Source: Epilithonimonas arachidiradicis (GTDB lineage: Bacteria > Bacteroidota > Bacteroidia > Flavobacteriales > Weeksellaceae). Taken from it: a DNA stretch of 64,000 nt. Shown piece after piece: positions 1 through 64,000 of the stretch. Within the stretch, counting starts at the first letter, position 1. Every line of letters begins with the position of its first letter. A program made the translations under genes and the position numbers. The notes beneath the pieces are model-generated. The model was not told where the DNA came from. It searched no databases and was given only the letters and a program-made list of their open reading frames with translations. The stretch is from the NCBI RefSeq assembly GCF_003610695.1, contig NZ_RAQH01000002.1:124001-188000 (forward strand). The letters run 5' to 3'.

Positions 1-1829
1 CTGCAAATATGGATGAGCTCCAGGCAGGAACAGTTTCCGGAATCACATCACCTGTTACAGGTAGTGGAATCAAAATTACAGTTTTTGATGCGGGACTTGT
101 TACGGCTAATCATGAGCAGTTCACCACGGGGCGTGCAGTTAATAATGAAAATCCAGCTCTGCAAGATCCACCATCAAGCGGAGGAACAACTGTAGCAGTT
201 AGTAGCCATACCAATAATGTTAATAGTGTTTTAATTGCCAATGGTTCGGGCGCAGGTAATGCAGCAGGATTTCCAAAATCTTATGCAAAAGGTGTTCTTC
301 CATTAGGGACGACCGATAATTATATGTTTGCATACACCAAACCATTAGGCAACCAGTATGAAAAGCTGACCACTTTGCCAAATCTTAACATTTCCAATCA
401 TTCCTATGGTGTCAATGTGGGATGGCAGCTTTCGGGTGGTGCTTACTATTGGGTTGGAGCTTATGGCCTGAATGCGCAGGATACCTACTCAGGAGCTTAT
501 GCTGATAGAGATTATAATTTTGATAAAATAGTCTACGCCCAGCCGAGCCAGATTATTGTTAAATCAACAGGTAATTATTACGGTGTTGGACCGGCTGCAA
601 ACTCTACAAAGTATAAGTTTGATGATGCTACACAAAGTTGGATTCCTTTTGCTGCCAATGATGTGATTCCTCCCGCTAATTGCAGCCAAGGTTATAATTG
701 TATAGGATATGGATCTCTGGCAAAGAACATTATTACAGTGGGAGCAGTCAATCAATTAACGACCTCAGGAAATAAATATACCACTGCGACAGATGTTATA
801 AAAGGCAGCTTCAGTAGTGCAGGACCAAGAAAAGATGGCGCAGTGAAACCCGATTTGACGGCAGTGGGGGTTGATATGTTTATGGCTAACTCTGGGACAT
901 CCAATTACACTGTTACTTTCGGAACTTCATTTGCTGCACCGATGGTTTCCGGAATTGCCGGAGCATTAACTCAAATTGAAAGAAATATTACCGGTAACAG
1001 CAATTTTATTTTCAAAGCGGACGAAATGAAAGCTCTGCTAACTCATACCGCAAATGAGGCGGGAAGACCTGGACCTGATGTTTGGTATGGCTGGGGATTA
1101 GTAGATGCTAAAAAAGCAGCTCAGGTTTTAGTGAACAGATTAGAGGAGAATGCTTATCTCGAAAAGAATACCTTGCAATCTGGTATTGCCTTCTCAAAAC
1201 AAATAAAAGCGACAGGTGATGAACCTTTAAAAGTTAGTATCTCTTGGGTGGATCCGGCTATTGTGCCATTTACGAATGATACAGATCTTCAGAACAATCA
1301 TACTTCCAGAATTGTGAATGACCTTGACCTTAGAGTAGTGGAAGTGGGATCCGGAACTACTTACTTCCCTTGGAAACTTGATATTAATAATCCTAACGCC
1401 AATGCAACAAAAGGTGATAACACCGTTGATAATGTAGAACAGATTGTGATTGATAACCCAACCGCAAACGGAATATACATCATCGAAGTAACTAATAAAA
1501 ATACACTGGTGAATCAAGAAGGCGAGGCAACGACACAGGATTTTGCCTTGGTGGCTACCGGAACCAAAAAAATTACTTTAGCATCAAACGATTTTGATAA
1601 AGAAGAGGTAAAGATCTATCCGACAAAAACAAAAGATCTAATCAATGTCAATGCGCCCGATAATATTGAGAGAGTTGCTCTTTTTGATATGAATGGGAAA
1701 ATGATTCTTGAGAATACAAAAAATTCAAAGTCACAAACAATTAATTTAAATAAATTCTCAACAGGAGTTTACATCATCACTGTAAAAACAAAATCGGGAA
1801 CAATCTCCAAGAAAATTATAAAAGAGTAA
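1..1829 (+). CDS. Subtilisin-like (S8) serine protease with T9SS C-terminal sorting domain, 5'-truncated
   Basis: The reading frame is open to the left edge, so the signal peptide and N-terminus lie outside the window; numbering here starts at the ATG at 9. A full subtilase triad is visible: Asp27 in VFDAGL, His67 in SSHTNNV and Ser307 in GTSFAAP, with the oxyanion Asn probably in SNHSYG. After the catalytic domain come a beta-rich segment (about 385-515) and a C-terminal module from about residue 535 (KIYPTKTKDLINV through GVYIITVKTKSG to a basic end). This has the form of a type A T9SS sorting domain, which in this phylum directs export across the outer membrane and is removed at the surface. 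It is probably a secreted protease. The terminator that follows is shared with convergent pyk. The substrate cannot be told. Confidence 0.9.
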   Translation, partial: ANMDELQAGTVSGITSPVTGSGIKITVFDAGLVTANHEQFTTGRAVNNENPALQDPPSSGGTTVAVSSHTNNVNSVLIANGSGAGNAAGFPKSYAKGVLPLGTTDNYMFAYTKPLGNQYEKLTTLPNLNISNHSYGVNVGWQLSGGAYYWVGAYGLNAQDTYSGAYADRDYNFDKIVYAQPSQIIVKSTGNYYGVGPAANSTKYKFDDATQSWIPFAANDVIPPANCSQGYNCIGYGSLAKNIITVGAVNQLTTSGNKYTTATDVIKGSFSSAGPRKDGAVKPDLTAVGVDMFMANSGTSNYTVTFGTSFAAPMVSGIAGALTQIERNITGNSNFIFKADEMKALLTHTANEAGRPGPDVWYGWGLVDAKKAAQVLVNRLEENAYLEKNTLQSGIAFSKQIKATGDEPLKVSISWVDPAIVPFTNDTDLQNNHTSRIVNDLDLRVVEVGSGTTYFPWKLDINNPNANATKGDNTVDNVEQIVIDNPTANGIYIIEVTNKNTLVNQEGEATTQDFALVATGTKKITLASNDFDKEEVKIYPTKTKDLINVNAPDNIERVALFDMNGKMILENTKNSKSQTINLNKFSTGVYIITVKTKSGTISKKIIKE

Positions 1830-1846
1830 ATTCTCAACCAATCAAA

Positions 1847-1882
1847 ATAAAAAAACCATCGAAATACCGATGGTTTTTTTAT
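1847..1882. terminator. Bidirectional intrinsic terminator between S8 protease and pyk
   Basis: Stem CCATCG (1856-1861) with CGATGG (1868-1873), flanked by an A-run on the left and a T-run on the right, so it can stop transcription from both convergent genes. Confidence 0.85.
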
Positions 1883-1899
1883 TTTTATAATTACTACAA

Positions 1900-3345
1900 T
1901 TAGATTGTAGATAATCTTAATGTGTTGGTTTTTCCACCATTGTGAACCGGCATTGCATTCAGGTTAACAACAAAATCACCTTGTTCTACAAAGCCATAGT
2001 TGTGCGTTAACATATTCACTTGGATGACCGTTTCGTCAGTTGATTTCTGCATATCGTAATAGAATGCTCTTACACCCCAAAGAAGGTTCAACATGGTAAT
2101 CACACGTTTGTTGTTACTGAAAACGATGATGTGAGAAGAGGGTCTGTGTGCAGAAATTTGGAAAGCAGTATAACCGGAACTTGTCAAAGTTACAATCGCT
2201 TCTGCACCAGTCGATTTTGCAATATCAACAGCAGAACGGCAAACTTTATCCGTGATAAAACGCTCATCTACACAGTTGATTTTTTCTTCGATAACGTGGT
2301 TTAGTTTTGAATATAAAGCAGTTTTTTCAATATTCTTAACGATTTTAGCCATATTTCTAACTACATCCACCGGATATTTTCCAACAGAAGTCTCTCCGGA
2401 AAGCATCACAGCGTCAGCACCGTCCAATACAGAGTTAGCAACGTCGTTAACTTCTGCTCTTGTAGGTGTCAAGCTGGTAATCATCGTTTCCATCATCTGG
2501 GTAGCAATAATAACAGGTTTTGCGTAAAGTCTGGCCTTATTAACCAAATTTTTCTGAATAACCGGAACCTGCTCCATTGGAACTTCAACACCAAGATCTC
2601 CTCTTGCAACCATTAGACAGTCACACTCCATCAGGATTTGGTCGATATTTTTTACACCTTCCGGTTTCTCGATTTTAGCAATGATTGGCGTTTTTGTTTT
2701 GTTGGTTGGATGCTTAGCCATCAAATCCTTTAGATCGATGATATCCTGTGCGTGACGAACAAATGAAAGAGCGATCCAGTCAAACTCGTTGTCTAGCATA
2801 AAGTTAGCATCCTCGATATCTTTTTCTGTCAAAGCAGGAAGAGAAACGTTTGTGTTTGGCAGGTTAACCCCTTTTTTAGAACTCAAAGGTCCACCTTGGA
2901 TTGTTTTAGCTCTTACAGTATCAACATTATTTGTTTCAATAACTTCAAGAACAAGCTTCCCGTCATCAATCAAGATTCTTTCTCCAACTTTTACATCCTG
3001 AGGAAACTTCTCATAAGTCATATAAACTTTTGTAGAATCTCCTTCCATTTTTTCGTTTGTAAAAGTAAGAACGTCTCCAGGATTAAGGAAAGAACCTTCT
3101 TTTACAACACCAACTCTTAATTTTGGACCTTGCAAATCTCCTAAAATAGAGACTGAGTAACCATATTCTTTATTGATTTCACGGATTATATCAACATTTC
3201 TCTTTACCAATTCGTAATCGGCATGAGAAAAATTAATTCTAAATACATCAACACCAGCTTGTATCATCTGTATCATCGTCTCCTTGCTAGAAGTAGCAGG
3301 GCCTAGTGTTGCAATGATTTTTGTTTTTTTTAGGTTTTTATTCAT
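1900..3345 (-). CDS. pyk: Pyruvate kinase
   Basis: Converts phosphoenolpyruvate and ADP to pyruvate and ATP, the last step of glycolysis, in the cytoplasm. The 481-residue length is normal for the family. Visible family motifs are KTKIIATLGPATSS at the N-terminus, the RINFSH strand, the Mg/PEP-site region IAKIEKPEGV with its catalytic Lys, ARGDLGVEVP, and TRAEVNDVANSVLDGADAVML. The C-terminal allosteric-type domain is present. It is the last gene of the acpP-fabF-rnc-IPExxxVDY-pyk run. Its ATG at 3345 overlaps the end of the preceding gene by 8 nt, which suggests coupled translation. IPExxxVDY genes are commonly found next to pyk in Bacteroidota (recalled, not checked). Confidence 0.98.
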   Translation of the reverse strand: MNKNLKKTKIIATLGPATSSKETMIQMIQAGVDVFRINFSHADYELVKRNVDIIREINKEYGYSVSILGDLQGPKLRVGVVKEGSFLNPGDVLTFTNEKMEGDSTKVYMTYEKFPQDVKVGERILIDDGKLVLEVIETNNVDTVRAKTIQGGPLSSKKGVNLPNTNVSLPALTEKDIEDANFMLDNEFDWIALSFVRHAQDIIDLKDLMAKHPTNKTKTPIIAKIEKPEGVKNIDQILMECDCLMVARGDLGVEVPMEQVPVIQKNLVNKARLYAKPVIIATQMMETMITSLTPTRAEVNDVANSVLDGADAVMLSGETSVGKYPVDVVRNMAKIVKNIEKTALYSKLNHVIEEKINCVDERFITDKVCRSAVDIAKSTGAEAIVTLTSSGYTAFQISAHRPSSHIIVFSNNKRVITMLNLLWGVRAFYYDMQKSTDETVIQVNMLTHNYGFVEQGDFVVNLNAMPVHNGGKTNTLRLSTI

Positions 3346-3811
3346 AATATTGAATTAATTGATAAAGTTCTTCTTCAGAACTTAAAGAATATTCTTGAAT
3401 TTGAAATACAAAATTTTCCGGGAGCAAAATTAACGAAAAATCCGCAAATATATCGGAATTTGTTAAAATGTAATCTACATCTTGGTGCAGATTTAGTAAA
3501 AATTTAATATTTGATTCATCTGAAAAAAGTTGGTTTTGGACTTTTTTTTCAGTGGATAGAATAGATTTGTTAGAAATAAAATGATAACAGTTTTTGGAAA
3601 ATCTGTCATATGCCTGATAACGCGAAAATGCATAGTCAAAAAATTCCCCTTTGATGGCTATATCTTCAATTCTTTTGAAGTTAAAATCGTTGGTTCTGTT
3701 GAGTATAAAAAACAATTCGTGCTCCGGGATTGCTTTGATAAGACGAATCAATCCTATGGTGATCTCTGTGTGATCTTCTTCTAGCTTAAGAAATTGTTTT
3801 TTGATTTTCAA
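3338..3811 (-). CDS. IPExxxVDY family protein (unknown function), TTG start
   Basis: A 157-residue cytoplasmic protein of unknown function, recognised by the IPEHELFF segment near residue 29 and a QDVDYILTNSD segment near residue 111, which match the naming motif of the Bacteroidota IPExxxVDY family. No signal peptide or membrane segment is visible. The start is TTG at 3811: the whole reading frame contains no ATG, and the family's N-terminal LEEDHTEITIGLIRL part needs this upstream start. It overlaps rnc by 26 nt and pyk by 8 nt, so translation is probably coupled along the operon. No function can be assigned from sequence. Confidence 0.8.
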   Translation of the reverse strand: MKIKKQFLKLEEDHTEITIGLIRLIKAIPEHELFFILNRTNDFNFKRIEDIAIKGEFFDYAFSRYQAYDRFSKNCYHFISNKSILSTEKKVQNQLFSDESNIKFLLNLHQDVDYILTNSDIFADFSLILLPENFVFQIQEYSLSSEEELYQLIQYYE

Positions 3812-4556
3812 TAATATTTTCTTTTTTGCTCAATACATAAAAAGCGCGTTGGGCGGCTTTTTCTTCAGCTTTCTTTTTAGATGCTTCTACCGCATTGGAG
3901 ATTCTCTCATTATGAAGCCATACATAGCAGCGGAAAACCGTTACTTTATTCGGTTGGAATTCCTCACAAGTCTCGTACTTGATCGGGATTTTTTTCTTTT
4001 GGCTCCATTCCAGCAAAAGACCTTTGTAGCTGATAATCTTGTTTTCCAGCTTATTGATGGTAGAAGGCGTAAGAATCCTGTCCAAAACAATTTTCTTACA
4101 AAACTCGTAATCAATATCAAGGTAAATAGCGCCAATCAAAGCTTCCAAAAGATTTCCGGAGATATTTTCGCTCAGTACGGTCTGGCTTGTATCCGCTTGA
4201 AGTAAGGAGCTTAACTTCAGATCTTCTCCAAGCTTGTTAAGGTTTTTCCTATTTACGATTTTGGATTTCATCTGCGTGAGAAATCCTTCGTTTTCATTTG
4301 GGTAAGTCTGAAAAAGATGACAAGAAATAATGGTTCCTAAAACAGAATCCCCTAAAAACTCTAGACGTTCGTAATTTTTTTTATTCGTACTTTTTGAAGA
4401 GGATTTTAAAGAAAATGCCTCTTTAAAGATTTCCAAATTATGGATGTTGTATCCAACGATTTCAGAAATTTTTTTGCGAAAAAGAATATCTTTTTCCGAA
4501 AGTTTTTGTGTTCTGTTTTTTGGAAGTAATTTGAAAAAATAATTTTTCAACTCCAT
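3786..4556 (-). CDS. rnc: Ribonuclease III
   Basis: Endonuclease that cuts double-stranded RNA during rRNA and mRNA processing. It has 256 residues. The signature ERLEFLGDSVLG (residues 63-74) carries the first acidic metal ligands, and the second acidic patch is in GNLLEALIGAIYLDID. A C-terminal dsRNA-binding domain (about 172-243) begins at SYKGLLLEWSQKK and ends with KKKAEEKAAQRAFYVL. The gene lies 12 nt downstream of fabF and overlaps the next gene. The fabF-rnc order downstream of acpP is a widely conserved arrangement. Confidence 0.97.
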   Translation of the reverse strand: MELKNYFFKLLPKNRTQKLSEKDILFRKKISEIVGYNIHNLEIFKEAFSLKSSSKSTNKKNYERLEFLGDSVLGTIISCHLFQTYPNENEGFLTQMKSKIVNRKNLNKLGEDLKLSSLLQADTSQTVLSENISGNLLEALIGAIYLDIDYEFCKKIVLDRILTPSTINKLENKIISYKGLLLEWSQKKKIPIKYETCEEFQPNKVTVFRCYVWLHNERISNAVEASKKKAEEKAAQRAFYVLSKKENIIENQKTIS

Positions 4557-4568
4557 AAAAACATCATA

Positions 4569-5816
4569 TTATATTTTTTTGAAAAGAACACAAGCATTGT
4601 GACCTCCAAAACCAAATGTATTACTCATAGCAATGTTCACATCTTTTTCAACCGCCTGATTGAAAGTGAAGTTCAGTCTGCTATCAATATTTTCATCATC
4701 AGTAAAATGATTGATGGTTGGCGGAACAATACCGTGGATAATGGTATGTAATGCAGCAATGGCTTCAATAACACCGGCAGCACCTAAAAGGTGACCAGTC
4801 ATTGACTTTGTAGAATTGATCTGAATATCGTAAGCGTGCTCTCCGAATAATTTTGCAATAGCATTAGATTCTGCGATGTCTCCTAGTGGAGTAGATGTAC
4901 CGTGCATATTGATATGATCTACTTCATCAGCAGTTACACCAGCGTCTTCTAAACAATTCTTCATTACCAGGTAAGCGCCCAGACCTTCAGGATGTGGTGC
5001 TGTCATATGGTGCGCATCTGCACTCATACCACCACCAGCTAATTCTGCATATATTGTTGCTCCTCTTTGTTTGGCGTGTTCATATTCTTCCAGAATAATA
5101 CAACCCGCTCCTTCACCCAAAACAAATCCGTCTCTGTCTTTATCAAAAGGTCGAGAAGCTGTTTTTGGATCGTCGTTTCTTGTAGAAAGTGCGTGCATCG
5201 CATTGAAACCTCCCATTCCGCTCGCTGTAACAGCCGCTTCAGAGCCTCCACAAACAATAACGTCTGCTTTTCCAAGGTTGATCAGCATTTTAGCATCGAT
5301 CAAGGCATTGGCAGATGATGCACAAGCTGAAACAGTTGTGTAATTAGGTCCGTGGAAACCGTACTCTATAGAGATGTTTCCTGGCGTAATGTCTGCGATC
5401 ATTTTTGGAATAAAGAATGGATTGAATCTAGGAATACCATTAGACTCAGCAAAACCTAAAACTTCTGTTTCGAAAGTTTCCAGTCCACCAATTCCTGATC
5501 CCCAGATAACACCTACACGATCTTTATTCACATTATCTTCGATAAGTCTGCTGTGTGCGATAGCTTCTCTGGCGGCAATCTGACCGAACTGAGAATTTCT
5601 ATCCATTTTCTTAGCCTCTTTTTTATCAAAATAATTAAGAGGATCGTAGTTTTTTACCTCGCTGGCAAACTTAGTTTTGAAATTAGTGGAATCAAAAAGA
5701 GTAATAGGAGCAGCACCGCTCTCGCCCTTTATAAGGTTTTCCCAGTATTCTTTAGCATTATTTCCGATCGGTGTAATAGCGCCGAAGCCGGTTACAACTA
5801 CTCTTTTTAATTCCAT
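4569..5816 (-). CDS. fabF: Beta-ketoacyl-ACP synthase II
   Basis: Condensing enzyme that elongates acyl-ACP with malonyl-ACP in fatty-acid synthesis. At 415 residues the length is typical. The Cys-His-His triad is visible: Cys165 in VSACASSAN, His305 in MHGTSTPLGD and His342 in MTGHLLGAAG, and the C-terminal Gly-rich FGFGGHN motif is present. It lies 22 nt downstream of acpP and is transcribed with it. The KASII assignment rather than KASI rests on the length, the CHH triad and the acpP-fabF pairing. Confidence 0.98.
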   Translation of the reverse strand: MELKRVVVTGFGAITPIGNNAKEYWENLIKGESGAAPITLFDSTNFKTKFASEVKNYDPLNYFDKKEAKKMDRNSQFGQIAAREAIAHSRLIEDNVNKDRVGVIWGSGIGGLETFETEVLGFAESNGIPRFNPFFIPKMIADITPGNISIEYGFHGPNYTTVSACASSANALIDAKMLINLGKADVIVCGGSEAAVTASGMGGFNAMHALSTRNDDPKTASRPFDKDRDGFVLGEGAGCIILEEYEHAKQRGATIYAELAGGGMSADAHHMTAPHPEGLGAYLVMKNCLEDAGVTADEVDHINMHGTSTPLGDIAESNAIAKLFGEHAYDIQINSTKSMTGHLLGAAGVIEAIAALHTIIHGIVPPTINHFTDDENIDSRLNFTFNQAVEKDVNIAMSNTFGFGGHNACVLFKKI

Positions 5817-5838
5817 AAATTTTTTTGTCTAGATAATA

Positions 5839-6078
5839 TTATTTATTTACAACTTCTTCGATGTAAGCAATAGCGTGACCTACAGTTGTAATTTTTTCTG
5901 CTTGATCATCAGGGATTTGAATGTTGAATTCTTTTTCGAACTCCATGATTAATTCTACAGTATCCAAAGAATCAGCTCCTAAATCATTAGTGAAGCTAGC
6001 TTCTGGAGTTACTTCTGTTTCTTCAACGTCAAGCTTATCAGCGATGATAGCTTTTACTCTTGATGCAATGTCTGACAT
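5839..6078 (-). CDS. acpP: Acyl carrier protein
   Basis: A 79-residue acidic carrier for growing acyl chains. The phosphopantetheine attachment motif [12 protein letters not shown] places the modified serine at Ser37. Four-helix ACP features and full length are visible. It is the first gene of the operon leading into fabF, rnc, the IPExxxVDY gene and pyk. The promoter just upstream on the minus strand is well formed. Confidence 0.98.
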
Positions 6079-6110
6079 AGTATTTATTTTTAATTATGTT
6101 AATTTAGGTG

Positions 6111-6139
6111 CAAATATATAAAATTTCAAATCATTTCAA
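6111..6139 (-). promoter_or_regulatory. Promoter of acpP operon
   Basis: On the minus strand TATATTTG (6118 to 6111) matches the Bacteroidota -7 consensus TAnnTTTG exactly, with TTG (6139 to 6137) 18 nt upstream as a -33 element. The acpP ATG lies 32 nt further on. Confidence 0.75.
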
Positions 6140-6229
6140 TTTTTTTTTACTTTTTTAAACTCTTTCTAAATCTATTCTTTTTATAATCACAACTTTAAAT
6201 TTACTCTAATTATAGTCCGCAAATTTGTT

Positions 6230-6237
6230 TATTTTTG
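6230..6237 (+). promoter_or_regulatory. -7 element of folE promoter
   Basis: TATTTTTG is a perfect TAnnTTTG match 20 nt before the folE ATG at 6258. No convincing -33 TTG is seen. Its position argues that in-frame TTG at 6225 is not the start. Confidence 0.65.
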
Positions 6238-6257
6238 CCGTATATTATAATGATATT

Positions 6258-6923
6258 ATGGAACAATTTCCTGATAATGATGATGATCTGTTTACAGGCA
6301 AGGATCATACGCCTCTTAGAAAAGATGCTTTTGATCTTTCTCCTGATGAAAAAGTAAAAAAAATCGAACAGCTATTTGGGGAGATTATGCAAACTCTGGG
6401 TTTGGATATGACTGATGATTCTTTAAAAGATTCTCCAAAGCGTGTGGCAAAAATGTACGTGAACGAGATTTTCGGTGGTCTTCTCCCGGAAAATAAACCG
6501 GGCGTTTCTACTTTTAAGAATCAATATAAGTACCGTCAAATGTTGGTGGAGAAAGATATCACGGTTTATTCTTTCTGCGAACATCACTTCTTGCCAATTA
6601 TTGGAAAAGCGCACGTAGCTTATATTTCTAATGGTGAAGTGATTGGGCTATCAAAGATTAATAGGATTGTGGACTATTATGCAAAACGTCCGCAGGTTCA
6701 GGAACGTTTGACAATGCAGATTGTAGACGCTTTGAAAGAAGCTCTTGGTACCAATAATGTTGCTTGTATCATAGATGCAAAACATCTTTGTGTGAATTGC
6801 AGGGGAATCAAAGATACAGCTAGCTCTACGATTACAGCTGAATTGAGCGGAATTTTCAGAACCAATCCAATTACCAGACAGGAGTTCTTGCATTATGTAG
6901 GAAGTCACGCAAAATTTGACTAA
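6258..6923 (+). CDS. folE: GTP cyclohydrolase I
   Basis: Converts GTP to 7,8-dihydroneopterin triphosphate, the first step of tetrahydrofolate (and possibly queuosine-type) pathways. With the ATG at 6258 it has 221 residues. Zinc ligands are recognisable as Cys107 and His110 in SFCEHHFLP and Cys178 in HLCVNCRG. The acidic N-terminal extension (MEQFPDNDDD) is unlike the core and fits a poorly conserved tail. An upstream TTG (6225) would put the start inside the promoter, so ATG is preferred. The next gene, a DinB-fold protein, begins 1 nt after the stop. Confidence 0.97.
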   Translation: MEQFPDNDDDLFTGKDHTPLRKDAFDLSPDEKVKKIEQLFGEIMQTLGLDMTDDSLKDSPKRVAKMYVNEIFGGLLPENKPGVSTFKNQYKYRQMLVEKDITVYSFCEHHFLPIIGKAHVAYISNGEVIGLSKINRIVDYYAKRPQVQERLTMQIVDALKEALGTNNVACIIDAKHLCVNCRGIKDTASSTITAELSGIFRTNPITRQEFLHYVGSHAKFD

Positions 6924-6924
6924 A

Positions 6925-7371
6925 ATGAATTATCAGATACTTAAAGATATTGTAGAAAATCAGATTGTAAAATTTGATTCGATTTCAGAGAGTCAATGGG
7001 ATGAAAAATTGTCCGACGAAAAATGGTCTAAAAAAGAAATATTAGGTCATCTTTGTGACAGTGCTCTTACGAATATCAGAAGATTTGTTGTGACTCAATA
7101 TAAAGAAAATGAAAATATTGTGTATGACCAGAATTTTTGGGTAAAAGCTCAAAACTATCAGAATACACCGATTTTAGACATCATAAATTTGTGGAAATAT
7201 TTGAACCTTCAGATTGTAAACGTAGTTGAAAATATTTCCGATGAGCTGTTGGAGAATATTTGCGATACAACTAAATCTGAAAAACAATCTTTTACTTTAA
7301 GATTTATTATTGATGATTATATTAGTCATATGAATCATCATTTAAAAGCTATTCATAATGATAAAATTTAA
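6925..7371 (+). CDS. DinB-fold (DinB_2-like) protein
   Basis: A 148-residue cytoplasmic protein with the four-helix DinB/YfiT fold signature: an N-terminal helix, KWSKKEILGHLCDSA with a likely metal-binding His, and a C-terminal HMNHHLKAIHN with further His residues that could complete a three-His metal site. Members include thiol-dependent transferases and damage-inducible proteins of unknown role, so no reaction is assigned. It starts at ATG 6925, just after the folE stop, and is probably cotranscribed with folE. A second DinB-fold gene lies at 62321. Confidence 0.75.
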   Translation: MNYQILKDIVENQIVKFDSISESQWDEKLSDEKWSKKEILGHLCDSALTNIRRFVVTQYKENENIVYDQNFWVKAQNYQNTPILDIINLWKYLNLQIVNVVENISDELLENICDTTKSEKQSFTLRFIIDDYISHMNHHLKAIHNDKI

Positions 7372-7397
7372 AAAACAGTCGGACAAAATTTTTATAG

Positions 7398-7422
7398 CAA
7401 CAATTATTTGTTGTTGATCTTT
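7398..7422 (+). terminator. Possible weak terminator after folE-DinB
   Basis: CAACAA (7398-7403), TTAT loop and TTGTTG (7408-7413), followed by a short T-rich stretch. The stem is only 6 bp and AT-rich. Confidence 0.35.
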
Positions 7423-7477
7423 TGTATCAATGTTTTAAATCATTTTATCAATTATAATTTATCATTAATTAAAATCA

Positions 7478-8947
7478 ATGCAACTAAAAATATATAATTC
7501 GCTGTCAGGCGAAAAAGAAGTTTTCAAACCCATATTAGAAGGTAATATCGGGATGTACGTTTGTGGGCCAACGGTTTACAGCAATGTACATTTGGGTAAC
7601 GTGAGAACTTTCTTGTCTTTCGATTTCATTTACAGAAGTCTCCAATTTCTCGGCTACAAAGTCAGATATGTCAGAAATATTACTGATGCAGGCCATCTCA
7701 CGGACGATGGCGATATCAATAATGACCGATTCATCAAGCAATCCAGATTAGAAAAACTGGAACCAATGGAAATTGTACAGAAATATACCGTCGATTTTCA
7801 CGATGTTTTGAAGAAATTTAATCTGCTTCCGCCAACGATTGAGCCGACTGCGACTGGTCACATTATCGAACAATTGGAACTCACGAAACTTTTGGTAGAA
7901 AAAGGTTTTGCATATGAAAGTAATGGTTCTGTTTATTTCGATGTTTTGGAATACAATGCAAGAGGTCTTAATTACGGAGAATTGTCCAGAAGAAATATAG
8001 AAGAATTATTTGCTAATACAAGAGACTTAGATGGACAAGGCGAAAAGAAAAACCCACAGGATTTTGCACTTTGGAAAAAAGCCTCGCCGGAACATATTAT
8101 GAAATGGCCTTCGCCTTGGGGAGAAGGTTTCCCAGGCTGGCACTTAGAATGTACTGCGATGAGCACCAAATATCTGGGTGACCAATTCGATATTCACGGT
8201 GGTGGAATGGATTTGAAATTTCCGCACCACGAATGTGAAATTGCTCAAGGAAAAGCCTGCAATGGTGTAGAACCGGTGAAATATTGGATGCACGCGAATA
8301 TGTTGACAATGAATGGTCAAAGAATGAGTAAATCGACCGGAAATTACATTCTTCCAATGGAGCTGATTACCGGAAATAATGATTTCTTTGAAAAAGCTTT
8401 TCATCCAAGCGTTTTGAGATTCTGCTTTTTACAGGCTCATTACAGAAGTGTTTTGGATATTTCTAATGATGCAATGTTGGCGAGCGAAAAAGGCTTCAAT
8501 AGATTGATGGAAGCTGTGAAAATCTTGAATACTCAAACTCAGGTTGAAGGCGTGGAAACTTCTTCTTTTGATTATAAAAATTGGAAAGAAAAAGTGTTGG
8601 AAGCTTTGACAGACGATTTCAACAGTCCGATTTTGATTTCTCATTTGTTTGAGGCGGTGAAGTTTATTTCGGCTTCTAAACTTGGGAAAGAAAGTATTTC
8701 AACAGAAGATTATGAAGATTTAAAACAATTCCTAAACGCCATTGTTTTTGATGTCTTAGGATTACAAACCATAGAAGAATCTAATAATGATAAGCTTGAC
8801 CAGACTTTGCAGGTTTTGATTGATTTGAGAAATCAAGCCAGAAAAGCTAAAAATTGGGAATTATCTGACCAGATCCGTGACCAGCTTCTGGAAAAAGGAA
8901 TCGAATTGAAAGATGGACGAGATGGAACAAGTTATGTTCTGAATTAA
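7478..8947 (+). CDS. cysS: Cysteinyl-tRNA synthetase
   Basis: Charges tRNA-Cys with cysteine. At 489 residues it is of normal length. Class I motifs are visible: [15 protein letters not shown] (HIGH-like, with zinc ligand Cys29) and QRMSKSTGN (KMSKS loop, RMSKS form, Lys285). Further zinc ligands are in WHLECTAMS and PHHECEIAQ. The C-terminal helical anticodon region ends in [19 protein letters not shown]-like sequence typical of the family. It is a monocistronic gene with its own terminator. Confidence 0.98.
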
Positions 8948-8970
8948 TTCATTAAAACAATAAATATTTA

Positions 8971-9001
8971 AACCTTTCGTAAAAAACGGAAGGTTTTTTT
9001 G
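8971..9001 (+). terminator. Terminator of cysS
   Basis: AACCTTTCGT and ACGGAAGGTT form a stem with one G-U pair, followed by a seven-T run. Confidence 0.85.
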
Positions 9002-9064
9002 TTGATGTAAGTATTATATTGTAGAAATACTTAACTTAGTGTCAATTAATTAAACACTTTTACT

Positions 9065-10216
9065 ATGAAAAAATCTCTATCAACTTTACTTTTATTGTTT
9101 ATTGGCGCAAGTTCTTTTGCTCAGCAGGATATTTTTGCACTCACTGGAAAAGATGCTGCAAATATTATTTTTCAGGATTTTCGTGCTTTGGATTCCAAAA
9201 AAGGAATTACTGAAAATATTCTTTTGTCAGGTAAAGACCAGCCTAGAGTTTATTCCAGCAAATTAAACAAAGATATTTCTGAAGATGTTAAATCTTCAGC
9301 CAATGCTTTATCCAGTCAAATTGCAGCTTTAGCTATTGATGGAAGAGGGAAATTGGTTTATATGCCGATGTTTTCTCCCAATATTTATATTTTGGATTCC
9401 AAAACAAAAGACATCACGTTGCTGGAAAATAATCTTTCCAATCCGACATCTTGCGACACTGGTTCGCAGTTTTCCAGAATGGCAACAGGGAATGATGGCA
9501 ACGTCTATGCGCTTTCCAATTCAGGTTCTCAGCTTCTGAAAATTTCTAGCAAAGATGGAAAATATGCGGTTACAGATTTAGGCGTTGTGAAAGATGATTC
9601 TGGAAATGGAGAAAATCAGTTAAGCAAGACGCAAACTGGCTTTGGAGGCGATATGATTGCTGATGATAATAATAATTTTTATGTTTTTTCAGCTTTTGGA
9701 AGTGTCTTCAAAGTGTCTTTGAATGATATGAAAGCTAAATTCGTTGGGAAAATAAAATCTTTGCCTGAGAATTTTTCTATCAATGGAGCTGCTGTTAATT
9801 CTGAAGGAAAAATTGTTTTGGCAAGCGCAAAAGGCGGTGTTTTCCATACTTTGAATCTCGAAACTTTGCGGGCGGAAAAAATGAATAACAATCTTAATAT
9901 GCCGATTTATGACCTTGGAAGTCCTTATGTTTTGAAATCAAATAAATTGGCGGTTGACATTAATAAAAATGATATTTACCCGACAAAAGTTTCCGAAGGT
10001 TTTGTGAATGTAAGAATTGCCAATAATCAAAAAGGAAATGCTAATGTGAAAGTTTACAACGCTTCCGGAAATCTGGTTTCTAATCAAACCATTACCAATA
10101 TTTCCAATTCTGAAAACCGAATTGAATTAGGAAAATTAGTTTCAGGTGTTTATGTGGTCAATGTGGAATCTGAAAATGGGAAAACAATTGTTTCTAAGAA
10201 AATTGTTGTTAGATAA
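9065..10216 (+). CDS. Secreted T9SS-sorted protein, probable beta-propeller
   Basis: A 383-residue protein with a clear signal peptide (about 1-19, cleaved after SSFA). The middle (80-290) has repeated blocks such as IAALAIDGRGKLVYMPMF, MATGNDGNVYAL and FGGDMIADDNNNFYVFSAFG that resemble NHL or WD-like beta-propeller blades. The last 75 residues (VKVYNASGNLVSNQ... GVYVVNVESENGKTIVSKKIVVR) are a type A T9SS sorting domain. It is likely delivered to the cell surface or medium. No catalytic motif is seen; a binding role is inferred only from the fold guess. Confidence 0.8.
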   Translation: MKKSLSTLLLLFIGASSFAQQDIFALTGKDAANIIFQDFRALDSKKGITENILLSGKDQPRVYSSKLNKDISEDVKSSANALSSQIAALAIDGRGKLVYMPMFSPNIYILDSKTKDITLLENNLSNPTSCDTGSQFSRMATGNDGNVYALSNSGSQLLKISSKDGKYAVTDLGVVKDDSGNGENQLSKTQTGFGGDMIADDNNNFYVFSAFGSVFKVSLNDMKAKFVGKIKSLPENFSINGAAVNSEGKIVLASAKGGVFHTLNLETLRAEKMNNNLNMPIYDLGSPYVLKSNKLAVDINKNDIYPTKVSEGFVNVRIANNQKGNANVKVYNASGNLVSNQTITNISNSENRIELGKLVSGVYVVNVESENGKTIVSKKIVVR

Positions 10217-10241
10217 TCTACTTTTAATCATAAATAATAAC

Positions 10242-10280
10242 AAATACGGTTAACGAAAGTTAAACCGTATTTTTATTTTA
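10242..10280 (+). terminator. Terminator after the T9SS propeller-like gene
   Basis: AATACGGTTAAC, GAAA loop and GTTAAACCGTATT form a long stem with one bulged A, followed by TTTATTTT. Confidence 0.85.
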
Positions 10281-10291
10281 GCAAAGAAGTT

Positions 10292-10299
10292 TATTTTTG
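10292..10299 (+). promoter_or_regulatory. -7 element upstream of the TTG-start gene
   Basis: TATTTTTG, a perfect TAnnTTTG match, ends 16 nt before the TTG start at 10316. The transcript leader would be only about 10 nt. Confidence 0.6.
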
Positions 10300-10315
10300 A
10301 AAAAACTATCAGCGT

Positions 10316-11050
10316 TTGAAACGATTTTTACAGATTCTTTTTCTTATTTTATACGGTTTTACTTTTTCTCAGAGCATTTCGGGAAACATAATGTCAGAGG
10401 ACGAAGTTCTCATTCCCAAAGTTTTGATTGTGAATATGACTACTAATCAAAAAACTTATAGTGATTCTTATGGGAAATTTTCAATCGATGCTAATATAGG
10501 AGACGAAATTCGGTTTGCTAAGGAAAGTTACAGATTAGGAAAAATAGTGATTACCAGTAATAATTTTCAGGTCGTTAAATTGGAGAAAATCCCGCAAGAG
10601 ATAGAGGAAGTGAAAATCATCAATAAAAATCTTGCAGAATCTCAGGAAGAAAAGCTCAGAAAAGATATAGGATTACCGAAAGGTCCGGAAAAACCTCGCG
10701 AAAAACCAGCTGATGCGGTTGATGATATTGTAAAGCCACTAATAAGAATTCCTCCAATGGTTAATGTGCAGGCAATCTATGATGTTGTTAGCGGAAAATC
10801 GAAACGTCTAAGAAGACTTTATAGATACGAAGATTTGCAGGAAGGTTTGGCTTGGATTCAGAATAATGTAGACTTAGAATATTTTGCAGAAGCCGGAATT
10901 TCGCCAGATAAATTCAATGATTTTCTGATGTATTCTTTAAAAGATGAAAAAGTCCTGATGTATATGAAAGCCAAAAATATAGGCGGAATTACTGTTTCCT
11001 TGGATAATCATATTGCGGCTTATCTGGAAGTTATTTCGAAGAAAAAATAA
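10316..11050 (+). CDS. Secreted protein with carboxypeptidase-regulatory-like domain, TTG start
   Basis: A 244-residue envelope protein. The N-terminus MKRFLQILFLILYGFTFSQS is a signal peptide that only exists if translation begins at TTG 10316. A TGA stop lies in frame 15 nt upstream and the first in-frame ATG (10391) would remove the signal. Residues about 20-75 (ISGNIMSEDEVLIPKVLIVN, then YGKFSIDANIGDEIRFAKESY) look like the CarboxypepD_reg-like beta-sandwich common in Bacteroidota surface proteins. The remainder is charged (EKLRKDIGLPKGPEKPREKP) with a helical C-terminal part. The function is unknown; it may act at the inner face of the outer membrane. Confidence 0.75.
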   Translation: MKRFLQILFLILYGFTFSQSISGNIMSEDEVLIPKVLIVNMTTNQKTYSDSYGKFSIDANIGDEIRFAKESYRLGKIVITSNNFQVVKLEKIPQEIEEVKIINKNLAESQEEKLRKDIGLPKGPEKPREKPADAVDDIVKPLIRIPPMVNVQAIYDVVSGKSKRLRRLYRYEDLQEGLAWIQNNVDLEYFAEAGISPDKFNDFLMYSLKDEKVLMYMKAKNIGGITVSLDNHIAAYLEVISKKK

Positions 11051-11107
11051 ATTTTACACCATTGTAAGAAATCATTAAATTGCGTCAATATTAATAGACC
11101 TTAATAA

Positions 11108-13759
11108 ATGAAACTATACTTTAGTGTTAACTTCGGAACAAAAGTTGGCCAGCGGCTTGTTTTGCGGCTATTTGACGATAAAAATGAGCATCGCGACTAC
11201 AGATTGGACTATTCCGAAAATAACAACTGGACTACTGAGATCGACTATTTTTCCAAATCAATTCTTTACAAATATCTTCTGGTAACCGAAAATGATGAAG
11301 TTTTGGATGAAGAAATTCCTTTTCACAAACTTAATCTTCCTAATAGCTTCAAAGAATTTGTAATTTTTGACCAATGGAATCTTAAAAATTTTCCCGAAAA
11401 TTATCTGACCAACAAAATTCTTCACAATCGTTTACAAGGTTTTCAGCCTGCAAAACAACCGGTTGTTAAAAAACACACGCATCTTTTCCGAATAGAAGCA
11501 CCGCTCTATCATCCAAACTGGCAATTGGTTTTGATTGGAAATGTAGACGCTTTGGGAAATTGGGATTATGAAAAAGCAATTGAGCTGAATGAAACTGATT
11601 ACGGCGTTTGGGAAACCGGCGTAGAAATCAATTCTCATCAAACGATTCTTTACAAATACGCGATTAAAGATAAAAATACGGGTAAGGTTTTTTATGTTGA
11701 ACCAGGCGACAATCGTTGGGTTTTCGGAAACCCGAATAAGGATATTCTTTATGTAAAAGCGGATCACTATTTCAAATTCGATAACCATACGCTTTGGCAT
11801 TCTGCAGGAGTTGCGGTTCCGGTTTTCTCTTTGAGAACGGAAGACGGTTTCGGAGTTGGAGAATTTCCTGATATCAAGAAACTGGGAGACTGGGCTAATG
11901 AAACCAAGCTTTCTGTGATTCAAATTTTACCTATTAACGATACGACTGCGAATTACACTTGGACTGATTCTTATCCTTACGCGGCGATTTCGGTTTATGC
12001 ACTTCATCCGCAATATCTTTCGATTGAGAAGTTAGAATATGCTTTGCCAAAAGATTTGGTTAAAGATTATCAAGCAAAAAAAGCAGAACTGAATGCCTTG
12101 TCTTTGATTGATTACGAGCAGATGATTTCCGGAAAATGGAAGTATGCAACAGTTGTTTTCGAAGAGAATAAAGACACGATTCTAAAAGATAAAAACTTCA
12201 AAAAATTCATTAAAGATAATGAAGAATGGCTGATGCCTTACTCTGCATTTTGTGTTTTGAGAGACAAATACAAAACCCCGAATTTTAATGAATGGAAGAC
12301 ACATAAAAAATATGTGGCGGGAAAAGTAGCGACACTTTATTCACCAAAACATAAAGAATATTCTCAGTTGATGCTTCATGCTTGGGTTCAGTATCAATTA
12401 CATTTGCAGTTACAAGATGCTGTAGAATATCTTCATCATTTGGGGATTTCTGTAAAAGGAGATTTACCGATTGGGATTTACAGACATTCTGTAGAAGCCT
12501 GGACAGAACCGGAATTATTCGGGATGGATTTCCAGGCTGGTGCACCGCCAGATCAATTTTCGGATTTGGGACAAAACTGGGAATTTCCGACTTATAATTG
12601 GGAAGTGATGAAAGCTGACGGTTATCAATGGTGGAAAAAACGTTTCAAAGTTCTGGAGCAGTATTTTGATGCAATGAGAATCGACCACATTCTTGGATTT
12701 TTCAGAATCTGGAGAATGCCGATTTCTGCAACTCAAGGTTTGTTGGGTTATTTCTATCCAGCGCTTCCTGTTACAGAAAAAGAGTTTGCGGACAGACAAA
12801 TTCCATTTAGCTTTGACCGTTATGTTAAGCCATTTGTGAATGACCCAATTCTTTGGGAAAACTTCGGAGATGTGAAAGATAAAGTTCAGAATCAATTTTT
12901 TGATACTCATAATGGAATAATTACTTTCAAGCCGGAATTTGATACTCAGAGAAAATTAACCGATTATTTCAAAAAAGAATCTTGGGACTGGGCAGAAGAA
13001 AAATTGATCTCTCTGGCTGGAAATGTTCTTTTCTTAACCGAAGAAACTGAGAACGGAATTGTTTATCATCCGAGATTTAACATTGCAAAAACTACTTCTT
13101 ACAAATATCTTCCGGACTGGGAAAAAGCTAAACTGAATGATGTTTACAACGATTATTTCTTCAAACGCCAGGACGGACTTTGGTATCAGAAAGCAATGGA
13201 AAAATTACCTGCTTTACTGAATTCTACAACGATGTTGATTTGTGGTGAGGATTTAGGTTTGGTTCCGGATTCTGTTCCGGTTGTAATGGATAAATTGGCG
13301 ATTACCGCTTTGAAAGTTCAGAGAATGCCTTCCGAAAATATCGCTTGGTACGACCCGAAAAATGCAAGTTACCTGAATGTTGTTACAGCATCTTCTCACG
13401 ATAGTTCTACGCTGAGACAATGGTGGCACGAGGATAGAAATTTGACTCAAAAATATTTCAACAATCAATTAGGGCAATATGGAACAGCGCCTTGGGATTT
13501 GGCTCCGGAATTATCAGAAATGATTATGAAACAACATCTTTATACAGATGCTATGTTGGCAATTTTCCCGATTCAGGAATTTTTGGCAACCGATGAGGAG
13601 CTGATGAATCCAAATATGGACGAGGAAAGAATCAATAATCCTGCGGTTTTCCCACACTATTGGCGATACAGAATGCATATTGATTTGGAAGATTTGAAAA
13701 CCAAAGAAAGATTCAATCAAAAAATTGCAAGTTGGGTTGAACATAGCGACCGATTTTAA
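11108..13759 (+). CDS. malQ: 4-alpha-glucanotransferase (GH77) with two N-terminal CBM20-like domains
   Basis: Transfers alpha-1,4-glucan segments during maltodextrin or glycogen metabolism. It has 883 residues, much longer than the roughly 500-700 residue bacterial MalQ because of two starch-binding CBM20-like domains (about 1-105 and 122-225; the second has LVLIGNVDALGNWDYEKAIEL). The GH77 core runs from about 240. Likely catalytic residues are Asp526 in MRIDHILGF (nucleophile), Glu714 in CGEDLGLVPD (acid/base) and Asp765 in SSHDSSTLRQWW. The DPE2-like architecture is known in Bacteroidota and plants. No signal peptide is present, so it is cytoplasmic. No other glycogen gene is adjacent. 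It has its own terminator. Confidence 0.95.
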   Translation: MKLYFSVNFGTKVGQRLVLRLFDDKNEHRDYRLDYSENNNWTTEIDYFSKSILYKYLLVTENDEVLDEEIPFHKLNLPNSFKEFVIFDQWNLKNFPENYLTNKILHNRLQGFQPAKQPVVKKHTHLFRIEAPLYHPNWQLVLIGNVDALGNWDYEKAIELNETDYGVWETGVEINSHQTILYKYAIKDKNTGKVFYVEPGDNRWVFGNPNKDILYVKADHYFKFDNHTLWHSAGVAVPVFSLRTEDGFGVGEFPDIKKLGDWANETKLSVIQILPINDTTANYTWTDSYPYAAISVYALHPQYLSIEKLEYALPKDLVKDYQAKKAELNALSLIDYEQMISGKWKYATVVFEENKDTILKDKNFKKFIKDNEEWLMPYSAFCVLRDKYKTPNFNEWKTHKKYVAGKVATLYSPKHKEYSQLMLHAWVQYQLHLQLQDAVEYLHHLGISVKGDLPIGIYRHSVEAWTEPELFGMDFQAGAPPDQFSDLGQNWEFPTYNWEVMKADGYQWWKKRFKVLEQYFDAMRIDHILGFFRIWRMPISATQGLLGYFYPALPVTEKEFADRQIPFSFDRYVKPFVNDPILWENFGDVKDKVQNQFFDTHNGIITFKPEFDTQRKLTDYFKKESWDWAEEKLISLAGNVLFLTEETENGIVYHPRFNIAKTTSYKYLPDWEKAKLNDVYNDYFFKRQDGLWYQKAMEKLPALLNSTTMLICGEDLGLVPDSVPVVMDKLAITALKVQRMPSENIAWYDPKNASYLNVVTASSHDSSTLRQWWHEDRNLTQKYFNNQLGQYGTAPWDLAPELSEMIMKQHLYTDAMLAIFPIQEFLATDEELMNPNMDEERINNPAVFPHYWRYRMHIDLEDLKTKERFNQKIASWVEHSDRF

Positions 13760-13808
13760 TTTTTAAGTTTTTGCCTATTCAAATTTTATTTTGAATAACT
13801 TTTCATAA

Positions 13809-13849
13809 AACCCTTTCAGAGTTTCAAACCCTGAAAGGGTTATTTTTTA
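13809..13849 (+). terminator. Terminator of malQ
   Basis: AACCCTTTCAG (13809-13819) and CTGAAAGGGTT (13831-13841) form a perfect 11-bp stem followed by ATTTTTTAT. Confidence 0.9.
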
Positions 13850-14024
13850 TTATAATTAATGAAAATTATCACTCTGATTATCAGTATTAAATTTGATTTT
13901 CGAATTGAATTTTGATTTGAAATCTAAATTTTCGTTTAACTTTTATTATCCGTCAATATCCAAAAGACAGAAAGCTCATTTCAAGGAAAAAATGGATTTT
14001 CGATTTAATTTAATATAAAAAGTT

Positions 14025-15008
14025 ATGAAAACAATATTTTTTACACTGGCCATAATTTTCGGAGGACTTGTTTCTGCCCAGGATTATTATGACACATATC
14101 CTCAGGACTATAACGGATACGAATATTATGATCAATCCTACGATTATCCGGATGATTATTATTACAATTATCCTGCGGATTACTACCCGGATCAATATTA
14201 TCAAGGTTATTACAACGATTACAGACAAGCTGTCTTTTCCATTAACTGGGATCAGTTTTTCATCCAGTATCGGTTGACACCGTTCCAGATTGATCAGATT
14301 ATAGCACTTAATAATCGTTTTGTGTCTTATGCTGCCTGGAACGCTTATTACAGATGGAACCCAAACAGATGGTACTATGACAGATTTTTTGCTTTGCAAA
14401 ATATATTAGGACCAAGAATCTTCGTTGTTTATCAAAATAATTATTTCCGAGGAAGAAGCCCTTTTGTATATTATAGAAATCGTTGTGTCAACTTCTATGC
14501 GAGACGTTATCCTGTAAGACCTGTTTATAGAAACGTTAATATCAATATCTATAAAGTGGATCGAGGGAATTTCAAAGAAGGATTCAGAAATGTTGGTAGA
14601 AATCAAAATATGATCCAGCCCAATAGAAACAACGGTGTTAGAAATGATAATCCGAGAAGTGGTTCAAACGGTAATCTTGGCGGAATCAAAAGCCCAAGAA
14701 ATGAAGGTGTGAGATCAAATGATAATGGAACTATCAGAACTCAAAATGATAACATTAGAACTAATGGAATAAGAAATCAGAACCCAAGAAATTTGTCTAA
14801 TGGAAATAACCTTGGCGGAATCAGAAATCCTAGAAGTGAAAGCGTAAGAACCAATGAAAATGCAGGAATCAGAAACCAGGGCGGAATCAGACAGAATCAA
14901 AATTTTGAAAGAAAAATTGAAAACAGAGGTAACGGAAACCAAAGAAGTGCTTCTCCAAGATCCGACAATGGTAATAGAAATTCAGGAAATAGGTTAGTTT
15001 CGAGATAA
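14025..15008 (+). CDS. Secreted low-complexity protein: Tyr/Asp-rich head, Asn/Arg/Gly-rich tail
   Basis: A 327-residue protein with signal peptide (about 1-18, cleaved after VSA). Residues 19-70 are extremely rich in Tyr and Asp (DYYDTYPQDYNGYEYYDQSY type). Residues 75-155 form an ordered-looking segment (FSINWDQFFIQYRLTPFQIDQIIALNNRF...). From about 185 to the end the chain is disordered and rich in Asn, Arg, Gly and Ser, with imperfect repeats such as RNDNPRSGSNGNLGGI, RNQNPRNLSNGNNLGGI and RNPRSESVRTNENAGI. The composition suggests an extracellular or periplasmic structural or matrix-binding role, but none is established. The next gene encodes a Spy/CpxP-like protein, and the two may belong to the same envelope response. 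Confidence 0.75.
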   Translation: MKTIFFTLAIIFGGLVSAQDYYDTYPQDYNGYEYYDQSYDYPDDYYYNYPADYYPDQYYQGYYNDYRQAVFSINWDQFFIQYRLTPFQIDQIIALNNRFVSYAAWNAYYRWNPNRWYYDRFFALQNILGPRIFVVYQNNYFRGRSPFVYYRNRCVNFYARRYPVRPVYRNVNINIYKVDRGNFKEGFRNVGRNQNMIQPNRNNGVRNDNPRSGSNGNLGGIKSPRNEGVRSNDNGTIRTQNDNIRTNGIRNQNPRNLSNGNNLGGIRNPRSESVRTNENAGIRNQGGIRQNQNFERKIENRGNGNQRSASPRSDNGNRNSGNRLVSR

Positions 15009-15109
15009 TTGTTTTTTTATAATTTTTTAACTAAAACAGGTGTTAACTTTATAATTATTAACAGATCAAACTAACAAATAAAAATTTATCAATATTAAAA
15101 TCAATCAAA

Positions 15110-15484
15110 ATGAAAAAATTAATTTTAAGCGCGGCATTTCTTGGACTAGGTGTTTTCGGATTTGCACAAACAACTACAAAAGCAGATTTCACTCAGAAAA
15201 AAGCAGAACGTTTGCAGCAAATGAAACAAGAATTAAATTTGACTGATGCCCAAGTTGCTCAAATCAAGGCTTTGCACGAATCTAAAGCGGCAGAAAGAAA
15301 ACAGGAAATGGCAGCGAAAAAAGAAGACAGAATGCAGAAGATGCAGCAAAATGAAGCGGAGATGCAAAAAATCCTGACTCCGGAGCAATATAAAAAGTTC
15401 CAAGAACTGAAGGCTAAAAAAATGGCGGAAAGAAAGGAGCATTTTCAAAGTAGAAAAAAAGCAGAAACGGCTATAGTGAAGTAA
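15110..15484 (+). CDS. Spy/CpxP-like periplasmic protein
   Basis: A 124-residue exported protein with a signal peptide (about 1-19, ending GFAQ) followed by an all-helical, highly charged chain. Two LTxxQ-like motifs are visible: LNLTDAQVAQIK near residue 44 and ILTPEQYKKF near residue 88, which is the hallmark spacing of the Spy/CpxP periplasmic chaperone-like family. Lys, Glu, Gln and Met dominate. It probably acts as a periplasmic stress or folding factor. It lies 101 nt after the low-complexity secreted protein and is followed by a strong terminator. Confidence 0.75.
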   Translation: MKKLILSAAFLGLGVFGFAQTTTKADFTQKKAERLQQMKQELNLTDAQVAQIKALHESKAAERKQEMAAKKEDRMQKMQQNEAEMQKILTPEQYKKFQELKAKKMAERKEHFQSRKKAETAIVK

Positions 15485-15511
15485 GTTATTATTTAGTGGT
15501 TAATTTTGTGT

Positions 15512-15543
15512 AAGAGTGGTTTTTTTAGCCACTCTTTTTTTAT
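15512..15543 (+). terminator. Terminator after the Spy-like gene
   Basis: AAGAGTGG (15512-15519) and CCACTCTT (15529-15536) with a following T-run. The end of the T-run merges into the ferritin -7 element. Confidence 0.85.
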
Positions 15544-15548
15544 ATTTG
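15541..15548 (+). promoter_or_regulatory. -7 element of ferritin gene
   Basis: TATATTTG, a perfect TAnnTTTG match, ends 17 nt before the ferritin ATG at 15566 and begins at the edge of the preceding terminator's T-run. Confidence 0.65.
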
Positions 15549-15565
15549 GGAAAAATTTAACTATT

Positions 15566-16075
15566 ATGGTTAGCGATAATATCATTACATTAATTAATGA
15601 ACAAATAACAAAAGAACAATATGCTGCACAGCTTTATTTGTCGATGAGCGCCTGGTTTTACGCCCAGGATCTGGAAGGTATTGCCAATTATTTCCGAGTG
15701 CAGTCCAAAGAAGAGTTGATGCACGCCGATAAGATGTTTGACTATGTGAATGACATTGGTGGACAAATCATTTTGAATGAGGTTCCAAAACCGCCACATG
15801 AATTTAGTAACGCTCAGGAGATTTTTGAAAAAGCACTTGAGCACGAGAGATTGGTAACAAAAAGTATCTTCAATATCGTAAAGGCAGCGAATGACGAAGG
15901 CGATTTTGCAACCACAAGCTTTTTGCAATGGTTTATCAATGAGCAGGTGGAAGAAGAGTCAAGCGCATCACTTTTGGTAACCAAAATCAAAATGGTAAAA
16001 GACAATCCGTCTGCGTTGTATCTCTTTGACCAGGAATTGGCTCAAAGGGTTTTTAATCCAGCTACGGAGAATTGA
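15566..16075 (+). CDS. ftnA: Bacterial ferritin
   Basis: Iron-storage protein that oxidises Fe(II) and stores Fe(III) in a 24-subunit shell. It has 169 residues with ATG at 15566; an in-frame upstream TTG (15506) lies inside the preceding terminator and is rejected. The ferroxidase residues of E. coli FtnA fall at the same numbers: Glu17, Glu50, His53, Glu94, Gln127 and Glu130 (in INEQVEEES). No heme-binding Met typical of bacterioferritin is evident. The downstream transglutaminase-like gene starts only 16 nt after the stop and may be cotranscribed. No Fur box was identified. Confidence 0.95.
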   Translation: MVSDNIITLINEQITKEQYAAQLYLSMSAWFYAQDLEGIANYFRVQSKEELMHADKMFDYVNDIGGQIILNEVPKPPHEFSNAQEIFEKALEHERLVTKSIFNIVKAANDEGDFATTSFLQWFINEQVEEESSASLLVTKIKMVKDNPSALYLFDQELAQRVFNPATEN

Positions 16076-16091
16076 TATATAAATAACATTG

Positions 16092-17972
16092 ATGAAAAAA
16101 CTAATAACCATTATGGTGTTAATGTCGATCAAGACGTTTTCACAAAACTACGCTGTCTCCGAGATCCCGGAAGACCTTAAGAAAGATGCCAATGCTGTAA
16201 TCAGAAATATCAGCTCGCATTACATTATCAATTCTCAGAATGATATGGAAATCAATGAGAAAAAGGTGATTTCTATATTAAATAGTCCCGGGGAAAAGTA
16301 TTCTTACGTTTATATCCCTTATGATAGATCGAGAAAAGTTTCTGATATTAAGATCAAGGTTTATAACGAGTTTGGAAAACAAATCAAAACCTATTCGAAA
16401 AGCGATCTGAATGATATTGGTCAATCAGATGATTCTGCCCTCTATACAGATGACAGAGCTTTATATCTGAAAATTTCCAATACGCTTTATCCTTATACAT
16501 TAGATGTACAATTCACTACCAATACAAGCAATACTATTTTTTTACCAACGCTGACTCCTTTTTATGATTACAATGTTTCTGTACAAAACAGAGAAATTGA
16601 AATCCTGAATAAGTCTGGAATTAAGCTTAGAAAAAAGAATATTGAGAATTCATTTGCCAAAGCAGAGTTTAGTGGTGATGATAACAATCTGAAAGTCTCT
16701 TACAAAAACATTCCTGCTATCAAAGAAGAAAAATATGCGCCTAGTATGTCTGTGGTTATGCCAAGATGCGAGTTTGCATTGGACCAATTCAATCTTGAAG
16801 GTAAAAAAGGAAATTTTACATCCTGGGAAGAATTTGGTAAGTGGTATAATACACTTTTGGAGCCGGTTTCGCAAATCACACCTGAGATTCAGCAAGAAGT
16901 TAATGCGCTCAATCTGCAAGGTTCTACCGAAGAAAAGGTAAAAAAGATTTACCAGTATATGCAAAGTAAAACTAGGTATGTGAATGTTGCTATCGGCATT
17001 GGAGGCTGGCAGCCAATGTCTGCTGACAATGTAAGAAAGAAAGGCTATGGAGACTGTAAAGCGCTTACCAATTATATGCGCGTTTTGCTAAAAGCTGCAG
17101 GAATCCCTTCTTATTACTCGATTATCTATATGGATGAGACTTCGAAAATTTTTGACAAAGATTTTCCTAAGATGGATGGTAATCATGTTGTACTTTGTGT
17201 CCCGACGGATAAGGGGAATATCTGGCTGGAGAACACTTCTCAGAAAATTGCGTTCGATCATTTGGGGTACAGAACTCTGGACAGAAATGTAATGATGGTA
17301 AAAGACAATACTGTGGAAATTGTTGAAACGCCAAAAACAGCCTCTGAAAAAAGCAAAGAAATCATCCGTGTAAAAGCGACTCTTTCTGAAAATAATACGC
17401 TGGATGTTCTGTCAAAATTCTCTTATCACGGTAATGCTTATGACGTAATGATGCCGTTGCTCTATATGACACCAATAGAAGCCAATGACGCCATGAAACA
17501 TCGGTATGATAATCTCCAGTTTAAGACTATCAATCTAGAAAATCTTAATAATGATAGGGATAAAGCCAATATCGATTTTGATTTTAATTTCAAAGCAGAG
17601 AATTATTCCAAATCCTTAGGATCTGATATATACTTCAGGGCGGTTCCGTTTTTAGAATCCGACTTTTATCTGGAAAGTTCGGACAGAAGATTTCCGGTTG
17701 AGATTCCTTTTGGCTTTACAGATGACTATGAAATAGAATATACAATTCCACAAAACTATAAATTCTCAGAATTGGCGGCTCCTGTCAGAATCGATTCGGA
17801 GTTTGGGAATTATTCTTTGGAATTTATTATTCAGGATAAAAAGCTCCTGGTTAAAAGAAAATTTATGCTGAAGAAAGGCCTCTTTTCTTCAGACAAAATT
17901 TCAGAATACATTCAATTCAGAAAACAAACTAATAAAATTGATAACACAAAAATATTGATAACCAAACTATGA
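16092..17972 (+). CDS. DUF3857 / transglutaminase-like exported protein (catalytic residues present)
   Basis: A 626-residue exported protein with a signal peptide (MKKLITIMVLMSIKTFSQ). Residues about 35-230 match the DUF3857 beta-rich domain and 270-400 the transglutaminase-like fold. The catalytic Cys322 sits in KGYGDCKALTNY and His365 in GNHVVLCVP; the third position reads WLENTSQ, a Glu form I recall as common in this Bacteroidota group. A C-terminal beta domain (DUF3858-like) follows. The substrate is unknown; these proteins are thought to be periplasmic. ATG at 16092 is preferred over the adjoining TTG. The stop overlaps the start of the next, paralogous gene by 4 nt (ATGA), so the two are translationally coupled and may act together. 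Confidence 0.88.
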   Translation: MKKLITIMVLMSIKTFSQNYAVSEIPEDLKKDANAVIRNISSHYIINSQNDMEINEKKVISILNSPGEKYSYVYIPYDRSRKVSDIKIKVYNEFGKQIKTYSKSDLNDIGQSDDSALYTDDRALYLKISNTLYPYTLDVQFTTNTSNTIFLPTLTPFYDYNVSVQNREIEILNKSGIKLRKKNIENSFAKAEFSGDDNNLKVSYKNIPAIKEEKYAPSMSVVMPRCEFALDQFNLEGKKGNFTSWEEFGKWYNTLLEPVSQITPEIQQEVNALNLQGSTEEKVKKIYQYMQSKTRYVNVAIGIGGWQPMSADNVRKKGYGDCKALTNYMRVLLKAAGIPSYYSIIYMDETSKIFDKDFPKMDGNHVVLCVPTDKGNIWLENTSQKIAFDHLGYRTLDRNVMMVKDNTVEIVETPKTASEKSKEIIRVKATLSENNTLDVLSKFSYHGNAYDVMMPLLYMTPIEANDAMKHRYDNLQFKTINLENLNNDRDKANIDFDFNFKAENYSKSLGSDIYFRAVPFLESDFYLESSDRRFPVEIPFGFTDDYEIEYTIPQNYKFSELAAPVRIDSEFGNYSLEFIIQDKKLLVKRKFMLKKGLFSSDKISEYIQFRKQTNKIDNTKILITKL

Positions 17973-19930
17973 GAACTTATTTATTAATCATTACATTGCT
18001 TTTCTCAAGCATCGTTTCTTCACAAAAGTTTCTTGATCCGCCAAAATTGGATATTGAGGATCTTAAATTAACTTCATATGCTAAAAACACATCTGAGCCT
18101 GCAGAAGTTCTTTATAAATCCTATCACTACTACATCACCGAGGGTGACTTACATCTGGATGTGATCAGCAGGGTGAAAATTTATAAAAAAGATGATGCTA
18201 AAAAATTCCTGGAAGAAGAGATATATACTTACATGGGTAAGAATAACAATATAGAGAAAGTCACTTCTCTGAAAGTTAATACATATAATCTCGAAAACGG
18301 TAAAATAGCAACTACTACAGTTGATAAAAATTCTAAATATCAGTCAAAAGAGAATAAAAATTATTCTGTAACCAAGTTTGCGTTTGAGAATGTGAAAGAT
18401 GGCTCTATCGTAGAATATAAATATTCGGTTCTGTCGCCATTTTTGTATGTCATCCCTAGAGTAATGGTAGAAGATGTAGCGCCTATCCGCTATTTCGAAT
18501 ATGTTTTTGATGCGCCAAAACACTTTGGCTATAACATCAACTACAAAGGAACGCTCAATCCGCAGAAGAGAGACGTAAGTGAAAAGGTATTATACGGAAC
18601 AGAAGCCAGAACCTATCGTTTTGCCTACAAAGATATTGCAGCCTATAAGGATGAAAAATATGTTAATAATATCGATAATTACAGAACTTCTATCAGAGCG
18701 GAACTTAATTCGACAGACTTTCCAATTACAAGCAATGGCGCATATAATACGGGTATCTCTGGCGGATTCAAATCTTATGGGATTTCTTGGTCAGATATTA
18801 GAAAACAATTATATGAAGACGAAAATTTTGGTGATGAGTTGAAAAGGACCAATCTTGTAAAAGAAATCCTTCCCGAGGATATCAAATCAATAAAAGATAA
18901 AAAAGAAAGAGCCGCAGCTGTCTTGAAGTTTGCTCAAAACAAATACAAATGGAATGGAGAATACGGCGCTTTTACGGATAAAGGTATCAAGCAGCTCATT
19001 GCTACAAATAGCGGCAACTCTGCAGAGATCAATCTTATGTTGATTTTACTAATGAGAAGCGCCGGACTGGATGCTGAGCCGGTATTGCTCTCTACCATTG
19101 GGAGAGGTTTATTAACATCGTATTCTCCGAGTATTGCGATGCTGAATTATGTGATCGCTTTTATAGATTTTGACGGTAAGCCTGTATTATACGATGCAAC
19201 GTCCAAGATGACGACACCTAATCTGATCCGTCCTGCTGCGCTTAATTATTTTGGATTTGTTATGACAAAAACCGATGCAAAGCAAATCAATATCCTTTGC
19301 CCGGAAAAAAGTGTAACATACCTTACTGTAGACGCAAAGCTGAATGCAGATGGTACTTTTGAAGGGAATTTTTCCGACAGGGATACAATGCTGTACGCCA
19401 TGATGAATAGTGAGTCTTACGACAAGGATAAAGAAACTTACCAGAAGGAAAGCTACAAAGAACGTTACAAATTTCCCTACACCAATATCAAATCCGGTAC
19501 GACAGAAAAAGGAGATTTCCAAACCAGCTTCGACTTCGATTCCGATTCTTTTGTGGACGGCATTGGCGGTAAGTTAGTATTTAATCCGTTACTATTTTTA
19601 TACAATAAATCCCACGAATTTGACCAGACTGAAGAGAGACGCTCGCCAATAGAACTCTATACAGGCTACGATAAAATCAAAAAAGTGACCATCACTTTGC
19701 CGGACGGCTATGTTTTTGAAAATGTACCAAAGTCCAAAAAATTCAGAACAGAGGATAATGCCATCCAATATGTTTACAAAGTAACGCAGGAAGGCAATAA
19801 ACTGACTGTCGAAACCACAACAACGGTTGAAGATCCGGTTTACCCGAAAGAATATTATCCGGCGTTCAAGCAAATTTTTGATAATATTACGAAGCTGGAA
19901 GGTCAGGTTGTAACAGCTGTTAAGAAATAG
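17969..19930 (+). CDS. DUF3857 / transglutaminase-like paralogue lacking catalytic Cys and His
   Basis: A 653-residue exported protein (signal peptide MRTYLLIITLLFSSIVSSQ) with the same DUF3857 plus transglutaminase-like layout as its upstream neighbour. The site where the family has GDCKD reads SGNSAEINLMLILLMRSAG, putting Ser351 in place of the catalytic Cys. The histidine strand reads MLNYVIAFID, with Tyr where His is expected; the third-site YDATS is kept. The fold is therefore preserved while the triad is lost, which suggests a pseudoenzyme or binding partner. The gene overlaps the upstream one by 4 nt. It could assemble with the active paralogue, but this is inference. Confidence 0.85.
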   Translation: MRTYLLIITLLFSSIVSSQKFLDPPKLDIEDLKLTSYAKNTSEPAEVLYKSYHYYITEGDLHLDVISRVKIYKKDDAKKFLEEEIYTYMGKNNNIEKVTSLKVNTYNLENGKIATTTVDKNSKYQSKENKNYSVTKFAFENVKDGSIVEYKYSVLSPFLYVIPRVMVEDVAPIRYFEYVFDAPKHFGYNINYKGTLNPQKRDVSEKVLYGTEARTYRFAYKDIAAYKDEKYVNNIDNYRTSIRAELNSTDFPITSNGAYNTGISGGFKSYGISWSDIRKQLYEDENFGDELKRTNLVKEILPEDIKSIKDKKERAAAVLKFAQNKYKWNGEYGAFTDKGIKQLIATNSGNSAEINLMLILLMRSAGLDAEPVLLSTIGRGLLTSYSPSIAMLNYVIAFIDFDGKPVLYDATSKMTTPNLIRPAALNYFGFVMTKTDAKQINILCPEKSVTYLTVDAKLNADGTFEGNFSDRDTMLYAMMNSESYDKDKETYQKESYKERYKFPYTNIKSGTTEKGDFQTSFDFDSDSFVDGIGGKLVFNPLLFLYNKSHEFDQTEERRSPIELYTGYDKIKKVTITLPDGYVFENVPKSKKFRTEDNAIQYVYKVTQEGNKLTVETTTTVEDPVYPKEYYPAFKQIFDNITKLEGQVVTAVKK

Positions 19931-19937
19931 TAAAACA

Positions 19938-19977
19938 AATCCCAGGAATTATTTCTCGGGATTCTTTCTTTTTATAT
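19938..19977 (+). terminator. Probable terminator after the transglutaminase-like pair
   Basis: AATCCC and GGGATT close an imperfect stem with a large internal loop; the tail is TCTTTCTTTTTAT. Confidence 0.5.
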
Positions 19978-20087
19978 TAATAATTCTTATTCAATATCTG
20001 CATGTAAAAGCCAGAATGATAAATTGGTAATAGCAATAAGTCAACAAAATAATAAAGCTCTTTTGGGTGACCTATAAAAATTTTCCC

Positions 20088-20256
20088 GAACGCTTCCTGC
20101 ACCCTAGCGACAAGCTTTCGTAGTTTCCACAAAAGCTTCCTGCACCCTAGCGACAAGCTTTCGTAGTTTCCACAAAAGCTTGCTGCACCCCTGCAACAAG
20201 GTTTCATAACTTCTCGGAAGCTTCCCGCACCCCTGCGACAAGCTTTTGGGAAAAAC
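20088..20256. repeat. Four tandem 43-nt repeats
   Basis: Units begin at 20088, 20131, 20174 and 20217 (the last about 40 nt). Units 1 and 2 differ only in their first few bases; units 3 and 4 have diverged. Each unit holds AAGCTT-like palindromes near both ends flanking a TGCACCC[TC] core, so each can form a hairpin. They sit between two convergent genes. The role is unknown. Confidence 0.85.
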
Positions 20257-20296
20257 TAGATGGGCTTCGCAACCTTGCGTGGCATTTTCTGACAGG

Positions 20297-23200
20297 TTAG
20301 ATGTAAATTACATCCATCTTCACAACTTTCTTTCCAAATTGTTCCAGCTTATTTTTATAAGTTTCCACTTGTTTCTGGTCTTTCGCCTTTTCTTCGCCAG
20401 TTTTGAAATCTACAATGATAACACCATTTTCAGTTTCAATCAAGCGGTCTGGACGGTAAGTTTTGGATTGCTCATTTTCTGTTGCAAACATTTCTCTTTC
20501 ATTGATGATTTTCAGATTCTCTTCAAAGTAAACAGAATAATTCACATCATTAAGTACATTTTCAATCCTTTCCAAAATTGATTTTTGTTCTTCATTGGTA
20601 ATGATACCTTCCAGAAGATATGCGTTTAGAACTTTGGGAACATCTTTTCTGGTCTTTATTTTAGACAAAATCTCATGCGTGAAAATTCCCATACGTACGT
20701 GTTCTACGCGATTTTGATAATTTTTAGAAGTCGTAGCAATTTCGATATTCGATGCTTTTTCAGTTTTCTGAGAAATTGAATTGATGTTTTCCGAGATATA
20801 TTCTTTCTTCGCCTTTCTTTTTTGTTTTGCCAGGTCACTAACAGGAAAGATATCAAACGAATCTAATTTTTCTCCGTTCTCTGTCGACTGAAACTCTGTC
20901 ACAAAATCAAATAATTCAAGATGATTAGAAGATTTGCTCGGCTTTTCCAGGTACAAGAAAAGCTGCTCCACAGGTCTTGTAGTTGCTACATATTGGATGC
21001 AGAAGCGATCAATCTTATTCCGGTAAGAATTTTCAAAATTGAATTGAGCCAAACCTTCGTCATACGTTTCCAGCTCGGAAGAAAACTGAGTCAAAATCAC
21101 GGTTTTCAATTCATCTTCACTGTTGAGGTTGTACCATTCGGAGAATTTTTTGTCGCTGTTTTCGTTTCGCATCGGGATAAAAACAACAGGAAACTCAAGA
21201 CCTTTAGCTTTGTGAATGGTCATAATCTGAACGGCATCGATATTCTCACTCGCCTGGATGCTGATTTTCGAAGCTTCGTCATCCCAGAATTTCAGGAATT
21301 CTTTCAATGTAGCACCAGCATTTTGCGTGTAATTGAAAAGCATTTCCAGAAAGTTAAGAAGGAAATCTGTTTCCTTATTTTCAACCGAAAATTCCTGAAT
21401 GTAGTATTCGATGAAATTATAAAGATTCAGTTGCGGAACATCATTTTGGATCAATTTAATATGATAATGAGAATCGATATAATTTTCGATTTCTGACTTC
21501 GATTCCAGGTTTAAAATGGTTTTGATTTCAGAGGTGAAATCTGTCATTGTGATTCTGCCGGAAACATTCAGAAAGTACATCATTTTAACCAGAAACTGAC
21601 GATTCTTCGGTGTGATTTCCCACTTCAAATATTCAATCAAAGCTTTGATTGTAAAAGATAAATCCAATGTCAATCCTTTCTCAGAAATGGTTTTGATATG
21701 GGTTTCTTTTCCATTGTATTGGACTTTCAGATTTCCTAATAGTTGGGAATAATTGAAAATATCATTATTTCCTCGGCAAAGAATTGTGATGTCTGAAAAT
21801 GAGAATCCATTATCCAGACATTCCTGGATGTCATTGCGCATTTTCTCAGCAGATTCTTCATAAAAAACAGATTTCACCGAGTTTTCCAAAAGATGGACTT
21901 TGACTCGACCTTCCAGGTTGGATTGTGCTTCCTGAACAGCATTTTCACCAAAGATTTTTTGATGCTCATTATTCAAAGCCTGAGACATAAAATCATACAA
22001 CCGATTATTGAAGTCGACAATATTCTTAGCGCTTCGCCAATTGAATCTGAGGTGTTCAGCGGTTGCAAATTTTGGAGTGATCTCTTTTTGATTAATAATA
22101 TTCAGCATCAGTTCACTTTCGCCACCGCGGAATCGGTAGATACTCTGTTTCGGGTCGCCGACAATCGTAAAACTCGTATTGTCCGAAGTAATGCTGTTAT
22201 CCCTAAGTGGTAAAAAATTCTGCCATTGCATTGCCGAAGTATCCTGAAACTCATCAAAAAAATAATGCTGAAACTGCGTTCCTACTTTCTCATAAATGAA
22301 TGCAGAAGGTTCATTCCGAAGATTTTCATTAATGATAATGTTAAATTTCGAAAGCAAAACCAAATCATTTTCTTCTTCGATTTCCAATAGCTTTTTCTGG
22401 ATGTCGGCGTTGACTTTCAAAGGCAGAATCGCTTCCAGGATTTTTTCTTTTTTCTGAGAATCGATATAAAGGTTGATAATATCTTTTCGCCAGGAAATAA
22501 GTTGCGGCAGGATTTCCTCGATGTCACTTTGTTTATGTTTTGATTTTGCGGCGGCTCCTTTGAAATAAGTTGTCAATGTTGAATCTTCGTTGGAGGGAAA
22601 AGGAAATCCATCTCTTTTTTTATTATAAAAATCCTGAACTTTTTGGAAAAATCCTCCTAAACCATTCTTACCTTGGGCAAAATCTTCAATATCAATTCCT
22701 CGGGTTTTTATTAATTCTAAAGCTTGTGTCGCAAGTTGCGAGGATTGGATTCTGTTATCACTGATTTTTTTCCGCAACTCATTTTTCTTGTTTTCATAAG
22801 CCTGCCATTCAAAATCTTTATTATCCTGCAAAGGCTGGTAATGAATATCATTCACAAATTTCTTCGCCGAATTATAAAGGGTTTGATTCAGATTGACCCG
22901 CTCATTATTGTCCAGATTGTAATTGACAAAATCCATAAACGCTTCGGAAACAGTTTGTTCTTCACCAATCTCGTCCAGCATCTTGTCCACTGCTTCTATC
23001 AAATAAGGTTCCGGCTGGATTTCCAGATTGAAGTTCTGAGCCAATCCTAATTCATAAGAAAAACTCTTTACCAAGCGGGAGTTGAACTTATCAATCGTTC
23101 CGATGTTAAGCGTAGAGTAGTGGTGTAAAATATAATCGAGAACTTTCTGGGAACGGTGTCTCAAATCATCTAATGTGATTCGGTAGCCTTGTTCTGCAAG

Positions 23201-23446
23201 TGCTTTTTGAATATTTATGAGGTCTTGATTTTCGGAATAGTTTTCTTTTACAAACTCACCAAGATAGAAAAGGATTCTTTCCTTCATTTCGTTGGCGGCT
23301 TTGTTCGTAAACGTTAATGCAATAATAGTTCTGATTGCATCCGATTGATTGGGAAATCTGAGACAGATCATCAACAATCTCTGAACGAGCGTGTAAGTTT
23401 TACCGGAGCCAGCAGATGCGTTGATAACAGAATAAGTATTTTGCAT
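20297..23446 (-). CDS. UvrD-family helicase with C-terminal PD-(D/E)XK nuclease (AddA/RecB-like)
   Basis: A 1049-residue double-strand-break repair helicase-nuclease. Walker A is NASAGSGKT (Lys16), the second motif follows in IIALTFTNKAANEMKERI, Walker B and coupling are in FDEFQDTSAMQW, and later motifs include GDPKQSIYRFRGGE, TIHKAKGLEFPVVF and VATTRPVEQLFL. The C-terminus has MGIFTHEILSKI and RPDRLIE...VIIVDFKTGEE, a RecB/AddA-type nuclease core. The expected AddB-like partner is not in this window. ATG at 23446 is preferred over an upstream TTG (23455), which overlaps the -7 element. With that promoter the mRNA would be almost leaderless. Confidence 0.93.
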   Translation of the reverse strand: MQNTYSVINASAGSGKTYTLVQRLLMICLRFPNQSDAIRTIIALTFTNKAANEMKERILFYLGEFVKENYSENQDLINIQKALAEQGYRITLDDLRHRSQKVLDYILHHYSTLNIGTIDKFNSRLVKSFSYELGLAQNFNLEIQPEPYLIEAVDKMLDEIGEEQTVSEAFMDFVNYNLDNNERVNLNQTLYNSAKKFVNDIHYQPLQDNKDFEWQAYENKKNELRKKISDNRIQSSQLATQALELIKTRGIDIEDFAQGKNGLGGFFQKVQDFYNKKRDGFPFPSNEDSTLTTYFKGAAAKSKHKQSDIEEILPQLISWRKDIINLYIDSQKKEKILEAILPLKVNADIQKKLLEIEEENDLVLLSKFNIIINENLRNEPSAFIYEKVGTQFQHYFFDEFQDTSAMQWQNFLPLRDNSITSDNTSFTIVGDPKQSIYRFRGGESELMLNIINQKEITPKFATAEHLRFNWRSAKNIVDFNNRLYDFMSQALNNEHQKIFGENAVQEAQSNLEGRVKVHLLENSVKSVFYEESAEKMRNDIQECLDNGFSFSDITILCRGNNDIFNYSQLLGNLKVQYNGKETHIKTISEKGLTLDLSFTIKALIEYLKWEITPKNRQFLVKMMYFLNVSGRITMTDFTSEIKTILNLESKSEIENYIDSHYHIKLIQNDVPQLNLYNFIEYYIQEFSVENKETDFLLNFLEMLFNYTQNAGATLKEFLKFWDDEASKISIQASENIDAVQIMTIHKAKGLEFPVVFIPMRNENSDKKFSEWYNLNSEDELKTVILTQFSSELETYDEGLAQFNFENSYRNKIDRFCIQYVATTRPVEQLFLYLEKPSKSSNHLELFDFVTEFQSTENGEKLDSFDIFPVSDLAKQKRKAKKEYISENINSISQKTEKASNIEIATTSKNYQNRVEHVRMGIFTHEILSKIKTRKDVPKVLNAYLLEGIITNEEQKSILERIENVLNDVNYSVYFEENLKIINEREMFATENEQSKTYRPDRLIETENGVIIVDFKTGEEKAKDQKQVETYKNKLEQFGKKVVKMDVIYI

Positions 23447-23452
23447 AGTAAA

Positions 23453-23483
23453 CAAATGTAAGAAAATTGCTTACAGGTTGCAA
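23453..23483 (-). promoter_or_regulatory. Promoter of the AddA/RecB-like gene
   Basis: On the minus strand TACATTTG (23460 to 23453) matches the -7 consensus, with TTG (23483 to 23481) 20 nt upstream. Only 6 nt separate the element from the ATG. Confidence 0.6.
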
Positions 23484-23555
23484 GGTGTATGTGGAATGAT
23501 AGGTTGGGAGAGTTGGAGAGCGGAAAAGCCGGTGTGAAAATTTTTAACTTGGGTT

Positions 23556-23591
23556 TGTTCGTCCTTTGTATATCCTATGTTCGTCCTTTGT
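23556..23591 (+). repeat. 14-bp direct repeat
   Basis: TGTTCGTCCTTTGT occurs at 23556-23569 and again at 23578-23591, 22 nt apart, in the gap between the helicase gene and rnhB. No function is apparent. Confidence 0.6.
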
Positions 23592-23686
23592 TCGATGTAA
23601 AGGTTTTTGATTTTATTAAACTAAAAATAATTATTTTGCTTTAAAATATCGATTAAATTTTTCTTTTGTGTTTTTTTTTTACTTCA

Positions 23687-24280
23687 TCAAATATCAACAT
23701 CGTATTCTAAACGGAATGATTTTCTGTGATGGATATTCGGGCCAAATTTTTTCAAAGCCTTTTGATGTGTTTTGGTACAATAACCGAAATTGGTATTCCA
23801 ACCGTAATCCGGAAATTCATCGTGAAGTTTTATCATCAGATTATCACGGTAGTTTTTAGCTAAAATCGAAGCTGCAGCAATTGAAAGATACTTGCTGTCC
23901 CCTTTGATTATACAATGATGCGGAATGTAATTATAAGGATGAAACTTGTTGCCATCTACCAAAATTAATTCGGGTCTCATATTAAGCTGATCAAGCGCAC
24001 GATGCATGGCGTGCAGGCTGGCATTTAAAATATTATGTTCGTCAATAAATGCCGGAGATAGTTCCGCAATAGCAAAATCAACCGCATTTTCACGGATATA
24101 TAGGTCAAGATTCTGTCTGGCTTTGAAATTTAACGTTTTAGAATCATTAACTAAATTTTGCTTAAAATTTTTATCTACTATTACAGCTGCAGCCACGACA
24201 GGCCCGGCTAAACAGCCTCTGCCCACTTCATCGCAACCGGCTTCTATGAGGGTTTGTGAAAAATTTTGTATTAATGGCAT
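23687..24280 (-). CDS. rnhB: Ribonuclease HII
   Basis: Removes RNA from RNA-DNA hybrids, including single ribonucleotides in DNA. It has 197 residues from ATG 24280; an in-frame TTG 12 nt upstream is less likely. The RNase HII signature EAGCDEVGRGCLAGP supplies Asp17 and Glu18, with further acidic ligands in ELILVDGN and downstream. The SIAAASILAKNYRD helix is characteristic of the type 2 enzymes. It is transcribed away from the plus-strand genes and lies 241 nt upstream (in transcription order) of the helicase gene; cotranscription is uncertain. Confidence 0.95.
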   Translation of the reverse strand: MPLIQNFSQTLIEAGCDEVGRGCLAGPVVAAAVIVDKNFKQNLVNDSKTLNFKARQNLDLYIRENAVDFAIAELSPAFIDEHNILNASLHAMHRALDQLNMRPELILVDGNKFHPYNYIPHHCIIKGDSKYLSIAAASILAKNYRDNLMIKLHDEFPDYGWNTNFGYCTKTHQKALKKFGPNIHHRKSFRLEYDVDI

Positions 24281-24370
24281 TTGAAAAATCAACTTGTAAA
24301 ATTACTAAAATATATTTTTTTTAGCTTATATAATTCTATTTTTACGATATTTGAATATTAAAAAAATATC

Positions 24371-25036
24371 ATGAAAATATATTTGACAACAATTATTACT
24401 ACATTTTCTATTCTACTTTCTGCTCAACAAAGTAGTAATGTAATAAACTCTAGTGGGCTTCCAACAACTGTCGATTTTAATAAAGTTAATTCTATAACCG
24501 GCGGTAAAGTACTAAATTATTCAGATATCCAAGGTACACCCTATATGTATAAGGATTATAAAAAAATAAAAATTGGCGAATTTGCAGATATTATCCCAGC
24601 ACGTTATAACGCATATACAGATGAAATTGAAATAAAATTAAATGAAAAAGTCCAATCTCTTCCAAAGGAAAAAGCTTATTCACATATTAAATTTCTTGAT
24701 TCAAATGAAATGCTAATGTATGTTGTAGATAATACACAAAAAGGATATTTTTATGTTTTGTCTGATGGCGATATAAAGCTATTAAGAAAAAATGCAATAA
24801 GGTTTATTGATGAACAACCAGCGCAAAGCAGTTATGCTACCCCCCAGCCTGCGAAATTTATAGAATTAAAACCAACTTATTTCTTCTATAAGGATTCTCA
24901 ATTGCTTCCGATAAAAAAAGAAAATGATTTAGTAACATTTTTTCCACAAAGAGATATAAAAAAAATATTGAAGGACCGAAAACTAAAGTTAGAAAATGAG
25001 AAAGATTTAGTAATATTGACTAATTTACTCAATTAA
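24371..25036 (+). CDS. Small secreted protein of unknown function
   Basis: A 221-residue protein with a signal peptide (MKIYLTTIITTFSILLSAQ). The mature part is lysine-rich and mixed alpha/beta, with no recognised domain, no lipobox and no T9SS domain, so it is probably periplasmic. Features include VDFNKVNSITGGKVLNYSD and a C-terminal charged helix (FFPQRDIKKILKDRKLKLEN). It lies 92 nt upstream of the first SusC gene and in the same direction, but that gene has its own promoter, so a link to nutrient uptake is only suggested. A near-consensus -7 element GATATTTG lies at 24346-24353. Confidence 0.7.
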   Translation: MKIYLTTIITTFSILLSAQQSSNVINSSGLPTTVDFNKVNSITGGKVLNYSDIQGTPYMYKDYKKIKIGEFADIIPARYNAYTDEIEIKLNEKVQSLPKEKAYSHIKFLDSNEMLMYVVDNTQKGYFYVLSDGDIKLLRKNAIRFIDEQPAQSSYATPQPAKFIELKPTYFFYKDSQLLPIKKENDLVTFFPQRDIKKILKDRKLKLENEKDLVILTNLLN

Positions 25037-25074
25037 AAAAATTATTTCATGTGATTTTAATCGAATTTTAATTT

Positions 25075-25102
25075 TTTGTTTCAAAAAAAATTAACATATT
25101 TG
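25075..25102 (+). promoter_or_regulatory. Promoter of first susC-susD pair
   Basis: TTTG (25075-25078), a 16-nt spacer, then CATATTTG (25095-25102), one base from the TAnnTTTG consensus. The ATG follows at 25129. Confidence 0.5.
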
Positions 25103-25128
25103 TCACTCAAATATAAAATTTTGTTAAA

Positions 25129-28017
25129 ATGAATGTGAAATTAAAAATCTTTTCAGGTATTGGCGCATTATTTTTTACAGGACAAGCTTTGGCTCAAAAT
25201 GTTAAAAATGACACTGTCCCAACTGAAAAATCGATTGCAGAAGTCGTTGTTTTAGGTTATAGTAGAACCACGACTAAGGCAAAGTCGAATGAAGCAGTTA
25301 CTACAGTGGGTGCGGAAACTTTAGAAAATCGCCCTAACGTATCATTTTTAAATTCCTTACAAGGTGCTGCTCCTGGTATAACCGTCAACTCTATGTCTGG
25401 TTCACCAGGTTCAGGAAAGTTTAATATTTTGATCAGAGGATTAAGTTCTTTAAACGCATCAACTGATCCTTTATACGTAATAGATGGGCTGATTTCTAGT
25501 GGAACACAGTTTAGAAACCTTAATGCTGAAGATATTGCATCTGTGAGTGTTTTAAAAGATGCACAGGCTACAGCTGTATATGGAAACAGGGGAGCAAATG
25601 GGGTTGTAGTAATTAATACAAAAAATGCCAGATATAACTCGGGATTAAAGATTAATTATAATGCACTTTCATCTTTTTCAACATTTCCTAAGCCTAGTTA
25701 TAATACGGCAAATGCAAAAGAATTTTTACAAATTCAGAAGAATTATGGTGCAGGTGAGGGAAATCTTTTGACTCAAGCTCAAATTGATAATTGGGCTGGA
25801 GCTGATACAGATTGGGGAAAAGAATTTTTCCAAACTGGTATGAGCCAGTCTCATAATCTTGGTTTTAGATTTGGTGGAGAGAATGTCGCAGTATATTCTT
25901 CTTTAGGATATCAAGATGTAGAAGGTATTATGAAAAGTACTGATTTCAAAAGATTTACATTTAGGAATAATATTACTGGAAAGTCTTCTAATGGAAGATT
26001 TACTTATAACTCACAATTAGCAGCTTCTTACTCTAGAAGACATCAGTTTGATGAAGAAACGAATACTGCTATTAATGCTAATGTTGTTCAGAATCCACTT
26101 TTCGGATCATTAATGGGACGTCCTACAATTTCTCCTTATAGATATGCTAATGGTAGAGGTTTATTTGCTGCTATAGGTACAAACACGGCGGGGAATAATG
26201 CCCTTGTTCTTTCAGATATTATTAACGGAGGTATAAGAAACCGTTTTACAGAGATGGGTGTATTAGCAAATCTTAATCTAAATTATAAATTAACAGACTA
26301 TTTAAGTATTGGAAATAAAGTAGGTGTAGATTACAAAAACTCTGATAGAGTGTTAGCGAGAGATCCTAATGGATTTTTATCCTTAGCAGTTGCTGTCCCT
26401 TCAGGAATTCCCTATGGAGGATCAGAGACAATGAATAATACAAGTGATCTCACATTTAGTAACGTTACAAATATTACTTTTAATAAGTCTTTTGGATTAC
26501 ATACCCTAACTGCAGCGGCTTATATGGATTATCTAAAAGTTCATTGGCAGTTCAAACAACAAACTCAAAACGGATTAGATCCTATTAACTGGAAGTTTGG
26601 CGCAGGTACCGGTTATGTTCCATTTAATACTGCTACGCCAACATTATATCTTCCTGCAGTTTCGGGTAGACAAATTAATGGAGGAACCTTAGCTTACTTT
26701 GGAACTTTGGATTATGACTATGATGGTAAATACGGTATTGCTGGAGTAGTTAGGAGAGATGGTTCTTATAGATTTTTACCTGCAAATAGATGGGAGACAT
26801 TCTGGTCAGCATCAGCAAGATGGAATATTGACAAGGAATCCTTTATGGAAAATACTAATTTTAGAATGTTAAAATTACGATTTTCTGCAGGTACAACCGG
26901 TAATCAGAATTTAGGAGTGCCGGCAGATAATACTAACCCACTTACTCTTAATGCTTCAAACTATTTAGATTATTATGGGACAACATTAACTGCTAGCTCA
27001 TTCATGGGGTTACCGGGATATCTTATGAGTAATTTGAGTAATACGCAACTAAGATGGGAAAAAGTAACTCAATATAATGCTGGTTTGGATTTTGCATATA
27101 AATTTGTAGAGGGTAATATTGATGTATATAGAAAAGTGACTAGCAGAATGTTCAATGATTTAGTTGTTTCAGCCCCTGCAGGACCTCCATCTACAATAAA
27201 TACAACAACTAAATTTATTCGTGGTAATAATGGAGAAATGGAGAACAAAGGAATTGAAGCTTTATTACGCTTCAATGTAATAAATAACGATAACGTAAAA
27301 TTTTCAGTTTTTGTTAATGGAGCTTATAACAAAAACGAAATTATATCCCTTGATAGAGAAGATACAACAGGAGATTTTGTAAATGTTGTGGGTGGTCCTG
27401 CTTATCAATGGCATCTTTATCCTTACATTGGTGTAAATTCGGCTAATGGTAATCAGCAATTTCTTGATATTAATGGAGCAATTACTGAAACCCCAGTCGC
27501 AGAAGACAGAAGATTAACCGGGAAATCATACCTACCTAAATTTACTGGAGGTTTTGGTTTTAATGCTGAATATAATGGATTTTTCTTAGACACATTGTTC
27601 TCTTTTCAACAAGGTGGATGGATATATGATAACTTCTATCAATGGCAAATGACTCCTGCATATGCTGGAGCGAATTATAATGTTTCTGCGGATTTGTTAA
27701 ATGCCTGGACACCAACTAATACTTCGGCTAATGTACCTAGTCTTTCAGCTTCAAATATAGGAAGAGAAGGTCAATCGGACAGATTCTTATATAGATCAGA
27801 TTTCATCAGGCTAAAAAATATTTCATTAGGTTATAGTTTTACCAGAAACCAGTTAGGTAATCTTCCAATTAGTGGATTCAAAATTTTTGCTCAAGCTGAA
27901 AATTTAATCACTTGGTCAGATTGGAAAGGTTATGATCCTGAACCAATGAACAGATATTCACTCAATATCTTCCCTAACGCTAAGACAGTTTCTGTTGGGT
28001 TTAATGTTGAATTTTAA
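25129..28017 (+). CDS. SusC/RagA-type TonB-dependent outer-membrane transporter (first pair)
   Basis: A 962-residue 22-strand outer-membrane barrel that imports a nutrient with its SusD partner, powered by TonB. After the signal peptide (about 1-23) a TonB-box-like IAEVVVLGYSR appears at once, followed by the plug (VSFLNSLQGAAPGITV, GGNILIRG-type segment NILIRGLSSLN, PLYVIDGLIS, DIASVSVLKDAQATAVYGNRGANGVVVI). The usual N-terminal carboxypeptidase-regulatory-like domain is absent. The C-terminus ends in the barrel signal NAKTVSVGFNVEF. It is 10 nt upstream of its SusD gene. The substrate cannot be inferred; no glycosidase or peptidase is next to it. Confidence 0.95.
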   Translation: MNVKLKIFSGIGALFFTGQALAQNVKNDTVPTEKSIAEVVVLGYSRTTTKAKSNEAVTTVGAETLENRPNVSFLNSLQGAAPGITVNSMSGSPGSGKFNILIRGLSSLNASTDPLYVIDGLISSGTQFRNLNAEDIASVSVLKDAQATAVYGNRGANGVVVINTKNARYNSGLKINYNALSSFSTFPKPSYNTANAKEFLQIQKNYGAGEGNLLTQAQIDNWAGADTDWGKEFFQTGMSQSHNLGFRFGGENVAVYSSLGYQDVEGIMKSTDFKRFTFRNNITGKSSNGRFTYNSQLAASYSRRHQFDEETNTAINANVVQNPLFGSLMGRPTISPYRYANGRGLFAAIGTNTAGNNALVLSDIINGGIRNRFTEMGVLANLNLNYKLTDYLSIGNKVGVDYKNSDRVLARDPNGFLSLAVAVPSGIPYGGSETMNNTSDLTFSNVTNITFNKSFGLHTLTAAAYMDYLKVHWQFKQQTQNGLDPINWKFGAGTGYVPFNTATPTLYLPAVSGRQINGGTLAYFGTLDYDYDGKYGIAGVVRRDGSYRFLPANRWETFWSASARWNIDKESFMENTNFRMLKLRFSAGTTGNQNLGVPADNTNPLTLNASNYLDYYGTTLTASSFMGLPGYLMSNLSNTQLRWEKVTQYNAGLDFAYKFVEGNIDVYRKVTSRMFNDLVVSAPAGPPSTINTTTKFIRGNNGEMENKGIEALLRFNVINNDNVKFSVFVNGAYNKNEIISLDREDTTGDFVNVVGGPAYQWHLYPYIGVNSANGNQQFLDINGAITETPVAEDRRLTGKSYLPKFTGGFGFNAEYNGFFLDTLFSFQQGGWIYDNFYQWQMTPAYAGANYNVSADLLNAWTPTNTSANVPSLSASNIGREGQSDRFLYRSDFIRLKNISLGYSFTRNQLGNLPISGFKIFAQAENLITWSDWKGYDPEPMNRYSLNIFPNAKTVSVGFNVEF

Positions 28018-28027
28018 TTAATTAAAT

Positions 28028-29650
28028 ATGAAAAGAACAATAAAAAGTATATTTTTACTAGGAAGTTTAGCAGTCTCAACATTAGTTGTTAATAGCTGTC
28101 AAGATGCATTGGATATGGTCCAGCCTGAAATTATACAGGAAGAAGATATTTTTGTATCTGTGAATAATATGAATACATATTTCAATGGTTCTGTAATGAA
28201 TTTGTTAGAACCAAATTATGAAATTTATGTTACTGCTGTACTTACAGATGAAGTAAAGCCAGGAATAGGTAGTGGAGGACAAGAATTTGGACTTCACAGA
28301 TATATTCTGGATCCTTCTACAACCTTGGTTGAAAGTATCTGGTATTCTCACTACAGGGTTATAAATCGTGTGAACAGATTAATAAAAGGAGCAGAGAGTG
28401 TAACTCCTACTACAGCTGCAGAAACAACACAGTATAATACAATTCTTGCTCAAGCAAGAGCTATTAGAGCATACTGTTTGCTTCAACTTCAAACATTTTT
28501 CTCGGAAGATATGAAAAATGATAATGGATTAGGTGTCTTGATTTTTGATTTTGTTCCTGCGGATCCGTTAGCGATTAATTTACCTAGAGCAACTAATGCC
28601 CAGACTTTTGATTTTATCAATGCTGATTTGGACTTTGCTAGAACCCGTCTTAATTATACAACAAGTACTTCACCACTATATACAGTAGATCGTGGATTTG
28701 TGAATGCTTTATCTGCAAGGATGAATCTTTATAGAGGCAAGTATGATTTGGCAAAACAATATGCTCAAGATGTTATAGCTAATTCAGGATTAAGTCTAAC
28801 AGTTGCTAATCCTATTGCTAATGCAGCGTCTGGAGCTTTAACAGAGCCTGTTAATAATCCTGCAGTGTCGCAAACTACAGTATGGAATAATGCATTCTAT
28901 GGAGGAGCTAATGGTTTGGGAGCATCTTTCAATCCATATAGAAACCTATGGAATGATACTAGTCGAGGGGAAATTATTTTTTCGTTGGGAAGACCAGTTG
29001 GTAGTGGAGGATTAAATATTGGTGCTAGATTTAATACAAATACTTCTACAGCTACAGGTTCACCAATGTGGAACTGGGGAAGGAATTTATTTAATATCTT
29101 TTATAATACAGATGGAGATATAAGACGTTTTGCTTATTTAGATCCATCTTCAAAAATTGATCCTAATTATCTTACAAGTTCAAATCCAAGATCTACAGAC
29201 GTATTGGTAGTTGATAAATATCCAGGTAAGACAAGTGCGGCAGTAAGAAATGATTTGAAAATTTTTAGATTGTCTGAAATGTATTTTATACTAGCGGAAG
29301 CGGCTGTAGAAGAAAATCAACTTGGGACGGCTGCTGGATATATTCAGCAGGTTAGAGTAGCTAGAAACTATAAAGGAACTGCTACAACCCCCACTTATAC
29401 TAATACTCAAATTGCTTATCAGGATATCCTTAAGGAAAGACGTGTTGAACTTGCTTTGGAGGGACATAGATATATCGACTTAAAAAGATTAGCTAATAAA
29501 GCAGGAGTTACAATGGATAGAAATCAGACTGATGATGATATTGCTGTTACTAATCTCCCAAATGATAGTTATAAATATACTTTACCTATTCCATTAGCTG
29601 AGATTAATGCCAATCCTGGAATTAGAGGTCAGCAGAATACTGGTTATTAA
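28028..29650 (+). CDS. SusD/RagB-family lipoprotein (first pair)
   Basis: A 540-residue surface lipoprotein that binds substrate and caps the SusC barrel. The signal sequence ends in a lipobox (LVVNSCQ, lipidated Cys24). TPR-like helices are typical (AETTQYNTILAQARAIRAYC, FRLSEMYFILAEAAVEENQLG), and the RERRVELALEGHRYIDLKR-type motif appears as KERRVELALEGHRYIDLKR at about 478. The C-terminal LPIPLAEINANPGI is a standard SusD ending. Cotranscribed with the upstream SusC gene and followed by a strong terminator. Confidence 0.95.
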   Translation: MKRTIKSIFLLGSLAVSTLVVNSCQDALDMVQPEIIQEEDIFVSVNNMNTYFNGSVMNLLEPNYEIYVTAVLTDEVKPGIGSGGQEFGLHRYILDPSTTLVESIWYSHYRVINRVNRLIKGAESVTPTTAAETTQYNTILAQARAIRAYCLLQLQTFFSEDMKNDNGLGVLIFDFVPADPLAINLPRATNAQTFDFINADLDFARTRLNYTTSTSPLYTVDRGFVNALSARMNLYRGKYDLAKQYAQDVIANSGLSLTVANPIANAASGALTEPVNNPAVSQTTVWNNAFYGGANGLGASFNPYRNLWNDTSRGEIIFSLGRPVGSGGLNIGARFNTNTSTATGSPMWNWGRNLFNIFYNTDGDIRRFAYLDPSSKIDPNYLTSSNPRSTDVLVVDKYPGKTSAAVRNDLKIFRLSEMYFILAEAAVEENQLGTAAGYIQQVRVARNYKGTATTPTYTNTQIAYQDILKERRVELALEGHRYIDLKRLANKAGVTMDRNQTDDDIAVTNLPNDSYKYTLPIPLAEINANPGIRGQQNTGY

Positions 29651-29670
29651 CATAACTAATAAAAATTTTT

Positions 29671-29702
29671 AAAAAGCCCCAATGAATTTTGGGGCTTTTT
29701 TT
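29671..29702 (+). terminator. Terminator of first susC-susD pair
   Basis: AAAAAGCCCC (29671-29680) and GGGGCTTTTT (29691-29700) form a strong stem with a T-run. Confidence 0.9.
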
Positions 29703-29876
29703 AACACTTATGATAGAGTGAATTTTATTAATAAATATGATTTAAATAAATGAGATACTATGTGTTAAATAATTTAATTTAAATTTTAACATATTGAATT
29801 TAACAATTATTAACAATTTATGTTGGATATATTAATAAAGTTTTGCAAATTTGTTTATTGAAAAATTTGATTTGAT

Positions 29877-32800
29877 ATGAAAAAATTAACAACAAGCGTA
29901 TTAGCAGTAGTGCTTTCATCGTCTTTTGCAGTAGTTTCTGCACAAACGGTTCAAGACACAGCGAAAACGCAAGATATTGAAGGCGTAGTAGTTACGGCTT
30001 TGGGTATCAAAAGGGAAAAAAGAGCTTTAGGTTATTCGACTACGGAAGTAAAAGGTGATCAGGTTTCTTCAGTTCCAGTGGCTAACGTTTCTGATGCCTT
30101 AGCTGGGCAGGTAGCTGGTCTTAACATTCAACAGTCAGGTACTATGGGAGGTTCCACTAATATGGTTATTAGGGGAATTAAATCTTTAACATCAAGTAAC
30201 CAAGTATTAGTTGTTGTTGATGGTGTACCAATTAATAATGACACTTATAACCAAGCGGGAATGCAATCTGGCCAGGGATCATATGACTATTCTAATGGTA
30301 TGGCTGATCTTAATCCCAATGATATCGAAAGTGTAAACGTATTGAAAGGTGCTGCGGCTAGTGCACTGTATGGTTCTAGAGGTATGAACGGAGTTCTTAT
30401 GATTACCACTAAAAAAGGAAAAAGAACAAAAAAAATCGGTGTAGAATTTAATAGTGCCTTGACTTTAGGAACTGTAGATAAAACAACATTACCAAAATAT
30501 CAACATGAATATGGAGGTGGATACACAGGTAGTTCATTTTATAGTGGAGATATAAACGGGGATGGAACTGTAGATAATAATATTGTCTATACTTATGATG
30601 ATGCCTCTTTTGGTACTGCATTTAATCCTAACATGATGGTTTATAACTGGGACTCTCAGTATCCACAGTTGCCAGGTTATCTCAAACCTACTCCTTGGGT
30701 GGCTGGTAAAGATCCAAATTCAGTATGGGGACCTTCTGCCACTTATCAAAATTCAGTAGCATTTTCTGGAGGTAATGAAAACGGAAGATTTAGATTAGGT
30801 TACACGAATTTTAATCAGGATGGTGGGCTACCAAATATGTCTATTAGGAGAAACACAATTGATTTTACTGCGGATTATAATTTGACGGATAAGTTAAATG
30901 TATTTGGAAGTATAACCTATACAAATACACGAGGTAAGGGTAGGATATACACTGGATACGAATCTCGAAACCCAATGCAAGGATTCAGACAATGGTGGAA
31001 TATGTCTGTTGATTTGGAAAAACAAAAGCAGGCTTATCTAATGACGGGTCAAAACCTGACTTGGAATATTAAAGATTATGAAAGCCAAGCTGTTGGCTAC
31101 ACAGATAACTTCTATTTTAACAGATATGAAAACTTTCAGACAGACAACAGAAATCGTTATTTTGGTAATTTCGGGTTAAATTATAAATTGACAAATTGGT
31201 TAAGTTTCATGGGAAGATATACATTCGATGTATATGATGAACTCCAAGAAGAAAGAGTCGCCATTGGATCTTCCGATCAAGGAAGGTTAAGTAACGGAGG
31301 TAATGGCGAATATTATTTCAGAGACCAAAGGGTTTATGAAATGAACTATGATGCTATTTTTAATGTTGATAAGGATTTTGGGGATAATTTTAACTTAAAT
31401 GGTAATTTTGGTTTCAATTACAGACGTAATGGAAGAGTTGGTAATAGTGCAGTAACTAATGGAGGATTAAAAGTTCCGGGTTTATATTCTATAACTAATA
31501 CGGCTGAGCCATTAACAGAGAATAATTTAAGTCAATTTGACATTAAAAAAAGTGTAGATGGGTTATTTGCTCAAGCAAGCTTGGGGTATAAAAAAATGTT
31601 ATATCTTGATGGATCAGTAAGAACTGATAGATCTTCGGCCTTACCTACAGATAATATGAGATATTGGTACTATTCTGGGGCAACAAGTTTCGTTTTCTCT
31701 GAATTGTTTGCTAATAAAGATATAGTGAATTTTGGGAAAGTAAGATTTAATTATGCTAAGGTAGGTAATGATACAGGGGCTTATCAGCTTTATAATACTT
31801 ATACTTTTATACCAGCCATCTCAACCGAAGCAGGGAATGCTTTTGGAGCTTCATTACCTCAAGTAACTAACAATCCTAATCTGCGTGCTGAGTTTATGCA
31901 CGAATTAGAGGCGGGCTTAGAAATGGCATTTCTAAAAAATCGCATAAGTTTCGATTTGTCAGTTTACAAACAAAAAACTGAAGATCTGATTACTCCTACA
32001 GATATTTCTTCTGGATCTGGATTTACAGGTATGTGGGTTAACTCTGGAGATATAGAAAATAAAGGTATTGAAGCAAGATTAACTGTAGTGCCTTTTAAAA
32101 CTAAGGATTTTTCTTGGGAATTAACTGCTAACTGGTCTAAAAATAAATCAAAGGTTACAAGAATTAATGGCGATATACCTTTCCTTGAATTCGCTTCTAT
32201 GTGGAATGTTACAAGTGGAGCTCTTTTGGGAGAGTCAACAGGAACCATCAGAGGAACTAATTATGTTTATCTAAACGGTGAACGAGTTGTAGGAGCAAAT
32301 GGTAAATACCTTATCAGTGATGATCCGCAAGAGGTTATTGGTGACGCTGTTCCTGATTGGAGAGGAAGTGTTATGAATACTTTAAGATACAAAAATTTAA
32401 GTTTAAGTTTCTTAATTGATGTTAAGCAAGGGGGGGATGTATACTCTCAAGATATGGCATTCGGTCTTGCAACAGGACTTTATGCTGAAACGGCTGGCCT
32501 AAATGAATTAGGGAATCCCGTAAGAAATACAGTAGCAAATGGCGGCGGTATTATTTTACCTGGAGTAAAAGCTGATGGATCTCCAAACACTACAAGAACT
32601 CAAATGTCTAACTACACTAATGGGTTAGGTTATTATGGAGGACCAGAAGCAATGCATGTCTATGATGGATCTTTTGTGAAATTGAGAAATGTTACTATAT
32701 CATATAGATTTCCAAAAGAAACTTTAGGACTGTCCTTCATAGATAGTATGACTTTATCATTAATCGGAAGAAACCTATGGATTATTCATAAAAATGTTCC

Positions 32801-32909
32801 TTACGCTGATCCAGAAGCTGGGTTGGGTGCTGGAAATGCAATTGGATTCCAAAATGGTGCACATCCAACCTTCAGAGAATTTGGAGCGAGTTTAAAGGTT
32901 GAGTTTTAA
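29877..32909 (+). CDS. SusC/RagA-type TonB-dependent outer-membrane transporter (second pair)
   Basis: A 1010-residue SusC-like barrel. Signal peptide about 1-22 (ending VSAQ). TonB-box-like IEGVVVTALGIKREKRALGY comes directly after a short linker, and the N-terminal carboxypeptidase-regulatory-like domain is missing. Plug motifs include VSDALAGQVAGLNI, NMVIRGIKSL and DIESVNVLKGAAASALYGSRG. Around residue 225 the extracellular-loop sequence DINGDGTVDNN looks like an EF-hand or dockerin-type calcium loop. The C-terminus ends REFGASLKVEF. It is followed by a SusD-like gene and shows clear sequence divergence from the first SusC, so the substrate is probably different. Confidence 0.95.
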   Translation: MKKLTTSVLAVVLSSSFAVVSAQTVQDTAKTQDIEGVVVTALGIKREKRALGYSTTEVKGDQVSSVPVANVSDALAGQVAGLNIQQSGTMGGSTNMVIRGIKSLTSSNQVLVVVDGVPINNDTYNQAGMQSGQGSYDYSNGMADLNPNDIESVNVLKGAAASALYGSRGMNGVLMITTKKGKRTKKIGVEFNSALTLGTVDKTTLPKYQHEYGGGYTGSSFYSGDINGDGTVDNNIVYTYDDASFGTAFNPNMMVYNWDSQYPQLPGYLKPTPWVAGKDPNSVWGPSATYQNSVAFSGGNENGRFRLGYTNFNQDGGLPNMSIRRNTIDFTADYNLTDKLNVFGSITYTNTRGKGRIYTGYESRNPMQGFRQWWNMSVDLEKQKQAYLMTGQNLTWNIKDYESQAVGYTDNFYFNRYENFQTDNRNRYFGNFGLNYKLTNWLSFMGRYTFDVYDELQEERVAIGSSDQGRLSNGGNGEYYFRDQRVYEMNYDAIFNVDKDFGDNFNLNGNFGFNYRRNGRVGNSAVTNGGLKVPGLYSITNTAEPLTENNLSQFDIKKSVDGLFAQASLGYKKMLYLDGSVRTDRSSALPTDNMRYWYYSGATSFVFSELFANKDIVNFGKVRFNYAKVGNDTGAYQLYNTYTFIPAISTEAGNAFGASLPQVTNNPNLRAEFMHELEAGLEMAFLKNRISFDLSVYKQKTEDLITPTDISSGSGFTGMWVNSGDIENKGIEARLTVVPFKTKDFSWELTANWSKNKSKVTRINGDIPFLEFASMWNVTSGALLGESTGTIRGTNYVYLNGERVVGANGKYLISDDPQEVIGDAVPDWRGSVMNTLRYKNLSLSFLIDVKQGGDVYSQDMAFGLATGLYAETAGLNELGNPVRNTVANGGGIILPGVKADGSPNTTRTQMSNYTNGLGYYGGPEAMHVYDGSFVKLRNVTISYRFPKETLGLSFIDSMTLSLIGRNLWIIHKNVPYADPEAGLGAGNAIGFQNGAHPTFREFGASLKVEF

Positions 32910-32928
32910 TAACAATAAATTTAGAAAA

Positions 32929-34356
32929 ATGAAAAAAATAATATTAGGATCTTTAGTGGCATTGTCTCTAACAGCTTGTTCCGATGAGAATTATGCTAAT
33001 CTAAACGTAGATCCCAAAAACCCTATAGAGGTACCAGGTAATTTCTTGTTCACTAATGGTGTTAAGAGCTTATTTGATCAGATGGGTAACACTAGTGTAA
33101 ATAGAAATATTTTTAGATTAGTAGCTCAGCAATGGACAGAATGTCAGTATACAGAGGAAACAAATTATGATATCAGAAACAGAGGTATTCCTGATACTCA
33201 CATGAACCTAATGTATACGAATGTTTTGCATGACTTGAAAAAAGCTAAGGAAGCAATTGCTGCAGATGAAGAGCTTTTCCCTAATGAGAAAGTAAATCCA
33301 GAAGCCATGATTACTATCGTAGAGGTTTATGCTTGGCAGCAATTAGTTGATTTGTTCGGAAATATTCCTTATTCAGAAGCTCTACAAGGATTGAATAATA
33401 CTACGCCTAAGTATGATGATGGCCTTACAATTTATAAGGATTTGCTTACTAAAGTAACTACTGCTTATAATTCATTAGACGCTTCCTTACCTGGAATGGA
33501 GAGAGATATTGTTTATAACAATGATATCTCTAAATGGAAAAAATTGGCAGCCTCATTAAAATTTAAATTGGCTATGCGTTTAGCCGATGCAGAGCCCACT
33601 TTATCTAGACAGCATGCAGAAGAAGCTTATAATATGGGTCTCATAAGTTCTAATGATGATAATTTTACATTACAGTATGAAAATAATACTGCTAATGCTC
33701 ATCCATTATATGCTGATTTAGTTCTAAGCGGAAGACAAGATTTTGTACCAGCTGATACCTTTGTAGATTATTTGAATGATCTTGAAGATCCTAGACGACC
33801 AGTATTCTTTGATGACAACAAAACACCTTATGTTGGTGGAGTATATGGAGATTTTAATACTTATACGGATTATACAAACATTGGTAAGGTTTTCTTCACT
33901 CGAACTTTGAAAGGTGATTTAATGGATTATTCTGAAATTTCTTTTTTACTATCTGAAGCTAAGGAAAGAAATTATAATGTTGGTTCTACAGCTGCAGCTT
34001 ATTATACGCAAGGTATTACTGCCAGTATGGAATATTGGGGTATTCCCGCAGCTGATATTACTACATATTTAAACAGAACAGATGTTGATTATGACACAGC
34101 ACCAGGAACATGGAAAGAAAGATTGGCAAAGCAATTCTGGATTGCAATGTACAATAGAGGTTTCGAAGCTTGGTCTGTTTGGAGAATGTATGATGCTCCT
34201 GGTTTAAGATTGCCAGCTGCTACTGAAACACCAGTACCATTTAGATTTACTTATCCAGTAAGAGAACAAAATCTTAATGGAGCTAATTTAGCGGCTGCTT
34301 CTGCTGCTATTGGAGGTGATACCCAGCAAACAAAATTATTCTGGGATAAGTTCTAA
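32929..34356 (+). CDS. SusD-like (SusD_2 type) nutrient-binding lipoprotein (second pair)
   Basis: A 475-residue lipoprotein; ATG 32929 gives a clean signal (MKKIILGSLVALSLTAC, lipidated Cys17), whereas an in-frame upstream start at 32899 lies inside the SusC gene. The start NLNVDPKNPIEVPGNFLFTN matches the SusD/RagB subgroup that begins with a 'LNxDPNxP' motif. ITIVEVYAWQQLVDLFGNIPYSEAL and the C-terminal WERLAKQFWIAMYNRGFEAW-like stretch (here KERLAKQFWIAMYNRGFEAW) fit the same group. It follows SusC by 19 nt and ends before two consecutive terminators. Confidence 0.93.
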   Translation: MKKIILGSLVALSLTACSDENYANLNVDPKNPIEVPGNFLFTNGVKSLFDQMGNTSVNRNIFRLVAQQWTECQYTEETNYDIRNRGIPDTHMNLMYTNVLHDLKKAKEAIAADEELFPNEKVNPEAMITIVEVYAWQQLVDLFGNIPYSEALQGLNNTTPKYDDGLTIYKDLLTKVTTAYNSLDASLPGMERDIVYNNDISKWKKLAASLKFKLAMRLADAEPTLSRQHAEEAYNMGLISSNDDNFTLQYENNTANAHPLYADLVLSGRQDFVPADTFVDYLNDLEDPRRPVFFDDNKTPYVGGVYGDFNTYTDYTNIGKVFFTRTLKGDLMDYSEISFLLSEAKERNYNVGSTAAAYYTQGITASMEYWGIPAADITTYLNRTDVDYDTAPGTWKERLAKQFWIAMYNRGFEAWSVWRMYDAPGLRLPAATETPVPFRFTYPVREQNLNGANLAAASAAIGGDTQQTKLFWDKF

Positions 34357-34370
34357 TTAATTAGATTAAA

Positions 34371-34398
34371 TAAAAAACCGCAGCAATGCGGTTTTTAT
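34371..34398 (+). terminator. Terminator after second susD-like gene
   Basis: AAAAAACCGCA, GCAA loop and TGCGGTTTTTA; an 8-9 bp stem with a T-run. Confidence 0.85.
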
Positions 34399-34422
34399 AC
34401 ATTAAATTTAGAATAGAAAGCA

Positions 34423-34458
34423 AACAAAAAACCGAAGTATTCAATACTTCGGTTTTTA
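34423..34458. terminator. Bidirectional terminator between second SusD and ffh
   Basis: AAAACCGAAGTATT and AATACTTCGGTTTT form a nearly perfect palindromic stem with A/T runs on both sides; it serves minus-strand ffh and backs up the plus-strand terminator. Confidence 0.85.
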
Positions 34459-34475
34459 ATTTATAGATAAGGATT

Positions 34476-35840
34476 TTACTTCCCAAACAATCCGCCACTC
34501 ATTCCAGGTATATTCGGCATTTTGCTCATCATCTGCATCATTTGTTTACCTTGAGGGCCTTGCATCATTTTCATCATTTTGCCCATCTGGTCAAACTGTT
34601 TCATCAAGGCATTAACATCTTCTAATTTTCTACCAGCACCTTTCGCAATTCTTTGCTTTCTGGAAACGTTAATGATAGAAGGCCTTCTTCTTTCGTCAGG
34701 CGTCATCGAGTGGATGATCGCTTCGATGTGTTTGAAAGCATCATCATTGATGTCCACATCTTTGATTGCTTTCCCAACACCTGGAATCATCCCCATCAAA
34801 TCCTTCATATTACCCATTTTCTTGATTTGGTTGATCTGCTTCAGGAAGTCATCAAAACCAAATTCATTCTTAGCAATTTTCTTATGAAGTTTCTTAGCTT
34901 CCTCTTCATCAAATTGTTCTTGAGCTCTTTCTACTAAGGAAACAACGTCTCCCATCCCAAGGATTCTGTCCGCCATCCTTTCCGGATAAAAAAGATCCAG
35001 CGCTTCCATTTTTTCTCCAGTAGAGATAAATTTGATTGGCTTTTCAACTACGGAACGGATTGTCAACGCAGCTCCACCACGGGTATCACCATCCAATTTG
35101 GTAAGAACAACACCATCAAAATTTAAAGTGTCATTGAAAGCTTTAGCTGTGTTTACAGCATCTTGCCCTGTCATCGAATCTACAACGAATAGCGTTTCGG
35201 TTGGTTTAATCGTTTGATAAACCGACTTGATTTCGTTCATCATTTGCTCATCAATCGCCAAACGACCAGCCGTATCCACGATGATCGTATCGAATCCATT
35301 TGATTTTGCGTAATTAATCGCATTCTCAGCAATCGCAACAGGATTTTTATTGTCGATTTCAGTATAAACTTCAATATTGATTTGAGTTCCCAGAACTTTC
35401 AACTGGTCAATCGCTGCAGGTCTGTAAATGTCACAAGCTACCAAAAGTGGTTTTTTGCTTCTTTTTTGTTTCAGATAGTTGGCTAATTTTCCTGAGAAAG
35501 TCGTTTTACCAGAACCTTGAAGACCGGCAATCAAAATCACCGTTGGCTTACCAGAAAGGTTGATTCCTTCTTGAGAACCACCCATTAAATCTACCAATTC
35601 ATCGTGAACAATTTTCGTCATCAATTGTCCTGGTGTAAGCGATGTCAAAACGTTTTCTCCGATCGCTTTATCCTGAACCCTTTTAGTAAGGTCTTTGGCA
35701 ACTTTGTAATTTACATCGGCATCCACCAATGCTCTTCGGATTTCCTTTACCGTTTCTGCAACGTTGATTTCCGTGATTTTTCCACGTCCGGAAATATTAT
35801 GAAGCGCTTTATCTAGCTTGTCTTGTAAACTGTTAAACAT
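34476..35840 (-). CDS. ffh: Signal recognition particle GTPase Ffh (SRP54)
   Basis: Binds signal sequences on nascent chains and, with 4.5S RNA and FtsY, targets ribosomes to the membrane. It has 454 residues. The N domain is followed by the GTPase domain with GLQGSGKTTFSGKL, DTAGRLAIDEQMM and TKLDGDTRGGAAL, and a Met-rich M domain ending MMKMMQGPQGKQMMQMMSK. It is a single gene with its own promoter. No 4.5S RNA gene was recognised nearby. Confidence 0.98.
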   Translation of the reverse strand: MFNSLQDKLDKALHNISGRGKITEINVAETVKEIRRALVDADVNYKVAKDLTKRVQDKAIGENVLTSLTPGQLMTKIVHDELVDLMGGSQEGINLSGKPTVILIAGLQGSGKTTFSGKLANYLKQKRSKKPLLVACDIYRPAAIDQLKVLGTQINIEVYTEIDNKNPVAIAENAINYAKSNGFDTIIVDTAGRLAIDEQMMNEIKSVYQTIKPTETLFVVDSMTGQDAVNTAKAFNDTLNFDGVVLTKLDGDTRGGAALTIRSVVEKPIKFISTGEKMEALDLFYPERMADRILGMGDVVSLVERAQEQFDEEEAKKLHKKIAKNEFGFDDFLKQINQIKKMGNMKDLMGMIPGVGKAIKDVDINDDAFKHIEAIIHSMTPDERRRPSIINVSRKQRIAKGAGRKLEDVNALMKQFDQMGKMMKMMQGPQGKQMMQMMSKMPNIPGMSGGLFGK

Positions 35841-35865
35841 AACTTTAATAAGATATTTAAGGTTG

Positions 35866-35873
35866 CAAAAATA
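35866..35873 (-). promoter_or_regulatory. -7 element of ffh promoter
   Basis: TATTTTTG on the minus strand (35873 to 35866), a perfect match, 25 nt before the ffh ATG. Confidence 0.6.
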
Positions 35874-35945
35874 AGAAAATTTAAACGAAAGTTACAGAAT
35901 CATACTCTAGAATTATCAATCAGCACATATCAGTCATCGTTTATT

Positions 35946-36056
35946 TATTTGGGCAGCTTAATCCGCCCGTAGTTTATCCTGAGCGAAGTCGAAGGGCTCT
36001 TAATCTTTTCACTCCGCTGCGCTGCGTAAAAAGGATTTCCGCTCAAGTCGGGCTGC
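35946..36056. repeat. Dispersed GGGCAGC...GTCGGGCTGC repeat, copy A
   Basis: Begins TATTTGGGCAGCT and ends CAAGTCGGGCTGC; the same two ends occur at 42071-42083 and 42148-42160. The middle differs and includes CCTGAGCGAAGTCGAAGGG. Confidence 0.7.
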
Positions 36057-36095
36057 AGATTCCACATAAAAACAACATTTATAATAAACACAATG

Positions 36096-36149
36096 TTGTC
36101 ATTTTGCAGGAATCTCGACAGCTAAGTTTAGATTCCTAAGGAATGACAA
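36096..36149. repeat. Imperfect inverted repeat (20-nt arms)
   Basis: Arms 36096-36115 (TTGTCATTTTGCAGGAATCT) and 36130-36149 (AGATTCCTAAGGAATGACAA) pair except for a 4-nt central block. No T-run follows, so it is not a standard terminator. Confidence 0.7.
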
Positions 36150-36266
36150 TTGATTATTAAATGTATTTCTTTGTTGAGCGAAGCGCCTTTGTTAAACTTA
36201 AAAACATATAATCAAATAAAAAAACTTTGCGCTCTTTGCGTTCAAAACTCCAAAGCAGATTTTCCT

Positions 36267-36274
36267 TACTTTTG
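36267..36274 (+). promoter_or_regulatory. -7 element of atp cluster (atpZ-like gene)
   Basis: TACTTTTG, a perfect TAnnTTTG match, ends 13 nt before the TTG at 36288. Confidence 0.6.
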
Positions 36275-36287
36275 CAAAAATCAAAAA

Positions 36288-36542
36288 TTGGAAGACAAAA
36301 AAAATAACGCCTCCGATTCCCTTAGAAAATATGGAAAGTATTCGTCTGTCATTTTTCAGATGCTTTTTATTATTGGGATTTCTTTTTGGGGCGGACATCA
36401 GTTGGATTTGTATTTTGAAACCGGTTCCAATGTTTTGGTTTTGGTGATTGGTCTCAGCGGGCTTTGCCTTTCATTATACACAACCTTGAAGAGACTCGAA
36501 ATTTTAAATAAAGAAGAACAGGACGATGCAAAACAAAAGTAA
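36288..36542 (+). CDS. AtpZ/AtpI-like membrane protein, TTG start
   Basis: An 84-residue protein with two membrane helices (about SSVIFQMLFIIGISFWGG and VLVLVIGLSGLCLSLYTTL), a short acidic/basic N-terminus and a charged C-terminus. The layout and the place at the head of an F-type ATP synthase cluster fit the AtpZ/AtpI family, accessory to c-ring assembly or Mg uptake. TTG 36288 is chosen because it lies 13 nt after a perfect -7 element and gives the normal length. An in-frame ATG at 36150 would add 46 residues encoded by repeat-rich DNA. The gene overlaps the next one by 17 nt. Confidence 0.75.
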   Translation: MEDKKNNASDSLRKYGKYSSVIFQMLFIIGISFWGGHQLDLYFETGSNVLVLVIGLSGLCLSLYTTLKRLEILNKEEQDDAKQK

Positions 36543-36897
36543 CCTTATTATCACTGTGATATTTTTTCTCACATTTATTATACATTTCGCAATTTGGAAA
36601 TTTGCATTTCATCTTGACGAAGTGGTTATTATCAAGTTTTATCTGTTCCTCGCCATTATCTTTATGATGATGATAACGCTGATTGTACTCATTAACAAAA
36701 TCGTTCCGCAGTTTCTCGGGTTGGCGGTGATAGGGCTGATTCTGGTGAAATTCGGGATGATGTATATGATAAAAAATAAGCTTCATTTTGAGGAAATTCC
36801 AAACTATAAGTTCCATTTTATCATTCCCTATTTTGTTCTGACAGCGTTGCTTACTTACTATGCTATCCGGTTAATTAATTATGACAAAAAACAGTAA
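36526..36897 (+). CDS. Four-helix membrane protein (DUF6168-like)
   Basis: A 123-residue integral membrane protein with four predicted helices: LIITVIFFLTFIIHFAIW, FYLFLAIIFMMMITLIVLI, FLGLAVIGLILVKFGMMYM and FIIPYFVLTALLTYYAIRL. Short, very hydrophobic proteins like this sit between the atpZ-like gene and atpB in many Flavobacteriia; I recall the name DUF6168 but could not check it. It may be the local counterpart of AtpI, assisting Fo assembly. ATG at 36526 overlaps the preceding gene by 17 nt. Confidence 0.7.
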   Translation: MQNKSNLIITVIFFLTFIIHFAIWKFAFHLDEVVIIKFYLFLAIIFMMMITLIVLINKIVPQFLGLAVIGLILVKFGMMYMIKNKLHFEEIPNYKFHFIIPYFVLTALLTYYAIRLINYDKKQ

Positions 36898-36926
36898 AAA
36901 TATTCTTCAAAAGAAAAAAAATAGTC

Positions 36927-36934
36927 TATTTTTG
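36927..36934 (+). promoter_or_regulatory. -7 element upstream of atpB
   Basis: TATTTTTG, a perfect match, 23 nt before the atpB ATG at 36958; an internal promoter for atpBEFHAG is likely. Confidence 0.6.
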
Positions 36935-36957
36935 CAAAACGAAAAAAAAATCTACCG

Positions 36958-38076
36958 ATGCTAAAGAAAACGGCAATTTTATTTTACAGTTTATTGATGT
37001 GTGCAACCACTTTTGCTCAGCATGAAAATGTTGAAAATCAACACGGTAAACCTGTAACTGAAACTTCTGAACTTTCTGAAAAAGACCGCGCTACCAAAGA
37101 AGTCAAAGAGTTTGTGGATCATCACATTTTGGATGCTCATGATGTAGCGATTATGGTAGATAAGGATGGTCATCACATCGGGTTTCCATTGCCGGTGATT
37201 ATTTATGATGAAGGATTTCATTTCTTTATGAGTAATACAAAGGGTGTGGATGGTCACGAGTTTATCCACGGTTCTCCGGTAGAGAGCAATGGTAAATTCT
37301 ACACGCTTCACCACGAAAAAATCTACAGAACAGATTCTAAAGGAACAATTACATTAGACGAAGCTCACCACCCAACTGAAAAAAGAGTCTTGGACTTGTC
37401 TATTACTAAAAGTGTTTTGGTGATTTTCTTAGTGGCGGTTTTGATGATTGTTTTGTTCGGTGGAATGGCAAGGTCTTATAAAAAGTCATTGATTCCTTCG
37501 GGTGCTGCTAAATTTCTGGAGCCAATTATTATTTTCGTGAGAGATGATATTGCGATTCCAAACATCGGACACAAGTATAAGAGATTTATGGGTTATCTGT
37601 TAACGGTATTCTTCTTCATCTTATTTCTGAATGTTTTAGGTTTGATGCCTTTCGGGATTAACGTAACGGGTAACATTGCGATTACATTCTTCTTGGCGAT
37701 TTTGACTTATTTGATTACAACGTTCTCTGGATCAAAGGACTATTGGAAACACATCTTCTGGATGCCGGGCGTTCCTGTTCCAATGAAGTTTATTATGTTG
37801 CCGATTGAATTATTAGGAACATTGACTAAGCCATTTGCATTGATGATACGTCTTTTCGCAAATATGACAGCGGGTCACATCGTTGTAATGACTTTAATAG
37901 GTTCAATTTACATTTTCAAAAACTGGATTGCAGGTGTTGCGTTTCCGTTCTTGACATTGGTTATCTATTTATTGGAAGTATTAGTAGCGTTTTTGCAGGC
38001 TTATATCTTTACAATGCTTTCGGCTTTGTTTATCGGTATGGCTGTGGAAGAGCACGAGCATGACCACGCTCATTAA
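36958..38076 (+). CDS. atpB: F0F1 ATP synthase subunit a
   Basis: Forms the proton half-channels beside the c-ring. It has 372 residues, longer than the ~270 of E. coli because of an N-terminal exported part: a signal-like start (MLKKTAILFYSLLMCATTFAQ) and a His-rich region (to about 130) before the membrane domain. This N-terminal extension is usual in Bacteroidota. The essential Arg298 lies in ALMIRLFANMTAGH, and the C-terminus is His-rich (EEHEHDHAH). It heads the atpB-E-F-H-A-G run. Confidence 0.97.
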   Translation: MLKKTAILFYSLLMCATTFAQHENVENQHGKPVTETSELSEKDRATKEVKEFVDHHILDAHDVAIMVDKDGHHIGFPLPVIIYDEGFHFFMSNTKGVDGHEFIHGSPVESNGKFYTLHHEKIYRTDSKGTITLDEAHHPTEKRVLDLSITKSVLVIFLVAVLMIVLFGGMARSYKKSLIPSGAAKFLEPIIIFVRDDIAIPNIGHKYKRFMGYLLTVFFFILFLNVLGLMPFGINVTGNIAITFFLAILTYLITTFSGSKDYWKHIFWMPGVPVPMKFIMLPIELLGTLTKPFALMIRLFANMTAGHIVVMTLIGSIYIFKNWIAGVAFPFLTLVIYLLEVLVAFLQAYIFTMLSALFIGMAVEEHEHDHAH

Positions 38077-38114
38077 TTAAATTAGAAAAAAAACAATTTT
38101 TTAAATTATATATT

Positions 38115-38306
38115 ATGGAAATCCCTAGAATTATTGGTGCAGGTCTTATTGTACTAGGTGTAGGTATCGGTCTTGGAAAAATTGGTGCGGCTGCTCTTGA
38201 AGCAATCGCTAGACAACCAGAACAATCTGGAAAAATCCAAACTGCTATGCTTATTGCTGCTGCACTAGTAGAAGGTGTTGCTTTCGCTGCGTTATTCGCA
38301 TCATAA
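38115..38306 (+). CDS. atpE: F0F1 ATP synthase subunit c
   Basis: A 63-residue hairpin of two membrane helices that makes the rotor ring. The polar loop is ARQPEQ (Arg33-Gln34-Pro35) and the ion-binding carboxylate is Glu53 in AALVEGVAFAALF. Sodium-type ligands (Gln in helix 1, Ser/Thr after Glu) are not seen, so proton coupling is expected. The gap to atpF holds a strong hairpin. Confidence 0.97.
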   Translation: MEIPRIIGAGLIVLGVGIGLGKIGAAALEAIARQPEQSGKIQTAMLIAAALVEGVAFAALFAS

Positions 38307-38321
38307 GCCAAACAAAACTTA

Positions 38322-38356
38322 AAACATTGTTGTAGCGGTTGGCTGCAACAATGTTT
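38322..38356 (+). promoter_or_regulatory. Strong hairpin immediately downstream of atpE
   Basis: Arms AAACATTGTTGTAGC (38322-38336) and GCTGCAACAATGTTT (38342-38356) form a 15-bp stem with one G-U pair and a 5-nt loop. No T-run follows, so a terminator is unlikely. A 3' stabiliser or partial transcription barrier that raises subunit c dosage is inferred. Confidence 0.7.
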
Positions 38357-38392
38357 AAATTTAAAATTTTAAAAAATTAATCTCACTATATA

Positions 38393-38890
38393 ATGGAATT
38401 ACTTCATCAGTTTTCATCAGGATTATTTATTATTCAGTCCATCATTTTCTTAGTATTGCTTTTCATCTTAGGAAAGTTTGCGTGGAAACCAATTCTTAAA
38501 TCTATCGATGAGAGAGAAACATCTATCATTGATGCGCTTAATCAGGCAAAATTGGCTAAACAAGAGATGGCTCAGTTGAAAGAAGATAACGAGAGAATCC
38601 TACGCGAAGCAAGAGCCGAGAGAGACGGTATCTTGAAAGAAGCGAGAGAAATGAAGGATAAAATCGTTAACGAAGCTAAAGACAGTGCTAAAGTTGAAGG
38701 CGAGAAAATGATTGAGGCAGCCAGACAATCTATCCAAACGGAAAAGAATGCGGCGATGGCTGATATCAAAAACCAGATCGGAACGCTTTCTGTAAACATC
38801 GCTGAAAATATCTTGAGAGAGAAATTGAACAATGATGGCGCACACAACGCTTTGGTAGAAAATATTCTTAATAAATCTAACCTTAACTAA
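38393..38890 (+). CDS. atpF: F0F1 ATP synthase subunit b
   Basis: A 165-residue stator protein with one N-terminal membrane helix (FIIQSIIFLVLLFILGKFAW) followed by a long charged helix (KQEMAQLKEDNERILREARA onward) that dimerises and reaches to F1. Length and order are standard. It lies 5 nt upstream of atpH. Confidence 0.96.
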   Translation: MELLHQFSSGLFIIQSIIFLVLLFILGKFAWKPILKSIDERETSIIDALNQAKLAKQEMAQLKEDNERILREARAERDGILKEAREMKDKIVNEAKDSAKVEGEKMIEAARQSIQTEKNAAMADIKNQIGTLSVNIAENILREKLNNDGAHNALVENILNKSNLN

Positions 38891-38895
38891 TCAGG

Positions 38896-39432
38896 ATGCT
38901 GACATCTAAAGTAGCTAAAAGATACGCACAAGGTTTATTGGATTTCACACAGGAATCCGGTAAGACAGAATCGGTTTTTGCTGAGATGAAGGACGTTGTT
39001 AAAATTATGTCTGAATCTAAGGAATTAAATCAATTTCTTAACACGCCTTTCATTGATGCCAGAAAAAAAGATGCTGTCGCTTTGGAAATTTTTAAGAATT
39101 TTTCTTCGGTTTCTAAGAACATCATCAGATTGGTTATCAAACAAGGCAGAGAAGCTCAGCTTAAAAATATTGCTCAGGAATTCATCAATAAAGTAGAAGA
39201 TATCAAAGGAACGCAACGTATCTCTTTGGTTACGGCTAGCAAATTGTCAGAGCAAAATATTCAGAAAATAATTGCTGATTCTAATATGGTCAATGTTTCT
39301 AACTATGATTTGGAAACAATTATCAAACCGGAAATTCTCGGAGGTTACATTCTGAGAGTAGGTGACCAGCAAATCGATGCTTCAGTTAAAACAAAACTGA
39401 ACAATATCAAAAAAGAATTTCAACTTAATTAA
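38896..39432 (+). CDS. atpH: F0F1 ATP synthase subunit delta
   Basis: A 178-residue subunit linking the b dimer to the top of F1. The N-terminal helical domain begins [17 protein letters not shown] and the C-terminal signature is [22 protein letters not shown], typical of OSCP/delta. The gene lies between atpF and atpA with gaps of 5 and 17 nt. Confidence 0.96.
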
Positions 39433-39449
39433 GAAAAAACAACCATATA

Positions 39450-41027
39450 ATGGCAGAAATAAATCCGGCAGAAGTATCAGCGATACTGAAGCAGCAATTA
39501 GCAAATTTCGATACTCAATCTAACGTAGAAGAAGTTGGAACTGTACTTACAATCGGTGATGGTATCGCTCGTGTTTACGGTTTAGAAAATGTGCAGTACG
39601 GAGAATTGGTAAGATTCGAAGCTGGAGTAGAAGGTATCGTTCTTAACCTGGAAGAAGACAACGTAGGTGTGGCGCTTCTTGGTGAATCCAAAATGGTAAA
39701 AGAAGGCGATACTGTAAAAAGAACTAACAGAATCTCTTCTATCAAAGTTGGAGAAGGAATGCTTGGTAGAGTTGTTGATACTCTGGGAAATCCAATCGAT
39801 GGAAAAGGACCTATCGAAGGTGACCTTTACGAGATGCCTTTGGAAAGAAAAGCGCCGGGAGTTATCTTCCGTCAGCCGGTAACCGAGCCACTTCAAACTG
39901 GTATCGTTGCTATCGATTCTATGATTCCTGTAGGAAGAGGACAAAGAGAGTTGATCATTGGTGACAGACAAACTGGTAAAACAGTAGTTGCTATCGATAC
40001 AATCATCAATCAAAAAGAATTTTATGATGCTGGTCAGCCAGTATATTGTATATATGTTGCAATTGGACAAAAAGCTTCAACCGTAGCTCAAATCGTTAAA
40101 ACTTTAGAAGATAAAGGTGCTTTAGCTTATACAGTAATTGTTGCAGCTAACGCTTCTGACCCAGTTCCAATGCAGGTTTATTCTGCAATGGCAGGTGCTT
40201 CTATCGGAGAATATTTTAGAGACACTGGTCGTGCTGCTTTGATCGTTTATGATGATTTATCAAAACAAGCAGTTGCTTACCGTGAGCTTTCTCTTCTATT
40301 GAGAAGACCACCGGGCCGTGAGGCTTATCCAGGAGACGTTTTCTACTTGCACTCCAGATTATTGGAAAGAGCAGCAAAAGTTATTGCTGATGATTCTATC
40401 GCAAGACAAATGAATGATTTGCCAGAATCTCTTAAGCCAATCGTTAAAGGTGGTGGTTCATTAACAGCACTTCCAATCATCGAAACTCAGGCTGGTGACG
40501 TTTCTGCATATATTCCTACAAACGTAATCTCTATTACAGACGGACAGATTTTCTTGGAGTCTGACTTGTTCAACTCAGGGGTTCGTCCTGCGATCAACGT
40601 TGGTATCTCTGTATCGAGAGTTGGAGGTAACGCTCAGATCAAATCAATGAAAAAAGTGTCTGGTACATTGAAATTAGACCAGGCTCAATATAAAGAATTG
40701 GAAGCGTTTGCGAAGTTCGGTTCTGACCTGGATGCTGCTACATTGGCAGTTATCTCAAAAGGAGAAAGAAACGTGGAACTTTTGAAGCAGCCGGTTAACT
40801 CTCCACTTCCGGTAGAAAGCCAAGTGGCGATGATCTATGCAGGAACTGAGAACCTATTGAGAAATATCCCAATCAGAAAGGTAAAAGAATTCCAGGTAGA
40901 ATATGTGGATTTCCTAAGAAACAAACATCCGGAAGTGATGGCAGCTCTTAAAGCCGGTAAAATTGATGACCAATTAACTGGTGTTTTGAAGCAGGTTGCA
41001 ACAGAACTTTCTGCGAAATACAACTAA
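39450..41027 (+). CDS. atpA: F0F1 ATP synthase subunit alpha
   Basis: A 525-residue nucleotide-binding subunit of the F1 head. The P-loop GDRQTGKT occupies residues 171-178. The conserved ARG finger region and [17 protein letters not shown]-terminal part are present, and the signature [17 protein letters not shown] is visible. The downstream gap to atpG (78 nt) holds alternative hairpins. The beta (atpD) and epsilon (atpC) genes are not in the window. Confidence 0.98.
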
Positions 41028-41084
41028 AAAAGTTCAATGTTCAAGGATTCAGAACGATTGGTTTTGAAACCTTGAACTTTTAAA
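41027..41084 (+). promoter_or_regulatory. Alternative hairpins between atpA and atpG
   Basis: AAAAGTTCAA (41027-41036) can pair with TTGAACTTTT (41073-41082), or GTTCAAGG (41039-41046) with CCTTGAAC (41070-41077). The two pairings use the same right arm and so exclude each other. Confidence 0.5.
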
Positions 41085-41105
41085 CAATAATCTTTGAACT
41101 AAAGA

Positions 41106-41972
41106 ATGGCAAACTTAAAAGAAATACGAGGCAGGATTTCATCTATATCTTCTACGATGCAGATTACAAGTGCTATGAAAATGGTTTCCGCGGCGAAACT
41201 GAAGAAAGCACAAGACGCAATCGTAATGCTGAGACCTTACTCAGAAAAACTTCAGGAGATTATAGAGAACGTAAGTGCTGCTTCTGATGCTGAGAACATC
41301 TCAGAATTCGCTATAGAAAGAGAAGTTAAAAAAGTGCTTTTCATTACGGTGACTTCCAACAGAGGTTTGGCTGGAGCTTTCAACTCTTCTGTTATCAAAG
41401 AATTGAACACTCAGTTCTCTGCTAACGAAAATGTAGAAGTAGAAGTTTTGACTATCGGTAAGAAAGCTTTTGATGCACTTAGAAAAAACAAAACTGTTTA
41501 CGAAAACCACAGTTCTTTGTTTGACAATCTTTCTTTCGACCACGTTTCAAATATGACAAGTAAAGTGATGTCAGATTTCAAAGCTGGAAAGTTTGACAAA
41601 GTTTACGTTGTTTATAACAAGTTCATCAACGCCGCTACTCAGGAAGTAGTAACTGAGCAAGTTTTACCAATTGCAGTTTCCGCAGAGAAAGCGGGTTCAG
41701 ATGTTAATGTAGATTACATCTTCGAACCAGGAAGACAAGAAATTTTGGAAACATTGATTCCAAAATCGATTAAAACTCAGATTTTCAAAGCTGTCTTAGA
41801 TTCCGTAGCATCAGAACACGGAGCAAGGATGACAGCGATGCATAAGGCGACCGATAATGCAGAGGCACTTAGAAATGACCTTAAGATTTTCTATAACAAA
41901 GCAAGACAGGCAGCCATCACCAACGAAATATTAGAAATTGTTTCCGGAGCAGAAGCGCTTAAGAACAGTTAA
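41106..41972 (+). CDS. atpG: F0F1 ATP synthase subunit gamma
   Basis: A 288-residue central rotor shaft. The N-terminal coiled coil (KEIRGRISSISSTMQITSAM, MVSAAKLKKAQDAI) and the C-terminal helix (ASEHGARMTAMHKATDNAEA, RQAAITNEILEIVSGAEAL) carry the family signature. It is the last gene of the cluster and is followed by a terminator. Confidence 0.97.
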   Translation: MANLKEIRGRISSISSTMQITSAMKMVSAAKLKKAQDAIVMLRPYSEKLQEIIENVSAASDAENISEFAIEREVKKVLFITVTSNRGLAGAFNSSVIKELNTQFSANENVEVEVLTIGKKAFDALRKNKTVYENHSSLFDNLSFDHVSNMTSKVMSDFKAGKFDKVYVVYNKFINAATQEVVTEQVLPIAVSAEKAGSDVNVDYIFEPGRQEILETLIPKSIKTQIFKAVLDSVASEHGARMTAMHKATDNAEALRNDLKIFYNKARQAAITNEILEIVSGAEALKNS

Positions 41973-42002
41973 TAAAGATAAGTTAAAGTTAGTAGTTAGT
42001 TA

Positions 42003-42046
42003 TAAAAAGCATTGGAGGTCAAACTTCAGTGCTTTTTATTATTTTG
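42003..42046 (+). terminator. Terminator of the atp operon
   Basis: AAAAGCATTGGAG (from about 42004) pairs with CTTCAGTGCTTTT (to about 42036) with G-U pairs, followed by TTATTATTTT. Confidence 0.75.
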
Positions 42047-42070
42047 GGTAATTTGATATTCAATTATTTT

Positions 42071-42160
42071 TATTTGGGCAGCTATTTCCGCCTTCCACTC
42101 CCGCTATTTTTTGCCTTCGCTTTCCAGCTACAAAAATGAGCTCCGTTCAAGTCGGGCTGC
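42071..42160. repeat. Dispersed GGGCAGC...GTCGGGCTGC repeat, copy B
   Basis: Shares TATTTGGGCAGCT at its left end and CAAGTCGGGCTGC at its right end with copy A at 35946-36056. The interior differs. Located between atpG and the CNNM-like gene. Confidence 0.7.
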
Positions 42161-42230
42161 TGTAATTCTATGTTTCAAGTCAATTTTCCAGACTTAATAC
42201 TCAGTACAAATTCAAATTAAAAAAAATATC

Positions 42231-42238
42231 TATCTTTG
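42231..42238 (+). promoter_or_regulatory. -7 element of CNNM/CorC-like gene
   Basis: TATCTTTG, a perfect match, 25 nt before the ATG at 42264. Confidence 0.65.
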
Positions 42239-42263
42239 TAGATATTGTATATAACAACATTAA

Positions 42264-43622
42264 ATGGACCCCGATAGTTTAGTCAAACTTCTCATTGCAT
42301 TATTTTTAGTTCTTCTGAATGGCTTTTTCGTAGCCGCCGAATTCTCAATCGTTAAAGTACGATACTCCCAGATCCAGCTCAAAGCTGCAGAAGGGAACAC
42401 AATGGCAAAACAAGCCGAAAATATTATCAAAAATCTTGATGCTTATCTGTCAGCAACCCAGTTAGGAATTACGTTGGCATCACTTGCCCTTGGTTGGGTA
42501 GGAGAGAGTGCTCTGCATCATATTATAGAATCTATTTTTCATTCATTGAATATTGAGTTGGCTCAAACTACGGTTACAACTATTTCAGTCGTTTGCAGCT
42601 TCTTGTTGATTACAGTGATGCACATTGTATTTGGAGAATTAGTGCCAAAATCGATTGCGATTAGAAAATCGGAATCGACAACCTTGTTCATTGCATATCC
42701 TTTGCATCTATTTTATAATGTCTTCCGCCCATTTATTTGGTTAATGAATTCATTATCTAACGGGTTTTTGAGAATTATCAAAATTCATCCAGCTTCGGAG
42801 CACGATATTCACTCTACAGAAGAATTGCAGTTGTTGGTAAAACAATCCGCAGACAGTGGAGAAATCGAAGAAGAAAATTATGAGATCATCAAGAATGCAT
42901 TTGATTTTACAGATCATAATGCCAAGCAGATTATGATCACGAGGCAAAATATTTCTTCTATCGATATTGAGGATGACAAGGAAGAAATCATTTCTCAGAT
43001 TATGGACAGCGGCTATTCGCGTATTCCGGTTTATGAGGGTTCTATTGATAATATTGTAGGGATTTTCTATACGAAAGAAATTATCAGAGAATACATAAAA
43101 AGCAAAGGCGAACTGACTCACGAGGATCTGAGAGGATTGATGAGGGAAGCTTTCTTTGTTGTTGGGAGTAAGAAAATATCAGACTTATTGAAAGTATTCC
43201 AATTCAAAAAACAGCATATGGCGATTGTTATTGATGAATTTGGTGGCACCGAAGGAATCATTACGCTGGAAGATATTTTGGAAGAGTTAGTCGGCGAGAT
43301 CCAGGATGAGGAAGATGAAGAAGATAAGATTGTTGATAAAGTTGGAGATAATACCTATTGGGTAAAAGCAACGCAGCCTTTGGAAGAAATCAACGAGTGT
43401 CTTCCCAAAAAAATCCCGCCTTCCGAAGAAGGAGAATATAATACATTGGCCGGTTTTATTTTGAATGAATTACAGGATATCCCGGAAGAGAATCAGGAAT
43501 TCGATTACGGACCTTACCATTTTAAGATCCTTAAGATGCAAAATAAGAGTGTGGAATTGGTAGAATTGTTTTACAACAAATCTTTGGTAGAAGATATCAC
43601 AGACGAAATCACTGAGGGTTAA
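42264..43622 (+). CDS. CNNM/CorC-type membrane protein (DUF21, CBS pair, CorC_HlyC)
   Basis: A 452-residue membrane protein, often annotated as hemolysin or TlyC-like, now thought to act in Mg or other cation efflux. The DUF21 membrane part (about 1-190) has the helix LLIALFLVLLNGFFVAAEFS and SATQLGITLASLALGWVGE. Two CBS motifs follow (MITRQNISSIDIED, ..., DIVGIFYTKE-type NIVGIFYTKEII; then IVIDEFGGTEGIITLEDILE). The C-terminal CorC_HlyC domain begins near WVKATQPLEEIN. ClpS starts 2 nt after the stop. Confidence 0.93.
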   Translation: MDPDSLVKLLIALFLVLLNGFFVAAEFSIVKVRYSQIQLKAAEGNTMAKQAENIIKNLDAYLSATQLGITLASLALGWVGESALHHIIESIFHSLNIELAQTTVTTISVVCSFLLITVMHIVFGELVPKSIAIRKSESTTLFIAYPLHLFYNVFRPFIWLMNSLSNGFLRIIKIHPASEHDIHSTEELQLLVKQSADSGEIEEENYEIIKNAFDFTDHNAKQIMITRQNISSIDIEDDKEEIISQIMDSGYSRIPVYEGSIDNIVGIFYTKEIIREYIKSKGELTHEDLRGLMREAFFVVGSKKISDLLKVFQFKKQHMAIVIDEFGGTEGIITLEDILEELVGEIQDEEDEEDKIVDKVGDNTYWVKATQPLEEINECLPKKIPPSEEGEYNTLAGFILNELQDIPEENQEFDYGPYHFKILKMQNKSVELVELFYNKSLVEDITDEITEG

Positions 43623-43624
43623 TT

Positions 43625-43927
43625 ATGAAAATCTATAACAATAAATCTTATGATCAGCCAAAACGACAATATGAGGAAGAAGTATTGGTTTTGGAAGAAG
43701 AAGATGAAGTGTACAAGCTGGTGCTTCATAATGATGATGTCAATACATTTGATTTTGTGATAATGTGTCTCATCGAGATTTGCGAGCACACTTTGGAACA
43801 GGCAGAACAGTGTACAATCCTGGTTCATTACAAAGGAAAATGTACTGTGAAAACCGGAGCATTAGAAAAACTTAAACCGATGAATCAGGCATTACTTGAC
43901 AGAGGTTTGAGCTCGGAAATAGTATAA
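43625..43927 (+). CDS. clpS: ATP-dependent Clp protease adaptor ClpS
   Basis: A 100-residue adaptor that brings N-degron substrates to ClpAP/ClpCP. The signature YKLVLHNDDVNTFDFVI with the substrate-pocket residues, followed by the helix LIEICEHTLEQAEQCTIL and the VHYKGKCTVKTGALEKL segment, is typical. The disordered N-terminus (to about 28) is normal for the family. It is cotranscribed with the CNNM-like gene and followed by a bidirectional terminator. Confidence 0.93.
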   Translation: MKIYNNKSYDQPKRQYEEEVLVLEEEDEVYKLVLHNDDVNTFDFVIMCLIEICEHTLEQAEQCTILVHYKGKCTVKTGALEKLKPMNQALLDRGLSSEIV

Positions 43928-43930
43928 ATT

Positions 43931-43962
43931 AAAAAGATTACAGGAATTTGTAATCTTTTTTT
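43931..43962. terminator. Bidirectional terminator between clpS and umuC-like gene
   Basis: AAAAAGATTACAG (43931-43943), a GAAT loop and TTGTAATCTTTTTTT; A-run on the left and T-run on the right serve both convergent genes. Confidence 0.85.
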
Positions 43963-43966
43963 GTTT

Positions 43967-45247
43967 CTATTGAAATCTGTAATTAGCTTCTGGTAAGGTA
44001 TTATTCTTCAAAAATTCTTCATACTCCGGAGAGAGAATTGCTCTTCCGTAGGTGTTCTTTCCGGACATGCCACCTAATCTGATTTTATCTTTTCCGTATT
44101 TTGAATTCAGTTTATCAATCGCTTTCATAATAGGAATATGCTTGGAATCGATATCATTTTCAAAAAGATTAATCAGTCTTTCGTTATCAGGAACAAAATC
44201 CGAAACCATCACGCCAGCTTTCTTGTAATGAAAGCCTTCTTTGTAAATCGCTTCAAATATAGAATGGGCGTACTTTGCCAAAACAATCGATGAGCTGCTG
44301 GGATTCGGAAGAACGATAGAAAATCCGTCCTTATATTCGCCCAATTCTTTCCGGAATCTATTAGTTTGAATAAAAACACTAATGACTTTGCAACAGGAAT
44401 TTTGTTTTCTCAATTTTTCTGCACAATAGATGGCGAAAGTTTCGATACGTTCTGCTATTTCCTCCTTATTAGTAACCATTTTCATAAAGCTTCGGCTTAC
44501 CATTATCGATTTTTTATCAGAAGCTTTATCAAGTTTCAGCTGCGGAATTCCCTTCAGTTCGTTAATCATTCTTACACCGTGTATTCCCATAATTTTCCGA
44601 ACCCACATTTCAGGTTTTTGAAGCAGATCCCAAGCCTTATAGACACCACTATCTTTCATTTTAGCGCTAAGTCGCCTTCCTATTCCCCATACATTCTCAA
44701 TATCGAGGTTTTTTAATGCTTCTTCTATTTTTTCTTTAGAATCCATTATATAGACACCACTAGCATATCTGTCAGTTTCTTTTTTTACAATGTGATTGGC
44801 AATTTTGCAAAGCGTCTTTGTTGGAGCTATTCCGATGCTTGTGGGAAGTTTAAGATCATCATTAATTTTTTGTCTGATTTTACAACAATACTCATTCAGA
44901 TTAAAATATTTGAAACCGTTAAAATCCAAAAATAACTCATCAATGCTATAGATCTCATATGCACCGTTTGGTAAAAAACTTTTTGCCATTTCCATCACTT
45001 GCTGACTACGAAAATTATAAAGTTCAAACTTCGCAGATAAGACTTTAACATTGTTTGCGGCGAACAGATCTTTGTATTTAAAAGCAGGAGCGCCCATTGG
45101 GATTCCAAGTTCTTTGGCTTCATTGCTTCTGGACACCACACATCCGTCATTGTTAGATAATACTACAACAGGATGATCCTCTAGTGTAGGATCTAAAGTT
45201 CTTTCACAGGAAACAAAAAAATTGTTGCAGTCGAGGAGTGCGTACAT
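43967..45247 (-). CDS. umuC: Y-family DNA polymerase, UmuC-like
   Basis: A 426-residue translesion polymerase subunit. The N-terminal MYALLDCNNFFVSCERTLDP carries the first catalytic Asp, YSIDELFLDFNGF the acidic pair, and the palm-fingers segment VVVLSNNDGCVVSRSNEAK matches UmuC more than DinB/Pol IV. The C-terminal part (about 235-426) contains the little-finger domain. It is divergent from an S24/LexA-like regulator gene, and its start codon lies inside a palindrome (45245-45258), so it is probably controlled by that regulator. No umuD is present; the S24 protein could take part of that role, but this is inference. Confidence 0.95.
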   Translation of the reverse strand: MYALLDCNNFFVSCERTLDPTLEDHPVVVLSNNDGCVVSRSNEAKELGIPMGAPAFKYKDLFAANNVKVLSAKFELYNFRSQQVMEMAKSFLPNGAYEIYSIDELFLDFNGFKYFNLNEYCCKIRQKINDDLKLPTSIGIAPTKTLCKIANHIVKKETDRYASGVYIMDSKEKIEEALKNLDIENVWGIGRRLSAKMKDSGVYKAWDLLQKPEMWVRKIMGIHGVRMINELKGIPQLKLDKASDKKSIMVSRSFMKMVTNKEEIAERIETFAIYCAEKLRKQNSCCKVISVFIQTNRFRKELGEYKDGFSIVLPNPSSSSIVLAKYAHSIFEAIYKEGFHYKKAGVMVSDFVPDNERLINLFENDIDSKHIPIMKAIDKLNSKYGKDKIRLGGMSGKNTYGRAILSPEYEEFLKNNTLPEANYRFQ

Positions 45248-45265
45248 AATAAATTATGACATAAT
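45245..45265. promoter_or_regulatory. Palindromic operator candidate at umuC start
   Basis: CATAATAAATTATG (45245-45258) and the overlapping ATTATGACATAAT (45253-45265) are perfect inverted repeats. They cover the umuC start codon and leader and share TAAATTAT[AG]ACA with the operator candidate at 45317-45335. Confidence 0.65.
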
Positions 45266-45277
45266 ATTTCTTAAGAA

Positions 45278-45285
45278 CAAATTTA
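45278..45285 (-). promoter_or_regulatory. -7 element of umuC promoter
   Basis: TAAATTTG on the minus strand (45285 to 45278), a perfect match, 30 nt before the umuC ATG. Confidence 0.65.
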
Positions 45286-45308
45286 GTTACATATTTGAAC
45301 AAAATTTG

Positions 45309-45316
45309 TATTTTTG
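45309..45316 (+). promoter_or_regulatory. -7 element of S24-regulator promoter
   Basis: TATTTTTG, a perfect match, directly followed by the palindrome at 45317. Confidence 0.7.
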
Positions 45317-45335
45317 TTGTTATAAATTATAACAA
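45317..45335. promoter_or_regulatory. Perfect 19-nt palindrome, operator candidate of the S24 regulator
   Basis: TTGTTATAAATTATAACAA has two perfect 9-nt half sites around a central A. It abuts the -7 element, covers the expected transcription start and ends on the first base of the regulator's ATG. Autoregulation is likely. Confidence 0.75.
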
Positions 45336-46111
45336 TGTCAATTTTTTCAGATAATATCAGGTTTTTAAGAGCTAAGAAAGAAATCACTCAGCAAGATTTG
45401 GCAGATACATTAATCATTACAAGGTCAAGATATGTTTCCTACGAAGATGGACGTTCGGAACCACCAATTGAAGTGTTGATTAAAATGTCAAAATTTTTTA
45501 ATGTCAGCATTGATTTGCTTTTGACGGTGGATATCAAGAAATATCCGTTGGAAGAAATGATGAATCTCCCCGACAATAGGATTTTGTTACCCATAATTAT
45601 AGATGAGTCCGGAAATAACAGCATAGAAATCATTCCACAAAAAGCTTCGATGGGTTATCTGTCGGGTTACAGCGATCCAGAATATATCGAAAGTCTGCAG
45701 CGGATTTCATTGCCATTTTTGACTAATGGAAAGTATAGAGCTTTTCCTGCGCAGGGCGATTCTATGCCGCCCTTCAAAGATGGTTCCTACATCATTGGGA
45801 AATATGTGGAAGATATTGAAGATTTGAAAAAGAACAAAAGTTACATTTTTGTGACTCTGAATGACGGAATTTCCTACAAACGATTTAAGTCTAAAAATAA
45901 ACAGTCGATTGAGGTAGCTGCGGACAATTCTTTCTATAAGCCTTATGAGATTCCGCTGGGTGAGATTATGGAAATCTGGCAATATGCATCGGGTATTTTT
46001 CCGGAAGATTTTGAACCGGAAGATTTTGATAATTATAACCTTAAAGATATGTTTCTGGAAATAAGAAAGGACATCAAACTATTAGATGAAAAAGTTTCCA
46101 ATTCCAAATAA
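45335..46111 (+). CDS. XRE-type HTH regulator with S24 (LexA/UmuD-like) peptidase domain
   Basis: A 258-residue cytoplasmic regulator. Residues 1-65 are an XRE helix-turn-helix (FLRAKKEITQQDLADTLII then SRYVSYEDGRSEPPIEVLIK). Residues about 100-225 are an S24 domain with Ser143 in QGDSMPPFKDG and Lys182 in DGISYKRFK, the LexA/UmuD Ser-Lys dyad. The expected Ala-Gly cleavage site is not clear; the region reads PQKASMGYLSGY, so self-cleavage is uncertain. The tail (about 225-258) is acidic then helical. The gene is divergent from umuC, 23 nt upstream of alkB, and has a perfect palindrome at its own promoter. A DNA-damage-responsive repressor is the likely role. Confidence 0.88.
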   Translation: MSIFSDNIRFLRAKKEITQQDLADTLIITRSRYVSYEDGRSEPPIEVLIKMSKFFNVSIDLLLTVDIKKYPLEEMMNLPDNRILLPIIIDESGNNSIEIIPQKASMGYLSGYSDPEYIESLQRISLPFLTNGKYRAFPAQGDSMPPFKDGSYIIGKYVEDIEDLKKNKSYIFVTLNDGISYKRFKSKNKQSIEVAADNSFYKPYEIPLGEIMEIWQYASGIFPEDFEPEDFDNYNLKDMFLEIRKDIKLLDEKVSNSK

Positions 46112-46134
46112 TTTTAAATTCTTAATAAAAATCT

Positions 46135-46743
46135 ATGCAGCTTAGTTTATTCGATTCAGGCGATTACTACCAGTTTCCTGCGGAGTTATTGGACTATACC
46201 GAGCATTTTTTGTCTGAAGATAAAGCAACCAGTCTTGAGAAAAAACTCATCGAAAGTGTTCCATGGAAACAGAGAATGCAGAAGATGTATGATAAAGAAG
46301 TGCTCACTCCACGTTTGACTGCTTGGTATGGCGACGATGATAAGTCTTATCATTTGGGAGGTAATAACTTCAGTGTGAATGCCTGGACGCCGGAGCTTTT
46401 GAGCATAAAGTATAAAATCGAAAAACTGACGGGTCACAAATTTAATTCCGTATTGCTGAATTTTTACAGAGATGGGAACGACTCTGTAGCTTGGCATCGT
46501 GATAAAGAAAGCGAATTAGGAAACCGTCCGGTAATTGCTTCTGTGAGTCTCGGTGAGATAAGGAATTTTGATTTCAGAAAAAAAGACAATCATCGGAATA
46601 AGTACAGTTTACCCTTGCAGCACGGTTCTCTGCTTATTATGAAAGGCGACCTGCAAACCAATTGGGAACATCGGATTGCTAAATCCAACAGACCAATGAG
46701 ACCACGTATTAATCTTACTTTTCGTCAGATTCGTGAATTATAA
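46135..46743 (+). CDS. alkB: Alpha-ketoglutarate-dependent DNA dioxygenase AlkB
   Basis: Oxidatively removes alkyl groups (1-methyladenine, 3-methylcytosine) from DNA or RNA using Fe(II) and 2-oxoglutarate. It has 202 residues. The iron ligands are His121 and Asp123 in VAWHRDKE and His179 in NWEHRI; the 2-oxoglutarate arginines are in RPRINLTFR (Arg189/191). The start MQLSLFDSGDYY is usual for the ALKBH2/3-like bacterial group. It is 23 nt behind the S24 regulator gene, which suggests joint control with umuC. Confidence 0.95.
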   Translation: MQLSLFDSGDYYQFPAELLDYTEHFLSEDKATSLEKKLIESVPWKQRMQKMYDKEVLTPRLTAWYGDDDKSYHLGGNNFSVNAWTPELLSIKYKIEKLTGHKFNSVLLNFYRDGNDSVAWHRDKESELGNRPVIASVSLGEIRNFDFRKKDNHRNKYSLPLQHGSLLIMKGDLQTNWEHRIAKSNRPMRPRINLTFRQIREL

Positions 46744-46785
46744 ATGATATTTCACCTTGTTATTTTTATTTTTCTAATGAAAAGT

Positions 46786-46793
46786 TATATTTG
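46786..46793 (+). promoter_or_regulatory. -7 element of secreted metalloprotease gene
   Basis: TATATTTG, a perfect match, 64 nt before the ATG at 46858, a longer leader than most here. Confidence 0.55.
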
Positions 46794-46857
46794 TTGATTT
46801 TAATAATGTTGATTTGAATAAAAATTATTATTTTTAACATTAATTAAAACAATACTT

Positions 46858-48702
46858 ATGAATTTAAAAATCAATTTTCTGGTAGCCAGTTTTGCATTGA
46901 CCTTTTCTACAATGTACGGACAGACTACCACACTCGAATCTAAAGCAAGAGATTGGATTTCTAAAAACTCAAACAAAATAGGAACGACGTCCAAAGATAA
47001 TTTTGAATTTCAATCTTCCAGAAAAAGTTTGTCAGGAGAAACCTTAAGATTCCAGCAGACTATTAACGGAATTCCTGTTTATGAAGGGGATATTGCGATA
47101 CATTTTAATAAGCAAGGAGAAGTAACCTACGGAACAGAAATAGCCGTTTCCAAACAGCTGAAACAAGTTGATACGACTCCGACTTTTAATAAAAGTGATG
47201 CCTTCGAAACGGCAAAAATTGCAGCTGAAATCAAAGGCGAAATTACCCATCAGGAAAATGATCTGTATGTTTTTTTAACAGAAGGCGGACAGACTAGATT
47301 GGTGCATAGAGTAATCATCAATTCTTATGAAACTTCTGGTGATTGGGAAATAATGGTAGATGCACATTCCGGAGACGTACTCAGAATCCTTGATATTGCC
47401 AACTATCATCACGACGATAACCGAAAGAAAAAATCAAAACAGAAGCCGGCAGAGATGAAAGCGGCCGGAACGGCTTATATTTTTGATCCGGATCCACTGT
47501 CCAGAGCGCACGTAGCTTATGGGGGAGATTATGTTGATAATAATGATGCGACTAATGCAAGTCTGGACGCAGCAAGAAGTTTGGTGACTTTGCCGGATAT
47601 CACCTTATCAAATGGTGTATATAGTTTAAAAAGCAAATATGTCCAGATAGCAGACTTTGAAGCGCCTTCAACAGGACTTTTTACACAGTCTTCTCCCGAT
47701 TTTCTTTTCAACAGGAATGAACAAGGTTTCGAAGCGGTAAATGCATTTTATCATATCGATAGAAGTCTCGCTTATATTAATGAAACTTTAGGAATCGTTT
47801 GTAAATCTACGCTTAATGGCGGTGTAATAATGGTTGATCCACATGGATTGAACGGTGATGATAATTCACATTTTATTCCCAGCTCCCAAAGATTAGCTTT
47901 CGGTGAAGGTTGTGTAGATGATGCGGAGGATGCTGACGTGGTTTTACATGAATTGGGACATGCTATTCATCATTGGGTTACCGGACTTAAATCTTCTTCC
48001 GCTCAAGGTTTAGGAGAAGGTTCCGGAGATTATTGGGCAATGTCCTACAGCAGAAGTCTGAATCAATGGGCAAAAGCGGAACCTCAGTATAACTGGATGT
48101 TTAGCTGGGATGGTCACAACGAATGCTGGGCCGGACGTGTAACCAATTATGCTCCAAAATATCCTACAAGCACAATTAACAATTCATCCTATATCCACAT
48201 CAATGGACAGATCTGGGCAACATCTCTAATGAGAATCTATGACAGAATCGGCAAAGAGAAAACAGACCGCATCTTCTTGGAAGGATTAGCGATGACCAAC
48301 TCTTCCGGCAACCAGCAGACCGCAGCTGTTGCGGTGAGACAGGCTTCAATTGATATGTTGGGAACTTATGGCTTCACTTGTGATGATGTCAACATTATTA
48401 CAGAAGAATTGACGACATCTGGATATACACTTCCTGCATATCAATGTACAAGTTTGGCAGTTTCTGATCTTGCCAAAAATTCAGTATCTGTTTATCCAAA
48501 TCCTGTAACTGAGAAATTAACTGTCTCAATGAACTTCAAAAAAGCAGAGACAGCAGAGATTTATAGCTTAGAGGGAAGAAAAATTTCTGAGACTAATATT
48601 AATTCTAATAATAATGTCATCAATGTTTCTACTCTGAGCAAAGGTGTTTATCTATTGAAGATAAAAGGAACTGATATTGCTCAGAAGTTTATCAAGAATT
48701 AA
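46858..48702 (+). CDS. Secreted zinc metalloprotease (FTP propeptide, fungalysin-like) with T9SS sorting domain
   Basis: A 614-residue protein. Signal peptide about 1-21 (ending YGQ). An FTP-like propeptide (about 40-175) has LRFQQTINGIPVYEGDIAI and WEIMVDAHSGDVLRI. The catalytic part holds HELGH (His364, Glu365, His368) and the third ligand Glu387 in GLGEGSGDYWA, as in gluzincins of the M4/M36 type. The C-terminal 70 residues (VSVYPNPVTEKLTVSMNF... GVYLLKIKGTDIAQKFIKN) are a type A T9SS sorting domain. It is probably an extracellular protease; M36 is favoured over M4 by the DYWAMSYS context, but not proven. Confidence 0.92.
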   Translation: MNLKINFLVASFALTFSTMYGQTTTLESKARDWISKNSNKIGTTSKDNFEFQSSRKSLSGETLRFQQTINGIPVYEGDIAIHFNKQGEVTYGTEIAVSKQLKQVDTTPTFNKSDAFETAKIAAEIKGEITHQENDLYVFLTEGGQTRLVHRVIINSYETSGDWEIMVDAHSGDVLRILDIANYHHDDNRKKKSKQKPAEMKAAGTAYIFDPDPLSRAHVAYGGDYVDNNDATNASLDAARSLVTLPDITLSNGVYSLKSKYVQIADFEAPSTGLFTQSSPDFLFNRNEQGFEAVNAFYHIDRSLAYINETLGIVCKSTLNGGVIMVDPHGLNGDDNSHFIPSSQRLAFGEGCVDDAEDADVVLHELGHAIHHWVTGLKSSSAQGLGEGSGDYWAMSYSRSLNQWAKAEPQYNWMFSWDGHNECWAGRVTNYAPKYPTSTINNSSYIHINGQIWATSLMRIYDRIGKEKTDRIFLEGLAMTNSSGNQQTAAVAVRQASIDMLGTYGFTCDDVNIITEELTTSGYTLPAYQCTSLAVSDLAKNSVSVYPNPVTEKLTVSMNFKKAETAEIYSLEGRKISETNINSNNNVINVSTLSKGVYLLKIKGTDIAQKFIKN

Positions 48703-48721
48703 TTGAGATAGATTTTAAAAT

Positions 48722-48752
48722 AAAAAACCGATTGTCATTCAATCGGTTTTTT
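48722..48752. terminator. Bidirectional terminator between convergent peptidase genes
   Basis: AAAAAACCGATTG, TCATT loop and CAATCGGTTTTTTAT; strong stem with A and T runs. Confidence 0.88.
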
Positions 48753-48753
48753 A

Positions 48754-50016
48754 TTAGAATTTCACATTGAAAACTTTTTCTTCGCCGTTACGTTTTACGG
48801 TCACAGGATATTCTTCTCCAGCGTTGATCTTTGAAAGGCAGTCCATATAAGAATAAACCTCTTTCACTTCACATTTTCCGATTTTCGTAAGAACGTCGCC
48901 TTGTAAGATTCCCACATTCGCTGCAGGTCTGTTGTCGATGACACCATCGATGCCCATTCCGTCTTTTGTATCAGCATAATTTGGCATAATTCCCAGACTC
49001 ACTTTATATTTTGGAACTGCTTTCGTTGCAGTAACCGCCGTTTTTGTGAACGGAATTTCCTTTTCATTTCCTAAAGCATTAGCCAAATTGAAAACATAAC
49101 TGGTAATGATTTTCTGCCCTGCATAATTGATTTTGTCAGCATCATCAGTCGGTTTGTGGTAATCATTGTGAGTCCCAGTAAATAAGAATAAAACCGGAAT
49201 ATCTTTCAAATAAAAAGACGTATGATCGCTTGGTCCAACACCAGATTCATCCAAAGACAGATTAATACTTTCAGGTTTATATTTTTTAACCAAATCTGAT
49301 AGAATAGGAGAGGTTCCAACGCCACCAACAGTCAGGTTGTTGTCTTTATTCAGTCGTCCAATCATATCCATATTAATCATTAAAATCGTGTTAGGATAAT
49401 TGGTTTTGATAGTTTCTGCTAATTTTTTAGAGCCCATCAATCCATCTTCCTCGCCCGAGAACAATGCGAAAACATAATTCACATTTTCTTTTGTTTTATT
49501 CTGTGAGAACATTCTTGCTAATTCCAAAACAGCAGCAGTTCCAGAAGCATTGTCATCAGCGCCGTTATGGATTTGTCCATCAGAATTAGCTAGAGTAGAA
49601 TTGTGGTGTTCGTTGAGTCCAAGGTGATCATAATGTGCTCCAATGACAATTGTTTTCTCTGCTTTGTTGTCAAGAACGGCGATTACATTTTTCCCTTTTA
49701 CAGCTGTGGATGTTTTGTCATCGTGAGGATTTAGCTTAACACTGTATTCAAAGTTTTGGATGAATTCTTTGCCTTCATAAGGCTTCAATCCTAATTTTTT
49801 AAATTCAGATGAAAGATATTTAGCAGCTTTGGCTTCACCTTCAGAACCCGTCAATCTTCCCTGTAATTCATCTGAAGCTAAAAAGTAAATATGTTTTTTG
49901 AGATTATCTTCATTAACCTGCTCAGGATTTGATTTTTGCTGAGAATAATATAATGTGGAAATCCCTAATAATGAAAGTGTTGATACTTGTTTTAATTTGG
50001 TTATCGATAAAAACAT
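48754..50016 (-). CDS. Exported M28-family aminopeptidase with C-terminal PDZ domain
   Basis: A 420-residue exported zinc aminopeptidase. The N-terminus has a signal-like hydrophobic stretch (VSTLSLLGISTLYYSQQ). Di-zinc ligands are visible in GAHYDHLGLNEH (His), NGADDNASGTAA (bridging Asp), FSGEEDGLMGSKK (catalytic Glu plus ligand Glu), INMDMIGR (Asp) and the late HNDYHKPTDDADK (His). Residues about 330-420 form a PDZ domain (DGVIDNRPAANVGILQGDVLTKIG). No T9SS domain is present, so it is probably periplasmic. It is adjacent to a second M28 gene in the same direction. Confidence 0.92.
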   Translation of the reverse strand: MFLSITKLKQVSTLSLLGISTLYYSQQKSNPEQVNEDNLKKHIYFLASDELQGRLTGSEGEAKAAKYLSSEFKKLGLKPYEGKEFIQNFEYSVKLNPHDDKTSTAVKGKNVIAVLDNKAEKTIVIGAHYDHLGLNEHHNSTLANSDGQIHNGADDNASGTAAVLELARMFSQNKTKENVNYVFALFSGEEDGLMGSKKLAETIKTNYPNTILMINMDMIGRLNKDNNLTVGGVGTSPILSDLVKKYKPESINLSLDESGVGPSDHTSFYLKDIPVLFLFTGTHNDYHKPTDDADKINYAGQKIITSYVFNLANALGNEKEIPFTKTAVTATKAVPKYKVSLGIMPNYADTKDGMGIDGVIDNRPAANVGILQGDVLTKIGKCEVKEVYSYMDCLSKINAGEEYPVTVKRNGEEKVFNVKF

Positions 50017-50038
50017 TTTGTCTAATTTTTATTAAGAA

Positions 50039-50046
50039 CAAATCTA
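50039..50046 (-). promoter_or_regulatory. -7 element of M28-PDZ gene
   Basis: TAGATTTG on the minus strand (50046 to 50039), a perfect match, 22 nt before the ATG. Confidence 0.55.
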
Positions 50047-50084
50047 ATGTTTTTTAATCGATTTCTTATCCCAATATTTATCAT

Positions 50085-50112
50085 AAAAAATCCCGAGATA
50101 TTCTCAGGATTA
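50085..50112 (-). terminator. Terminator of the T9SS M28 gene
   Basis: Read on the minus strand, AATCCTGAGA and TCTCGGGATT pair and are followed by TTTTTAT. It separates the two M28 genes. Confidence 0.8.
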
Positions 50113-50132
50113 ATATTTAATGGATTACTTAA

Positions 50133-51314
50133 TTATTCAATAATGATTTTTTTGGTGACTTTCTTATTGTCAACAGTTATCGTTCCAAGATAAACGCCAG
50201 GCTTCAAATGTGAAATATCAATTTGCTGAATGTTATCCTTGCTAACTAAAATCTGACTTCCATTCATATCCGTAATTTCGAATGTGAAATTCTTTATTGA
50301 ATTAACAATTTTCAAATTCAATGTATTCTTAGCTGGATTTGGATAAAACTGTGTGGATTCCAAATTTTTTGAAACAATGTCTTCCGTAGCTAAAGTTGTA
50401 GTGGAAGCTGTTGCGAAATGTTGAATTGATCCAATTGCAGATTTTCCAACATTCAAAACATAAACCGGATCCATATTCACCAAAAGATCATTTGCCGTGT
50501 GAACGTAAGGATTGTTATAGCCACCTTCGTATTCCCAATATCCAGTGATGATCTCGCCATTTTGCTGGAAAGGAACATAATCGGTGCTTTCTGCCGGATC
50601 AAAATCCACCGTTAACGGCGAATATAACAAAGTGCAATTGGCTAATTCCTGAACAGCAATGGCAGCAGCAGCATTATTGCTTGATGGAGAACTTTGATCT
50701 TTGTCGTGATAAAGTTTGGTATTGGCTTTTGTGGCTAATCCGCCAACCTGATCTAGATTTACAACGACTTTGATGTCCATTTTCGGGCTTGTTCCATTTA
50801 CGATTTGAGAAACATATCTGGAGCTTCCCAGAAGACCTTGTTCTTCACCAGAAAAATGAATGAATTTGATCGAATATTCTGTAGGAACATCTTTTAAGAT
50901 TCTAGCCATTTCAAGGATTATTGATGTTCCGCTTCCGTTATCATTAGTTCCAGGACCATTAATGGAATCAAAATGCCCACAAACAATTACAAATTTATTA
51001 GGATAAAGTGTTCCTGTTTTTGTTACTATAAGATTTTTTGAAGAGTAGCCGCTCGCAGTCCAGGAATGTTCAAAAAAATCTGCGGTTGTGTAACCTAAAG
51101 AAATATATTTGTTTTTTATCCAGTTAAAAGTATTGATATTCTGTGTGGTTCCAGTTCTTTTGACACCTAGAGCTTCAAATTCCTGTAAATAAGAATTGAT
51201 GTTCACTTGAGAAATTTGATTAACTCTGTCTTGATAAGCCTGGATAAAAGTTTGGGCCTTCAATATAGAGACAAATGCTAAAAGAGTAAAAAGAATTGTA
51301 GATCTTTTGATCAT
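50133..51314 (-). CDS. Secreted M28-family peptidase with T9SS sorting domain
   Basis: A 393-residue peptidase. Signal peptide about 1-20 (ending LKAQ). The M28 zinc site is recognisable: VIVCGHFDSI (His and Asp), GTNDNGSGTSIILE (bridging Asp), IHFSGEEQGLLGS (Glu-Glu), VVVNLDQVGG (Asp) and the C-terminal His in NPYVHTANDLL. Residues about 320-393 (FYPNPAKNTLNLKIV... PGVYLGTITVDNKKVTKKIIIE) form a type A T9SS sorting domain. It lacks the PDZ of its neighbour. Together the two may act on peptides inside and outside the cell; that pairing is inference. Confidence 0.92.
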   Translation of the reverse strand: MIKRSTILFTLLAFVSILKAQTFIQAYQDRVNQISQVNINSYLQEFEALGVKRTGTTQNINTFNWIKNKYISLGYTTADFFEHSWTASGYSSKNLIVTKTGTLYPNKFVIVCGHFDSINGPGTNDNGSGTSIILEMARILKDVPTEYSIKFIHFSGEEQGLLGSSRYVSQIVNGTSPKMDIKVVVNLDQVGGLATKANTKLYHDKDQSSPSSNNAAAAIAVQELANCTLLYSPLTVDFDPAESTDYVPFQQNGEIITGYWEYEGGYNNPYVHTANDLLVNMDPVYVLNVGKSAIGSIQHFATASTTTLATEDIVSKNLESTQFYPNPAKNTLNLKIVNSIKNFTFEITDMNGSQILVSKDNIQQIDISHLKPGVYLGTITVDNKKVTKKIIIE

Positions 51315-51330
51315 ATTTTAAAAATTTTGA

Positions 51331-51338
51331 CAAAAATA
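51331..51338 (-). promoter_or_regulatory. -7 element of T9SS M28 gene
   Basis: TATTTTTG on the minus strand (51338 to 51331), a perfect match, 16 nt before the ATG, and overlapping the tail of the rplT terminator. Confidence 0.6.
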
Positions 51339-51369
51339 AAAAAATCCTGAGATAATTCTCAGGATTTTA
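51339..51369 (-). terminator. Terminator of thrS-infC-rpmI-rplT region
   Basis: On the minus strand AATCCTGAGA and TCTCAGGATT form a perfect 10-bp stem followed by a T-run, 23 nt past the rplT stop. Confidence 0.85.
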
Positions 51370-51391
51370 TATTGATAACAAAGATTTGTAA

Positions 51392-51736
51392 TTATTTTAC
51401 TTGATCTACAACAGCTTTGAAAGCTTCAGGGTGGTTCATTGCAAGGTCTGCAAGAACTTTTCTGTTTAGCTCGATGTTGTTTTTCTTAAGAGCTCCCATA
51501 AACTGAGAGTAAGATAATCCGTGCTCTCTAGCACCCGCATTGATACGAGTTACCCAAAGGCTTCTGAAGTTTCTTTTCTTCTCTTTTCTACCACGGTAAG
51601 CATATTGCATTGCTTTTTCTACCGCGTTTTTAGCTACAGTCCAAACGTTCTTTCTTCTACCGAAAAAACCTTTAGCTTGCTTAAGTACTTTTTTTCTGCG
51701 CGCTCTAGACGCTACAGCGTTTACTGATCTTGGCAT
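51392..51736 (-). CDS. rplT: 50S ribosomal protein L20
   Basis: A 114-residue rRNA-binding protein, assembly factor of the 50S subunit. It begins [20 protein letters not shown] and contains [20 protein letters not shown], the family signature. Strongly basic. It is the last gene of the group, 121 nt after rpmI. The wide gap may hold a leader structure (L20 autoregulates this operon in other bacteria). Confidence 0.98.
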
Positions 51737-51768
51737 AATGTTAATTGTTTTTTTGAAATGTGCGGTAA

Positions 51769-51795
51769 TTATTTCATTACTCTTAGAGGCTCCAT
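51769..51795 (-). CDS. Possible micro-ORF between rpmI and rplT
   Basis: In the rpmI-rplT gap the minus strand carries an ATG-started frame MEPLRVMK that ends in TAA. The frame stays open upstream to 51859 and reads [16 protein letters not shown] just before the Met, which looks more like protein than random AT-rich DNA. No start codon other than ATG (or a rare AUA/AUU) is present upstream. It may be a leader peptide for rplT, a remnant, or chance. Confidence 0.3.
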
Positions 51796-51857
51796 TTCAG
51801 GGTTAAATTGTTGAATTTGTTTTGAATTCTTATAAACCGGATATAGATTTATAAAAA

Positions 51858-52055
51858 CTACTTAATTGCTAATTGTCTTAAAACACTTTTCGTGTCCACA
51901 GCAGCAACGTAAGAAGTTTGCGTTAGATTTCTCTTTTGCTTAGTTTCTTTCTTAGTCAAGATGTGGCTTTTGAAAGCATTCTTTCTTTTGATCTTACCAG
52001 TTCCGGTAAGAGCAAAACGCTTTTTAGCACCTGATTTCGTTTTTAATTTTGGCAT
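51858..52055 (-). CDS. rpmI: 50S ribosomal protein L35
   Basis: A 65-residue very basic ribosomal protein: [20 protein letters not shown] and the [19 protein letters not shown] segment match bL35. It stands between infC and rplT, separated from infC by 160 nt with a terminator and its own promoter. Confidence 0.97.
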
Positions 52056-52125
52056 TGTTCTGCTTTTTATAATTTGTTATCAATATTTACTTTGATTCCC
52101 AAACATAATTAGGAATAATAGTTTG

Positions 52126-52133
52126 CAAAATTA
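52126..52133 (-). promoter_or_regulatory. -7 element for rpmI-rplT
   Basis: TAATTTTG on the minus strand (52133 to 52126), a perfect match, 70 nt before the rpmI ATG. The long leader could bind L20. Confidence 0.55.
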
Positions 52134-52151
52134 CTAAAAAATGTTCAAAGT

Positions 52152-52188
52152 AAAAAAACAAAAACCTCAAATTTAAATTCGAGGTTAA
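52152..52188 (-). terminator. Internal terminator after infC
   Basis: AACCTC...GAGGTT form a 12-bp stem with one mismatch (52163-52186); on the minus strand the T-run TTTTGTTTTTTT follows. Confidence 0.8.
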
Positions 52189-52215
52189 TATATTGAATAA
52201 AGATATTCAGTAATC

Positions 52216-52746
52216 TTATTTTGCTGGCTTTTTCGGACTCATCATCATAATCATTCTTTTACCTTCAAGCTTAGGAAGCTGGTCAACTTTTCCAACGTGT
52301 TCCAGATCCTGAGCTAACTTCAGAAGAAGAATTTCTCCCTGATCTTTGAAGATGATAGAACGTCCTTTGAAGAATACATAAGTCTTCAGCTTAGAACCTT
52401 CTTCCAGGAATTTTTCAGCATGCTTTTTCTTGAATTCATAATCATGATCATCAGTCTGAGGCCCAAATCTGATTTCTTTTACAACTACTTTTACTTGCTT
52501 AGCTTTTAATTCCTTCTGCTTTTTCTTTTGCTCGTATAAGAATTTTTTATAATCCAGAATACGGGAGATGTAAGGTTCTGCCTTATCGGAAATAACCACA
52601 AGGTCCAGTTCCTGATCTCTTGCTATTTCTAAAGCTTTTGCCAGCGGATAAACTCCGGGTTCAACGTTTTCTCCAACCAAACGTACTTCTTTTGCTCGGA
52701 TTTTATCATTGATTTGATGAAGGTCTTCCTGGACTGGGCGTCTCAT
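52216..52746 (-). CDS. infC: Translation initiation factor IF-3
   Basis: Binds the 30S subunit and selects start codons. From ATG 52746 it has 176 residues, with the N domain [20 protein letters not shown] and the C domain [20 protein letters not shown]. The frame continues upstream to an in-frame TAA, giving eleven extra codons that read [11 protein letters not shown] after an AUA (52779-52777). The basic composition suits the IF-3 N-terminus, and infC commonly uses non-AUG starts (AUU, AUC, AUA) for autoregulation. The true start may therefore be AUA 52779. It lies 71 nt downstream of thrS (38 nt if the AUA is used). Confidence 0.93.
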
Positions 52747-52817
52747 CGGACCTCGGCTGTTGTTTCTTTTTAGTGCTATGGTTTTAAAATTTTAAAATTA
52801 ATATTTGTTCTAAGGTT

Positions 52818-54761
52818 CTATTGGTTTCCACCTAATTCAAAATCTGGTTTTGCCTGTTGTTTGAAGTATGTTATAAACGCATCAACGCTCATTTCTCCTA
52901 GGTCACCTTCGCCTCTTCTTCTAACAGAAATTGTACCATTATTTTCCTCGTTCTCACCTACAATTAGCATAAATGGTAGCTTTTTCAATTCGGCATCACG
53001 AATTTTCTTGCCTGTTTTCTCGTTTCTGTCGTCTATTAAGCCGCAAATATCGTGATTTTCCAATAATTGTGAAACTTTTTTTGCATAATCTGCATATTTT
53101 TCACTAATAGGCAAGATGGTGAATTGCTCAGGGCTCAGCCAAAGAGGAAAGTCTCCTGCAGTGTTTTCAATTAGAATCGCAATGAAACGTTCCATAGATC
53201 CGAATGGCGCTCTGTGGATCATCACGGGTCTATGTTTTTCGTTATCGTTACCATTGTACCACAGGTCAAATCTCTCTGGCAAATTGTAATCAACCTGGAT
53301 TGTTCCCAGCTGCCAGCTTCTTCCTAGGGCATCTTTCACCATAAAGTCTAGCTTAGGACCGTAGAAAGCCGCTTCGCCATATTCAGTAACAGTCTTAAGC
53401 CCTTTGGATTTTGCTGCTGTAACAATGGCATTTTCTGCTTTTTCCCAATTTTCATCGGAACCGATATATTTTTCTCTGTTGTCAGGATCTCTTAATGAAA
53501 TTTGTGCTGTAAAATCAGCAAATCCAAGCGAACCAAAAACATATAAAACTAAGTCAATAACTTTTTCAAATTCCTGTAACAATTGGTCCGGTGTACAGAA
53601 AAGGTGCGCGTCATCCTGAGTAAATCCACGAACTCTTGTCAAGCCGTGTAATTCCCCTGACTGCTCATACCTGTAAACTGTTCCAAATTCTGCATAACGT
53701 TTTGGTAAGTCTTTGTAAGACCATTGTTGTGCTTTGTAAATCTCGCAGTGGTGAGGACAGTTCATTGGCTTCAACAAAAACTCTTCCCCTTCGTTAGGTG
53801 TTTTGATTGGCTGGAAGCTGTCTGCTCCATATTTGTCCCAGTGTCCGGAAGTTACATATAATTCTTTTGCTCCGATATGTGGGGAAATTACGAATTCGTA
53901 ACCTTGTTTTTTTTGGGCTTCTGATAAGAAATTTTCTAGTTTTTTTCTCAGCGCCGCTCCTTTTGGTAACCAAAGTGGAAGACCAGCGCCAACTTTTTCT
54001 GAGAAAGCAAAAATGCCTAATTCTTTTCCTAATTTTCTGTGGTCACGTCTTTTAGCTTCCTCAAGTTTTTCAAGATATTCAGCTAATTCTTTTTGTTTAG
54101 GGAAAGAGATTCCGTAAACTCTTGTCAGCTGGGGATTTTTCTCATCGCCTCTCCAGTAAGCTCCGGCTGCATTAAGAATCTTCACAGCTTTTACAATTCC
54201 TGTTGAAGGGATGTGACCACCTCTACAAAGATCTGTGAAGTTATCGTGTGTAACGAAAGTAATCTCACCATCAGGAAGATTTTCAATCAATTCAGTTTTG
54301 AAAGGATTGTCCGCATATTCTTTCAACGCTTCAGCTTTAGAAACCTCACGTAAGTTAAAAGTTGAATTTTTCTTGGCGTTTTCTAAGATTTTCTTTTCTA
54401 ATTTTTCAAAGTCCTTTTCAGACAATGGCTCTCCACCGAAATCCACATCATAGTAGAACCCGTTTGCAATTGCAGGTCCTATTGTCAGCTTGGCATTAGG
54501 ATAAAATTCCATAATCGCCTGAGCCAACAAGTGAGCAGACGAATGCCAGAATGCTTTTTTTCCCATATCGTCATTCCACGTCAAAAGCTGCACTGTAGAA
54601 TCCTCCGTAATCGTGGTGTCTACTTCTGTCTGTTGTCCGTTTACGATAGCAGAAATCGTGTTTCTTGCCAAACCGTCACTTATACTTTGCGCAACTTGTA
54701 GTGGAGTAACTGCTCCTTCATATTCTCTGATGCTGCCATCAGGAAGTGTAATTTTTAGCAT
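52818..54761 (-). CDS. thrS: Threonyl-tRNA synthetase
   Basis: A 647-residue class II synthetase. It carries an N-terminal TGS domain ([20 protein letters not shown]), an editing domain ([19 protein letters not shown] and [12 protein letters not shown] with zinc-type Cys/His) and the catalytic core ([20 protein letters not shown] with zinc Cys, [21 protein letters not shown] motif 2, [17 protein letters not shown] motif 3). The anticodon domain follows. It heads the classic thrS-infC-rpmI-rplT group. No T-box was found upstream. Confidence 0.98.
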
Positions 54762-54783
54762 AATGGTTTAAAAATAATGTTTG

Positions 54784-54791
54784 CAAATTTA
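54784..54791 (-). promoter_or_regulatory. -7 element of thrS promoter
   Basis: TAAATTTG on the minus strand (54791 to 54784), a perfect match, 22 nt before the ATG. Confidence 0.6.
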
Positions 54792-54844
54792 CGAAATTTC
54801 AGGAAATTAGCCACGAGATAATTTTGCATTTAAGTTAATTAATT

Positions 54845-54880
54845 ACAAAAAATAAGGACTGAAAAATCTCAGTCCTTATC
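54845..54880 (-). terminator. Terminator of first YflT-like gene
   Basis: On the minus strand ATAAGGACTGA pairs with TCAGTCCTTAT and is followed by TTTTTT. Confidence 0.85.
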
Positions 54881-54914
54881 ACTATGTAAAGTTATATATC
54901 AGGATGTATGGTTT

Positions 54915-55412
54915 TTAATCTTTTTTACCTTGCGAATCCATCTCGTCAGACATCCCTTTTTCCGGAGTATAAGCCGCTTGTCTCTCGTCCGTGAAGTATA
55001 GATCATTTTTAGCCTTAGCGATAATTCTTGCTCTTTTGCTTTCGGAGATCGGATATTCGTGGTGGGTGTCTGCGTACTTTCCCGAGATATAATCTCTGGT
55101 TTTTTCTTCGATGTCGATGGCACCGTTTTCATCCAAAATGTTTTTCACAGCATTTGCATCATCTTCGTTATCGACATAAACAGTTACAGTATCGCTGTCC
55201 ACACTGGCATATTCATAACGATCCTGTTCCAAAGTGCTGTTATCAAATAACCAATGCCAAAATCCTTTTTTCTTGTTGTTATCCACGCTTTCTAATGCTT
55301 GTTTTTCTGAGTGTGAGATGGTATAATCATAAAATCCCGCATTTTCTAATTTGGTAAGGACCTCATTACATTCCTTTTCATTGGGGAATAGTCCAAAAAC
55401 AGTGTAAGACAT
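54915..55412 (-). CDS. Stress-type protein, YflT/GSP17M-like domain (paralogue 1)
   Basis: A 165-residue cytoplasmic protein. The N-terminal VFGLFPNEKECNEVLTKLEN plus AGFYDYTISHS resembles the general stress protein 17M (YflT) domain, which begins with a 'VVGVFxxxxxAxxAIxxLxxxGF' pattern. A middle segment KKGFWHWLFDNSTLEQDRYEY and the DTVTVYVDNEDDANAVKNIL part follow, then a hydrophilic C-terminus. A close paralogue lies at 55736-56239. The function is unknown; a role in stress is inferred only from the resemblance. Confidence 0.7.
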   Translation of the reverse strand: MSYTVFGLFPNEKECNEVLTKLENAGFYDYTISHSEKQALESVDNNKKKGFWHWLFDNSTLEQDRYEYASVDSDTVTVYVDNEDDANAVKNILDENGAIDIEEKTRDYISGKYADTHHEYPISESKRARIIAKAKNDLYFTDERQAAYTPEKGMSDEMDSQGKKD

Positions 55413-55735
55413 AATAATATTTTTTTGGTGTTAAACATATTTGCCAGGTACTGAACAAAAATTGTGGCAGAAGAGAAAACACAGCAAACTTTAACATATT
55501 TTAATAGTTAAATCCAAGTCAGTGATAATAATTGGGTGACTACATCCGTCTCCAGCTCCGCTCTTTTGCTCGTCATAGCCTCTCGCAAAAAGCAGCTCCA
55601 TACGCCGGGGCACACTTTGCAGAATGAAACATTTTGTCAAATAAAAAACCTTCTGCAAATAGGAAGGTTTTATTTTTAATTATTAAGTCTTAATTTACAT
55701 ACACTTCTGTGGTCCGACAATACAACTTTTACCAT
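55413..55735. other. Gene-free stretch between the YflT-like paralogues
   Basis: This 323-nt stretch holds a terminator for the distal paralogue (55643-55672) and a GC-richer block (55534-55617) that resembles the GGGCAGC repeat family only weakly (TTGGGTGAC, then CCGCTCTTTTGCTCG and GCCGGGGC). No gene or RNA is recognised. Confidence 0.6.
55643..55672 (-). terminator. Terminator of second YflT-like gene
   Basis: AAAACCTTC and GAAGGTTTT stem with a T-run on the minus strand (TTTTTTAT). Confidence 0.8.
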
Positions 55736-56239
55736 CTACTGAAATTTAGTAATGCCTAATCCGTCGATTTCGTCGGCAATTCTTTTGGCGTGCAAATGGT
55801 GTGGTTTTCTATCATTGGTGAAAAAGAGATTGTTTCTTGCTTTGGCAATGATTCTTGCGTTAACAGCCTCAGAAATTAATTGGTTTGGATGAGAAACAGA
55901 ATAGTTTTCAGTCATATAATCCTGAGTTTTTTCTTCAACATTCACAGCGCCATTATTGTCTAGGATATCTCTCACGATGTGTGCGTCCTGTTCTGTTTTC
56001 AGATGAACGGTTATCGTGTTGTGGTCGATACTTGCGTATTCGAAACGGGCTCTGTCAAGATGATTGTCATCAAATAACCAATTCCAAAACCCATTTTTCT
56101 TCTCAATGTCTACATTTTGTGAAATTTCCTCGTCAGAATGAGAAAGATTGTAGTCATTGTAACCTGCGTTTTCCAATTTTAAAAGGACTCTGTCAACATC
56201 CATCTGAGTGGGGAAAAGCCCTACAACAATATATGACAT
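55736..56239 (-). CDS. Stress-type protein, YflT/GSP17M-like domain (paralogue 2)
   Basis: A 167-residue paralogue of the gene at 54915: VVGLFPTQMDVDRVLLKLEN, AGYNDYNLSHSDEE and KNGFWNWLFDDNHLDRARFE align with it throughout (for example FW.WLFD and the A-R-I-I-A-K-A-[KR]-N-[DN]-L-[YF]-F-T motif). ATG 56239 is used; an upstream in-frame start at 56290 would add residues without family resemblance. It looks like a tandem duplication. The role is unknown. Confidence 0.7.
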   Translation of the reverse strand: MSYIVVGLFPTQMDVDRVLLKLENAGYNDYNLSHSDEEISQNVDIEKKNGFWNWLFDDNHLDRARFEYASIDHNTITVHLKTEQDAHIVRDILDNNGAVNVEEKTQDYMTENYSVSHPNQLISEAVNARIIAKARNNLFFTNDRKPHHLHAKRIADEIDGLGITKFQ

Positions 56240-56340
56240 AGCTGTAAATTTTTTTGGTGAAACGAAATTTAAAGAACACGGAAAAATCAAAATTTTATCT
56301 TTTGATTTCGATATTAAATATACATTAATTTTCTTAAATA

Positions 56341-56374
56341 AATAAGCCTTTCAGAATAAATTGAAAGGCTTATT
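56341..56374 (-). terminator. Terminator after the 59-aa gene
   Basis: AATAAGCCTTTCA and TGAAAGGCTTATT form a perfect 13-bp stem. The T-run on the minus side is weak. Confidence 0.65.
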
Positions 56375-56392
56375 GTATTTTTTAGTAAAAAA

Positions 56393-56572
56393 TTACTTTT
56401 CTGTATTGTCTGTTTTTCCATCCTTATTGATTTTCGAACCTTTGTCAATATCTTGTTTATCGATATCAGGCGGATTCTTTTTATCAGATGCAGCAGGGAT
56501 ATTTTTAAAATCTTCATTCTGCTTTTTATTCTCAGCAGAATTGTTGTTTTCGTTTTTTTTATCAGGATTCAT
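56393..56572 (-). CDS. Small hydrophilic protein (59 aa)
   Basis: An uninterrupted 59-residue frame from ATG 56572 to TAA 56393. The product is dominated by Lys, Asp, Asn and Glu (MNPDKKNENNNSAENKKQ to DGKTDNTEK) with no hydrophobic segment, so it should be disordered and soluble. It starts 11 nt after the stop of the DUF4230 gene and ends before a hairpin, which supports cotranscription. No family is recognised. Confidence 0.55.
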   Translation of the reverse strand: MNPDKKNENNNSAENKKQNEDFKNIPAASDKKNPPDIDKQDIDKGSKINKDGKTDNTEK

Positions 56573-56583
56573 AACGTTAATTT

Positions 56584-57195
56584 TTATAATTCGGTGGAAG
56601 GAAACGTATTCGTTTTGTCTTCTATCGAATAATGCAAGGCTTTTGCCAAAACAAAAATTTCGTTAAGATTTTCTTTCAGTTGTTTTTTGCTTTCCTGTTT
56701 CAGTTGTTCCTGATTCACGCTTTTTGCCATATTTTTCTTGGCAGATTCCATAATGCTGTTGATATCGCTTTGCTTGAATCTATTCACCGCATAATCATCC
56801 ATAAAATGAATTTTTACATCCGGAAAAATCTTGATTTCTGGCTGAGGTAATTCATTAATGATCACTTTTTTGTTAACCGTATCTACATCGATTTTCATTC
56901 TCTTCAAATCGTAAGAAACCTGGGCTTTTGCAGTCGTGTAAAGAACCATTTCTCTTGGAAGAATATCGAATCCGGCAATGCTTGCTGCAGAACTTTTATG
57001 GGTTTGAAAACTGGAAAAATCCTGCTCCAAAACAACCATTTTGTTCATTTTCTGGATTTGATTCGTGATCAGATAATAATCCTGATTCACCAAAGCTGCT
57101 TCATCTTTTTTGTTGCAGCTGCGCCACGACAAGAAAACAAAAACCGTGAGAATAATCCCGAAAATAAAAGAAAGTAAACCTGTATATTTATTCAT
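56584..57195 (-). CDS. DUF4230-domain membrane-anchored protein
   Basis: A 203-residue protein with one N-terminal membrane helix (LLSFIFGIILTVFVFLSW) and a periplasmic or extracytoplasmic body. The region VVLEQDFSSFQTH to EIKIFPDVKIHFMD, with the conserved 'KVIINELPQPEI' strand, matches the DUF4230 family. ATG 57195 is chosen over 57216, which adds a short unrelated stretch. The function is unknown. Flanked by an imperfect inverted repeat on the upstream side. Confidence 0.75.
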   Translation of the reverse strand: MNKYTGLLSFIFGIILTVFVFLSWRSCNKKDEAALVNQDYYLITNQIQKMNKMVVLEQDFSSFQTHKSSAASIAGFDILPREMVLYTTAKAQVSYDLKRMKIDVDTVNKKVIINELPQPEIKIFPDVKIHFMDDYAVNRFKQSDINSIMESAKKNMAKSVNQEQLKQESKKQLKENLNEIFVLAKALHYSIEDKTNTFPSTEL

Positions 57196-57238
57196 TGATT
57201 TAGAATTTATCAGCATTATTTAAACTTATTAAAAGACA

Positions 57239-57300
57239 CTTTGACAAGTTCAGTGTGACAACTCTAATACTAAACGATTGTCAGTCTGAGGCTCTCGAAG
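57239..57300. repeat. Imperfect inverted repeat
   Basis: Arms 57239-57260 (CTTTGACAAGTTCAGTGTGA plus CA) and 57279-57300 (TGTCAGTCTGAGGCTCTCGA plus AG) match at most positions when one is reverse-complemented. It resembles the widespread CTTCGACAAGCTCAGTGTGA hairpin family. Confidence 0.65.
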
Positions 57301-57308
57301 ACTTAAAA

Positions 57309-57854
57309 CTATTTAAACAAACCTGAATTATTATCTTTTTTCAGAATGTTAAGCAAATCTCTTTCCAAATAGCCTGTTTCCGGCATTTCTGTGATCCTTC
57401 CGATTTCTTTGCCGTATTTTTTCACAATAATCGTAGGAACTCTGGTCACGTTGTAAAGACCTTCCTCGCCGGCTGGCGATTCTTTTTTACGGTTCACTGC
57501 GATGATTTGCATTTTCTCTGTGTTGTATTTCAACGCATCCAAAATTTTAATCAATCTCGGGAATTCTCTGTGGCTATCCTCGCACCAGCTTCCCACAAAA
57601 ACAACCAGGCTGTAAGAATTGAGTTTTTCTTTTTTTAATTCTGTCAAACTGGTTTGGTCAATCTGATAACGGTTGTACTCCTCATCAAACCAGGTTTTGT
57701 ACGGCTCTTTTTTGAATTGGTCGAACGTCTGAGTTCCTAAGAGCATTTTACCGTCGTTTTTGGATTCTACTTCTCGGTTGACAATCACTCTTTCTGCACA
57801 AGAATTAATAGCCGTCAATGCGATAATTCCTAATATTATTGAGGTTTTTCTCAT
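57309..57854 (-). CDS. Thioredoxin-fold lipoprotein with single active-site Cys (CxxS)
   Basis: A 181-residue exported lipoprotein (lipobox AINSC, Cys19). The thioredoxin region reads VVFVGSWCEDSHREFPR, so the usual CxxC is CxxS (Cys91, Ser94); the cis-Pro is in VTRVPTIIVKKYGKEIGR. Such proteins often act in mixed disulfide trapping or isomerisation or are redox-altered. The neighbouring pyrophosphohydrolase gene lies 21 nt away on the same strand. The partner is unknown. Confidence 0.8.
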   Translation of the reverse strand: MRKTSIILGIIALTAINSCAERVIVNREVESKNDGKMLLGTQTFDQFKKEPYKTWFDEEYNRYQIDQTSLTELKKEKLNSYSLVVFVGSWCEDSHREFPRLIKILDALKYNTEKMQIIAVNRKKESPAGEEGLYNVTRVPTIIVKKYGKEIGRITEMPETGYLERDLLNILKKDNNSGLFK

Positions 57855-57875
57855 TATAATTTTGTGACTTTGTGG

Positions 57876-58343
57876 TTACTTATTAATAATGTCTGCTAAA
57901 TCAGCTGCAGAATAATATTTGTTCTTAAGAACCTTGTTATCCGCCACTCGGTGAACATTGTATTTGTCGCCGGACTTTTCGTAATAAGCATCAGTTCCTT
58001 TGGCTTTGTAGAATTCTACCGTTTCCTGAGCTTGCACTTCGTTATCACAAGCTTTTGACATATTAGAACGCTGGACTTCATTAAACAATTTAACAAATTT
58101 CTCTCCCAAACCAAATTCCAAAACAGCACCGCTCAAAACATACTGCAAATCGCAAAGTGCATCTGCCACTTCTACCAAATCATTGTCTTCGATGGCTTTT
58201 TTTAGCTCATCTAATTCCTCTTGTAAAAGACTGACTCTTAAAGCAGCACGTTCTTTTGAAGGAATCTGTGGTGTGTCAAGAATTGGGGCATTGAAGGTTT
58301 TGTGAAATTCGGCTACCTGATTCAGGCTATCTAATTTTTCCAT
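57876..58343 (-). CDS. MazG/PRA-PH-like nucleoside triphosphate pyrophosphohydrolase
   Basis: A 155-residue cytoplasmic protein of the all-alpha NTP-pyrophosphatase superfamily. The metal-binding pattern EELDELKKAIEDNDLVEVAD and ALCDLQYVLSG supplies the EExxE...D chelators. This group (phosphoribosyl-ATP pyrophosphohydrolase-like proteins) is usually thought to clean non-canonical nucleotides, but the substrate is not known. It is 21 nt upstream of the thioredoxin-like gene. Confidence 0.8.
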   Translation of the reverse strand: MEKLDSLNQVAEFHKTFNAPILDTPQIPSKERAALRVSLLQEELDELKKAIEDNDLVEVADALCDLQYVLSGAVLEFGLGEKFVKLFNEVQRSNMSKACDNEVQAQETVEFYKAKGTDAYYEKSGDKYNVHRVADNKVLKNKYYSAADLADIINK

Positions 58344-58362
58344 TATTTTTCTAAAATTTTAA

Positions 58363-58370
58363 CAAATATA
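58363..58370 (-). promoter_or_regulatory. -7 element of MazG-like gene
   Basis: TATATTTG on the minus strand (58370 to 58363), a perfect match, 19 nt before the ATG and right at the tail of the acyl-CoA dehydrogenase terminator. Confidence 0.65.
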
Positions 58371-58372
58371 AA

Positions 58373-58397
58373 AAATGCCGTCCAAGGAGACAGCATT
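58373..58397 (-). terminator. Terminator downstream of acyl-CoA dehydrogenase
   Basis: AAATGCTGTC and GACGGCATTT (minus strand) form a stem with one mismatch, followed by TTTTAT that runs into the next promoter. Confidence 0.7.
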
Positions 58398-58407
58398 TAT
58401 TTTTATT

Positions 58408-58466
58408 AACCGCAAAAGTCACAAAAGTTTTTATGTTTGAATCTTTTGTGACTGTTACGGTTTTAT
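58408..58466. repeat. Long inverted repeat after acyl-CoA dehydrogenase
   Basis: AGTCACAAAAG and CTTTTGTGACT form a perfect inner stem, and AACCG and CGGTT an outer one. The TTTTGTGACT core recurs in altered form at 57861 (TTTTGTGACTTTGTGG). Confidence 0.6.
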
Positions 58467-58480
58467 TAGTATCAAAAATT

Positions 58481-59620
58481 CTAATCGCAAATATCTCTTC
58501 CAATCACCAATCTCTGGATTTCAGAAGTTCCTTCGCCAATGGTACATAATTTAGAATCTCTGTAGAATTTCTCAACCGGGAAATCTTTCGTATAGCCATA
58601 ACCTCCGAAGATTTGAACCGCATTATTGGAAATTCTTACACAGGCTTCGGAAGCATACAATTTGGCCATTGCACCTTCACGTGTCATTTTTTGTTTGGCA
58701 TTTTTCAAGTCAGATGCTCTTCTGATTAATAATTCTGAGGCATCAATTTCTGTTGCCATATCCGCCAACATAAAGTTTACAGCTTGGAAACTTGAAATCG
58801 ATTTTCCAAATTGATGTCTTTCCTGAGCATATTTAAGAGCCGCTTTGTAAGCACCTCTCGCAATTCCCAAACTCAAAGCAGCGATAGAAATACGACCGCC
58901 ATCTAGGATTTTCATTGCCTGTTTGAAACCGCTTCCAACTTCTCCTAATCTGTGAGAATCCGGAACACGAACATTATCGAAAATCAATTCTGCAGTTTCG
59001 GAAGCACGCATTCCTAATTTATTTTCTTTTTTACCGGAAGTGAATCCTGCCATTCCTTTTTCCAGAACAAAAGCTGTGGAATTATTTTTTGCGCCTTTTT
59101 CTCCAGTTCTTGTCATTACCACTGCAATGTCTCCGGAAATTGCGTGTGTGATAAAGTTTTTTGCACCGTTGATAATCCATTCGTCGCCGTCTTTTACAGC
59201 TGTTGTGGACATTCCGCCTGAGTCAGAACCTGTGTTATGTTCTGTTAATCCCCAAGCGCCGATAACTTTTCCGGATGCTAATTGTGGTAACCATTTTTTT
59301 CTCTGCTCCTCATTCCCGAATTCATAAATATGATTCGTACAAAGTGAATTATGAGCCGCAACAGATAATCCGATGGAAGGATCAACCTGAGAAATCTCGT
59401 CCAAAATGGTCACATATTCCTGATAACTAAGCCCAGAACCGCCATATTCTTCAGGAATTACAATTCCCATAAAACCTAATTCTCCCAATTGATGAAACAA
59501 TTCTACAGGAAAAGTCTGGCTCTCGTCCCAATCCATAATGTTTGGGCGAATATTTTTTTCAGCGAAATCTTTGGCCGTTTCGGCAATCATTTTTAAATTA
59601 TCCATCGTAGCGGTATCCAT
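58481..59620 (-). CDS. Acyl-CoA dehydrogenase
   Basis: A 379-residue flavoenzyme that introduces a trans-2,3 double bond into acyl-CoA in beta-oxidation or branched-chain amino-acid breakdown. Family features: GAWGLTEHNTGSDSGGMSTT, FSSFQAVNFMLADMATEIDA-type helix, and the catalytic Glu363 in the C-terminal IGEGTSEIQRL. The position of this Glu fits the short/medium-chain or isovaleryl-type group. It has its own promoter and terminator. Substrate chain length cannot be told from sequence alone. Confidence 0.95.
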   Translation of the reverse strand: MDTATMDNLKMIAETAKDFAEKNIRPNIMDWDESQTFPVELFHQLGELGFMGIVIPEEYGGSGLSYQEYVTILDEISQVDPSIGLSVAAHNSLCTNHIYEFGNEEQRKKWLPQLASGKVIGAWGLTEHNTGSDSGGMSTTAVKDGDEWIINGAKNFITHAISGDIAVVMTRTGEKGAKNNSTAFVLEKGMAGFTSGKKENKLGMRASETAELIFDNVRVPDSHRLGEVGSGFKQAMKILDGGRISIAALSLGIARGAYKAALKYAQERHQFGKSISSFQAVNFMLADMATEIDASELLIRRASDLKNAKQKMTREGAMAKLYASEACVRISNNAVQIFGGYGYTKDFPVEKFYRDSKLCTIGEGTSEIQRLVIGRDICD

Positions 59621-59637
59621 ATTTTTATCTTTGCTGC

Positions 59638-59667
59638 CAAATATAGAAAAATTAGGTTAAGGACAAA
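59638..59667 (-). promoter_or_regulatory. Promoter of acyl-CoA dehydrogenase
   Basis: On the minus strand TTTG (59667 to 59664), an 18-nt spacer and TATATTTG (59645 to 59638) match the Bacteroidota consensus well, 17 nt before the ATG. Confidence 0.8.
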
Positions 59668-59739
59668 TTTTTTTTAAAATTTGTTTTTTCTTCTGTAAGA
59701 ATCAAGGTTTTCATTATTTTAGCATAGAAATTTTCATCA

Positions 59740-60267
59740 ATGAATCCAAAACTGAAAACCCTGTTTTTCTTTCTCATCGGAGCATTTGCCGGAATATTGA
59801 CAATGTATCTGATTTCGAATTATAAAATCGAGAAGAGAAATAAAATCCCGACGGAAGCTGGAAATCAAAAGCCTGATGTTGTTCAATCTGAGAATAAATC
59901 CGAAACTAAATTTGATGCTGAAAAACCTTTTGAAGGAAGTTCAATAGAAGAGTTGACGAATGAAACAAAAGTTATTTCTTTCTTGAAGTCAAATCATCAA
60001 TTGCCGGATTATTATATCACAAAATCAGAAGCGAAAAGTCAAGGCTGGAATCCTTCCAAAGGTAATCTTTGCGATGTTTTGCAGGGAAAAGCCATTGGCG
60101 GAGATAAATTCAGTAATCGTGAAAAAAAATTGCCAAAAGGCGAACAATATTACGAAGCTGATGTGAATTATAATTGCGGAAACCGAGGCGCCGATCGAAT
60201 TGTCTTTACAAAAAATGGCGATGTTTGGCTCACGAAAAATCATTATAAATCGTTTGAGAAACAATAG
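59740..60267 (+). CDS. Membrane-anchored barnase-family ribonuclease
   Basis: A 175-residue protein with an N-terminal membrane helix (about 6-26, TLFFFLIGAFAGILTMYLIS), a charged linker (27-75) and a barnase domain (76-175). The alignment with Bacillus barnase is close: LPDYYITKSEA (Lys95), SNREKKLP (Arg127), the catalytic Glu139 in YYEADVNY, Arg149 and Arg153 in GNRGADRIV, and His168 in TKNHYKSF. Two extra cysteines (Cys111, Cys146) absent from barnase could form a disulfide. An RNase on the outer face of the membrane is therefore plausible, but topology is ambiguous (positive charge on both sides of the helix). A barstar gene follows. Confidence 0.9.
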   Translation: MNPKLKTLFFFLIGAFAGILTMYLISNYKIEKRNKIPTEAGNQKPDVVQSENKSETKFDAEKPFEGSSIEELTNETKVISFLKSNHQLPDYYITKSEAKSQGWNPSKGNLCDVLQGKAIGGDKFSNREKKLPKGEQYYEADVNYNCGNRGADRIVFTKNGDVWLTKNHYKSFEKQ

Positions 60268-60280
60268 TCAGAAGCTTGAG

Positions 60281-60383
60281 GTCAGAAGTCAGAAGATTTC
60301 TGATTCGGTTCTTTCAGTTTGTTCAGAATGAAATTAAAATTCAATATTAAAAAACTTCGGACATCGGTCTTCCGACTTCCGAC
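60281..60383. repeat. Inverted repeat between barnase and barstar genes
   Basis: GTCAGAAGTCAGAAG (60281-60295) and CTTCCGACTTCCGAC (60369-60383) pair except for two A-C mismatches, and the short motif GAAGTC/GACTTC is itself repeated. It separates the two genes of an otherwise compact toxin-immunity-like unit. Confidence 0.6.
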
Positions 60384-60397
60384 AAAATTATAGAAAA

Positions 60398-60685
60398 ATG
60401 AAAGAAATATATATAGATTTCGTCGACATTGGCGATTACGAAGACTTTTACGAACAACTGAAATCAAAATTAGAACTGCCGGAACGTTTTGGCGATAATC
60501 TGGATGCATTGTTTGATGTAATTTCCGGAGGATTAGAAATGCCACTTCATCTGGAATTTGTGAATATGAGCGTTGACCAATTGGAATTATTTGAAGATCT
60601 TCTGACAACTTTGGAAGATTCTGAAGATGAGGTGGAAGGCTTTACATTCAGTTATTATCTTGAACAATACGAAGATGAAGAATAA
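60398..60685 (+). CDS. Barstar-family RNase inhibitor
   Basis: A 95-residue acidic cytoplasmic protein, inhibitor of barnase-type RNases. The signature ERFGDNLDALFDVISGG places Asp36 and Asp40 at the positions of the barstar residues that block the RNase active site. The rest fits the barstar alpha/beta fold in length. It stands 130 nt downstream of the barnase-like gene and protects the host from mis-targeted enzyme. The acidic C-terminus (LEDSEDEVEGFTFSYYLEQY) runs into the GNAT gene, overlapping by 11 nt. Confidence 0.9.
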   Translation: MKEIYIDFVDIGDYEDFYEQLKSKLELPERFGDNLDALFDVISGGLEMPLHLEFVNMSVDQLELFEDLLTTLEDSEDEVEGFTFSYYLEQYEDEE

Positions 60686-61127
60686 TATCAGAAAAGCGAC
60701 TCAGGACGATTTGGTTCAGCTTTCTCAATTGTTTGATGAGTATAGAATGTTCTATCATAAAACAACTGATTTAGCCGGGGCTCAGCAATTTTTGGCCGAA
60801 AGATTGGAGAAAAACGATTCTGAGATTTTTGTAGCAGAGGATGAAGAGAAATTGGTTGGGTTCACGCAATTGTATCCGCTTTTTTCATCAACAAGAATGA
60901 AACGTTATTGGCTTTTGAATGACCTTTACGTTAATTCGAATTCCCGTGGAAAAGGGTTTTCCAAGGCTTTAATAGAAAGTGCGAAAGAGCTTTGCAAAAC
61001 TTCCAATTCTTGCGGAATGTACTTAGAAACCGGAAAAGAAAATAGGATTGGAAATCAATTATATCCAAGTGTGGGTTTCAAAAAATATGATGGAGTGAAT
61101 TTTTATGAGTGGACGATAGAATTATAA
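60675..61127 (+). CDS. GNAT-family N-acetyltransferase
   Basis: A 150-residue acetyltransferase. The fold markers are IFVAEDEEKLVGFTQLYPLF (beta strands), the acetyl-CoA motif A LNDLYVNSNSRGKGFSKALI (R-G-K-G-x-S form of the usual Q/RxxGxG/A loop) and the C-terminal GNQLYPSVGFKKYDG. ATG 60675 overlaps the barstar gene by 11 nt, so the two are translationally coupled. The substrate is unknown; whether it belongs functionally to the RNase-inhibitor unit is not shown. Confidence 0.85.
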   Translation: MKNNIRKATQDDLVQLSQLFDEYRMFYHKTTDLAGAQQFLAERLEKNDSEIFVAEDEEKLVGFTQLYPLFSSTRMKRYWLLNDLYVNSNSRGKGFSKALIESAKELCKTSNSCGMYLETGKENRIGNQLYPSVGFKKYDGVNFYEWTIEL

Positions 61128-61240
61128 ATTTAAATGTTAATTTGCATTATTTTTATTCTTGAATCTAATGAATGTATCTGCAATCAAATCAACAATTGAT
61201 TTAGATTTAGTATAATATATTTTCATAATTTATTTTTTTA

Positions 61241-61248
61241 TATCTTTA
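61241..61248 (+). promoter_or_regulatory. Near-consensus -7 element of LRR/T9SS gene
   Basis: TATCTTTA differs from TAnnTTTG only in its last base; the ATG is 11 nt further on. Confidence 0.4.
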
Positions 61249-61259
61249 GAAGAAAAACT

Positions 61260-62294
61260 ATGAAAAAACTATTTAACCTACTGTTTTTAGCATTTGTGCA
61301 TTTTGCATTCTCACAAAATATAAATTTTACGGATGCTAATTTTAAAAGCTTCTTATTAGAATCTAATTCAACTAATGGATTTGTACGTGATCTCAATAAT
61401 AATTCTATAAAGTTAGATCAAAATAATGATGGCGAAATCCAGATTTCTGAAGCAGAGAATGTATCTCTTATAAGTTTCAATGGGAGATTTAGTGATTTTA
61501 GTTATACTGTTTTTTATTTTTGGGGGCATTATGATAATCCTTTAACAATAAAAAATATTTCTTCATTAGAAGGGCTCAGTAATTTTAAGAATTTGAAAGT
61601 TTTGGACTGCGCTTATGCCAAAATAACTACAGTAGATTTTACGAATCTCAGCAAATTAGAACAGTTGATCTGTAAAAAAAATCAGATTACATCTTTTACG
61701 AATTTCCAATTTGTAAAATCACTGATTGCTTTGGATTGCTCTTATAATATATTGGAAACATTAGACCTGTCTCAATCTTCTTTGAGTATGCCCGACAGAG
61801 CGTACGTTTTGTTCAGATTTAATAATAATAACTTTAAAAGTCTAAATCTTCAAAATGGTAAAAATACGAGTTGGTGTATCCTAGCTGACTGGATGTCTTG
61901 TCCGTTTTCTAGTGAGGCTGGAAATATGTTTAGCACTTGTTGTTATCCACCCAAAATTGAAAACAATCCTAATCTCACAGATTTAAAAATAAATTGCAAC
62001 GAATTCGGATATCCGCCTTTTGCTGTAGATAATTGTGAGGTTCAAAGTACGGAAGAGATAGTTAACTTGAATGATAAAATTAAAATATCTCAAAATAAGT
62101 CTAATGGTATCCTTACTATTATGAGTTCTTTAAAAATTGACAGCTATGCAATCCTTGATATGTCTGGAAGAGTTTTGAAAAGTGAAAAAACAGATAATAA
62201 AAATATTGATATTTCTTATTTTAATAAAGGTGTTTACATCATTAAAGTTGAAACCAAACAAGGGGTTGCAAATTTAAAATTTATCAAAAATTAA
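61260..62294 (+). CDS. Secreted leucine-rich-repeat protein with T9SS sorting domain
   Basis: A 344-residue exported protein. Signal peptide about 1-18 (ending FAFSQ). Near residue 54 DQNNDGEIQISEAE looks like an EF-hand calcium loop. Residues about 90-205 carry irregular leucine-rich repeats (LEGLSNFKNLKVLDCAYAKI, LSKLEQLICKKNQI, VKSLIALDCSYNIL, FKSLNLQNGK). The region 205-255 holds many Cys (WCILADWMSCPF, FSTCCYPP). The C-terminal part (DKIKISQNKSNGILTI to GVYIIKVETKQGVANLKFIKN) is a type A T9SS sorting domain. Its role is probably adhesion or binding at the surface; unproven. Confidence 0.85.
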   Translation: MKKLFNLLFLAFVHFAFSQNINFTDANFKSFLLESNSTNGFVRDLNNNSIKLDQNNDGEIQISEAENVSLISFNGRFSDFSYTVFYFWGHYDNPLTIKNISSLEGLSNFKNLKVLDCAYAKITTVDFTNLSKLEQLICKKNQITSFTNFQFVKSLIALDCSYNILETLDLSQSSLSMPDRAYVLFRFNNNNFKSLNLQNGKNTSWCILADWMSCPFSSEAGNMFSTCCYPPKIENNPNLTDLKINCNEFGYPPFAVDNCEVQSTEEIVNLNDKIKISQNKSNGILTIMSSLKIDSYAILDMSGRVLKSEKTDNKNIDISYFNKGVYIIKVETKQGVANLKFIKN

Positions 62295-62320
62295 AATTCG
62301 ACTTAACGAAGTCGCTAACT

Positions 62321-62824
62321 ATGACAGAATTCGAAAAATATATACAACGTTACCTTGATTTAGTTCCTTCGGAACATTGGATTGAAGAAATGAAAATGGC
62401 TTCTGATGAAACTTTACAAATCTATGAGTCGCTTTCCGAGGAACAAGGTGATTACGCTTATGCGGAAGGAAAGTGGAGTTTGAAAACATTGTTGCAACAT
62501 CTTATCGATACAGAAAAAGTATTTGCTTATCGTGCACTCAGATTTTCCAGAAAAGACCAATCTTTGGTTTCGGGATTTGATGAAGAAGCTTGGGCAGATC
62601 ATTCTTATGCAGATAGAAGAACTTTAAAAAGTTTGATAAAAGAATTCAAATTAACCAGAAAATTATCAATCAAGTTCTTTAAAAATCTTCCGGAAGAAGC
62701 CCTGCAATTGATTGGAATTGTGAATGGAAATGACATCAAAGTGGAAACCATCGGGAAATTAACAGTTGGTCACAACATTCATCATTTGAATATTATTAAG
62801 GAAAGGTATTTGCCAAATTTATAA
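62321..62824 (+). CDS. DinB-fold protein (second in window)
   Basis: A 167-residue cytoplasmic four-helix protein. LKTLLQHLIDTEKVFAYRAL supplies the first His and VGHNIHHLNIIKERYL two or three more, the usual metal site of the DinB/YfiT fold. It is a different sub-branch from the DinB-fold protein at 6925 (longer, with EHWIEEMKMA at the start). The stop overlaps the start of the next gene by 1 nt (TAATG). The reaction is unknown. Confidence 0.78.
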   Translation: MTEFEKYIQRYLDLVPSEHWIEEMKMASDETLQIYESLSEEQGDYAYAEGKWSLKTLLQHLIDTEKVFAYRALRFSRKDQSLVSGFDEEAWADHSYADRRTLKSLIKEFKLTRKLSIKFFKNLPEEALQLIGIVNGNDIKVETIGKLTVGHNIHHLNIIKERYLPNL

Positions 62825-63150
62825 TGAATTTCTCAGAAGAAATATTAAATACTGCATTGGAGATGTCAATGGAATTCGGTGAGAATTGGTTGAGGCCTAT
62901 TCACGAAAGAATTCATAAAAAGTATCCTGATATTTCTTCTGAGGATTTGGATAAATTAAATTCTATTTGCAAAAAGGTTAATCAATTTGCCAATAATTAT
63001 ATTTACAAAGGCGGTTCGGTTATCAATGGAGAAATCGAATTTGTAAATTTTAATCAATTCAAAAAAGATATTTTGTTAAAATACAGTTGGATATCAGAAA
63101 ATAACTTGAGCTATTTATACAGTCAAAGTTGTTATTACGCAAGAAAATGA
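62824..63150 (+). CDS. Hypothetical protein (108 aa)
   Basis: A 108-residue soluble protein beginning MNFSEEILNTALEMSMEFGE and continuing GENWLRPIHERIHKKYPDI. It has no signal peptide, membrane helix or recognised domain; it is mostly helical, with one probable beta segment (GGSVINGEIEFVNFN). It is translationally coupled to the DinB-fold gene by a TAATG overlap. It ends 4 nt before the convergent lnt stop, with no terminator between. I do not recognise the family. Confidence 0.65.
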   Translation: MNFSEEILNTALEMSMEFGENWLRPIHERIHKKYPDISSEDLDKLNSICKKVNQFANNYIYKGGSVINGEIEFVNFNQFKKDILLKYSWISENNLSYLYSQSCYYARK

Positions 63151-63154
63151 TTTC

Positions 63155-64000
63155 CTATTTTTTCCTACTCAAATACTTTCTCCCGGGAATAAAAAGTAGC
63201 AACGCACCAATTACGAAAAGACAAATTCTGGAAAGAAAATCGCCGCTTTTGGTATAAAACGTTTCTTTGTCAATCAGATTGACTTTTGCGGTTAATGCGC
63301 CTTTTGCACCGTAAGGTAATTCGTCTACAATATCGCCTCGGGAATTGATGTGCGCACTTGTTCCACTATTCGCTGCTCTTGCAATTTCTCGTCTGGTTTC
63401 TATCGCACGAAGCTTTGCATAAACCAGCAATTGCTTATGACCTTGCGAATAGCCCCACCAAGAATCGTTGGTTATAATGGTTAAAAGATTGGCTCCTTTC
63501 TTGACATAACCAGTCACGAATTCTCCATAAATACTTTCGTAGCAAATGATTGGCGCAATTACAGATTTGTTGTAAGGATTGGCAAAAACTTTTCGTTCGT
63601 TGGAAATTCCAAGAGAGCGCGTTGTTCCGCCTAAATCCAACATTGCATCGCCTAAAATTGGCTTAAAAACTTTGATGTAAGGAAAAATCTCAACGCCGGG
63701 AACGAGCATTGCTTTATGGTAAACTTCGGGTTGTTGATTCGGGATAATTTGGATTGCAGAATTATACTCGTCCAGCCAAATGCCTTGTCTGTCAAGAAAA
63801 CTCGCTGTTGATGGTTTTTCTTCGTCTTCTCTATAAACATAATAGCTGGAAATTCCGCCAGAGAAAACAGATTTCGGATGTTGGGAAAGGAATCCTTTGA
63901 TATTATTAATCAACAAACTATTATTAAAACCTCTTTCGCTGAAACCTCCAATTCCCGGGAGTGAAGTTTCCGGTGCAAGATATAAATCGATTTTTGATTT
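63155..64000 (-). CDS. lnt: Apolipoprotein N-acyltransferase, partial (5' end outside window)
   Basis: The C-terminal nitrilase half of Lnt, which transfers a third acyl chain to lipoproteins in the inner membrane. The frame is open to the right edge. The catalytic Glu lies in LAPETSLPG, the Lys in VYHKAMLVPGVE and the Cys in APIICYESIYGEF; DSWWGYSQGHKQ and RREIARAANSGTSAHIN follow, and a last membrane helix (LSRICLFVIGALLLFIP) ends in a basic tail. The transmembrane N-terminal half is missing only because of the window edge. Confidence 0.95.
   Translation of the reverse strand, partial: KSKIDLYLAPETSLPGIGGFSERGFNNSLLINNIKGFLSQHPKSVFSGGISSYYVYREDEEKPSTASFLDRQGIWLDEYNSAIQIIPNQQPEVYHKAMLVPGVEIFPYIKVFKPILGDAMLDLGGTTRSLGISNERKVFANPYNKSVIAPIICYESIYGEFVTGYVKKGANLLTIITNDSWWGYSQGHKQLLVYAKLRAIETRREIARAANSGTSAHINSRGDIVDELPYGAKGALTAKVNLIDKETFYTKSGDFLSRICLFVIGALLLFIPGRKYLSRKK

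Follow-up and report, generated by a model that had tools for sequence, protein, structure and literature searches.

Closest described systems

SOS repressors are known to change their DNA motif during evolution. Among them, the non-canonical LexA of Bacteroidetes (the CTAA-N5-TTAG group) is the closest system described. According to the available text of PMC8565304, the Elizabethkingia anophelis member WP_078407279.1 binds TTAC-AAATT-GTAA in EMSA, and this regulator and its divergent polymerase are mitomycin-inducible. The same source accepts diverged palindromes of this layout for Weeksellaceae paralogues, and reports that relatives from other families have many repair genes under their control and that UmuD is cut at Cys-Gly.

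The window analysed here is a stretch of 64,000 nucleotides from Epilithonimonas arachidiradicis. Its regulator resembles the non-canonical LexA in combining HTH_3 (PF01381) with S24 and a Ser-Lys dyad, in facing a divergent error-prone polymerase and in carrying a 4-N5-4 palindrome in its own promoter, TTAT-AAATT-ATAA in the window against TTAC-AAATT-GTAA in E. anophelis (PMC8565304, in the text available). At a probability of roughly 0.8, the locus is a self-contained DNA-damage switch working like the Bacteroidetes non-canonical LexA, in which the repressor acts on two operators, O1 and O2, to control umuC and regulator-alkB. The sequence-only reading had suggested an SOS-like S24 switch of non-canonical type that lacks a LexA box and represses both a translesion polymerase and itself. 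This has good support from the likeness to the experimentally tested family and from operators that are conserved and co-vary. As a kind of system it had already been described in PMC8565304. What is new here is that, in the sequences compared, base 2 of the operator can be predicted from residues 31 and 34 of the regulator.

Gene organization of the locus

The cassette comprises three genes, whose reading frames and orientations agree with the earlier reading. umuC (43967..45247, minus strand) encodes a Y-family translesion polymerase of 426 aa with Pfam IMS/IMS_C domains. It scores 316.7 bits against NCBIfam PRK03609, under the cut-off of 431, and possesses at residue 101 a SIDELFLD motif, which we take to be the active site. 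No umuD lies beside it. The XRE/S24 repressor gene (45335..46111, plus strand; 258 aa; Pfam HTH_3 and Peptidase_S24) is divergent and separated by 87 bp from the umuC start. After a gap of 23 bp follows an alkB-like gene (46135..46743, plus strand) for a 2OG-Fe(II) dioxygenase (ALKBH3/ALKBH2-like; Pfam 2OG-FeII_Oxy_2), matching alkB homolog 3 (8jnr, E 3.1e-40), and the two genes are likely co-transcribed. No phage genes were recognised by eye among the ORFs listed for the window.

A divergent Y-family polymerase is situated within 400 nt of the regulator in 107 of 137 non-redundant loci. Congeners with regulators about 90% identical carry a DinB-type polymerase in place of umuC. Counting the window, alkB adjoins the regulator in 12 of the 13 orthologues in the genus, and it does so in 25 of the 137 non-redundant loci, so the association is not universal. 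The proposed tie to alkylation repair thus holds as gene linkage within the genus, while alkylation as the signal found no backing. No paper that connects alkB to an S24/umuC cassette of Bacteroidetes was found in open-licence PMC texts; a Streptomyces LexA regulon paper (PMC9380542) reportedly mentions alkB.

A Peptidase_S24 search of four UmuC-type genus genomes (G000, G004, G016, G022) returned no UmuD-sized frame, and the S24 domain of the structural model aligns to UmuD' (1ay9; Z 10.6, rmsd 3.3, 97 residues). Both would fit a two-in-one, UmuDAb-like protein whose released S24 fragment doubles as the UmuD' partner that UmuC seemingly lacks. However, the absence of the frame weighs little because the same search also missed the regulators of the window and of G004, the former scored over the cut-off by hmmscan. 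LexA and lambda CI fit the S24 domain equally well, the LexA and UmuD' matches resting mostly on residues 122-224. Since regulators about 90% identical face a DinB-type polymerase, the fragment is hardly retained for UmuC, and this double role is considered highly improbable.

Architecture of the regulator

The regulator is composed of an HTH at about residues 5-66, a linker and an S24 domain with Ser143 and Lys182. Pfam hits at E 0.001 are HTH_3/HTH_19/HTH_31, with no LexA DNA-binding model, and nothing beyond HTH and S24 domains was found by Pfam. The modelled HTH superposes on P22 c2 (3jxb_D; Z 11.3, rmsd 1.4, 65 residues), level with the top VIA match, 2kpj, titled LexA from Eubacterium rectale (Z 11.7); these structural matches do not serve to test for a LexA-type DNA-binding domain.

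The Ser143-Lys182 dyad read earlier is confirmed, both residues being invariant, along with Gly107, in all 209 loci at or above 45% identity. The predicted scissile bond is Met106-Gly107 (45650..45655, plus strand). Met-Gly is found in 190 of the 209 homologues and Ala-Gly in 19, while homologues below 45% identity have Ala-Gly in 22 of 23 cases. The Met-Gly pair might weaken the site, leaving S24 as a dimerisation and sensing module only and the repressor to be freed by another signal. This is unlikely in view of the invariant Ser143, Lys182 and Gly107; moreover, locus L230 combines the published E. anophelis operator with Met-Gly, and UmuD itself is cut at Cys-Gly (PMC8565304, in the text available). 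The loop lies within residues 93-129, where pLDDT is below 50, so the model is uninformative on its geometry. Because Met-Gly replaces Ala-Gly, we regard the window regulator as a variant that resembles the family in its working. Its tentative placement in the clade of the published regulators is based on the shared architecture and on the L230 operator.

Operators and promoters

O1 (GTTATAAATTATAAC, 45319..45333) has the dyad TTAT-AAATT-ATAA and lies inside a perfect palindrome of odd length, TTGTTATAAATTATAACAA at 45317-45335, which was correctly noted before and whose last base is the A of the regulator ATG. When the 141-nt region was simulated 5000 times (Markov-1), 0.54% of the runs contained a 19-mer palindrome with 9-base arms. 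O1 is deeply conserved: of 137 non-redundant loci, 114 have it at -16. The regulator promoter has its -7-like element, also noted before, directly upstream of the 19-nt palindrome (TATTTTTG, 45309..45316, plus strand). It is of the form TAnnTTTG, and TANNTTTG is present at that offset in 110 of 114 non-redundant loci. The -7-like calls follow a promoter consensus which we assume to hold here; no convincing -33 box was seen by eye at the expected spacing in either promoter.

The conserved second operator is not at the umuC start, where the earlier reading had placed it, but at 45286..45300 (O2, GTTACATATTTGAAC), its centre 33 bp from that of O1. O2 lies between two -7 elements, the second being that of the polymerase promoter (CAAATTTA at 45278..45285, read as TAAATTTG on the minus strand), for which 90 of 114 loci show CAAANNTA at an identical offset. 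The polymerase and regulator elements are mirror images of each other. By core score alone O2 is not distinct, its mean of 7.0 standing against 7.3 and 7.2 at the AT-rich offsets -37 and -59. What sets it apart is solely that it co-varies with the helix: its right half agrees with the helix class in 82 of 114 loci, where shuffling gives a mean of 30 and 0 of 20000 shuffles reach the observed count, and its left half does so in 62 of 114.

The two palindromes at 45245-45265 over the umuC start are present as letters, but they are missing at the same place in the eight other UmuC-type loci (L010, L011, L015, L052, L071, L073, L040, L041; the upstream letters of L040 and L041 are identical to those of L010 and L015). 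The comparison of relatives thus kept O1 and lost the umuC-start site, and conservation favours the pairing of O1 with O2 in place of the one proposed. The core said to be shared by the two sites, TAAATTATRACA, turns up 6 times in the genome, with 4 of these occurrences away from the locus and 2 for the reversed control. It is quite unlikely that the switch works through O1 and the umuC-start palindrome as its operators and senses alkylation damage. In favour of such an arrangement, the site at 45246..45260 scores as a T-type operator (core 10/13, halves T/T), equal to O2, and L181, L182 and L221, having the same helix core TRSRYVSYE, carry the similar GTCATAAATTATGAC. Yet at least one such site arises by chance in 8% of simulations, it is O2 that co-varies with the helix, and the regulator shows by Pfam only HTH and S24 domains. 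Given its T-type score and T/T halves, the umuC-start site may still be a weak, lineage-specific candidate for a third operator.

The O1 pattern GTTAYAAWTTRTAAC has a single exact match in the genome of the window. In the 14 genus genomes that have the orthologue or a fragment of it, a single copy of the exact operator per genome is found, in every case at the start codon of that gene. Allowing as many as two mismatches, matches to GTTAYAAWTTRTAAC are not enriched genome-wide (70 vs 104 in the reversed control). These counts argue against a global SOS regulator, a role rated here as distinctly unlikely even though relatives in other families govern many repair genes (PMC8565304, in the text available). 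The regulator is probably a dedicated local switch, with weaker targets elsewhere possible because an exact-pattern search is blind to degenerate sites such as O2.

Co-variation of recognition helix and operator

Of the 257 columns ranked against operator bases 2 and 14, residue 31 comes first and residue 34 second; they align with residues 33 and 36 of P22 c2. In the window, Ser31 and Val34 form the specificity pair of the recognition helix TRSRYVSYE (codons 31 to 34 at 45425..45436, plus strand). Val/Ile34 goes with T; otherwise Val31 goes with A, Gly31 with C and Asp/Glu31 with G. The Ser31/Val34 pair of the window accordingly goes with GTTAY...RTAAC. No recognition code for the Bacteroidetes S24 regulator family was found in open-licence PMC texts.

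The rule was right for 129 of 146 half-sites in the discovery set of 73 loci. Fixed beforehand, it was right for 77 of 92 half-sites of 46 held-out regulators (30.5 for shuffles), and none of 20000 shuffles reached the discovery or the held-out score. Held-out regulators below 80% identity to any discovery regulator gave 51 of 60 half-sites (30 loci), and those below 70% gave 25 of 32 (16 loci). The held-out set started from 122 loci, from which 43 at least 95% identical to another were removed; of the 79 kept, those below 45% identity to the window protein were not counted. Among the 58 remaining regulators, 7 had no site of core score 11 or more and 5 had an off-rule helix pair giving no prediction (L203, L204, L230, L240, L241). 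L230 (Ile34, T/T) and L240 (Glu31, G/G) fit an extended rule made post hoc. The main counts leave out L039, a 29% homologue under the 45% identity limit, and L081, L083 and L220, whose upstream sequence is lacking.

Independent-pair tests used 132 of the 137 rows of an S24-domain tree. The T class gave 8.3 pairs changing the same way and 0-0.5 the opposite way of 10, the A class 6.8 and 0 of 10, and the acidic-G class 6.8 and 0 of 8 (median p 0.008-0.022; worst pairing 0.07). The C class, which is noisy and often lacks C in the other half-site, was not significant (3.7 and 0.2 of 6; median p 0.125). On the 132 rows, the T class implies at least 21 helix changes and at least 23 operator changes.

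Operators and HTH appear to have been exchanged together as one block; in pairs such as L054/L188 the strongest differences fall in the operators and the HTH. It is rather probable that the family has been rewired by swapping such a block (both operators and HTH, about 250-300 bp) between conserved cassettes, with a two-residue code for base 2. As the polymerase (UmuC/DinB-type) and AlkB payloads would be swapped as well, the cassette would act as a modular, private mutagenesis switch. The separate idea that paralogues in one genome are insulated by different operator classes found no support. Same-class pairs numbered 21 (32 different) against a shuffle mean of 15.0, 9745 of 10000 shuffles lying at or below 21, on an incomplete, hand-typed paralogue list.

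In this family nature supplies a series of cases in which the two helix residues and the operator base have changed in step, many times over. Comparison across relatives helps to explain how such switches get rewired; the rewiring is directly testable with small mutants, and the code predicts operators of uncharacterised Bacteroidetes regulators.

Proposed switch and comparison with known systems

In the proposed damage switch, a repressor dimer would bind O1, which overlies the expected transcription start of the regulator itself, as well as O2 between the two facing -7 elements, residues 31 and 34 reading base 2 of each half-site. Both umuC (leftwards) and the regulator-alkB operon (rightwards) would thereby be repressed. 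The 33 bp between the centres, about three helical turns, would place the operators favourably for cooperative binding on a single face of the DNA. Upon DNA damage, RecA filaments may trigger self-cleavage at Met106-Gly107 via Ser143/Lys182, which would free the UmuC translesion polymerase and the AlkB demethylase together.

Compared with the non-canonical LexA, the window operator TTAT-N5-ATAA departs from CTAA-N5-TTAG and the predicted bond is Met-Gly instead of Ala-Gly; AlkB adjoins the window regulator, whereas alkB is absent from the main text of PMC8565304. The window cassette also has UmuC where most relatives here carry a DinB-type polymerase. Francisella FddR, in the available text of PMC13148647, is likewise a phage-type S24 repressor; it controls a small local unit that includes a divergent gene, in some cases dinB. 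It belongs to another clade with the motif GTG-N11-CAC, and diverged FddR proteins retain one motif, while the window family changes motif and helix together. Acinetobacter UmuDAb is likewise an S24 repressor, acting on error-prone polymerases in the absence of LexA, but it is UmuD-derived and has the co-repressor DdrR (PMC11332147, in the text available). The 258 aa window protein with its XRE HTH does not match this UmuD/UmuDAb type, in which S24 stands without an XRE HTH.

Canonical LexA shares the S24 fold, the Ser-Lys dyad and the expected RecA-driven release; it has a winged HTH where the window protein has an HTH_3 N-terminal domain, and the locus has no LexA box. Among phage repressors such as P22 c2 and lambda CI, the HTH is superposable on that of P22 c2, residues 31/34 corresponding to P22 33/36. 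In phage immunity regions operators and HTH move as a unit, and they appear to do so in the window family. Unlike these phage repressors, the window regulator is chromosomal and stands beside DNA repair genes.

Cassette Architecture and Predicted Operators

The cassette comprises the translesion polymerase gene umuC (43967-45247, minus strand), a divergent XRE/S24 regulator gene (45335-46111, plus strand) and, downstream of the regulator, an AlkB-type dioxygenase gene (46135-46743, plus strand). This layout, the Ser143/Lys182 catalytic dyad of the regulator and the palindrome TTGTTATAAATTATAACAA at 45317-45335 were all borne out as described in the sequence-only reading. The nearest named relatives of the regulator are from Epilithonimonas, Chryseobacterium and Kaistella species. 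Only 87 bases lie between the umuC start and the regulator ATG, and both promoters have to share that space.

Paired palindromes had been proposed, one at the regulator start and two overlapping ones over the umuC start (45245-45265). Across relatives, the first proved to contain a conserved predicted operator (O1, 45319-45333). Among 137 non-redundant loci, of which the window is one, 114 have this 15 bp site at a core score of at least 10, beginning 16 bases 5' of the regulator ATG. TANNTTTG is found at a fixed offset upstream of O1 in 110 of these 114 loci and its mirror image, CAAANNTA, at -57 in 90. A second predicted operator (O2, 45286-45300) adjoins CAAANNTA; it is less perfect than O1, and in the window 33 bp separate the centres of the two operators. 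O2 was not distinguishable by core score alone. Its right half carries the base predicted from the recognition helix in 82 of the 114 loci (shuffle mean 30; reached in 0 of 20000 shuffles) and its left half in 62. The umuC-start palindrome was not conserved, being missing from the eight other UmuC-type loci; as its core score is the same as that of O2, it may be a lineage-specific extra site.

Recognition Code

The operator arms vary among relatives (GTTAY/RTAAC, GATAC/GTATC, GCTAT/ATAGC and GGTAC/GTCCC), and the changes track two positions, 31 and 34, in the TR[31]RY[34] recognition helix. The rule was fixed from discovery loci L008-L119, Ala31-Ser34 being added from these same loci, and 129/146 half-sites of this set fit it. 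Held-out loci were fetched and first inspected only after the rule had been fixed. In the held-out regulators that the rule covers and that have a site scoring at least 11 in its core, 77 of 92 half-sites from 46 regulators matched (37 left, 40 right; shuffle mean 30.5, reached in 0 of 20000 shuffles), with at least one half matched in 44 loci. The match was 51/60 half-sites in the 30 held-out loci below 80% identity to any discovery regulator and 25/32 in the 16 loci below 70%.

Among 257 regulator columns in 128 regulators, residues 34 and 31 were the most informative on operator bases 2 and 14, with an information excess of 0.86 and 0.71 (left) and 0.85 and 0.84 (right). Columns ranking after these two reached 0.47 and 0.50, and the best S24-domain columns 0.31 and 0.35. 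An independent-pairs sign test was applied on an S24-domain-only tree, built by a quick method that left 52 of 134 inner branches open. The T, A and acidic-G classes (named by base 2 of each half-site) passed it with median p of 0.008-0.022, rising to as much as 0.07 under the least favourable random pairing; the C class failed (median p 0.125). The predicted HTH (residues 2-66) superposes on DNA-bound P22 c2 (3jxb_D, residues 4-68) with Z 11.3 and rmsd 1.4 over 65 residues, by which residues 31 and 34 correspond to P22 33 and 36. P22 c2 Val33 lies in a pocket formed by thymine methyls, according to PMC3865217, citing Watkins 2008.

Apparent Exchange of Operators and HTH

Where two regulators share at least 85% identity in the S24 domain, HTH identity was 0.87 within a class (318 pairs) and 0.64 between classes (335 pairs). 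Nineteen hand-picked pairs were compared at DNA level, most of them less clean than the following two. Relatives L054 and L188 share 91-93% identity in the polymerase, 80% in the intergenic region, 64% in the HTH, 92% in the linker and 89% in the S24 domain. L153 and L239 are the reverse case (intergenic 100%, HTH 90%, S24 60%). The pattern is as expected if operators and HTH were exchanged as a single block; selection for HTH divergence could also have contributed to it.

Payload and Paralogues

In relatives, regulators about 90% identical and with the same alkB beside them face umuC in some loci and a DinB-type polymerase in others. At L043, the one locus inspected, the DinB-type polymerase is followed by a DnaE-type gene (both labelled from translations by eye); operons with such genes are reported in PMC8565304. 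Upstream clpS-like and CBS-domain-like neighbours, named by eye, are common to the window and the UmuC-type Epilithonimonas-like loci L040, L041 and L052. An M28-like downstream neighbour is common to these three and the DinB loci L042-L045 and L055, and is weakly matched in L047 (DinB type). Among the 13 genus orthologues, counting that of the window, 12 have alkB directly 3' of the regulator; overall it is found there in 52/209 loci (25/137 non-redundant). The nearest PDB entries of the dioxygenase are alkB homologs 3 and 2.

No UmuD adjoins the window umuC. A UmuD-sized S24 frame was not found in the four UmuC-type genus genomes by a search that also missed the window's own regulator. In genome G017, an S24 frame of 156 aa lies ~1 kb or less from a match to a Y-family polymerase. 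In Chryseobacterium L069 and L071 the umuC match ends after residue 103; in L069 it begins ~1.6 kb from the regulator, which suggests insertion or decay.

The window's genome (G000) carries two further paralogues. L038 (contig C7:72196-72966) has the operator GCTATAATTTATAGC and faces a DinB-type polymerase. The operator of L031 (C11:155633-156397) is imperfect, its frame meets a TAG after 254 codons, close to where these proteins usually end, and a polymerase match was not found in its neighbourhood. Eight shortened regulators of 226-227 aa (L086, L087, L094, L203, L204, L209, L212 and L213; Ser31 and Ile/Ser34) have no adjoining polymerase match and, where their sites were listed, no good O1. 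Seven Val31/Ser34 regulators (L146, L148, L149, L151, L152, L189 and L190) likewise have no adjoining polymerase match and, where their sites were listed, no good operator.

A Probable Private Switch

An orthologous regulator is present in 14 of 23 genus genomes, whole in 13 (at least 84% identity) and a fragment in G017. Exact GTTAYAAWTTRTAAC, a pattern that cannot catch degenerate sites, occurs exactly once in each of these 14, at the regulator ATG. Among the nine genomes without the orthologue it is absent from seven, with one copy elsewhere in each of G009 and G011. The cassette is thus probably a private, local switch, as judged from site distribution. The copies in G009 (C47:58739-58753) and G011 (C23:176852-176866) are exact GTTAC-type operators. 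The G017 fragment (C22:17518-17812) retains the operator and residues 1-93, and a Y-family polymerase is still present opposite it.

Cleavage Site and Relation to Published Repressors

The predicted scissile bond of the window regulator is Met106-Gly107. In counts that include near-identical loci, Met-Gly occurs in 190/209 homologues of at least 45% identity and Ala-Gly in 19/209, and Ser143 and Lys182 are found in 209/209; of 23 further homologues below 45% identity, 22 have Ala-Gly. In locus L230, Met-Gly goes together with an operator identical to the published E. anophelis site, which suggests that Met-Gly may be compatible with induction.

According to Sanchez-Osuna et al. 2021 (PMC8565304), a LexA homologue was not found in Bacteroidetes, where SOS is run by phage-like S24 repressors. 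Weeksellaceae have up to five paralogues; in several of them the palindrome has diverged in sequence but keeps the dyad-spacer arrangement. The E. anophelis regulator bound TTAC-AAATT-GTAA, and mitomycin C induced it and its divergent error-prone polymerase. The window site in the regulator's own promoter, TTAT-AAATT-ATAA, differs from it in the arms and shares its layout, so the cassette is a variation on an already published switch type. The core of the proposed SOS-like switch holds, but it is not new in kind by that account. To the published type are added here a two-residue code, operators and HTH that are apparently exchanged as one unit, and a probably private cassette that swaps its payload.
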